Of a stretch of DNA of 40,154 nucleotides, positions 1 through 40,154 are shown piece by piece (within the stretch, counting starts at the first letter, position 1; the number at the start of each line of letters is the position of its first letter). The position numbers were made by a program, and so were the translations under genes. This DNA comes from Stentor roeselii (Eukaryota; Ciliophora; Heterotrichea; Heterotrichida; Stentoridae): assembly GCA_006503475.1 (NCBI GenBank), contig RSEH01000345.1:1-40154 (forward strand), written 5' to 3'. The notes below the pieces were generated by a model. That model was not told where the DNA came from, did not search any database, and worked only from the letters and a program-made list of their open reading frames with translations.

Positions 1-88
1 CCCTCACCCCCTCACCCCCTCACACCCTCACACCCTCACACCCTAACCCCAACACCCTAACACCCTAACACCCTAACACCCTAACACC
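1..88. repeat. Telomeric repeat array (chromosome end)
   Basis: Tandem 8-bp units in C-strand orientation, as expected for a left chromosome end. Units 1-8 and 9-16 are CCCTCACC. Units 17-24, 25-32 and 33-40 are CCCTCACA. 41-48 is CCCTAACC, 49-54 is a shortened CCAACA, and 55-86 are four perfect CCCTAACA units. Unique sequence begins at about 89. The G-strand unit TGTTAGGG matches the heterotrich type as I recall it and differs from the Tetrahymena (TTGGGG) and Oxytricha (TTTTGGGG) types. The array is short here and may be cut by the read or assembly end. Confidence 0.95.
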
Positions 89-2679
89 AGTAATTAGCAA
101 TCTATTTACTAAAGCCCAACATTCTTTCATATAAAATCTTAATTCTACTAACGATTTACAATGCTAATACGAAATATTTATAATCTTCTACTCAAAAATC
201 TATTATGTATTATTTTTAATTAACAAAACTAGTATATTTCAAATAGCTAATATTTTCAAGTTGATGCCTCACTAATTCTTTTCAATATGAAACTTGAAAT
301 TTTGAATAATATCAGTGTCAAGACACTGAATTATCGTACTGCTTGCTTGGAGGATGCTAATATTTAATTAAGATAATTAAAGCATCTTTTCAGATGAGAA
401 ATAATATATAGACATAGAATTCTCTCTATTAAAAAGAAATTTTTGTAAAAGCCCATCATTTAAAGTTTGGTTTAATCCAGTACATTTTGCTGCTTTAAAA
501 GTTACTCATGGATTATCATACTTAATATATTAAAGCCACAGGGTTTACTGACTTAAAAAGAGTGCAGTCACGAGAACAGTTACTCTATCTCGGTGATATT
601 TCAAACATCTCGAGATGTTTTTGAAAATTTATATTTTTTGAAGTACTCTTATCCAAGGTGTTGTCTTGTCAGGATTAAAATTCTGGATTATGCTCAAAGC
701 ATATTGTCTTAGGACTTTGAATTATATTGTTTTGTGTCATTTTTTCTATTGAAGCAGATCCACCATAGAAATGATAGAAATTTAATCATTTTCGTCTAAT
801 ACTTTTTTAGATTATTTAATTTTATGTAAATTTCAAAGATGTTTCTTGAATTATATATGTTCATATAAGGAATAATGAGTTCTTGAGCTTTTGAAACCAA
901 CTCATATCATGATACTTTTTATTTATTTTCAGTTACCTGATCATTCTGCAGCAGTTTTAGAGATATTGAAATTTCGTAACAGAGATTAAAGATATTGCCT
1001 AAATTTTTTATTAAGCTGCACCTTTGCTTTTTCCGGATTTTCGTGACCTCTCTTTCAGAATGACCTCAATTTTGCTTTATGGATGCTTCAAAAAATTTCT
1101 ACTAATCATAAATTATTCTTCCGACTTTATGCAAAGAAATTTTCAATATATGGGCTGGAGATCTTTTCTAAATATTCTACACACACTTTATGCAAATGGT
1201 TTTCAAAGATAATTTCTGTAAGTAAAATTTAATGTGAAAAATACTGATTGATTATTACCTGGTGAGCAGCTAAAGACTTAGATGCTGAATCTTCAAAAGG
1301 AACTTTTTGACAATTACTAGAATTGAGTGTGTAAAGTTCGTTCTAAATCATTAGTTGCTTGCTTGATGATAATATATGAATAAGCCTCACAGTTTTTTCT
1401 TATGATAAAATGATAAAGTACTAAGTTAGGTGTCTTTGTTTATAAACTCCCTGTGAAAGTATTCAAGAAAATTAGCTTTCTGTATTTTATATAGTAGATT
1501 ATTTGATTTTTGTTTCAATTAGTTTTCAGACCAGAGTAATTAGAATTTTCAAAGTTTTAGAATTTAAGAATCTTTCTTTTAAGAATTTTTGGAAAATATT
1601 TGTTTGTGGGGATATTGATTCAAAAACCTTTCTTTGAGATGAGATTGTTAGGATTTGACATTAGTGTTCTGAAGTAGATTCATTAAAAATACATCTTCAG
1701 ATGAATTTAAAAACTTTAATTGATTTTGCATCTTATGCGATCAATAATGATACATTTCAGATATACCTAGAAAATATTATTGAACATATATATATTTGTT
1801 TAATAAAAATGAATAAAAAATATAGGATCAAAATATATGCAAGAATTCAATTTTTACATATTTTCTTAGTATTTTGATATCAAATTTTGTACTTAGCTAA
1901 TAATCTAACTAGACTTAAAAGGGTCTGAACAATTCAAACATAAAATTTATGATTATTCCTAAAAATACCTTTATAAAAATCTCTAAATCGAATAATCATT
2001 CTAAAAACTCTTAATTAGACATAAAAACTCTAATTTCTTCAAATTATATAAACAATTTCTAATTTCCATTTCCATTTTTAAATTACTGACGAAATGTATT
2101 GTATTGATTTCTATAAGTATCAAATTAGCAATACCAACTTGAAAAAAGTCCATCATCACAGCAAAAAGAAGCAATTCACTATTTAAATCTTAAAAGCCTT
2201 TTTAATCATAGGTAGCAAATCTAATTTTACTCGAATATTTTATATAAAATAATTAGAGGATCTCTGAATTAGTCTAAAATCATATAAATTCAATATTTTG
2301 ACTAGCCAAAGCATCAAATCCAACACATCATAAAGTTAAGCATATATAGAATATAAAATAAGAGCATGTTGATAATGGAAAATTGAAAAATGGTAATTAG
2401 AATGATCTAGAACACTGAAATCATAAGAATTCAGTGCAATAAAAAACCCTCTAACAATTAGTTGAGCATAAAATTTAGATTGTAATCCATAAATGCTATA
2501 TCAAAGCGATTTAAAAAATTTAATTTTTTAATTAGCCTAATCAGAAAGTGTTTCCTGATTAAATTGAAAGAATAAGTAGGTCAAAATGAGTTTCAATAAA
2601 ATTTTCTGTTGGTTTCAAATAAAATCTTCAAAATGAAAAAACATTTCATTTCAATTATCCTACATTTTTTATAAAAATT
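89..2679. other. Gene-free subtelomeric spacer
   Basis: About 2.6 kb of very AT-rich sequence between the telomere and the first gene. I see no intact gene. A 62-codon frame at 1024-1212 (+) lies inside a diverged repeat copy (about 470-1215) and is not convincing as a gene. Two short perfect inverted repeats occur at 312-329 (8-bp arms, 2-nt spacer) and 603-620 (18-bp palindrome). Both are near chance expectation for this composition. Confidence 0.6.
860..1160 (-). repeat. Decayed dispersed repeat, copy A
   Basis: This segment aligns in the same orientation with 14355-14640. Shared blocks, in order: GAGTKCTTGARCTTTT, ACCARCTCAT, a TTTATT-rich run ending in TTTCTGCA or ATTCTGCA, CCTTTGCTT, a TCTCTCTTT block, and TTTATGCAAAG. 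By eye the identity is about 60-65% with indels. An outlying shared block GTACATTTTGCTG (about 480 here, 14281 in copy B) suggests the repeat extends to about 470. On the minus strand, the frame carrying the shared blocks has TAA and TGA interruptions. It is most likely a relic of a transposon or gene family. No family is assigned. Confidence 0.55.
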
Positions 2680-5600
2680 ATGAGGAACGGAATGGAGATT
2701 GCAGAGCCTAAAAAACAGCAGAAAACATTTTGGACTAGAAAGAACAAAATCTTAGTTTGGTCTGGTATCGCTGTAGCTATATTCACAGTTGTTGGAATCA
2801 TAGTTTACTTTACAAATTTCCACAACAAAGATGGAAGTGGTTATAAGCCAGTTGGCAAGAAGCAAGCTGTTTACGTAAAATCATCTAAATCAAACCATTC
2901 GAACGATACCCGATTATTGACAGAAAATTCTACATCTTTCGATTTGACCTTCATTGTTCTAGAACAAACCGAAACCGACTATGTATTTGTTGCCATTCCA
3001 GGACTCATCACCCAGAGCGATGTTAAAAATTTGCGAGGACTTGAATCAGACAACCAGCAAAACTCTGCAGATCAAGAAGAGAACTCTGAATCAAAAGGAT
3101 TTTATGGTCTCTTCGTGATAAAAGCTGACATCAACAAAGGAGAAATAACTTCATTCAAATTCCCTCCAGAGGCCGGAGAGTCTTTTTCAGGGACTATAAA
3201 AGCCTCAGCCCAGGCCTGGCTGCTGAATTCCGAGAAGGAAAAAAGTCTTTTGAGTTCCAAACGCAAGGCAACCAATGAGCAGGTAGAACGAATAGGAAAA
3301 TATTCCCTAAGCACACAAGTTGCAATCGACGAAGATGATGAATACGAAATGGTTACTTCAAGCTTCAAGCGTCCCAAAACTGGTGAAAGACTTTTGACTG
3401 AAGACCCTTCACTGGGAATAAGCGACATGGACATTAAAAAGAAGAGCTTTGTTAATAAAAAGACTGGAAACATTGATAAAACGGAAATTAATGGCTATGC
3501 AAACCTCGACCTCATCTCCAGCTTAGGCGAAAAAGAAGAAAAAAAGCAAGTAGAATTGACCATCGAAAGCAAAACATCATTTGAAAAGGCTTCAATTGAG
3601 ATAAGTGATGACGATGTTCGAATGTTATTGGATAAAATTGAAAACGAATTCACTTTTGAAGATTATGACTTGGAAGGCACTCAGAGTCCAAAAGTTACGG
3701 GAAATGACACTAACGACTCGAATAATACTCAAAACGACCACGAATCTAATTCTTCAAGTAACGGAAACGGCCGCTCGTTGTTAATTTCAGAGTCCTTGAA
3801 CATCAAACTCTTTGATATACTTGGAGTTGAAGTAAGAATGGTGTTTAGTCTTGTTGAAAGTGGCTCAAATCTCAAAGCCTCTTCATCGATAACTGTAGGA
3901 GGACTGCTCAGCATTGATTTTGGGTCTTATGATTTAGGCTCTGGAATACTCACAAAGGCGAGACAGATGATTACTTTAAAAAACATTCTTGAGCAAAACA
4001 TTAAAAAGATCCTGGAAGATCTGACAAAATATGCTGATTCTGTTCTTAATTCTTATCAACAAGAACTAGTCTCAAAGTTCTCCGAAATACTGAAATTTTT
4101 AAATGATCTTGAGGCTAAAGTCACGGCAAACTTCGCTGAAATGGAAAAAAGAGTGAATGATTACTTGAATAAAGTCAATGCAAAGGTTAATGAAATTCAA
4201 CAAAAAGTAGAAACTGATGCTAAACAAAAACTAGAATTGCTGAATAAGTACATAAAAGAAAATGATGACATCAAGAATCTTAAAAGCTTGTATGAGCAGA
4301 CCAAGTCTCAAATAACAAAAGACTATCAAGAAACCCTTGCAAAAATAAAAGACATTCAAGAAAATCAAATCCCAAACCTTGAGAAACTCAAGAAAAACGC
4401 GACTGAAGAACTCAATAAAACTTTAGAGGAACTTAAAACCTTCAACTGGCTTAAAAACATTCTTGGCTATTACTCTTCATACATTCAACAAATAGTCACA
4501 AGTATCCAAGCTGAAATAGCAAAAGTTAATGATCTAGAAGCAGCCTTGAGAACTGTGAGAGATCAAGTTCTAACTCAAGTTAATCACAAAGTCGCCCTCG
4601 TTAAATCGCACCTGGATGAATACAAAAACATTGTCCAGTCTCAAGTCCAGGAACTTCAAAACAATCTGAAAGAAATTCAAGATAGGATCAAGTCAGAGGT
4701 AGATGAAAAAGTTGAAGCACTTAACTCAGAAATCAAAGAGTATCAGACACAGATTGAAAAAATCGATAATGATTTAAAAGAATGCGCTGAAGCTGCAAAA
4801 GATGAACTACTTAATCAAAAAGAAGAAATTGAAAACTTAATTGAGCAGAAGAAAAATATTATCGATAATGAATTAGAGCAGCATAGAATTGAACTGCAAG
4901 GCTCGGTTCAGCTGATTAAAAATGAAATTCAAACAAAAAAGGATGAGTTGAGAACTAAAATCAAGGATCAAATTAATCCGTTGCAAGAAAAGGTCAATGA
5001 ATTAGAAGACTCTCTAGAAAAAGAATGGAATAAAGTAGCTGCCATTTATGATGATTGTAACAAGAAAATAAGCCAGATTACTGAAGATCTTAAAAACATT
5101 GAAAACAACTTGAAAGAGACTGCAAATCAAGAACTTTTACTTCTTAAGCAAAATTTACAAGAGCAGTATCAAAATGAATTGAAAAAACTCGAAGAACTAA
5201 AAAAAGTCTCTGATGATTTGAAGGCAAAACAAGAAGAAATTAAAGTCGTTGCAAAAGACTTGCAGACTTTAGCAATAAAGTCTTTGGAAGAAGCTGAAAG
5301 TGAACTTAAAGAAAGAAAAGAGGAAATAATAAGGCAGTATGAAAAACTTACAAGCGATATAGAGAATGAAATCGAATTTAGGAAATGGGTTATCGAGCAT
5401 CAGATCGAAATGAAGAAGCAAGAACTAGAAAACGCAATTGATGAAGAAATAAGAAAGCAAATCGAAGAATCTTTACAAGATCTTCAACATCAAATAGATG
5501 ATCTGAGTACTTTATCTGAAAAAATTGAAGATAAAGTCCTCACTCATGTTGAATTGGTAAAATCAGAGATAATTGATGAACTCATTGCTCAAAGAAACCA

Positions 5601-7287
5601 GTTGGTAAATACTTACAATGAAATGGAAATCGCTCTTTTATTTATCGCTCAGCAATCGATTCAGTCTACTTCAGAAGTAATCAATTCAAGTTTCGAGCTT
5701 CTCGAAACGATACAAGCAACTCTGCAAAAGCTCAAAACAATCAATGAAGAAATGGGAAAAAAACTAAATGATAGAAAGTCTTCAATTGAAAATGAAGTTT
5801 CTGGTAAAACTATTCCGAAAATTGATTTACTGAACACTTTAGAGAAGAACATCACTGATTTCTTATCAAGTACTGCATCCAGGATACAAGAAGTGCAAGG
5901 ACAGCTGATAAACTTCCAAAGTGTTTCAATTAAAATTGAAATCAATCTGAATGAGATTTCTTTGAATGTTACTAATTTAGATTCTTTAATTACAAGTAAA
6001 AATTTGATCATCGATCAAGCAAGAGGACAGTACGATCAAGTCAAAAAGACTTTAGATTCGATTTTAGGAGGCGGCTATGACTGGGCTAAGGAATTTCTTT
6101 CGAATAACTTATTGCAGGTTAGGTCAATTATTCAAGAAACACTGGTTAAGCCTCTGAACGATACTCTTAATATCTTAATTATATTGAAGGACACTGTTAA
6201 AGTTATTAAAGATCAAATTTCAAAGCAATCAAACCAGGTTAAAACTGATTCGCAAAGTGGATCAAATTCGATGGTGCAATCTTCCAATAATGTTTTCAAT
6301 CTTCCCACTTCTGAGCAGATAGCATCAGGAACTAAATTATTTGATTTCGCAGTATTTGATGACTCAATCAACAAGATCAAGAACAATATCTCCAAAATAA
6401 AATCATTCGGAGACAGCCTTTCTCAGCTGGCGGATTCAAACAGTCTCACAAGTCTTCAAAAAGTTGCAAGCATATTCAATATAAATACCTGGGAAACTAA
6501 ACTCAACGCAGTCCTTAGCCAATTCAAATCATTAGAAACCAAATATAAAATAGTTCTAGACTATGGAGACATTCAATCATTCGTACTCAAATACATCCAA
6601 GAGAAGTATTCAACAGAACTCAACACGATATTAGGTTCACTTAAAGACATAACTGAAATAATATCACTTGTAAATGATTTATCTCAAAATACTCTTCCCA
6701 AACTTTTATCCTCTCAAGTATTCAAATCTACCCTAATCAACCTTCTAGGCCCCACTCAAATAATCACTCAGAATTTGTACGGATTCAGCAAGTCCTGGGT
6801 AATCACTCTTCCTCCCATCCCGACTCCTGTCGGCACAATCAACTGCGCCTTAACTATCACAGCTCGGGCTTCGGTTGACTTACAAACTGTGCTTTCCCTT
6901 GCTAAAAACAGCTTCGGATTTTCAGCTAGTGGAGGACTCGGCTTGTTTGCTTCAGCTGGATGGAATTTTGTGCTTGGAGAAGTTGGGGCTGGTGCTGATT
7001 TAAGATCTGATGCGAGTCTTCCTGTTGAAGCTGGATTTACTTTTGAGACTACTTCTTTCTTTGTTCAGGGGAACTTTGCACTTACTGTCAGTGGGCAAGC
7101 AGGGGTTTACTATAAGGTTATTACAGTTCATATTGGTAGAAAATGCTGGGGGAGGAGATGGTGGAGGATATGCATACCTTGGATTACGATTAGCTATAGC
7201 GGACCCAACTGGATTATTTCTTCAGGATTTAATACAAACTATCAGACGGCAATAATTCCTTATAAGGTTCTTAAGATAGGAAGATAA
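2680..7287 (+). CDS. Giant type II membrane protein with long coiled coil, function unknown
   Basis: 1535 residues from the first ATG to TAA. The short basic N-terminus (residues 1-23, many Lys/Arg) precedes one hydrophobic helix at about 24-45. This fits a signal anchor with the rest in the lumen or outside the cell. Residues about 50-430 look globular. About 430-1190 is a nearly unbroken Lys/Glu/Gln-rich coiled coil. The last 180 residues are rich in Gly, Ser and beta-type sequence and end in a dense Trp/Arg/Cys cluster near 1496-1511 (CWGRRWWRICIPW). A short motif recurs at three places in the N-terminal half (TRLLTEN, ERLLTED, GRSLLIS). The first two resemble each other closely and could be processing sites. 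I recognise no family. It is the gene nearest the telomere. No intron is needed to read it. Confidence 0.9.
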   Translation: MRNGMEIAEPKKQQKTFWTRKNKILVWSGIAVAIFTVVGIIVYFTNFHNKDGSGYKPVGKKQAVYVKSSKSNHSNDTRLLTENSTSFDLTFIVLEQTETDYVFVAIPGLITQSDVKNLRGLESDNQQNSADQEENSESKGFYGLFVIKADINKGEITSFKFPPEAGESFSGTIKASAQAWLLNSEKEKSLLSSKRKATNEQVERIGKYSLSTQVAIDEDDEYEMVTSSFKRPKTGERLLTEDPSLGISDMDIKKKSFVNKKTGNIDKTEINGYANLDLISSLGEKEEKKQVELTIESKTSFEKASIEISDDDVRMLLDKIENEFTFEDYDLEGTQSPKVTGNDTNDSNNTQNDHESNSSSNGNGRSLLISESLNIKLFDILGVEVRMVFSLVESGSNLKASSSITVGGLLSIDFGSYDLGSGILTKARQMITLKNILEQNIKKILEDLTKYADSVLNSYQQELVSKFSEILKFLNDLEAKVTANFAEMEKRVNDYLNKVNAKVNEIQQKVETDAKQKLELLNKYIKENDDIKNLKSLYEQTKSQITKDYQETLAKIKDIQENQIPNLEKLKKNATEELNKTLEELKTFNWLKNILGYYSSYIQQIVTSIQAEIAKVNDLEAALRTVRDQVLTQVNHKVALVKSHLDEYKNIVQSQVQELQNNLKEIQDRIKSEVDEKVEALNSEIKEYQTQIEKIDNDLKECAEAAKDELLNQKEEIENLIEQKKNIIDNELEQHRIELQGSVQLIKNEIQTKKDELRTKIKDQINPLQEKVNELEDSLEKEWNKVAAIYDDCNKKISQITEDLKNIENNLKETANQELLLLKQNLQEQYQNELKKLEELKKVSDDLKAKQEEIKVVAKDLQTLAIKSLEEAESELKERKEEIIRQYEKLTSDIENEIEFRKWVIEHQIEMKKQELENAIDEEIRKQIEESLQDLQHQIDDLSTLSEKIEDKVLTHVELVKSEIIDELIAQRNQLVNTYNEMEIALLFIAQQSIQSTSEVINSSFELLETIQATLQKLKTINEEMGKKLNDRKSSIENEVSGKTIPKIDLLNTLEKNITDFLSSTASRIQEVQGQLINFQSVSIKIEINLNEISLNVTNLDSLITSKNLIIDQARGQYDQVKKTLDSILGGGYDWAKEFLSNNLLQVRSIIQETLVKPLNDTLNILIILKDTVKVIKDQISKQSNQVKTDSQSGSNSMVQSSNNVFNLPTSEQIASGTKLFDFAVFDDSINKIKNNISKIKSFGDSLSQLADSNSLTSLQKVASIFNINTWETKLNAVLSQFKSLETKYKIVLDYGDIQSFVLKYIQEKYSTELNTILGSLKDITEIISLVNDLSQNTLPKLLSSQVFKSTLINLLGPTQIITQNLYGFSKSWVITLPPIPTPVGTINCALTITARASVDLQTVLSLAKNSFGFSASGGLGLFASAGWNFVLGEVGAGADLRSDASLPVEAGFTFETTSFFVQGNFALTVSGQAGVYYKVITVHIGRKCWGRRWWRICIPWITISYSGPNWIISSGFNTNYQTAIIPYKVLKIGR

Positions 7288-8641
7288 TTAAAGATTTTAT
7301 AAATGTGGTTTTTTTATATTATGAATATCTCTCTTTCTTTTATTATTATTTTCTAGGTCTATAGTATAAGAATATTTTTATAAGAATTATTAACATGAAA
7401 TTATTTAATCATTCTGTTTCTATAATTTAAATTATGAATGCATAAGAATATTTATTACAGAAATTATGATATCTACTTATAAGTTGAATATTCAGATAAT
7501 AATATGACCCCTAAACTTAATAAATTAGCATGAATAGTTCAAACATAACGAGTGTATTCCTAAAACTCTAAATTAATCATTTTAAGTAGAAAGAATGAAA
7601 TTGAATCGAAAGAGGCAATAAACAATGTACACTCATAAATCAACCTTATTATAATAGTATTAATGTAAAATTAAACATCAAAATTAGGCATCATCTTAAG
7701 AATGATAAAAAAGGCATACTAAATATCATTGAAAATATTTTTCATACTAAAACTTTAGTTATCTGCTACTAATTTTAATAGAATCAATTATTTTAATAAA
7801 AGAAAGTAGTTTTAACAATCAAAGCATGAAAGAAATTAAATCTCTAACTTATTTCGGAATCTGATAGATTTTTAATCAGATATGTGTTAAGAGCTCCACT
7901 AACAATATATTCATTTACTCTCATATAAAATATGCTTGAATTTGATAAAAAACTCTAATTAGATTAAATTTAAAATAATATGAGCTCAGTTTGAATGCTT
8001 ATCATATAATTTTTGAATTTTTACAACTAGAACTTAATATTGACACATTTGCATAGTTTAAAATTCATAGTTGTCTACGCTACCTTATTCTCCCAAACAA
8101 TAATTTCATACAATACTGACGTATATTGGCTTCTTAGACTTAGGAATGAAAGTCTAAAGTGAAATTAATAGGAATGTTAATTACTTTAGGTAGTCAATAA
8201 CCCTGGTGAGATACTTTTAAAACAAAACACTGCAAAACTTGAATTAATTATATACCGAAAAACCTTGAAAAACATCTATAAAATTTTCAAAAAACTTGAA
8301 AAAAATGAATTAGCGAGAGGCTTAATGTTATAACTTTCAAAGCCTTTGAAAATCATTGTGTTAAGCCCCAATTTAAACTTTGAAAAAGTAAAATCTATTA
8401 ATAGCAGCTTCCTTTTATTGTGATACCATTAGTGCCAACTAGCCATTTACTTCAGTGGTAATTTCTGTCGCTCAAAAGACAGAATCTAAATAAATTCCCT
8501 GAATATGAGATAAGCGCTTGATTTTAATATTATTAACGTGGAAGTCTAGTATAAGAATAAGTATATGCTTCAGTGGATTATTAATATTTGATATTAATAG
8601 ATGCTGCAATAATTAATTCTATTTAAAATCAAGTGATTTAG
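7288..8641. other. Spacer between convergent genes
   Basis: About 1.35 kb of AT-rich sequence downstream of both flanking genes, which converge here. I see no intact gene and no RNA gene. A perfect hairpin (TTCTGTC, 8-nt loop, GACAGAA) lies at 8463-8484. It is about 160 bp beyond the stop of the minus-strand gene, too far to assign as its terminator. Weak frames with many stops are present but none stands out. Confidence 0.6.
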
Positions 8642-10042
8642 TTATATGGAATTACTTGAATATTCTCTGCATTTTCCAATGATTGTATCTATCAGGAGTA
8701 TCGCCAAGGAGATTAACATGGTTAATAACAATATCGATGAATTTTTTGGAGGTTCTGGTTCCATCTGAGGCAATATTCCATCTGAATTATAATCACTAGA
8801 ATATTGAAAAGGAAAGCCACCATCATCAGACATTTCAAGATATGTGATAACTTTATTTTGATAAGTTTTATTTCTTGATAAACGTATTTGATAGTCTCTG
8901 TAACTCAAGGCATTAAGCAATGTATTATAGATACGTATACGAAAAAAAAGCATTCCAATACCATTCTTTTGCACTGGCTCTGTATCATTCCAGCTGTTAA
9001 TTGTTTCTTTTATTAACTTAGAATTTTTATTTTTATCATAAATTTTGGTCTCTCTAGCTTCAATTGAATCTAATCTAAAATGATTATAAAGATCATTTTC
9101 ATTCATTTTTATCATAATAGTCAAATTTGCCTTAATATCAAAAGGATAAGTATTAGTTACTGTGAACTTCAAATCCAATAATGATGAATCTTCAGTTTCT
9201 TTTAAAAATTTAAACTTTATATTAGGATGAGAGAGTTTATCATTAAGATTTTTGAAAATTTTTTCGAATTCATTAATAAATAGTTCTCCTGTATTTTGAT
9301 TATTCAGCGATTTCACTGATTTGTATTTATATTGGAGAATATAAGTTTTATTATATTTGGAACTGCTGTCTAAAATATAATTGACCAATGAACCATTCCT
9401 CTTCTTAGGCAAACTTTTAAGAATTGACTTATAGAAATATTTATCAACTGGATCAATTATTTTCGTATCATCATCATAAGAACTTTCTGATCCTTGAATA
9501 TTTATTATAATAGTATTGTTTAATTTTGCTTCTTTAATAATCTTAACAATAGATGTATTACTGCATTTTTCATCACTGAAACTCGAATCCGGATCACAGT
9601 CTTTTTTGTATTTAGGATGTTTAATTTTAATATTTTTCTCATCATTCATTGTCTTGAATTGATTATACAATTCTCGATTTATTACTGGGAATATTTCAAT
9701 TTGAAAATTGTTTATCAAGTTATTGTAATCATCTGATATTTTGAAACTAAGGCGGAAGCTACTTATAAATGAAAGTACTTCGGCAGCAGCTGTTAAACTT
9801 CCATGAACGCCACCAATAACTAAAATTTTAGGTAAATTTTTATTCCAATTACTCTTTAATGAAAATCTCAAACCGGTGATTTCGCGATATGAATGACTCC
9901 AAGGAATTTTTTCAATTTTTACAAGTAAATCGAGCCAATCTTGATATTTTTCTAACTCTTCATCAATTTGACCTAATGTATAATATTCAGCATAACTTCT
10001 AGGAAGAAGGCTCAAGAGTATTATAATCAGCGCCAGTCTCAT
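8642..10042 (-). CDS. M14 carboxypeptidase-like protein, secreted and membrane-anchored, probably inactive
   Basis: 466 residues. A signal peptide (1-18, hydrophobic core ALIIILLSLL, likely cleavage after SYA) leads into a segment that follows the M14 zinc carboxypeptidase pattern. It has YTLGQIDEELEKY at 21-33, the strand-loop ILVIGGVHGSLTAAAEV at 73-89, and IEIFPVINRELYNQF further on, in place of the usual P-x-NPDG-Y. In active M14 enzymes the zinc ligands start with HxxE; here the same place reads H80-G-S-L83, so the Glu ligand is missing. Several Asn-x-Ser/Thr sites fit a lumenal or extracellular domain. A C-terminal hydrophobic helix (about 436-455) and a short cytoplasmic tail give a type I topology. 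Family placement is by motif recognition only. Loss of catalysis is inference from the missing ligand. Confidence 0.8.
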   Translation of the reverse strand: MRLALIIILLSLLPRSYAEYYTLGQIDEELEKYQDWLDLLVKIEKIPWSHSYREITGLRFSLKSNWNKNLPKILVIGGVHGSLTAAAEVLSFISSFRLSFKISDDYNNLINNFQIEIFPVINRELYNQFKTMNDEKNIKIKHPKYKKDCDPDSSFSDEKCSNTSIVKIIKEAKLNNTIIINIQGSESSYDDDTKIIDPVDKYFYKSILKSLPKKRNGSLVNYILDSSSKYNKTYILQYKYKSVKSLNNQNTGELFINEFEKIFKNLNDKLSHPNIKFKFLKETEDSSLLDLKFTVTNTYPFDIKANLTIMIKMNENDLYNHFRLDSIEARETKIYDKNKNSKLIKETINSWNDTEPVQKNGIGMLFFRIRIYNTLLNALSYRDYQIRLSRNKTYQNKVITYLEMSDDGGFPFQYSSDYNSDGILPQMEPEPPKNSSILLLTMLISLAILLIDTIIGKCREYSSNSI

Positions 10043-12398
10043 ATTTATAATTTAATATATTCGCCTATTTCTTTTGATTAATTAGAGCTAATTGCTTGAG
10101 TATATAATAAAATTAGATATTGAAAGACGAGTTTCATATCAGATTACTTCATAATCTTATAAGTTTTAGTTTGAATATTTCATTTCCTTTGAACAAAAGA
10201 AAATCAATTGTAAATTCATAGTGAATTTGAAGTTTTATCAATTATTTTGATACCTAGTTCAATTGTTTGAACTATGATGTTCGGATTATGATTTACAAAT
10301 TTCAATCGATCTTAGTTTTTTCAAGGAGATGATAATCTTAACATAATTTATGCAACTTTTGAAGTAAAAGATTTACCGATATTCACGCCTAAACATTATC
10401 AAAACATCAGCATAAAATAGTTGATAAGTGATTTCTATTAAAGAATTTACTTAAAAAATTATCAAATTTAAACTTAAGGAAATTTTGGCGTATATTATTA
10501 AACTTATAGCAGATCTTACATTTACAAAGATATAGCATAAAACATTAATTCTTTAATTAATTTATTATCATATCTAAGTATATATGGTTCTTAGTAGTTT
10601 ATCGAATTATTAAACACAAAACAAATAATAATTTTCATAATATCAAACATTCCAGCAAAGTTGAATAATTTAATGATTCATTTATAGTTAAATCTTTAAA
10701 GATAATCTTTTTATTTCTTACTAAATTTTAAATTTTAAATTGAAACTTATTATCTGATCCATTTATTTACAAGATGCAAAATATAAAATTACTTATTTAA
10801 CAGAGGTAATACCAATAAGCTAATAATCTCTCAAATAAAATTTAAAAATAAATGGCAAATATAGAAAGAATTTCAGATGAAACTTGATTCTACACCAGTG
10901 AACTTCTAAATTGGATTCCTCATTGTAAAGGCATCAAATCTAACACCATCGGGATCGAAGTCGAATTGAACTGGCCAAAGGATTGAAATCGTATTTGTTT
11001 ATTAGATCTCGGCACTTTAAGTCTGCCAGTAAAGTTAAATAAAAGTCAAATAAATTTAGAAAACACGCACACTGAAGTTCAATACTAAATTAACTAAAAA
11101 CTATGAAGAAACGATAATTTTTGAATTCAGAAAAACTTAAGTAATCTTTTGATGATATTCAACTTTAACTAAGTTATTGAAGTACAAAAATTTTATTTCG
11201 AGCATAGAAATCTTATAATAAAGCAATCAGAGTATCAAAGTAATTATGGTTTGTTATTAGGTATTCTTTATTTTCTACAATCTTTACTATAGTTGCCTGA
11301 TATATCTGTCGATCAATAATTAACGCAAAGAGAAGTTGAGTATATTGAATTTTTACTAGTAACTTAATTTCAAATCATATAAAGCAAAAGCTGTTAATAA
11401 ATGGCTAGTGATAACATTATGATGATGAAAGTAGATATGTAAATGAATCATCAAACCTTCAAGATATTCTCATAATACTACAGGAAGTAATTCCAGAAGA
11501 GCAAGTCAAAACTTTACACTCAAAACTTTTAAAAAGCTAAATCTCCATCAATATGTATCAGTTCATTCAATCGCCAAACAATAAAGAAAATTTCTTCGAA
11601 GGAAGACATTCTCTTTGGTAAGTTCTACGAAAGGAGTGCTAATCTCGATACCAGAACGAAAGTTTTTATCTCCACATCTTAAAATACATTTCTTCTCTGA
11701 AGTGCAATACACGACTTTCAGCCAAGTCGAAAGCCTTACCAAGTAAAGCTTAGAAAAGAGGAATTCATCATCATTGTACTTGAAAGTTTGTACCAACTAA
11801 GACAAGAAGCCAGAATTTACTATAAATTCAGTAAAAGAGCTCTTCAAGACGTAAGAGATATTAAGAAGGTGTAACTGATTTCAGAAGACCTAAGAAATTA
11901 CCTTCGATTAGTTATAGTGAAGCTGATGATCCTATCAAATAACTTGCTGGATTCTTCAATTCTAAAAAATAAGAATTTGATAGATGAATTCAAATCAAAC
12001 AACAGATCAGGGATTAAATAATTGAATAACAATTTTGAAAATATTTAAGAAAAATTATGATGTTTTAACTAATATTGAAGATAAATTCATTGATTACTAT
12101 ACCAGTAATTTGGTTAGTGTTTGGAACTTAAAAACATTGATTTAGATTTCAAAAAGAAGAAACTAATTATCAATTATTATTAGACATCTAATATATAGAA
12201 GTACTATTGATTAAATTTTTGTTAAAACAACTTATCTTGAAAATTTGTTGAAAAGGCTATCGAAAAATTAATTTATTATATAAAACATGAATATATAAGA
12301 TTACCACTTAGAGAATCATACAATAACTAGAGTTAATCAGTCTACATAATTGAAAACTAAATCTTACCTAGAAACTATAAAATAATTATTTAGAAAGT
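10043..12398. other. Long divergent spacer with gene relic
   Basis: 2.35 kb between two divergently transcribed genes, so it must hold both promoters. About 10050-10850 is extremely AT-rich (10-20% GC in places) with nothing recognised. From 10852 on, GC rises to 32-43% in islands and one forward frame stays unusually open (see the pseudogene entry 10852-12045). Confidence 0.6.
10852..12045 (+). pseudogene. Probable gene relic in one frame, interrupted only by stops
   Basis: An ATG at 10852 opens a frame of 78 codons that meets only TGA (10885, 10984) before TAA at 11086. If those TGA are Trp, it reads as ordinary protein, starting MANIERISDET. The same frame is again open from 11533 to 12018: 162 codons with only three stops (TAA 11680, TGA 11698, TAA 11872), where about 13 are expected at this base composition. 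GC in the islands is at genic level (32-43%) against 10-25% around them. The middle part (11293-11530) is dense in stops. No frameshift is needed between the islands. I recognise no family. The alternative is a small gene of 78 codons using UGA as Trp and ending at 11086. A minus-strand frame at 11563-11796 is taken as a shadow. Confidence 0.4.
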
Positions 12399-13691
12399 AT
12401 GAATTTGTTACTTATTGACCTTCTCATGGTTCATCCAGATCAAAGAACAAGTTCCCTTTTAGATTCGATTTTTCGTCTAACAAGTAACCTGAAATTCTTT
12501 CAAGATATGACGGAAAAGGAGGAATCATCTAAATTGCATCAAGAATGCTGCAAAGTTATGACTGTAAAGTCATTTGAAGAGAATCAGTATGTCTTTCATC
12601 AAGGAGAGGAAGCAGATGGGATGTATATTGTTCTGAAAGGGACACTGAAAACAATAGCTAATATATCAGAAAACGCTCAATCAAGTGAAAAATTGCAAGA
12701 AAAAACTAATGATATTCTAGGTGTTGGTCAGTACTTCGGAGATCTAGCCTTAATTAATGATAGTCCAAGATACTTCTCTGCAATCTGCTTGGAGCCAACA
12801 ATTCTGATCGTGTTAAATAAGCAAGACTACCAAATAATAGCCAAAGCTCAAGAAAAACAATTAAACGAAAAAGTTGAATTTCTAAGAAGTTTGGATACTT
12901 TTCGGACCTGGACAAAGGTGGCGATTCAGAAGCTGAGCTATTTTTTCAAGAGTTTATCATTTAAAAAAGGAAAGACAGTCTACAAAGAAGGAGATGCTCC
13001 TAAAGACGTCTTCATTGTCAAATCAGGAGAATTCATTTTCACCCAAAAGTATTTGATGGACATTCAAGACCCTTCTGATGATGAGATTTTTGGAAAGCTG
13101 ACAAGAAGAACCATTAAAAAACCCTTTCGGCTGAAAAAACTGAATTTTGTCATCAAATGTAAAGGAGAAATTTTTGGGTATACAGAGATTTATCAGAAAC
13201 TTCAAGGAAGGCAATTTACTTGTACTTGCAACTCAACTTTTGGAGAACTTTTTGTCATTTCTGATAAAAATTTTGCGAAAAGGGTTACTCATCCTGATAC
13301 TTTGAAGTTAATTGAAGAAAGATGTGAAAAATCTAACTCTGAAATCAAGATGAGGATCAGTAAATTGAAGATTACTGAAAAGATGAAGGATCAGATGAGC
13401 TACACACCTACAACTAGAATAAAAATGTTGACTAGTGAGAGAGAAAAGACTCAGAAGATCCAAACATCGAAAAACTTCTGTTTGAGTAACAGATTTAAAA
13501 CTCCAAATTTTATTCAAAGAATTATCGAAGCTAATCAATCAAAGGTGCAAAATAAAAACATTCAATTAAATGATGCACACAGTTCAATGTTCCCAACAGA
13601 GATTTCAGAAAGAAGCATTAAAAATAAAGTGATCCTATCGAACTCGAATGTTTTAACAAAATCAGTGAGATATTCTTTGATAAATAGATAG
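12399..13691 (+). CDS. Protein with two cyclic-nucleotide-binding-like domains
   Basis: 430 residues. The first domain (about residues 50-155) has the jelly-roll pattern of CAP/PKA regulatory folds: VFHQGEEADGMYIVLKG, then the phosphate-binding cassette GQYFGDLALINDSPRYFSA. The cassette keeps the Arg that binds the cyclic phosphate and has Asp in place of the usual Glu. The second domain (about 185-300) starts VYKEGDAPKDVFIVKSGEF. Its cassette is degenerate (GEIFGYTEI, GRQFTCTC), so it probably binds no nucleotide. The C-terminal 120 residues are basic and low in complexity. There is no kinase domain or channel segment, so it resembles a PKA-regulatory-like or CNB-only protein, common in ciliates. 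No RIIa dimerisation helix or pseudosubstrate site is evident. Met10 is a possible alternative start. Confidence 0.85.
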   Translation: MNLLLIDLLMVHPDQRTSSLLDSIFRLTSNLKFFQDMTEKEESSKLHQECCKVMTVKSFEENQYVFHQGEEADGMYIVLKGTLKTIANISENAQSSEKLQEKTNDILGVGQYFGDLALINDSPRYFSAICLEPTILIVLNKQDYQIIAKAQEKQLNEKVEFLRSLDTFRTWTKVAIQKLSYFFKSLSFKKGKTVYKEGDAPKDVFIVKSGEFIFTQKYLMDIQDPSDDEIFGKLTRRTIKKPFRLKKLNFVIKCKGEIFGYTEIYQKLQGRQFTCTCNSTFGELFVISDKNFAKRVTHPDTLKLIEERCEKSNSEIKMRISKLKITEKMKDQMSYTPTTRIKMLTSEREKTQKIQTSKNFCLSNRFKTPNFIQRIIEANQSKVQNKNIQLNDAHSSMFPTEISERSIKNKVILSNSNVLTKSVRYSLINR

Positions 13692-15258
13692 TTAAATTCA
13701 CTTCATATATACTGAAAAAGAGTAGAAATATTAAAGCATCATTCGCTTCTTAACCTTAAATACAATATACAGTAGACACTATCTAAAGTGCGCTTCATCG
13801 GGACCTAAAGTGTTGGCTCTTTACATATCTACCCACTTATTCAATTTTTAAAAATTCACTATTAATTCATAATATCTAAGAACCCAAATAACAATTTAAT
13901 TTATTTGTTTGATTTTGATATCAAAATCTATCTAAGACTTAGTCATTCGGCTTAAGTTTTTACATAAAATCTTGTCATTTTACTTGGTAATAATTTTTAT
14001 ACTCTTTATGCTTATTGCATATATTACTCAGAAAATCTTTGATATTTTGAGGATCTTCATAACCATATGCGCCATAATTTTTATTTTCTTTTCCAAATAT
14101 AATCATTCTTTAGTTTCGTCATGATGTTTATTCAAGATATCATCAACTAAGCTTTTGTGAAACCCTCACAAGATTTAATAAAATATCTATTTCTGAATAG
14201 TATACAGCTTGCATATAAATTTAGGATTAAATCCTAATTTGTGTCTCTTTTCAATTGATTTAAACAAGCCATATGATACTGTACATTTTGCTGATTTGAT
14301 TTTTCAGTTAATTTCAAATTATTTTTTGAAGTATATGTAAGATAAAGTAGCGTTGAGTGCTTGAACTTTTTTAAAACAATCTTAAACCAGCTCATTTATT
14401 TATTTGTTTTCATTTTCCTAATCTTTCTGCACTGGCTCATATAATATTAAAATATAAATTCGAGGGATTACCTATTTTTATATTTTAATACAGTTCCTTT
14501 GCTTATTCTGAATTCTATTATAGTCTCTCTTTTATAAAACGCATGATCTAGGAATGCCTTACTTTGATATTTTTAATTCAAGAATTTTATCCTACTCATT
14601 AATTATAATCCCTAGTTTATGCAAAGCATTTTTTATAATAGGACTTTCTCTGTTTCTTACTTAAAACAAATTGAAATTATAAAAAATGTAGAGATTTTAA
14701 ATTATTTTAATAAATCTAACTGGTTTATGCAGTTTTTAGTGCCCTTTAAATAATGTTTACTCTATTGGATTCATTTTTGATCTTTGAAAACTTGAATAGT
14801 TGTTTATTAATTCTTCATATTTTCAATTTTATAATAAATCTTAAAAATTTTTTAATACATATTCTAAATAATTTCTTTTCATCTCACAAAAATTTTAATT
14901 ATATTTAGATATCATAACTTTTATTAACTTAAATCACTATTTCTTTAACTTAATAATATTCATGCTGAATCCAAATAATCCTAAATAAGAATTGAGTGTT
15001 GTTAGGGTTCTTCATACTTCTATCGATATGAAAACAAACGATTTGAGTAAATACTACTGAATAAATAAATCTCTAAACTATTGTTCAGATAATTACATCC
15101 TAGAGTATTTCAAATACTTATTATTTAAAAGAATAAGAAAATTCCAACCAAATTAAAAAAATGATTGAATCAACGTCACTATAGACTAAAACTCAGAAAG
15201 ATTATATTCTCGAAAAAATTATCTTGTCCTTAACATTATGATTATTAAACCTACCTAT
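13692..15258. other. Spacer between convergent genes with repeat copy B
   Basis: 1.57 kb downstream of both flanking genes. It contains the second copy of the dispersed repeat (14270-14640) and an adjoining open minus-strand stretch. The rest, about 14650-15250, is AT-rich and I see nothing in it. A single TGTTAGGG octamer at 15000-15007 is within chance expectation. Confidence 0.6.
13930..14640 (-). repeat. Decayed dispersed repeat, copy B, with remnant reading frame
   Basis: 14355-14640 aligns with 870-1140 in the same orientation (shared blocks listed under copy A). Further along the minus strand, an ATG at 14106 opens 43 codons of good protein character (starting MIIFGKENKNYGAYGYEDP) that end at TGA 13977. 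If TGA is read through, the frame runs on with TAA interruptions. Another minus frame near 14230-14290 reads KCTVSYGLFKSIEKRHKLG. The pieces are in different frames, so this copy has suffered indels. It is probably a transposon or gene-family relic. No family is recognised. Confidence 0.5.
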
Positions 15259-18200
15259 CTATTTATATTCTTCAGTAATTTGAACTAACGGAATATAAGA
15301 AAGAACAGTATCAAAATTCGGTCTTATTTTCGGATCAACAGTCAACATCTTTTTAAGAAATGTTTTAGTCTCCCCAGAAAAATCCAATAATTTATTCTCA
15401 ACATCTTGGGCAGCATTATTTTTATTAAAGCTCGGATCAGTGAAATCCCAAAGTGTAAGTAAATTCAAAAGAACCAATCCCAAGCTATAAACATCAGCTT
15501 TTTCAAGAATGTCTATATCTTCTCTGTTCTCAATAGTTTCAATTTGTAAATCCATTTCAGGAGCGAGGAAGTATTTTGATCTAACATCTTTGAAGCTTTT
15601 AGAAGTCAAGCATTTTTCAGGATCTTTGACAGATGAACAGTGATAGTTCATGATTTTTGTTTGAAATTTCTCGTTTACTGCAATATTCGAGGATTTTATG
15701 TCACTGTGAACGATGCTTAGTTCTTTTAGCAGGCCAAAGGAGTGCACAAGTCTGTATGCTATTTTCAGAAACTTTCTTTCATCAACAAACATATTGGCTT
15801 CTTTCATTTCTTGTATTTTTGTTTCTAAATTCATAGAAAAAGCCTCTATCACGAGAGTAATCGATTTTTTTGTGTAATATGTTCCATAAAACTTGACAAA
15901 ACAGTTCTTCTTTGATGATAGCTTTGAAAGTTTTTCATGAATTTCGATTTCTCTACCTATATCTGCCTGAAGGTCTTTGTTTAAAGAAGAATATTTTTTT
16001 GCGATTATTTTTAAATTTTTATAAGTTCCTGGAAAGACTGAAACTGAGAAATTTGTTCTTTTGTCTTCGTATATTGGAGATGTTTTGTCAAATTTTAAAT
16101 GTTTTTTATCTATGTAAAACTCTTGGGCTATTTCTTGTTCATTTATTTTATTTAAATTGCTATTTATCAAGGTGTGCGATTTTATATGATTGATATGAGC
16201 TTGATTCAAACTATGCAAAGTATTATATGCAGATATTATAGTTGGATGGTTTCTGGGATATACCTTTTGGGCTAAATCAATATATTTATGTAAAGATGTT
16301 TTTGATTTGTCATATTGGTGAGTTGCTTTATATAGTTCATATAAGTCTTTGAAGGTCGATGTTAAGCTTTGATAGTTTCTTGGTATTTGTTTTTCAATAA
16401 TTTGAATTTCTTCTAAAAAGTAACCTTCTGCTCTAAAATAATCCTTTTTATTAAAATAATTGGAACCCAAGATATTACAAATTTCTGCAAGATCTAAATT
16501 TCTTACCCAGTCCTTAATTTTAACAAACAACTGATCAATAATCTTATCATTTCCAGATTCCAAATTAATCATTAATGATCTTTTAATATCCTTAAAGTCA
16601 ACTGGGCCAATATCAAAAGTGAAAGGCCATCCTTCTCTTCTTCTAGACGAGACTAAGTATTTCACATTAATATTCGCATTGTAATACTCTCTTAGCTGAT
16701 TCATTTCATCGAATCCATCAAAAAGTAAAAGGATTTTTCTTTGTTTACTTTTCATTTTTTTATATAAGCTTCCTTCTGTTTTACTCTCTTGGGTGATTTC
16801 GAAGGCCTCTGTTAATCTCTTCAAGTTTATGATTTGAAGTGATTCAATCACTACAATTTTTTCGTATTTAAACTTGAATTGATCACAGTACTGATAGGCT
16901 AACCATGATTTTCCTACTCCAGCTGGTCCATAAATGACGACGAAGTTTGTTTCTTTGAAAAGATTGTGAATATTTTTTGAATCTTTTTTCCTCTGTATGC
17001 AAAAGTTATGGTTTTGATGCACGAAATATCTGATCTTTTGGTCTTCATTTGGATTTGGAATGTAGGGTTTGCTTTTAATACAAATCCTTACTCTTAAATC
17101 CTGTTCTTTTTTCTTCCTATCGCCAATTATCTTCTTAGCCATTCCGCCAATAACTTTATCCTTATTAACTCTAAGCACTTTCAACATCTTGATAGTTTGC
17201 TCTCTAACTTCCCATTGATCTGATTCGCTAAGTCTTTGAACAACTTTCAGAATTTCAAGTAAAAACTCATCAGGAATCCTTTCATAAACGACACAGTTCC
17301 TTAAAAATTCAATCAAAGCAAAGCATTCTTCTAATCTAAGTCTTTCAATCATTGTAAACTCAAATTCCAATACTTTTTTCATTTCTTCCTTAATTTCTTC
17401 CGAGTTCTGCTCAAAAACATCAAAAAGTTCGAATTTAATTAAAAATGCTGAGGTTCCTTCAAATCGGCTCCTTAAAAAATCGCACCGTTTAGAGACTTCA
17501 CTGATAAAAATCGCCGGGTTGATAATTTTAAGAGATTTAAAAACTGCCATAAGTTCAACAGAGTCACTAACAATAACTTTCCAGTACTTTTCAAAGGCTT
17601 TTGAGTCAAGAAGCAGCTTTCGAATGATCTTGAGTTCGAAAATAACAGAAAGTTCAGGAACTGTTTTTTTAATTAAAATTTTAGTTGCCTCTTCCAGTTT
17701 TTCTATCATATTTACCTGCAGAGATTTTGGGAATAGATGACCACTGTTTTTGATGAAATGCATGAAAAGAAACTTCCTCATTTTTTTCGTTAAGACCTGA
17801 CGACAGTAAGAGTAAAAATCGCTTGTCCAGATGAATTTATTTTGCGTGATTTTGAAGAGAAATAGGAAAATAAGGTTTGGGTTACTGCAGGTGTAAGCAT
17901 TGATATCAGCAAGACTTTCAAGTAATCCAATGTTTAAAGTCCCGGTTTTGATGTTTTCATTAACAGAAAGTGATAATTCTGCTGCTTTTTCTTCATTTTG
18001 TTCAAGAAATGACTTCTCCAGCTTCTCGTATTTTTCCTCGGCTTGCTGCTCGGTTTGAATCCATTTAGCTTTGTTTACTTTATTCCCAGAACCGAGAAGT
18101 CCTCGGCAAATCTTGATTTCTAGGGTTTTTCTGTTGATAAAAAGTTTTCTTTGTAGAAGAGAAGGGATTGATTTTAAATATTGAAACTCTGGAGGAGATA

Positions 18201-18330
18201 TACTGTTAAAAGTTCCTACCCAAGTGATTTTCAGGGATTTTGATTCAACTTTAGCATATAGATCAGTGTTCAGTAATGAAAAGGTTACTTTGTAATTTCC
18301 AACTAGATCGAGGATTATAAAATCATTCAT
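15259..18330 (-). CDS. NLR-like fusion: helical N-terminus, P-loop NTPase, TPR-like repeats, pseudokinase
   Basis: 1023 residues, one exon. Residues 1-440 are mostly helical, with a patch near 370-400 (QWEVREQTIKMLKVLR) like ARM/HEAT repeats. A STAND-type NTPase follows: Walker A 468-GPAGVGKS-475, Walker B ILLLFDGFDE with Asp538 and Asp541, and a sensor-like YLVSSRRREGWP about 25 residues later, as in NACHT/NB-ARC proteins. Residues about 610-720 look like paired TPR helices (NYFNKKDYFRAEGYFLEE). From about 765 there is a protein kinase fold. It has Lys in IIAKK and H875-S-D877 in the catalytic loop (HSDIKSSN). The sequence N895-Y-H stands where DFG should be. APE (LAPEM) and DVYSLG are kept. 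Loss of the DFG Asp suggests a pseudokinase. NLR proteins of plants, animals and fungi pair a sensor repeat with an effector domain. A sensing role here is inference. Confidence 0.87.
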   Translation of the reverse strand: MNDFIILDLVGNYKVTFSLLNTDLYAKVESKSLKITWVGTFNSISPPEFQYLKSIPSLLQRKLFINRKTLEIKICRGLLGSGNKVNKAKWIQTEQQAEEKYEKLEKSFLEQNEEKAAELSLSVNENIKTGTLNIGLLESLADINAYTCSNPNLIFLFLFKITQNKFIWTSDFYSYCRQVLTKKMRKFLFMHFIKNSGHLFPKSLQVNMIEKLEEATKILIKKTVPELSVIFELKIIRKLLLDSKAFEKYWKVIVSDSVELMAVFKSLKIINPAIFISEVSKRCDFLRSRFEGTSAFLIKFELFDVFEQNSEEIKEEMKKVLEFEFTMIERLRLEECFALIEFLRNCVVYERIPDEFLLEILKVVQRLSESDQWEVREQTIKMLKVLRVNKDKVIGGMAKKIIGDRKKKEQDLRVRICIKSKPYIPNPNEDQKIRYFVHQNHNFCIQRKKDSKNIHNLFKETNFVVIYGPAGVGKSWLAYQYCDQFKFKYEKIVVIESLQIINLKRLTEAFEITQESKTEGSLYKKMKSKQRKILLLFDGFDEMNQLREYYNANINVKYLVSSRRREGWPFTFDIGPVDFKDIKRSLMINLESGNDKIIDQLFVKIKDWVRNLDLAEICNILGSNYFNKKDYFRAEGYFLEEIQIIEKQIPRNYQSLTSTFKDLYELYKATHQYDKSKTSLHKYIDLAQKVYPRNHPTIISAYNTLHSLNQAHINHIKSHTLINSNLNKINEQEIAQEFYIDKKHLKFDKTSPIYEDKRTNFSVSVFPGTYKNLKIIAKKYSSLNKDLQADIGREIEIHEKLSKLSSKKNCFVKFYGTYYTKKSITLVIEAFSMNLETKIQEMKEANMFVDERKFLKIAYRLVHSFGLLKELSIVHSDIKSSNIAVNEKFQTKIMNYHCSSVKDPEKCLTSKSFKDVRSKYFLAPEMDLQIETIENREDIDILEKADVYSLGLVLLNLLTLWDFTDPSFNKNNAAQDVENKLLDFSGETKTFLKKMLTVDPKIRPNFDTVLSYIPLVQITEEYK

Positions 18331-19311
18331 TATATTGAATGTTTCTAGAATGTTTAGATTATAGTTAGATAAGCTAGAATTTGCTCCAAAATAACAATGA
18401 AATAAAGTTTAATATAAATTTTGTTTTTAGATGGATGAAAGTATTGGTAGTAAGTTTCTCGCTACTTATTTGGTTAAAACCTCTCAATAAGGGAATCCAC
18501 TAAGCTTAAATATGATATTCCAATAGATATTGTTGTAATAATTGAAGAAAGCTGCTTAGCCAAATAATTTAATATTGTTATCTCATAATTAGTGAAAATT
18601 CGAGAAGATGATTCTAAACTACTCTACGAAATGCTACTGAAGTAGTTTTATCATTTACAGTAACCCCAGATAATAGTTTTGTCTATGAAGACCTTGTAAC
18701 TATGAGATTCTATTCAAAAACAACTCATGTATTTAATACTCATAATTCTACATTTTCCAATTAAGAGTATTTCTAAGACTTAAAATTTTACTATCTTGGT
18801 TATAAATGATATTCAAACTTTGATCGAATCCTTTTATTGTTTTTTATGAATGGATTCGATTTCGGTCTGAAATTATCCAAAAGGCTTTTTACCTTAGGAA
18901 GTATGAATCATGTTATTATCTATGACGAGAATATAAAAACAGTAAATTACTGATGCAAGGTTGTAATGAATGATAACTTAATTATATAAAATCAAATAAA
19001 AGATTCAGCATGTTGTGATACTTGCATAAATATATTATATGTTTGTTGTTTAAATGTATTTAATGATGAACTTATAATCTCTTCTACTCTGGAGGGTTAT
19101 TTTAGGAATTTATATGTTCCAGGTTGATTATGAATCGTAAAATCATTAAAAATAAATCTTGAAGCTTTTTCATCAAATAATTGTTTTAAAAATATTCATA
19201 TTTATAATCTGCCCCTATTTTTCCATTTTTCAAGACATTTTTTTATTGTCTTAGTGCCTGAAAAATCAAGTGATAATTAATCCTGCATTTTTAGAATTAA
19301 GATCCTTAAAA
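18331..19311. other. Divergent promoter spacer with gene relic
   Basis: About 980 bp between two divergent genes. The stretch 18618-18989 is an interrupted forward frame (separate entry). The last 300 bp before the start at 19312 are AT-rich and presumably hold the promoter. No motif is assigned. Confidence 0.6.
18618..18989 (+). pseudogene. Interrupted reading frame, probable gene fragment
   Basis: One forward frame runs 123 codons with only TAA at 18762 and 18774 and TGA at 18807 and 18951 before TAA at 18987. The first 48 codons and a later block of 47 are free of stops. The first block reads like a real protein (SFTVTPDNSFVYEDLV; then MRFYSKTTHVFNTHNSTF). The second contains ILLLFFMNGFDFGLKLSKR. 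About 10 stops are expected by chance. There is no start codon in a sensible place, so it is a fragment. It lies just upstream of the giant surface protein gene on the same strand, but I could not align it with that protein. It could be a decayed relative or a transposon piece. Confidence 0.4.
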
Positions 19312-22300
19312 ATGTTTTTAACCCTTGCAGCATTAACCCTTGCCCAAGGATTATTCAATGATATAAACCCCAAAGTTTATCAGCTCCCTCTAACAACATC
19401 CTGGCCGCGAACTTGGGTCAAAAGCCGATTCGAGTTAGATTCAAACTACCTGGATTCAGCCAAAACGATTTATTTTTATTTCAGAATCGAAAACTTAGAT
19501 ATTGATTTATCAGGTTTCTACTCTGGAATAAAAATGAATGAAGACTATTCATATAGTGATTGTTCATTAATCAAACTGGGGAAGTATGATAAGGACTGGA
19601 AAGCAACATGCGAGTATAAATTCAGTCAAAGCTTTTTAGTCTATGGGCCAATTGATTTTTTAGTAGCGAAGACACAGACAGGTACTGTTATTGTTCATGA
19701 ATCAACTGCTGGATTCTTTGCGATGTTGGAAGGGCCGGAACCAAGTTTTGACAATTCTTTAAGTGTTTCTTTTGAATATTATTGGGATAACCATTATGTA
19801 TCTAAAGAGGAATCATTGAACTTTAGATTCAGATTACCTGATAATAGCAGGATGCTTCCTGGGGATTATTTTGTTGTTACTCCTAGTTTCAGGTTTAGGG
19901 TAAAGGAAGCTGATTTTAATGTAACAATGGATCAGATGCTTGAATCATCAAAAGCTTTTGATGAGTTTTCTGTGAGTTTGGATTATGATATAGTTACTAA
20001 TGATAACAAAACTCAAAAAAAGGTAGCTAAGATTTATGTATATGGATGCAGTAGAGAGATTCCTGGGGCATCGGAAATTGGATTTACTTTAAGATATTTC
20101 TTTAATCCTAAAAGTGCGATTCCTGGTAACACGTTTGATTGGAAAATTGATATATTTAGATATGGAACAAATACCTTGATTGGGAGGCTGATTGGAAATG
20201 GACCAAGTGAAGATATTGTTCCAGGAAGAATTATTAATGTAAGTTGGTTGCCAAAAACATCAGAAGCATTCTATGAATCAGAAAATATTCCTGAAAATTT
20301 AGAAGTTTATCGAAGTTTGAAATTTACGATTGAGCACGATGTCCCTGCTTTTGGGAAAATAGTCGTTTATTATAAAAATGCAAGTGTTAATGATTATGAT
20401 TTAAAGACTGGGAAAAACCAAGTAAAAATGAATTATTCCTCTAACCAAATGGTATTTGTTTCTTCTAATTCGAGCTCAATTTTGAATTGTAAGATTGATT
20501 CAAAATCTCGAGTTATTATTACAATACAAAAAGATTTACCTGCATATTCTGAAATTACTTTAATAAACTATATTAAAGTAGAACCTGGATCATCCACGAT
20601 AGAAATTTCATTGAAATCAATGAACCAAAACAATGAGTTGATAGATGAATTAAAAGCAGACAAAAGCGTTTTTGTTACATCCAGTAATTATACAAAAATT
20701 ATCAGTGATGCACAAGTATGGATTGCAAGTGGTATAAATAATTCAAATGAGGTTAATCAAATCAGCTCTAATGGTTCTTACGGACTAGTTTTGACATTAA
20801 GTCTGCCAATTAACTTTAACATTTCTGATAGAATTGAAGTATTTCTACCTTTTTCTAACAAATTCTCATCTGTTCAAAATAATATCATTTTTCAAAATAA
20901 CTTATGGGGCTTAAGCTTTAGTGATGTACAAAATGAAGGATTCACAAACAATACTATTAATTATAATTCAAATCCATTAATAATTGTATCTAAAGAAGGC
21001 CAGATAAGTATTACTAATATTACGCAAGGAAATATCACCAATAACCTGATCATTTATATTGGAGCTGGTAGTTTTAATAAAAATTTGAACATAAAAACTC
21101 CACTTTTTTCACTATTTGAGCCATTAGAAGTAGTCATTAGAATTAGAAAGGATCTAGAAGTTTATTATGCTGCAACATTACTTTCATTTGTTAATAATGT
21201 CATTAGTCCAAAGATAGAATTTTTATGTAAAAATATTCCTATTGATGGAAACCCTGTTCGAATCAGCTATGCTATAGGATGGAATGGTCATAAACAAAAA
21301 ACTATAACTGTTTTTAAGTTTTCTTCAAGTGGTAAAAATATAAGTTTCCTTTATGATTCAGGCCTAGCTCCTGGAGATGAATATCCATCTTCAAATAAAT
21401 ATTTGAAAGTTGATTTGGATGGAAATCTTCGAATGGAGAATACCATTCAATCAAGTAACAAAAATTATTTATTATATATTCCAATCCTAAATGCTGCAGT
21501 ATATGACTCGATAAAATTATCATTGGAAATATATGCAATATTAAAATTTGGCCATTTGTCATTACTTTATAAAGGAGAAACTGAATCTGAGTATTTAATT
21601 AACAATGAACCTAATTTAAATAAAAATTATGATATAAATTCAACATTAGACGAATTAAGTACAAAAGTAATCTCACTATATGAAAAAAACGAAAATAGTT
21701 GGCAAACTTATTCCGCAATTCTTATTCTTCCAGCTGGTTTTATAACAAAAGATTTAAATTTTACAAACAATTCTCTTGAATCAGCGAATCAAAAATTTCC
21801 ATATAATGTGTATTTCAAAGAAACCCTTGGAAATTTTACTCAAGAATCCCCGGATTATACTCTTCAAATATATCATTCTTTGATAAAATTTAGATCAGAT
21901 GAATCCAAAAGTTATACCTTTGCTTTTGTGAATTCAGAAAACCTTAATAATAATTATTGCACTTGGTTCCAAGGGGATATCACTACCCAAGAGGGAAAAT
22001 TAACAATTAATGATTACAATCCTAAATCAGTCACAGATTATAATTATTATTCAAGAACATCTTTTGTAGAATTTTCTTTTTTCTCCTCGTCAAAAATTAT
22101 AAATGGTTCTGAAATAGCAATTGAACTTGATGGGTGGAGTGTAGAATCATCTAAAGATTTCATTATTTCAGTTGGTTCGAAACACATATCAGGAGAAATT
22201 CAAAATAAAATCTGGATATCAAAATCTATTAATTTTGATATAAAATCACATACAATAATTACAGCAACAATAAACAATGCTATAAAACCAGTTGAAGCTA

Positions 22301-25300
22301 TTTTAGAATTTAAAGGACTTTCAAGTATCAATATAACCATTAATTCAAATAAGTACTTATCGTGGAAAAGCTCAGATGATGATAATAAAACCAAGACCAA
22401 CTTTACCAATCTTCAAATATTCACTCAAAATGTTTCTAATTCAAAAATGTGGATTTTCCCAAATGTTCCAGAAGCTTCCTCAGTTTACTTCGGGTTAAAA
22501 TTCACTGCAGAAAATAATATCCTCTCAGGTACAACTGTGTTCATCAATGGTTACTTTGATGATAACTTCGAATTAAATAAAGATTTATTGTGCAGTCATA
22601 AATATACTTCAGCCCTTATCATTAATGGAAGTTTGATCATTGAACTAGAAGAAAATATCTCAATTGATCAAGATTTTGAAATAATTCTCCGTAATGCTTT
22701 CAATATACCCAAATCACGGAATGTTTCAAATCAAATTTATGTTAAAGTAATTGGAAATGATCTAAAATCGACAGTATTAATTGATGATAAATATTATAAG
22801 TCAATAAATAAATACAAAATAAATTCTTTACCAAAAAATCAAATTGATTCATTCAACTTTGAATCTGATTTTAAATATCCAGGCCATGCTTCCTGGTATT
22901 CTTTTAATATCAGTTTGAGTAATAATATTACTAATGAATTTTGGGTTAACTTTGATATTTGCGGAGATTTTAATGATATTCCAGGACCTATCTTTAATTT
23001 AGATGAATTAGAGAACTTGATTCAAGCAGAAGATCAGCATGGAAACAGGGTTTACTGTAAGATATTTTTTCGGATTGTTTCATGTTACAATAAATTCGAA
23101 GAATATCGGTTGAATATCTTTATTAAGCTCCTTCTTTACAATGGAAGGACTTCAGGATGGTTTAATGTTTATATTACTGACATAGATGGTAATTTTATTT
23201 ATCAGCCCAAGTATGCTGATATTAACCAAAAAGTTTACTTTGATAAAAATATTTTCAATAGGATTGATTTGGTTTCTGCAACTAGTAGTAAAGAAGGAAG
23301 AATTCAAACGATTGAACTCAAGGCTTTTATTGATATTCATGTACAACTAGGGGATATGTTTTATGTATTATTTCCAGAGCCATATAATTTAGAATTGTCT
23401 GAAGGACAGTCTATAGACTGTAATCTTACAAGTTACAATTCAGATGGCAGTATAAATAAATTAATTAAAGAAAAATCCTGTAAGATTGAAAGAAACATGG
23501 TGAAATTCCCAATTGAAAAAAAATTCAACTTTAATCCATCAATTTTGACTTCATTTAAGTTCTACAAACTCGAAACTCCTTCAACAGGTTTCGAAAGAAT
23601 TAATTGGAATTTCGAATCAAAATCTTCAGATTTTTCAAGTTATTGCTTTTCAGTGATTTTCCAAGATTCTCAGAAATATTTTTCTTCATCATTCTCTAAC
23701 CTTAATGCAGCTTTTGTTGAATTCAGTGAAATTCCTGGGTTAATAGAGCTGCAAGTGAATAATGGAAAAGATATTTCAATTATACCAGGAACAGTCTGTG
23801 GTCCATTTATTATTAAAGCTTATGATGGAAACATTTTTACTTTGAATATTGAAATTAACATTGATAATTACAAAGAAAAATTGATTTATCGGCATTTTAC
23901 ATTTAATAATGAAGGAAAATATTTTGTTGATTATCTTAGACCTAGTGCTCAGCTTTTTATTGGAGCGAATCAAGGTACACCAAGTGGACAGTACTATCTT
24001 ATTTGGAATATCAAAGAAACTGCAATTAAGGGTGAATCCCCGAAATATACTAAGCCAAGATATACAATCATAAATGTTTTATTTAATAAAACTCATAATA
24101 TCATCTTTAAAGAATACAAATACAATTACCATATTTACTTAAGTATCTCAATTGATTCATCATCTAAAGAAGTTTATGCTTATGATAACCTAAGAATCTA
24201 CTTCTTTGACGATAATTCAGATCTTATAATTTCTCCTGATTTTGTTGATCTAAATTCTACTATCAATGAAAAATTTATTCTAATAAGCTGCGATGATTGT
24301 ATTAATGTAAACTTCCCTATTGATATTAAATTAATAGGTAATAACATTAATTCTTTTAGCATTGAAAAAAAAATTGATATTTCCTATTATTATCCATCTT
24401 CTAACTCTAATGAATTTAAATTCGGAAAAACAAAAATAACCTCAACTGGAATCAGTCTTCAAATTATTACAGAAGGAAATACTATCCTAACATGGGCCTT
24501 AGCTGCTGATAAAGTTTCTGGTGATTATAACTTAACATATGAAAACCTCACAAAGGAAGACATTAATTCTGACTCTAATAATTTTGAAGTATTTGTTAAC
24601 TCCATCAAAAGGAAGTATGAAAAAATATTCTCTAAATATAAAAAATATGATGATCTCATGTACAACATGAATTTAAAAGGAAATTCTGTATTTATTAAGG
24701 GTCGTAGATTGATTAATGGAGAATATGAATATATTATTTCTGTAAATTGCTTAGTCCCAAAAACATACTACACAATAGTTATCTACTCTGATAATTTTTC
24801 AGGATCTCCAATTGAGCATCGATACTCATTTAGAACAGCTGATATGCCTCGCCATGTAAAGATCGAACTTATGTCATCATCTGATGATAAAAAAGTAATA
24901 ACAGATAAAATCGCAGTGACTTTAGGGTGGAACCAGAAATTCATAGCCTTAGAAATGTCAAAACAAAGTGAACTGAATTTATTTTCTGGGTATATTTATG
25001 CGAACCCCATTTCAACTCTTTCACCTTTTGAATTAATTAAAATCAGAAAACTCGAAAAAACTTTTAATGTATTTTTTAATGCTACTGAAATAACTTCAGA
25101 TGATTTTACTAATGCGAAAATATCTTCTTATAAATGGAATAATTCTAGTGGAATTATTTTATATCTAAGCCTTTTGTCTAATGTTAACGGTTCATTAAAA
25201 TGCATTATTCGAAAACAAAATAATAACTGGCTCTCAAAATATGAAATTCTTTGGCAAAAATTTTTATCCTTAAAGAAGATTTCTTTCTATTCTGAAAAAG

Positions 25301-25518
25301 TACGAAAAGGTGGTAATTTCTTTAACTTTGATTATAGCAAACTAAAATTAAAGCCTGCACGCTATACTATCAATTGTATTCTCTGTAATTTGTTTCCTGG
25401 GTATCCTGAGTGTTCTAAAGTAATTGGTACTAATTTTGAGTATAAAGGAAAAATAGAAACAATAAAAATAAGCTCTGGTATGAGATTTGCGCTTTTTTTT
25501 ATTTTCATTATATTATAG
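19312..25518 (+). CDS. Giant secreted surface protein, function unknown
   Basis: 2068 residues. The frame is open from 19270, but the only upstream start there is GTG. The ATG at 19312 begins a clean signal peptide (MFLTLAALTLAQG), so that start is chosen. The mature protein is rich in Asn, Ser, Tyr and Ile with dozens of Asn-x-Ser/Thr sites and no internal membrane helix. It looks like a chain of beta-sandwich modules. Short phrases recur loosely along it (SFEYYWDN, SVSLDYDIV, LSLPINFNISDRIEVFLPF, and LSNNITNEFWVNFDICG). The C-terminus ends MRFALFFIFIIL directly after a small Ser/Gly site (ISSG), the layout of a GPI-anchor signal. It ends in TAG. It has 24 or so Trp codons, all TGG. A cell-surface or secretory-granule role is inference. 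No family is recognised. Confidence 0.88.
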   Translation: MFLTLAALTLAQGLFNDINPKVYQLPLTTSWPRTWVKSRFELDSNYLDSAKTIYFYFRIENLDIDLSGFYSGIKMNEDYSYSDCSLIKLGKYDKDWKATCEYKFSQSFLVYGPIDFLVAKTQTGTVIVHESTAGFFAMLEGPEPSFDNSLSVSFEYYWDNHYVSKEESLNFRFRLPDNSRMLPGDYFVVTPSFRFRVKEADFNVTMDQMLESSKAFDEFSVSLDYDIVTNDNKTQKKVAKIYVYGCSREIPGASEIGFTLRYFFNPKSAIPGNTFDWKIDIFRYGTNTLIGRLIGNGPSEDIVPGRIINVSWLPKTSEAFYESENIPENLEVYRSLKFTIEHDVPAFGKIVVYYKNASVNDYDLKTGKNQVKMNYSSNQMVFVSSNSSSILNCKIDSKSRVIITIQKDLPAYSEITLINYIKVEPGSSTIEISLKSMNQNNELIDELKADKSVFVTSSNYTKIISDAQVWIASGINNSNEVNQISSNGSYGLVLTLSLPINFNISDRIEVFLPFSNKFSSVQNNIIFQNNLWGLSFSDVQNEGFTNNTINYNSNPLIIVSKEGQISITNITQGNITNNLIIYIGAGSFNKNLNIKTPLFSLFEPLEVVIRIRKDLEVYYAATLLSFVNNVISPKIEFLCKNIPIDGNPVRISYAIGWNGHKQKTITVFKFSSSGKNISFLYDSGLAPGDEYPSSNKYLKVDLDGNLRMENTIQSSNKNYLLYIPILNAAVYDSIKLSLEIYAILKFGHLSLLYKGETESEYLINNEPNLNKNYDINSTLDELSTKVISLYEKNENSWQTYSAILILPAGFITKDLNFTNNSLESANQKFPYNVYFKETLGNFTQESPDYTLQIYHSLIKFRSDESKSYTFAFVNSENLNNNYCTWFQGDITTQEGKLTINDYNPKSVTDYNYYSRTSFVEFSFFSSSKIINGSEIAIELDGWSVESSKDFIISVGSKHISGEIQNKIWISKSINFDIKSHTIITATINNAIKPVEAILEFKGLSSINITINSNKYLSWKSSDDDNKTKTNFTNLQIFTQNVSNSKMWIFPNVPEASSVYFGLKFTAENNILSGTTVFINGYFDDNFELNKDLLCSHKYTSALIINGSLIIELEENISIDQDFEIILRNAFNIPKSRNVSNQIYVKVIGNDLKSTVLIDDKYYKSINKYKINSLPKNQIDSFNFESDFKYPGHASWYSFNISLSNNITNEFWVNFDICGDFNDIPGPIFNLDELENLIQAEDQHGNRVYCKIFFRIVSCYNKFEEYRLNIFIKLLLYNGRTSGWFNVYITDIDGNFIYQPKYADINQKVYFDKNIFNRIDLVSATSSKEGRIQTIELKAFIDIHVQLGDMFYVLFPEPYNLELSEGQSIDCNLTSYNSDGSINKLIKEKSCKIERNMVKFPIEKKFNFNPSILTSFKFYKLETPSTGFERINWNFESKSSDFSSYCFSVIFQDSQKYFSSSFSNLNAAFVEFSEIPGLIELQVNNGKDISIIPGTVCGPFIIKAYDGNIFTLNIEINIDNYKEKLIYRHFTFNNEGKYFVDYLRPSAQLFIGANQGTPSGQYYLIWNIKETAIKGESPKYTKPRYTIINVLFNKTHNIIFKEYKYNYHIYLSISIDSSSKEVYAYDNLRIYFFDDNSDLIISPDFVDLNSTINEKFILISCDDCINVNFPIDIKLIGNNINSFSIEKKIDISYYYPSSNSNEFKFGKTKITSTGISLQIITEGNTILTWALAADKVSGDYNLTYENLTKEDINSDSNNFEVFVNSIKRKYEKIFSKYKKYDDLMYNMNLKGNSVFIKGRRLINGEYEYIISVNCLVPKTYYTIVIYSDNFSGSPIEHRYSFRTADMPRHVKIELMSSSDDKKVITDKIAVTLGWNQKFIALEMSKQSELNLFSGYIYANPISTLSPFELIKIRKLEKTFNVFFNATEITSDDFTNAKISSYKWNNSSGIILYLSLLSNVNGSLKCIIRKQNNNWLSKYEILWQKFLSLKKISFYSEKVRKGGNFFNFDYSKLKLKPARYTINCILCNLFPGYPECSKVIGTNFEYKGKIETIKISSGMRFALFFIFIIL

Positions 25519-25839
25519 TTAGATTAATACCTCTTAAAAGGTTAAAAATGATGATAATTTAAATAATTGACTCTAATAAAAAATTAATGTTAAAACAATT
25601 TCATAAAATAACTATTCTCAGAACAGATTATGATAAAATTTCAATAAAATGATGGTAAAAATATTGATTATATTGTTTTAATGATGCTTAATGCTACTGA
25701 AACACTAATGCGATTATTTCAAATCAATAGATATCTTTTATAAGTTCATCCATCTTAAAAATATATAATTATTAAACATGATCGAAACAGCGTTCTATTT
25801 TGAAATTTTTATATTCATAATTCCTAAATAACTTAATAT
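25519..25839. other. Short spacer between convergent genes
   Basis: About 320 bp of AT-rich sequence holding the 3' ends of two convergent genes. I see nothing else in it. Confidence 0.7.
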
Positions 25840-27909
25840 CTAAACTAAATATCTAAGAAGCTCACTTTTCAGTAATTTATGTTGATTGAGCCATTCTTCA
25901 CTATCTTCTGCACTTTTAAAAGCATTAATCTCAACTTTTTCGACTATACTCCAAACATGAATTCCATAAAAATTTCCTGCGGCAATGACTGATTTATCAT
26001 CTTCAGTAAAAAATACTTTTTCAATGCACTCTCGATGATCATCAAAGCTTGCATGCAGAATCATTTTAGCAATATCCCAAACAAGAACTTTTTTATCTAA
26101 ACCTCCAGAAACTGCATAATCTCCATTGTTAGAAAACTTTACTGAGTAAATATCAGAAGAATGACTTTCAAATGCAATTATCTGTTTATATTCTTTAACA
26201 CTCCACAATAAAATAATTCCCTTCTGATCTCCAGAAATAACTTTTTTTTCATCTCTCGAAATATCAACACAAAATACTGATACTTGATGTCCATTCAAAA
26301 AATTCCTAACTTTTTTCATTTTTAAATCCCAAATAATCAAGTTCTTCATAGTCCCCGTTGAACAACTGACCAAAAATGAAAAGTTTTCAGAAAAGCAAGT
26401 CTCTTGAACAATCCCAGAGTGTCCCTGAAGTACTATTTCATGATCATGATCATTAAAATTGTAAATAACGACATCGTTCAAGCATCCATAAGCAGCTAAT
26501 TTATTTTTGAATACTAAAGACCTCAGCGTGAAAGGCTTTAAATGCAAAAAATACTCATTTGGCTCTCCTGATAGTTTTGAGACTCCGATCCTTGAATCTC
26601 GGGAAGCAGAAAACAAAGACCCATCAAAAGTAGTGATTCCGTATATGTGCTCTTGATGGTGGGCTAATGTTTGAATTTTTGATTTTGAATCGAAACTCCA
26701 AATAATTATTGTCTCATCGAGTGATGCTGTGATCACGAGTTTGTTGTCGTATGTTACTGAAACTGATGATACTGGCTCAGTGTGCCCATTCAAGCATGCA
26801 TAGAGTTTACTCAACTGGATATCCCAAATCTTCGCTGAATGATCATCTGACCCCGTGACTATAAATTTTTCGTTTTTAAATAAAGCTATCGAGTTAATAT
26901 CAGAATCATGAATTTTTTTTGATTTAACTTTAACAAAAGGCTTAACATTCCAAATGTATAACTCTTCCCCAATACCTGAAAAGTAATTATTTTCCGAAGA
27001 AATTATACCACAGTAAACACTACTCGTTGTAATGATTTTTTCAACAAAGGTCTTAGATTTAATATCCCAAATAGTTATTTGTTTTTCACTACTTCCTGAA
27101 ATAATCAACTTACTATCAGGACTAAAAGCTAAACAAAGGACAGCTCCTGAATTCTGAGAGTAAAAAATCGAATTTTTCCATGATTTCGTATTCCAGACAA
27201 TCACAGACTTATCAAACGAGCCACTTGCTATTAATAAAGAATTTCGACTAACAGCCAAACAATCGACTGAAGCTTTATGTTTAGTAAGACACATGATTTG
27301 ATTTCGATTTGCTAAATCCCAAACTCGAACAGAGCTATCATCACAACCCGAGACAAGATTCTCTCCTTCATTAAAAATCGCGACACAGTTAAACCCTCCA
27401 TTATGACTTGAAAGAAACTTGCTTTGTTGAAGTAATCTGACCTTACCAGGATCAACTTCAACTCTGATCAAATTTTTCGAGTAAGTTTTTTTTACTGTTG
27501 AAAGAAGCTTCTCGATTTTAAATTCATTCAAAATTATCTCTGAATCATTCACGTCTTTTACGCCTTTTGTGGAAGATCTCTTGAGTTTGCTTTGACGTAG
27601 AAGTGACACGTATATTGGAATTAAATTGTCGATTTTTTGTATCGTGTTGTTGGATTCAGATTCAATTTTCTTGATAACTTGAGCTGTTTTGGAAAATATT
27701 TCTTTCTTTAGAGTTTCTAATCTTTGGATTATTGTTTTGAGATCTAGATCTAGGATATTTCTCTGGAATTTTGTCATTTTTAAATGAAGTTTCTTGTAGT
27801 TGTGATCTCCTGGCTTTTGTAAGTGCTCACCCATGTGCTTTAAGCAGATGTTGATGTCTGAACAACTGCAGTTATACCACGGGTCGTCTGAACAATCTTT
27901 ACAATTCAT
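25840..27909 (-). CDS. B-box-like zinc finger, coiled coil and 12 WD40 repeats
   Basis: 689 residues. The N-terminus holds a compact Cys/His cluster: C3, C6, C14, C16, C22, H25, H29, with His36 further on. This spacing is close to a B-box zinc finger. Residues about 45-125 are helical and charged, likely a coiled coil. From about 165 to the end I count 12 WD40 blades, many ending in W-D or close variants (VRVWDL, VIVWNT, ITIWDI, LYIWNV, AKIWDI, IIIWSF, LIIWDL, ILLWSV, VLVWDI, IHVWSI). Two central blades are weak (KIGVS-type and VIYNF). Twelve blades would fold as two propellers. The protein is probably a soluble scaffold. The B-box plus coil plus propeller order recalls TRIM-like proteins, but there is no RING. 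The partner is unknown. Confidence 0.88.
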   Translation of the reverse strand: MNCKDCSDDPWYNCSCSDINICLKHMGEHLQKPGDHNYKKLHLKMTKFQRNILDLDLKTIIQRLETLKKEIFSKTAQVIKKIESESNNTIQKIDNLIPIYVSLLRQSKLKRSSTKGVKDVNDSEIILNEFKIEKLLSTVKKTYSKNLIRVEVDPGKVRLLQQSKFLSSHNGGFNCVAIFNEGENLVSGCDDSSVRVWDLANRNQIMCLTKHKASVDCLAVSRNSLLIASGSFDKSVIVWNTKSWKNSIFYSQNSGAVLCLAFSPDSKLIISGSSEKQITIWDIKSKTFVEKIITTSSVYCGIISSENNYFSGIGEELYIWNVKPFVKVKSKKIHDSDINSIALFKNEKFIVTGSDDHSAKIWDIQLSKLYACLNGHTEPVSSVSVTYDNKLVITASLDETIIIWSFDSKSKIQTLAHHQEHIYGITTFDGSLFSASRDSRIGVSKLSGEPNEYFLHLKPFTLRSLVFKNKLAAYGCLNDVVIYNFNDHDHEIVLQGHSGIVQETCFSENFSFLVSCSTGTMKNLIIWDLKMKKVRNFLNGHQVSVFCVDISRDEKKVISGDQKGIILLWSVKEYKQIIAFESHSSDIYSVKFSNNGDYAVSGGLDKKVLVWDIAKMILHASFDDHRECIEKVFFTEDDKSVIAAGNFYGIHVWSIVEKVEINAFKSAEDSEEWLNQHKLLKSELLRYLV

Positions 27910-30547
27910 TTATAGACACTTTGAAAATGGAATGAAGAGATGAATGAATTTAGGGATACTAACACCCACTGGCTATCTCTTTAGATATAAAATTGTTTCA
28001 TGTAAAATTAGCTAAAACTATGTATATAGACGGTGGTATTCAAGTGTGACATTAAATTTTAATATCAGCCAGATTCAAACAAACTCAATTTTTTAAGCAG
28101 CTTTTTTTCAATAGTAGCATCTAATTATTGTAAGGATCCATAAATAATCACTAACAATGAATTATAATGGTTTCAAAGACAAAACTACAAGTAATCATCA
28201 AGGCCTCTTGATTTGAAATAAAACTTTTTTTGAATATTCAACAATTTATGAGAGTGTAATAAATAGAATTATTAGAATCGAGCGAAAATTTATAATACTT
28301 ACTTGAATTGATCTCTATAGAAATAGTCTTAAAAAGTAAAGTTATTGAAAATTTATTTGTTTAATAACTTAAGGTTCTAAAAAAAATCGAGTAGCGTTGA
28401 AGAGAAGGCAATTTTCTACTGTTTCGTGAAGAGTAATTTATAAATTTGAATCTCATTAAGCAATATTGTTTACATCATTCACCTCTACCTAGAAATAATT
28501 GTATTAAGGAGAGTAAACCTTTAAATAATCTCTTCAAAAATTAAACAAGAATTCAAGTCAACTTTTCCTTTCATCCGAGTAATCAACTTGAATTCAGGCC
28601 ATAAATTCATGAGTAATAAAATCATCTAGTTTAATATGAAAACAATTTCTGAGTGAGTAATTAGTTATCCTTAAAAGAGTTGAAGCTCATGCTGGTATAA
28701 AAGTTGATCAAAGGAACTATTGAGATAACGTTACTAGTGAATAGATCGATTTCAATGATGCTGTTATCACAAAGGCCAAGCTGAAACTATGAAGATACAA
28801 GAATGAAAAATAGACTGATCTGGAATGATAGCCTCTCCTACTCCTTAGCATTAGTCTTAAATCTACTGAAAAAAGAAAGGCTGGAATCACATTTTTTTTT
28901 TCAAATTAAAATCTAACGGTATAATTAAACGTTTGCTATGAAAAATTATTTTTTCCTGACTAGAATTTCAAACAAGAAAACAAATTCAGAGCGACTCTTC
29001 AGTAAAACGAAAAATTGCCGATAACAGACATTTAAATTATTTCTAACGGCTGAATAACGAATCCCATCCAAAAAGTAAGAAAAATCCGATAAGAACTTCG
29101 TTAAAAACCTTCCTAAATCAGGTGAAAATCTGGCAATTGTTTGATACAAAAGACAATCAAAAAGAAAAATCAAAAATCAAAAAAAAATAGAGTATAAGGT
29201 CGAGAAGAGATAAAAAGGCATTGAGTAGAACCTGATAATCTGAAAAAGGAATAGAAATGCATTTTTGGCAAAAAAAGATTGAAAAATTAGAAAATCATTC
29301 AATAAAATTGTTCAATAAAATAAGAGGTAAAGGAAATCATAAAAAAACATTACAAATAATACAAATGCGATTCAAGTTTATATCATTAATGAGTTTTTTT
29401 TTAGAGATGAGCTTTTCAGAAGAGTTTTTATTAGTTTATGAAGAGATAAATATTCTTTAAAATCCTAGGAATAAGCATATTCAAATAGAAGAAGATAAGT
29501 ATCCAGAAGCGAGAAATAATTCTATATTCGCATTTAAAGACATCTTAATCTACTTGAAAAATAAAATTACCCTCCAAGATTGGCTTTGGGTGGAAAATTC
29601 TTATTCAATTATAAAATCAATGAAGAACTATTTTAGAATGAAATAGGGTTAATTGATCAACAGGATCGATATTTTCTCAGACAAAAATTATGAAAAACAT
29701 TGAGCATATTGATAATTCCCTGTACTAAAGACATTCCTGCCATGACAAGACACTCCATTTAATAGAAGAGTTCATTCAAATACAAAGAATATCGAAATGA
29801 ATATAAGGAGATCAAGATATTTTGGGTTATTGTCTTACACAGTTACAAATCTTGTAAATTTGCATTGCAAGGGTTGCTTGTCAGGTGCAGGGTTAAATGG
29901 AAGAGGTGAAAAAGTATATATTATATACTCGCACATACTATATGCTAAAGATTTCAAGGAGGTCTGTATGATATTCAAAAATTCCTATACAGAAAAGCTT
30001 GATTTTTAATGTGATCTATTTTATTTCTAAGCCTATTATTGTTTTATCAAACAAAATAAATAACAAAAAATCAAATGTTCTCATATTTATAAAAAATTTA
30101 GAAAATCCCTTGAATATTGAAGCTAGATGAAAAAATATGAGCTTTGGATCAATATTAAAAATTGATCTTCGATTTAAATATTTCTGCATTTAGTGTGCAA
30201 CTTTCTTTAATTGAAGATAAAGTATTTTTTGGCAGATTTAATATAAAGGCCAGACGAAGAAGATTCTTTCATCAAGATTATAGCTAAAAAATCTTAAGTA
30301 TTCACAAATTCCTCTTAAATATAATTTATACTAAATAGATGAAAAAATATCAGCGATAGAAAATTAGTTCATTCTATTATTATAAATGAATTCTTATAAA
30401 ACTCCAAGAAAATCAAACTACCACTTAAACATAACTAAACTCTTTCATTCAAAGTCATTCATTAAAAAACCCAAAAATCCATAACCTAACAAAATCCTTC
30501 CATTAAAATCCCATGATTTTCAGAATTAATTCAAATCCTTTAAAAAA
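27910..30547. other. Long divergent spacer with gene relic
   Basis: 2.6 kb between divergent genes. 27910-28540 is AT-rich with nothing recognised. 28560-28910 has genic-level GC in places and an interrupted forward frame containing VILKRVEAHAGIKVDQRNYW. 28963-30009 holds a better one (separate entry). 30010-30547 is AT-rich and should contain the promoter of the next gene. Confidence 0.6.
28963..30009 (+). pseudogene. Long interrupted reading frame, probable gene or transposon relic
   Basis: Two stop-free blocks, 29257-29457 (67 codons) and 29746-30006 (87 codons), are in the same frame. The sequence joining them is in that frame too, with 61 further stop-free codons (29461-29643, including KITLQDWLWVENSYSIIKS). 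From 29239 to 30006 there are 7 stops in 256 codons: TAA 29458, 29650, 29713; TAG 29644; TGA 29701, 29710, 29743. About 20 are expected. Upstream the same frame from 28963 to 29238 has only TAA 29044, TAG 29188, TGA 29233 and TAA 29236. No frameshift or tiny intron explains the stops. The last block includes LVNLHCKGCLSGAGLNGRGE. I recognise no family. A minus-strand frame at 28946-29173 is treated as a shadow. Confidence 0.45.
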
Positions 30548-32227
30548 ATGGGTTCCTGTTGCATAAGTGCCAAAAAAAAGCTCGAACTTTTCAACACTTA
30601 CTCAAAAATCTTCGACTCATTCGACTTTCGCTTATCCCCATCCGACGAGTTCACCTTTATCCAAAGATCATCACGTGAGTTATCCTTCGGTTATGAATCC
30701 GAAGACTACCTGAAGCAGATCTACTCCGGTTATCGAAACTTTCTATTAAAATGTTGTGTCGAGTTCTTCATCCGAAGAGACCTTAACACCCGAAAAGTCT
30801 TAATCGCGCCTTTTCAAGCTCCTCCACTTGTAGACGAGATGTGGCAACTGGCGATTTTATACACTGAAAAATATAAAGAACTATGCAAAGCCTTAGTCGG
30901 CAGGACTATTTATCGAGCCCCAAGTAAAAGATTAGTCGGTTTAACTGAAACTTTCAAGCCAGTCTGGCGTTTTTATGATTCAAGTTACTGGAGATATGAC
31001 CGAAATTTCACTGTCTGGGTAAAAACTAGTCAAATTCAGGATTTTTTTAGTAGGTGCTATGAGTACTTCTTTTCATTAAGGAAAGGAAATGGGATAAGAA
31101 TAAGATTTTTAAAAATTCGGAAACATCTTACAGCTCTTTCTAAATTTTTAGAGATGAGTCATTCACAGAAAAATTATTCAAGATGGAACAGTCAGATCCC
31201 CTCATCTCATGTTTATTATAATGGAACTATTCGAGATAACCCTGGAGATATTTTAAAGAAGGTTGTTTCAAAGTTGCCTTTAGTTTTAAAAGATTTGGTT
31301 AACCAGAAGTACTGTACTGGAGAATACACTGATCTTTACCTTCAAGAGTACAGCAGATTCATGACCTTGCTTTACTTTACCAACACGTCACTTACTCCAA
31401 GTGAAGAAGTTGACCAGGTCTGGCATATTCACCAGTCACTTTCATTTGAATATGAAAAGTTTTGCATTCGAGTCTATGGAAAGATCATCAATCACAGCCC
31501 TACCACTGGTGGCCATTTAGAAGATCAGAAGTATAAAGCTTATTATTTCTATACTATTGAGTTCTACTCGTTTATATTCAGAGAAACTCCTGTCATTGCC
31601 TTGTGGCCTCCAACGGAACTTCGCTTTAGTCCAGGTTATTATCAGGGAAATTGGATTAGCTTGTATCGACTTTTCACTTGTATTGCTCGAGTTGTTTTTG
31701 TGTTGAAAGGATCACATCCTCAGAACTTGCAAAGGGAAATCGCTTCGGCTTATTATAATTGGCAGGGACAACATATTTTTAAAAAACAAGTTTTTTATAT
31801 TAACTTGCAGAGACCTGGGAAAGAAAGGAATTCAAATCAGATGAATTTTTTGTTTTGGACTTCGTATAGGGTTAGTGGAACTGGAGGGAAAGGGAAGAGG
31901 GAAAAAGATGATGATGAGGATGATGAGGAACAGGGTTCTCAATATGATGGAGGGTCTTGCTCGGGAGATACTCCTGATCCGAATGATGTGGACTCTCCTG
32001 CTTCAGTGGGGTCTGTAAATTCTGCAGGTAATTCACCTGGAGGAAGCTATGGTGGATACTCAGGTAATTCTGGGGGAGATGCTGGGTATTCTGGGGGAGG
32101 AGGAGATGCTGGATGTTCTGGGGGCGGTGGAGATGCAGGCTGTTCAGGGGGCGGAGGAGATGCAGGCTGTTCTGGAGGTGGAGGAGATGCTGGCTGCTCG
32201 GGTGGAGGTGGCTGCTCAGGTGACTAG
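30548..32227 (+). CDS. Glycine-rich domain-containing protein (GRDP/DUF1399-like), N-myristoylated, Gly/Cys repeat tail
   Basis: 559 residues. The start MGSCCIS is a strong N-myristoylation signal (Gly2) with Cys4 and Cys5 as palmitoylation sites, which suggests membrane attachment. Two copies of the GRDP/DUF1399 signature are visible. The first is VDEMWQLAILYTEKYKELC near residue 95. The second, more canonical, is EVDQVWHIHQSLSFEYEKFC near 287, with Trp292-His-Ile-His295 and then YGKIINHSPTTGG. After about residue 445 the protein is acidic and then low in complexity. The tail repeats the 9-residue unit GGGGDAGCS about five times, encoded by a 27-bp minisatellite. GRDP proteins of plants have a similar Gly-rich region. 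The Cys in every unit is unusual and could give disulfides or lipid attachment. The family call is by motif. The molecular role of the family is poorly known. Confidence 0.87.
   Translation: MGSCCISAKKKLELFNTYSKIFDSFDFRLSPSDEFTFIQRSSRELSFGYESEDYLKQIYSGYRNFLLKCCVEFFIRRDLNTRKVLIAPFQAPPLVDEMWQLAILYTEKYKELCKALVGRTIYRAPSKRLVGLTETFKPVWRFYDSSYWRYDRNFTVWVKTSQIQDFFSRCYEYFFSLRKGNGIRIRFLKIRKHLTALSKFLEMSHSQKNYSRWNSQIPSSHVYYNGTIRDNPGDILKKVVSKLPLVLKDLVNQKYCTGEYTDLYLQEYSRFMTLLYFTNTSLTPSEEVDQVWHIHQSLSFEYEKFCIRVYGKIINHSPTTGGHLEDQKYKAYYFYTIEFYSFIFRETPVIALWPPTELRFSPGYYQGNWISLYRLFTCIARVVFVLKGSHPQNLQREIASAYYNWQGQHIFKKQVFYINLQRPGKERNSNQMNFLFWTSYRVSGTGGKGKREKDDDEDDEEQGSQYDGGSCSGDTPDPNDVDSPASVGSVNSAGNSPGGSYGGYSGNSGGDAGYSGGGGDAGCSGGGGDAGCSGGGGDAGCSGGGGDAGCSGGGGCSGD
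32060..32225 (+). repeat. 27-bp minisatellite coding the GGGGDAGCS tail
   Basis: In-frame tandem units of about 27 bp (GGAGATGCAGGCTGTTC core) at the 3' end of the GRDP-like gene. The first unit is a variant with Tyr in place of Cys. GC content is over 60%, far above the rest of the window. Copies differ at synonymous sites, so the array is not brand new. Unit number is likely to vary between strains. Confidence 0.85.
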
Positions 32228-32386
32228 TTAATAATTTAGTCTAGTTGAAGAAATAATTCAAAATTTGATTGAATCAGAGATAATTTCAACTTTTACTAAT
32301 CAGCTTGTCTAAAACCTTAATTAAATATGAGCTAATCAATTTCTTTCTATGAATAACTTAACCATTACAAAATTTCAATAAATCCA

Positions 32387-32920
32387 ATGCTAGATAACTT
32401 TACCTCACCAGACGAAACCAACCTCGCCTCAACATCTCGATCAAGAAAGCAATTCTCTCAAACCATTTTCCAATTCGATTGTTCAATTCAAACCCCGATA
32501 ATCCACTCAAGTCCATTATACCTTTCAATCATCTCAAACCAAAGAAAAAAGTCATCACAGTCCTCAAGATTAAAAAATCATTCTGAAAAAGTCCAAAATC
32601 CTTTAAAGCCCAGTTCATTATCTTTAAACTTCCAAAAAGCCTCTTTCAATTCTGCGAAGATCGAAACCCAAAGAGCACTTTCTCACTTTTCAAGTACTTT
32701 ATCAACCTTTCGACCTCAAACTTCTCGAGAAATAGAAGTAAAAGGAGTGAACATGTTAAAAGTCACTCAGAAAAAACTAGTAAAATACCAATCCGAGCTG
32801 AAATTATCAAACAAGATGAAAATCAAGTCCTTATCAAAAATCAACCCTTTTAAACTAAACTCGAAGCCGATTCCAATAATCGTGAAAGGAAGATGCTTGA
32901 GGAAGGTACTCATTAATTAA
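32387..32920 (+). CDS. Small Ser/Lys-rich protein, unknown
   Basis: 177 residues, basic, rich in Ser, Lys, Gln and Asn. It probably has little fixed structure, apart from a possible helix near 125-150 (MLKVTQKKLVKYQSELKLS). I see no signal peptide, membrane segment or known motif. GC and codon use match the neighbouring genes. It starts 159 bp after the GRDP-like gene on the same strand. Its TAA stop overlaps the stop of the convergent gene on the other strand. It could be a nuclear or cytoskeletal basic protein. That it is a real gene rests on length and composition. Confidence 0.65.
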   Translation: MLDNFTSPDETNLASTSRSRKQFSQTIFQFDCSIQTPIIHSSPLYLSIISNQRKKSSQSSRLKNHSEKVQNPLKPSSLSLNFQKASFNSAKIETQRALSHFSSTLSTFRPQTSREIEVKGVNMLKVTQKKLVKYQSELKLSNKMKIKSLSKINPFKLNSKPIPIIVKGRCLRKVLIN

Positions 32921-34539
32921 GAAAACTTAAAAGTTACTTCTGTTTTGAAGACTTTACTCGTGTTAGGTATTTTCCCTGAATTTTTCTTTAAAGAAGTTGC
33001 TTTAGTATGTCTCACTGTGCTACTCGCAAGTCTTCCAGGGCTTTCCAAAGAAAGAAAGTTAGAAGGCGAGACTCTTCCTTTAATTTCTTGAAAAATTTCA
33101 TCGATTTGGTCTTCAATTTCTTTTTTCACGTCGTCTTTATTGAGAACTGGAAGAGGAGAGTCTATCTTTGGATGAGGAGTCAGAATCACTGTGCTTTGTC
33201 TTGAATAAGCAGGAGGTTTGAAGTGAAGGGCTTGAGGAGGAGGGATTCGATGAGTTAACGAGGGGATGCTGATGTTTTGGATTAGTTTTTGATATACTCT
33301 TGTTTTTAGCTTTGATTTAAGTCTTACTTCCTGAAGTTTTAAGTGGTTTTCGAACTCGGCTTCCATTTTGTCCACTTTTTTTGATACTTCGGAATCTTGC
33401 TTTAAAGGTTTTAATGTTTTTCTTTTCGACTTTAGGTCTTGCTTAGCTTCTGTCAAGGCTGAGACGTGGGCTTCGACTTGGGATACGATTTTATAGGGGT
33501 CGAATTTTAGGTCGTTTTTTAGGTCTAGGGCTTTCATTATGTGGTTGTAGAAGTATTTGTCTGTGTTCATTGAGACTAGATCTTTTTGACCTGAGATTAC
33601 TTCGTCTAGGATCTTTAGTCGCTGGGTTGAATAGTATCGTTTTGGGGTTTCTTTGGGTATCTGAGAATAACGGAAGGGGTCAGACAAGAACCCGATCCTC
33701 TCATTCTCAACAGCGATATCCCCTGGAATCTTCAACCTAGTACTCCTCTTTTCCGAGCCCTTTCTTTTAAAACTCTCTCTCGAGCTAAGCGGCCTATAAG
33801 ACTTTTTCACTTTCCTTAAAGCCTCAGATTCCAGCATTTCCATTCCAACATCTTCATCAAAATACTCTTCACGAATGATTTCTGCATTATCAAGAGCGAC
33901 ATCAGCAGAAGTCCTCATACCTTTGCTTTCCTCACAAACAGCAATAATATGAAAAGCACTTATCGCGATTTTCGCAAGAACTCTGATATTCTCCCTTTTT
34001 TTCCCTTCAAGTTTCATCTGAACCTGAGCCAAGACCTGTTGTGCGCATAAGATTCCAAAGTCAAACTTTTGAGAAGCGACACAAATTTCAGCTTCTTTTA
34101 ACTTTGCAATGAACTTTAAAGATTTTCCTTCAAGAGAGGAAAATTTATAGTTAATTGTGACTTTTAAAGCCTTGATGATTAGAGTCATGGCTTTTTTCAA
34201 GTCACTGGTTTCAAAGAAATTTGACTGGTTAATTAAAGTAATTGCGTAAAGTTTGTAAATTGATTCTTTTACTGGTTTATTATCAGCAGTGCATAGTTTC
34301 ATATGGTTTACAAGAAGCTTTTCAGCAAGGTCTAGCATTGAAGCGTTGTTCTTTTTTAACTGGTAGTTGCAGAGATAGATGATTTTTTTTAACTTTTTCG
34401 TTGAAGAGATTCGAGAATTTTCTGATAAAGTTTTTAAGAAGGTTAGAAACTTTGATGAAAATTTGAAAGTGGTTAAATCGAGTTTGTGGAACTCGGGTAA
34501 AAGAATCGATAGGGATCGGCCTAGAGTAAGAAGAGACAT
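32917..34539 (-). CDS. Helical (TPR-like) N-terminus with charged tail, unknown
   Basis: 540 residues. The first 220 or so are a run of amphipathic helices with TPR-like spacing (SMLDLAEKLLVNHMKLC, ESIYKLYAITLINQS, SLKFIAKLKEAEICVAS, FGILCAQQVLAQVQMKL). The rest is charged, rich in Lys/Ser/Pro and likely disordered, with a coiled-coil stretch at about 365-425. No catalytic motif or signal peptide is seen. It starts 21 bp after the stop of the upstream gene on the same strand, so the two could be co-regulated. Its own stop overlaps that of the convergent 177-residue gene. Confidence 0.8.
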   Translation of the reverse strand: MSLLTLGRSLSILLPEFHKLDLTTFKFSSKFLTFLKTLSENSRISSTKKLKKIIYLCNYQLKKNNASMLDLAEKLLVNHMKLCTADNKPVKESIYKLYAITLINQSNFFETSDLKKAMTLIIKALKVTINYKFSSLEGKSLKFIAKLKEAEICVASQKFDFGILCAQQVLAQVQMKLEGKKRENIRVLAKIAISAFHIIAVCEESKGMRTSADVALDNAEIIREEYFDEDVGMEMLESEALRKVKKSYRPLSSRESFKRKGSEKRSTRLKIPGDIAVENERIGFLSDPFRYSQIPKETPKRYYSTQRLKILDEVISGQKDLVSMNTDKYFYNHIMKALDLKNDLKFDPYKIVSQVEAHVSALTEAKQDLKSKRKTLKPLKQDSEVSKKVDKMEAEFENHLKLQEVRLKSKLKTRVYQKLIQNISIPSLTHRIPPPQALHFKPPAYSRQSTVILTPHPKIDSPLPVLNKDDVKKEIEDQIDEIFQEIKGRVSPSNFLSLESPGRLASSTVRHTKATSLKKNSGKIPNTSKVFKTEVTFKFS

Positions 34540-34560
34540 TTATTATTCAAGGATGGATTT

Positions 34561-36381
34561 TTAATAGTAACTTGTATTTAAACATGTTTTAGAAGATTCT
34601 ATGAAGTCGTCGATGTAGTCGTGAATACTTTTTGGCCTTGGAAGAATTCTTGAGTTTTTATTGGGTGTTGAATAGATTTTGGACTCGTATGAAGAGGAGG
34701 AGTTTGTTCTTCGAGTGGTTTGCTTTTTTTGGAAGGGTGAACTGGAACTGGTCCAAATTTTACTCAAATTTTTTTTGTTTTCCCAGTTGCTGAATAAATA
34801 TTACAGAAAAGCATATGCTATGTGCTTAAGATAAACCTTTTTCATCATGTAGCAAAATCTGGTAAATTTAAAATAAAACTTGTTCATATAATAAAAATCA
34901 GCTTTTTTCAGCTCAGCGAAGGCAAACCCCTTCATATATTTTATCCTCGATTTTTCAAAAGATCCAATCAAGAAGCAAAAGTCAAAAATTTTCAGTGAAA
35001 AAATATAAGAACAGACATCTTTAAAAGCAATTCTTTTCTTGATGATAAACTTTCGATTAAACATATTTGACAAAGACTTGAATATCAAAGGATGCTTTTT
35101 TATTTGATCTCGATATAAAAGTCTCTGTGGAACATGAGAAGAAATCGCAAGGAACCCATAATAAATTCTATTCATTATTTTATAACTCAGGGCATTCGAT
35201 ATTTTTTGTAAACCTTTCTTGATCATCCTTATCGAACGAAAATAAGTAAAAAAGAGAAAAAGCTTCAAAAATGCGAAAATTTTTAATTTCTTTTGATGAG
35301 GGAGAATAATTGATTCAATTGTGGATGTAAATTTTCTGCCTTTTTTTAAGTGAAGTTCTTGAATAAGTTTTATTGATGCAGTTTTTTTAATGGTTGCAAA
35401 AGTTGATTTTAAATCTTTTACCTGAATTTTTTCAAAACAGGAAAAAAATATTTCAGATGATTTGAGTTTGTCATTGATACACATGGTCCATGAGTGATTT
35501 CTCATGTTAATTAATGCTCTCTTTAAAAATAGTTGTTTAATTCCTTTGGAATTATTTAAAATTAATAATCCTTTCTGAAAGTTTTTTCTTTTGATTGATG
35601 TTTTCGAACCAAAGTTATTGAAAGGTTCAGTCTTAAAAGATGCTCTAGTTTGATTTATAAAAACGGGAAAACACTGCCTTGGAAGCATTAGTGGTTTGAA
35701 GACTTTGATACTTGTACTAATGATTTTTATACTGGGCTTAAACAAGTACTTAAAAACTCTTTTTTTAATTCCTCTCTGAACATCCTTCAAAAATTTAATA
35801 TACCTGATCCTCAAGTCTTTATTTTTTTCAATTAAAACCCAAACATTTTTTTTAGAAATCAAGACTCGATGATGTATAAATTCTAAAAATCGACCAAGAG
35901 CCCTACTTTTAAGAGAAACTCTTCTTCTATAAACCTGGTTCCACATAAAAAAGCATTTATTGACAAAAATCTTATTTTTATTCATCTGAAACACCGCAAG
36001 TATCGATTTTTCTTGAGATTTTTTCAAGTAGTTCTTTTTTAGATATGGTTTAATTGAAAATGATGCAGATCTAAAATGTTTTTTTTTCGGGGAATTTTTG
36101 ATTTTCCACTCTTTGAACAAGCTCCTTATTAGACAAAAAGCAAAATTAGACAATTTTACCAGTTTCGCTAAAACAACTTTTCTTATAACTAAACAAATAA
36201 TCATGTTTTTTGGCACAAAAGCTTCTTCTTTTGTTTTGCTAAATGGCCTCGGCCGAATGATAGTTGAATTAGACCTCTCCAAGTTTTTTGAATAGTTGAA
36301 ACTGGAAGAAGAAGTTTGATTTCTTGAGATTATTTCAATTTTCTGTTTGAAATCTTGAACTACTCTTGATTTGAACTCCAT
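34561..36381 (-). CDS. Basic helical protein, two exons joined across a 15-nt intron
   Basis: Read as one frame, the gene would stop at 34801-34803. Removing the 15 nt at 34790-34804 (GTAATATTTATTCAG, sense strand) joins 36381-34805 to 34789-34561 in frame, giving 601 residues and TAA. The downstream part has no ATG of its own but reads as continuous protein (NWENKKNLSKIWTSSSS), which supports the splice. The protein is very basic and helical, with regularly placed aromatic and Arg/Lys clusters (FVNKCFFMWNQVYRRR, LFKEWKIK, INMRNHSWTMC). The pattern faintly recalls Sfi1-type centrin-binding repeats, abundant in ciliate cortex. That link is a guess. There is no signal peptide. Confidence 0.8.
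34790..34804 (-). other. 15-nt spliceosomal intron
   Basis: Sense-strand GTAATATTTATTCAG: GT and AG ends and an A at position 10 as candidate branch point. 15- to 16-nt introns are a known hallmark of heterotrich ciliates. Its removal restores the frame and skips the in-frame TAA inside it. It interrupts a codon after its second base (phase 2). It is the only intron I can support in the window. Confidence 0.8.
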
Positions 36382-37627
36382 GGAAATTACTAAATTAGCA
36401 ACTGTAACAAATTCAAATAATTCATAGCAAAAAATGCAGAAATATTATACCAGAAATCAATTAATAAGGAGAGATGTTTTTAGAGTTTTTTTAGAAAGTT
36501 ATTTGATAGAATTATATTAGTTAAGGCTTCTCCTGATGTCTCTTTGATCTTGTGTGGAATCTTTATAAAAACAGGAGAGAATGGAAAATACTTGATTTTG
36601 ATTATCCGATAATCAAACTGCTTCATAATTATAGGTTGATTCAAAAGATATTAAATATAATTAGCTTCGATTGTGGAATTTATATACTGATATAATTGTC
36701 ATGATATTTTATTATTTGGGCATAAATAGCTTTTGTGGTCTAACAATAGTTCATAGTCTAGAACCTAGCGAAATTTAGCAGTTTTCCTAAAGTACCCTGT
36801 TGAACAAGAGGTGATGAAAAGACTTCTGTTTGTATCATTCAATTAGATAAATCCAATCTTATAAAGGAATATATATGCAATTTTAATTTATCCAATTTCA
36901 GTTTCGTGCTCAAACCGACTGTCTTCATTATTTAGTAAATAAATTATAAGAATCACATCTCAAAAAAATCAGTTTCTGATGCAATATAAACAAGAAAAAA
37001 CATCAACCTAATCTTAATCTAGAGCAAGAATCAACGACCCAATCCGAAAATTAATAACAATATATGAAGCAATTGTTAATAAAATTGAAAATGACATTGG
37101 CTGCTCTGCAAAAAACATAAAAGTTCACTTTAATCTTTAGAATACAAAAACAAAAATAACTCATATGGCTTCAGCAAGTACTTTATCATGAATTACAAAA
37201 GGGATTCTTCGGATCTTGGTAGGATTTGAGTATGTTTGGCAAGGAATTTTTTATATATTATAATTTTGTATTTATTATTTACTTTAGTAATTTATCATGA
37301 GTTGGTGATGATTGATCAATTTTCTGTGTGATGAAAAAGGAAAATTTAAGTAGCTATTTAAAAATCGCTATCGGTTTAGTGTAATGATTAGATAATATAA
37401 TAGTTAAATGCGATGAAATTTTAATTTAATGAACCTTGATTAAATCTGTATGCATGATATTATTGTCTCAAAAGCAGATTCATTTTAAAAACAGAAATTC
37501 CATAATCCTAATCATTAATATCTAAAAATACTTAACACCCAAAACAGAAATATTTCTGTTCAAAGCAAAGAATATTATACTAAACCATTGACAATAAAGA
37601 AACTTAATTAATCAATTTAATAACTAA
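36382..37627. other. Spacer with a possible Ulp1-like fragment
   Basis: 1.25 kb between the starts and ends of two minus-strand genes. Most is AT-rich. A forward stretch at 36537-36692 is open and carries a cysteine-protease-like motif (separate entry). Another open stretch near 37155-37225 (SYGFSKYFIMNYKRDSSDLG) is too short to name. Confidence 0.6.
36537..36692 (+). pseudogene. Fragment with Ulp1/SENP-like SFDCGIYIL motif
   Basis: 52 stop-free codons between TGA 36534 and TAA 36693. The frame ends ILNIISFDCGIYILI. In C48 (Ulp1/SENP) cysteine proteases the catalytic Cys sits in a motif of the form N-x-x-DCG-[VI]-[FY]. The match covers DCGIY and the preceding Ser-Phe, but the usual Asn/Gln just before are shifted, and the His-Trp part of the active site is not seen. 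Ulp1-like domains are frequent passengers in DNA transposons. This may be a remnant of one, or chance. Confidence 0.3.
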
Positions 37628-39064
37628 TTATTTAAAAACTCTTCGGTTCCTATTTTCCTTGGGACAATACCTAAAAAACAATAAATAATTCGGATATGTC
37701 ATATTAAATCTTATAACCTGCAAATTTCTTTGCAGTGGAGCCCCTTTATTATCAGTATCTCTATTAATAGCTTCAATTTTTTTCCTAAACTTCCCTTCAT
37801 TCATATTCCAATTCTTCTCATTCAATATAAACTCACACGCAGGAATATTAATAAAGTTAAATTTTGTTCCAAATAATCTCGATTCCAAATGATTACCAGC
37901 ATCTTCATTCAAAGACCCAAAATTTAAGTTTTCAATCCATTGTTTATCATTAGAATATTTATACCTGATCATGTAATAAGCAATTTCATGTAAAAGACAC
38001 AAAAAAAAAAACCCCTTTTTAAGTACCTTATTTTCTATTATATGAAACAATGAATCAGATAACAAGATACGGCCGTTAAATAAAGTCAATCCAAGAATTC
38101 TTCCAGGAAGATCAGCTAAAAATGTTGAATATTTAATTTCCTCTAAAGCTTTCAAATAATTCTTTTCCCCAATACTATAAAAATAATCTGTAATTAAACG
38201 AGAACTGAGAATTTTCATAAATTCTTCTAAGTAAGAATCAGCAAGAAAACTTTTTGGGTGACTTTGGATAATAAAACTTGAGATACTGTCCGGGTATTGA
38301 AAAACATCAGGTGTTAGTGAAATTCGAATGACTAAGTCAAGGATACAAGACTTTTTAACCTTGTCTAAATTTTTCAGGTCATTAACTAATAAATTTCTTA
38401 AGTTTATTGGTGTAAAATCAGAGATCGCTGTGCAAAATTCGCAAATATTTTCAATTGTAAGTTTAACACAAAAAAACCAAAGAATAAAAAAAATTATTAA
38501 AGCCCCCATTGCATCAAGATCATCTTCGATATAAGTTGATGAACTTTTTCTAGATATTTCCAGCAAGTCTAAAGCATCTGAAATATTAAAAAACATTTTT
38601 CCGATCAACTCTTGTGATGACTCTTTAAGATTTCCAAATAAAGACTTGTTTTTTTCAGTTTCTTTTAATGAAAGATATTTAGGATTGGCTAATAATTTTT
38701 TTGTTTTTATTTTTTCTGCTTTTGAAGATAATTTTTCAACTTTTAAGTAAATTTTCTCATAAAACTCGAAAATTTCTTCGAAATTTAGCTTTCTTGAAGG
38801 GTTGTGAGTTGTTAAAATACTGCTACTTGTGAAATATCTTTGAAAAGTCACTGAATCTCTAGGGTGTTGAGTGATAAAAAATAAGTTGTAGTCTTGTTTT
38901 GGAGATCTTGGAAATTTGTGATTTATTTCTAAGAGGTCTTTAGATTTCTTCACCGTTTTATACTGAGCACGTATTCCTGAGATTAGGTAGAACTGGCCGT
39001 CAGTTTTTATAGTGTCAAAAGATGCAGATCTTTTGAGAGGAAGATTTTGAAATTCCATTTCCAT
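37628..39064 (-). CDS. Zincin-like protein with degenerate HExxH motif, unknown
   Basis: 478 residues. The N-terminal 110 residues are basic and poorly structured, followed by helices. One hydrophobic segment lies at about 186-203 (GALIIFFILWFFCVKLTI) and may be a membrane helix or a buried core. Near the C-terminus comes RILGLTLFNGRILLSDSLF, then LLHEIAYYMIRY with His359-Glu360 and Tyr363. About 25 residues later is LNEDAGNHLESRLFG. The order of strand, HExx[HY] helix and a later Glu-rich helix is that of zinc metallopeptidases of the gluzincin type, where the later Glu is the third ligand. Here the second His of HExxH is Tyr, so classical zinc binding is lost. The assignment is by pattern only. 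It starts upstream of no close neighbour. Confidence 0.75.
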   Translation of the reverse strand: MEMEFQNLPLKRSASFDTIKTDGQFYLISGIRAQYKTVKKSKDLLEINHKFPRSPKQDYNLFFITQHPRDSVTFQRYFTSSSILTTHNPSRKLNFEEIFEFYEKIYLKVEKLSSKAEKIKTKKLLANPKYLSLKETEKNKSLFGNLKESSQELIGKMFFNISDALDLLEISRKSSSTYIEDDLDAMGALIIFFILWFFCVKLTIENICEFCTAISDFTPINLRNLLVNDLKNLDKVKKSCILDLVIRISLTPDVFQYPDSISSFIIQSHPKSFLADSYLEEFMKILSSRLITDYFYSIGEKNYLKALEEIKYSTFLADLPGRILGLTLFNGRILLSDSLFHIIENKVLKKGFFFLCLLHEIAYYMIRYKYSNDKQWIENLNFGSLNEDAGNHLESRLFGTKFNFINIPACEFILNEKNWNMNEGKFRKKIEAINRDTDNKGAPLQRNLQVIRFNMTYPNYLLFFRYCPKENRNRRVFK

Positions 39065-39477
39065 ATTTATTTAAGGGGCTATGAAAAATATTATAATAAA
39101 GATTTAGAAAATTTAAGTGTAAACCTTTGATTAGCCCTTATTTGAATTATAAAAAATTGAATATTAGTCATTTTGAGACCAATCAGTTATTCATTAAGTG
39201 GAAATTTAATAAATACTAGAATCTTGGACAAGGCTCATGTATGAAGAAGATCTTTTGGTGATTCCTTGATGATAGTTGAGACAAAAGTTATATATTTAGT
39301 TGTTTAAAGTAGTAATTACAATAAAGACCTAGTTTATCATGATAGGAGTCAAAATGGAATAATAATTCTGGTTACTAATTAAAGAATTATATAAAGGCTA
39401 GAGTTTTTCCTGATGAAGAAGAGACTTTATCAAGTATTAATTCTAAATAAATCTTTCTAGATATCCGTAATTAAATC
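39065..39477. other. Spacer between two minus-strand genes
   Basis: 413 bp, AT-rich. It must include the promoter of the 478-residue protein gene and the 3' end of the phosphatase-like gene. Short forward frames are interrupted by many stops. Nothing is named. Confidence 0.6.
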
Positions 39478-40154
39478 CTAAATATTATCAATAATACCTT
39501 CATCCCTTATACAAAGATCAGCGAATACAGGGTAATGATCACTTGCCCAAACAGTTCCTTTTCCACATTCCCTGAAGACTTCAGCGTATTTAACTTGAAT
39601 ACCGTGGCTAATCCAGACATAATCAAAGCATCCAAACATGTTAACATCAGCATATTCCCCAACCAGCCCAGTAGGAAAAGTCAAAACCGATTCTTTCCCC
39701 TTAAAAACCTTAACCGCCGACCTAAACCTCTGAACCATCAAATCATAAGGTTTACTTTCCGGAATAAAATTAAAATCTCCAGTGACAATCTGAATCTTTT
39801 CCTTTTCCATCTCAAGTAATCCAATTAACTCCCTAAGTTGCTCTTCTCTAGTAACATCCGACAAATGATCAAGATGAGTATTCGCCACTACAAACTTAAT
39901 CCCATCTTTACAAAGTGTCAAAACCTGCGCAACTCGAAGTTGATTAAAAAAAGTGAAACTTTTCTCTTCGACCACCTGAATTCCTTTCTTAATCAAAAAG
40001 CAATTTCCATCAATTTTAAACTCAGGTTCCTCTTTGACCATAGGACAAGGAAGTTTAACGACATGCAAATCATAAACATCTTGTTGAAATAGTTCAAAAA
40101 TCACATTTTCATTAACTTCTTGAACACCCAGCACATCACAGTCCATTTCTCGAA
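39478..40154 (-). CDS. Endonuclease/exonuclease/phosphatase family protein, 5' part outside window
   Basis: About 224 residues are visible. The frame is open to the right edge, and residues Arg-Glu precede the first Met in frame, so that Met (40146) is internal. The signatures of the EEP fold are all present: DVLGVQEV with the metal-binding Glu, VVANTHLD with the Asn and His pair, VTGDFNFIP with the catalytic Asp and Asn, and SDHYPVFADL with the catalytic Asp-His pair at the end. The compact C-terminus directly after SDH and the absence of extra domains point to the CCR4/nocturnin/Angel deadenylase group or a plain EEP hydrolase. Sphingomyelinase or inositol phosphatase are less likely. The enzyme should be active. 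It ends in TAG. Confidence 0.9.
   Translation of the reverse strand, partial: REMDCDVLGVQEVNENVIFELFQQDVYDLHVVKLPCPMVKEEPEFKIDGNCFLIKKGIQVVEEKSFTFFNQLRVAQVLTLCKDGIKFVVANTHLDHLSDVTREEQLRELIGLLEMEKEKIQIVTGDFNFIPESKPYDLMVQRFRSAVKVFKGKESVLTFPTGLVGEYADVNMFGCFDYVWISHGIQVKYAEVFRECGKGTVWASDHYPVFADLCIRDEGIIDNI

Follow-up and report, generated by a model that had tools for sequence, protein, structure and literature searches.

The window, by which we mean the whole stretch of 40,154 nucleotides analysed here, carries on its minus strand an unbroken open reading frame (ORF) of 1023 codons ending in TAG. The sequence-only reading was right to treat this ORF as real: it lies in one frame, and the chance of 1023 open codons at the base composition of the window is ~1e-37. 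The contig starts with a telomere-type repeat, (CCCTAACA)n, at window positions 1-87, and according to the accessible part of the source (PMC9942806) the telomeres of Blepharisma, a heterotrich, are built of CCCTAACA units. The standard code leaves the window's long ORFs open and, together with the repeat, this makes a ciliate origin plausible. From its N-terminus the encoded protein (the window protein) starts with a head of ~80 aa, followed by a stretch that is probably helical, a P-loop core of STAND type, a short run of two to three TPR-like repeats and finally a pseudokinase, located as follows:

15259..18330, minus strand: whole ORF, 1023 aa, a single open frame
18061..18330, minus strand: N-terminal head module, residues 1-90 (19 loci and their alignment)
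17041..18033, minus strand: helical-looking region, residues 100-430 (aligned with paralogs)
16495..17013, minus strand: STAND-type NTPase core, residues 440-612 (motifs, paralog alignment, Pfam and PDB profile)
16471..16500, minus strand: place of a missing block, residues ~611-620 (comparison with nine STAND paralogs)
16201..16470, minus strand: two to three TPR-like repeats, residues 621-710 (similarity to paralog TPRs)
15292..16119, minus strand: pseudokinase, residues 738-1013 (Pkinase match, motifs, tree)

The NTPase core contains a Walker A motif (GPAGVGKSW, residues 468-476), a Walker B motif (LLLFDGFDE, 534-542) and SSRR (561-564), and all the marks of a STAND-type P-loop core (Walker A, Walker B with an acidic tail, and a sensor arginine) are present. 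In Pfam the general AAA model matches this P-loop NTPase (residues ~450-552) at 22.2 bits against a cut-off of 21.2, and AAA_14, nSTAND3, NACHT and NB-ARC match the P-loop below their cut-offs. When a profile of six NTPase members was compared with the PDB, the top match was the plant NLR At5g66900 (E 7.6e-5), against a background of RecA at 0.0002 and Ras from 0.0028.

The core is followed by a block of 137-211 aa in all nine STAND paralogs (199-211 aa in eight), whereas the window protein has 5 aa at this place. Judged by position, the missing ~200 aa would be the ARC/winged-helix part. At the corresponding position of the alignment several STAND paralogs have IHD or VHD, which we take to be a counterpart of the NLR MHD motif. 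Because a PDB search with a profile built from five paralogs and spanning the NTPase and the block after it returned nothing at E up to 0.1, the winged-helix assignment rests on position and on this MHD-like motif. The window protein lacks a regulatory block made up of ARC, winged helix and an MHD-like motif, and with the block gone it is to be seen as a derived fusion and not as a complete NLR switch. The STAND-type P-loop module proposed earlier thus stands as far as its core, with its Walker motifs and plant-NLR profile match, but it is incomplete, and the term NLR in the sense of a whole switch does not apply. An AlphaFold model of the lone 1023-aa sequence was uninformative (mean pLDDT 34.9, pTM 0.22) and for that reason is left out of the argument.

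Between the core and the kinase lie the two to three TPR-like repeats, recognised by their similarity to the TPR arrays of C402, C381, C469 and other paralogs (at best 32-40% identity over ~95 aa); Pfam detects no TPR in the window protein itself, such that the "TPR-like helices" of the sequence-only reading are upheld through the paralogs but not by a direct match. Repeat identity was measured in five of the eleven paralog arrays. With edge units included, mean unit identity was 72% in C402, 71% in C381, 58% in C13, 54% in C469 and 44% in C175; with divergent edge units left out, values obtained for C402 and C381, it was 85.1% (mean pairwise, 10 units, over 420 aa) and 79.3%, respectively. 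Conserved repeats of fungal NLRs are delimited by >85% identity over at least 100 aa in the accessible part of Dyrka et al. 2014 (PMC4986451), a level reached, and only just, by C402 alone among the five arrays measured. In the window protein the repeats are too few for conservation of this type.

The N-terminus had been read simply as helical. A helical-looking region does exist, but residues 1-90 form a separate conserved module in front of it, with the approximate consensus KGGY.V...I.RKLFIN.KTLEL..C.GLLGS in the alignment of head loci. This head opens 19 loci in the genome, and a repeat search recovered the same 19 and a broken copy on C239. The C-termini behind it differ, comprising STAND-TPR, TPR, coiled-coil and Kelch-like proteins and a second pseudokinase, and 16 of the 19 loci lie within 20 kb of a contig end. 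Searches with the head gave nothing convincing in the PDB (best E 1.1) or, using the 19 members, in Pfam. The region that follows, helical-looking by eye and perhaps HEAT-like near its end, aligns with paralogs C402, C20 and C383; its sole PDB match below 0.01 was the engineered protein OR366 (E 0.0014), and no stretch passes alone. Residues 1-410 of the window protein match no Pfam family, executioner domains and four-helix bundles included. Homology between the helical-looking region (100-430) of the STAND family and the N-terminal part of the kinase family was considered and found no support (hhalign probability 0.3%).

The C-terminal part is a kinase fold (Pkinase, residues 774-1011, E 4.8e-21) with HSD at 875-877 and NYH at 895-897 in place of DFG, as originally described. 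Lys 778, Asp 877, the catalytic-loop K and N, and APE are retained; at the DFG position the metal-binding Asp is replaced by Asn and the Gly by His. With its DFG Asp lost, the domain is a pseudokinase in the sense of a kinase fold without one catalytic motif. From its sequence it has probably lost activity, although DFG to NYH by itself is no proof of inactivity. HSD was considered as a further sign of an inactive kinase and set aside: family members differ in the residue that separates H from D, and L023, too, has HSD. What is unusual in the window kinase is that the DFG Asp has been lost.

The kinase half belongs to a large kinase family of this genome, in which 34 of 35 listed kinase matches were read for motifs, the one left out (C200:7134-7592) being a fragment with a stop. 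In the trees its sister is C19 L006, with HRD and DFG intact (support 1.000/0.998), and the two branches are of similar length (0.62 and 0.55; 0.67 and 0.47 in the other tree). For this pair dN is 0.40 and dS 1.67, giving a dN/dS of ~0.24, a ratio that averages both lineages and is based on a dS near saturation. The question raised earlier, whether all family members lack DFG, is answered in the negative, the Asp being present in 31 of the 36 kinases examined. It is absent from both head-kinase fusions found, versus 3 of 34 other kinases examined; the second fusion, C385/L066, has a head-coiled coil-pseudokinase layout and ends in a kinase domain with HCH and no DFG Asp. Loss unique to the window kinase was at first compatible with 0 of 21 others, and was then contradicted by L079, L083 and L089 among 13 further kinases. 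As these three are head-less, and two fusions are few, catalytic loss is not specific to fusions.

CASK and haspin are kinases that work without a normal DFG, and the retained Lys, Asp, K and N would likewise fit an atypical kinase that binds ATP or is even active, with the NTPase controlling its activity. We regard this as improbable, given that both the metal-binding Asp and the Gly are changed and that the Asp is kept in the sister and in most of the kinases examined.

Within a variable multigene family, one protein does combine an NTPase core, TPR-like repeats and a DFG-less kinase, as first noticed. The paralogs of the N-terminal half (C402, C469, C20, C339, C383, C162) and those of the kinase half are separate genes. 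Among the best 45 of 584 candidate matches, the nearest relatives of the two halves show 47% and 35-37% identity and no second gene contains both; paralogs of the same layout, suggested as a check, were thus not found there, and the exact layout was seen once. This single occurrence would fit a chimera in which the assembly joined a STAND gene to a kinase gene, an explanation we consider very improbable: the frame continues across the join, none of those 45 matches exceeds 47% to either half, and C385 carries its own head-pseudokinase gene. It is also unlikely that the gene is a chance fusion heading for decay and open merely through youth. Broken relatives occur in the family (C494, C25 and C239) and a domain block is missing, yet all 1023 codons remain open in spite of the divergence of both halves, and the dN/dS of the kinase is ~0.24.

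We tentatively favour the reading that the window gene encodes a non-catalytic accessory or integrated-decoy subunit of an NLR-like family, with the pseudokinase as a bait or docking copy. The gene would be a fusion within a ciliate STAND-TPR (NLR-like) protein family. Its N-terminal half aligns with proteins composed of head, helical region, NTPase, ~200-aa block and long TPR array, and lacks the block and most TPRs; its C-terminal half is a kinase domain placed by alignment and tree beside the C19 kinase with intact motifs. The kinase has lost its DFG Asp and yet remained under constraint, as the open frame, the pairwise dN/dS and the conserved core motifs show. Without a winged helix the protein would have no self-contained ADP/ATP switch, and its head and NTPase core may associate with complete STAND-TPR paralogs, assuming that heads bind heads. 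The pseudokinase might then act non-catalytically, as a copy of a C19-type kinase, binding or modification of the copy setting off a signal in the style of an integrated decoy. The fused kinase domain has a stand-alone sister in L006 and its carrier is an incomplete NLR, as the comparison with integrated domains brings out. Any immune role of the protein is putative.

TPRs and pseudokinases are common scaffold parts, and the kinase family is large and has mostly kept its catalytic Asp. The gene could consequently encode a scaffold for everyday signalling, a platform derived from a STAND protein whose pseudokinase docks partner kinases or activates them in normal regulation of the cell (cortex, cilia, regeneration), non-self recognition playing no part; we hold this to be only slightly less likely than the favoured reading. 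Set against it are recognition-type traits of the family, namely a shared head with varied C-termini, copies that are broken, one array of near-identical repeats and positions near contig ends, and the six NPHP3_N matches in the genome (25.2-43.4 bits) all fall in other genes. The close housekeeping homolog that would have counted against the sequence-only reading is therefore not found in NPHP3.

On a wider reading, which is speculative and rather unlikely, the window gene would be the pseudokinase node of a modular heterotrich recognition network. The GLLGSG head would be a lineage-specific adaptor that connects STAND-TPR sensors (one with a self-homogenising array) with TPR arrays that lack an NTPase, with Kelch-like and with coiled-coil proteins, and with dead kinases; head-head assembly would relay from sensor to output like animal death-fold domains, and the genes would turn over near chromosome ends.

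Animals, plants and fungi have well-studied NLR-like receptors, and the titles and abstract openings of the literature surveyed describe no such family in a ciliate. If this is a recognition system, it would offer a unicellular model for the combination of STAND sensor, repeat diversification and pseudokinase beyond the three classical kingdoms, and would test whether catalytic loss follows fusion to a receptor.

Like MLKL-type pseudokinases, the window protein ends in a pseudokinase; unlike MLKL, it has no executioner domain recognised by Pfam in residues 1-410. NPHP3 is a STAND-TPR ciliary protein, and the window protein resembles it in its STAND NTPase, as do the paralog repeats, which match TPR_NPHP3 among other TPR models. 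However, the window protein matches NPHP3_N at the P-loop only, at 19.0 bits and below the cut-off, with a model that is not very specific (matches in 9 of 14 control genomes), and orthology to NPHP3 is unsupported. The kinase of barley Rpg5 is C-terminal. The window protein is like plant NLRs with such an integrated kinase in placing NTPase core and kinase in one receptor-like protein, and differs in having TPR-like repeats in place of LRRs and an NTPase without its regulatory part; kinases are among the commonest integrated domains of plant NLRs in the accessible part of the source (PMC9528084). A protein kinase domain likewise appears in the domain table of Dyrka et al. 2014 as far as that text was available (PMC4986451). 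Relative to the fungal NLRs in that portion of the paper, the window protein stands apart by its few repeats, its lack of an ARC/winged-helix block and a head outside any Pfam family, and four of the five arrays measured (C381, C13, C469, C175) fall below the fungal level of repeat conservation. The family nevertheless resembles the fungal NB-ARC/NACHT-TPR NLRs described there, in that its paralogs pair a STAND core with kinesin-light-chain-type TPRs and varied domain partners, and in C402 it has an array like those of the conserved-repeat NLRs.

The gene at window positions 15259-18330 (minus strand), a single ORF of 1023 aa, is a truncated STAND protein fused with a kinase domain. Pfam places Pkinase at residues 774-1011 (E 4.8e-21) and returns several weak P-loop NTPase matches at residues ~450-552, of which only a general AAA model is above cut-off; no TPR was identified in the protein by Pfam, and its repeats share 32-40% identity over ~95 aa with the TPRs of its paralogs. 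Kinases were the top PDB sequence matches, the first being MKK7 (E 3.8e-9), and the fusion join, read by eye, lies at about residue 735, close to where the kinase domain begins. That the arrangement is an assembly error is very improbable. The contig (C282) is part of a 44.39-Mb assembly of 522 contigs, the one genome within which all paralog comparisons were made, and begins (window positions 1-87) with a telomere-type repeat, (CCCTAACA)n, variant units included. Exact triple copies of (CCCTAACA) number 220 forward and 327 reverse assembly-wide (overlapping matches counted) versus 0 for the reversed control and, among the places listed, the repeat lies at contig ends on the contigs of known length (C11, C13, C40, and C64) and at the first bases of C26, C48, C56, and C70. 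Blepharisma, a heterotrich in which TGA is read as Trp, has the same unit at its telomeres (PMC9942806, excerpts). The standard code leaves twelve long window ORFs open, with TAA or TAG as stops, as would suit a Stentor-like heterotrich that uses this code.

Comparison of the whole protein with its own genome revealed two separate sets of relatives, STAND-type and kinase. The 45 scored matches (of 584 candidates; counts are lower bounds) comprise the window itself, 9 STAND-type places, and 35 kinase places; no second gene combining STAND and kinase halves is among them, and the search for paralogs of the same NTPase-TPR-kinase layout, proposed in the sequence-only reading, thus yielded none within this set.

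STAND-type places from the own-genome search
C402, C469 (two), C20, C339, C383, C162: STAND-type places
C494 (two): remains

The fuller STAND paralogs consist of the head (the module at residues 1-90 of the window protein), a helical-looking region, the NTPase core, ~200 aa, and a TPR array, with TPRs confirmed by Pfam in all four scanned (C402, C383, C162, and C63); a C469 segment additionally brought up more remote STAND-like genes, located on C40, C63, and C75. In an alignment with nine STAND paralogs, Walker A, Walker B, and an SSRR stretch are all retained in the window protein, and the repeats follow directly: the site of the ~200-aa block holds 5 aa, versus 199-211 aa in eight paralogs and 137 aa in C20. 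Several paralogs carry IHD or VHD within this block, resembling the MHD motif. By NLR domain order the missing block would be the ARC and winged helix, a name given by position because the profile of NTPase plus block had no match in PDB. The NTPase-core profile (six members) best matched the plant NLR At5g66900 (E 7.6e-5), against a background in the same search of RecA (E 0.0002) and Ras proteins (from 0.0028). Of the NLR-like NTPase, TPR, and pseudokinase originally proposed, the STAND core, the TPR-like repeats (by similarity to paralogs), and the kinase with NYH stand. The protein, lacking the block tested after the NTPase core, falls outside the NLR definition. With its motifs kept, nucleotide binding may persist; the winged-helix switch presumably does not. 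A housekeeping identity as NPHP3 finds no support: none of the genome's six NPHP3_N places (C8, C89, C515, C259, C52, and C178) belongs to the window-gene family, although the model is not very specific and matches in 9 of 14 control genomes as well.

Residues 1-90 constitute a previously undescribed module of their own (~80 aa). The C383 head as query identified 19 loci (L050-L068; a lower bound for this genome), window positions 18061-18330 among them, and the C220 head identified the identical 19 at E <=0.005, plus a stop-containing copy on C239 and, at E 0.79, C40; head alignment A3 takes in all 19. Searches of the head yielded nothing convincing in Pfam and a best E of 1.1 in PDB. The window protein belongs to a family with differing C-termini (7 STAND, 7 TPR-type, 3 coiled coil, 1 Kelch-like, and 1 coiled coil with kinase), read from ORFs by eye as far as the loci reach, with some Pfam-tested.

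C-termini behind the head
C402, C20, C383 (two), C469, C494, window: STAND (ORF reading)
C396, C13, C11, C429, C465, C220, C25: TPR-type repeats, no NTPase seen (by eye; C13 Pfam-tested)
C93, C373, C226: coiled coil (by eye)
C44: Kelch-like repeats (below Pfam cut-off)
C385:15010-18231 (L066): coiled coil and kinase domain (Pkinase 4.2e-14), a pseudokinase with HCH

Head copies are broken or split over frames in the second C383 copy, C469, C494, C25, and C465, a state that pseudogenes, tiny introns, or sequence errors could each produce. At L052 (C396:6670-9900), minus strand 1986-3230, the neighbour of the head-TPR gene has by eye the look of a dynamin/GBP-type GTPase, with P-loop GCYNKGKTFLLN.

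Relative to random placement on the same contigs (100,000 draws), 16 of 19 head loci lie <=20 kb from a contig end versus 9.0 expected (16 reached in 7 draws), 11 versus 6.4 at <=10 kb, and 9 versus 4.0 at <=5 kb; on contigs >90 kb, 11 of 13 lie <=20 kb from an end (3.2 expected). Comparison kinases (n=21) lean the same way more weakly, with 11 at <=20 kb (8.2 expected; 12% of draws reach 11), 7 of 14 on contigs >90 kb (3.5 expected; 3.7% of draws), and 0 of 21 at <=5 kb. The placement of head loci is suggestive only, since contig ends are not necessarily chromosome ends and repeats break contigs.

In the STAND-TPR gene L035 (C402:176307-180026), 10 consecutive 42-aa TPR units share 85.1% mean pairwise identity, just at the threshold (identity >85% over >=100 aa) for high internal conservation in a fungal study, the excerpts of which report such conservation in 21.2% of NLR TPR domains, compared with 0.4% (plants), 0.8% (animals), and 1.2% (Dikarya) of such repeats (PMC4986451). 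The evidence comes from a single array of a single genome; its pooled pN/pS of 0.85, and one column (K/A/E/T) with pN 0.37 and pS 0, are descriptive values. The C381 array reaches 79.3% identity, and those of C13, C469, and C175 are lower.

Motifs were read in 36 kinases (the window's, L066, 21 from own-genome matches, and 13 more). The DFG Asp is kept in 31, a negative outcome for the proposed check whether all family members lack DFG; the residue preceding the HxD Asp is variable. The metal-binding DFG Asp is lost in the window kinase (NYH) and L066 (HCH), and is replaced by Asn in L079, L083, and L089; an atypical active kinase is an improbable reading of the window protein.

The three kinases, besides the window's and L066, without the DFG Asp, by N-terminus
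L092, C241: long coiled coil (full ORF containing L089)
L093, C257: other
L094, C239: short, low-complexity

By eye, the N-terminus is unusual-looking in all five kinases lacking the DFG Asp, a reading that among the 13 added kinases took in only these three. Most of 21 aligned kinases carry a different N-terminus of ~280 aa, and seven of these N-termini, compared by profile with region 100-430 of the STAND family, revealed no relation. N-termini vary among relatives as well: L013 and L023 have a Cys/His-rich N-terminal stretch by eye, in which Pfam named no zinc finger; a WD40 protein at window positions 25840-27909 has a Cys/His-rich N-terminus resembling these in style (by eye). Window positions 30548-32227 give a weak GRDP-like match (E 0.013) with a tandem Gly-rich tail of GGGGDAGCS repeats. 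Small clusters of kinase paralogs on C64, C50, C178, C241, C88, and C19 point to local duplication.

Of the matches scored, L006 on C19 is closest to the window kinase, sharing 47% identity across 279 aa; it has intact HRD and DFG motifs, and two FastTree runs place both kinases as sisters (support 1.000 and 0.998). With dN 0.40 versus dS 1.67 (near saturation, both lineages averaged), the kinase domain is constrained as a protein, and a decaying fusion is unlikely, if somewhat less so than an active kinase. We tentatively propose that the window protein works with the complete paralogs via head and NTPase, its pseudokinase acting as a copy of the C19-type kinase that serves for docking or as bait; an ordinary scaffold is almost as likely as this proposal.

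A literature survey of partial coverage found no description of a ciliate NLR, NB-ARC, NACHT, or STAND-TPR family, and the main text of a Stentor regeneration paper does not mention NACHT, NLR, tetratricopeptide, or pseudokinase (PMC9371601). The likeness to fungal NLR repeats lies in the near-identical TPR units of C402. Only if the steps proposed here hold for the window protein would it resemble, in its working, the fungal NB-ARC-TPR NLR and the plant NLR with integrated kinase.
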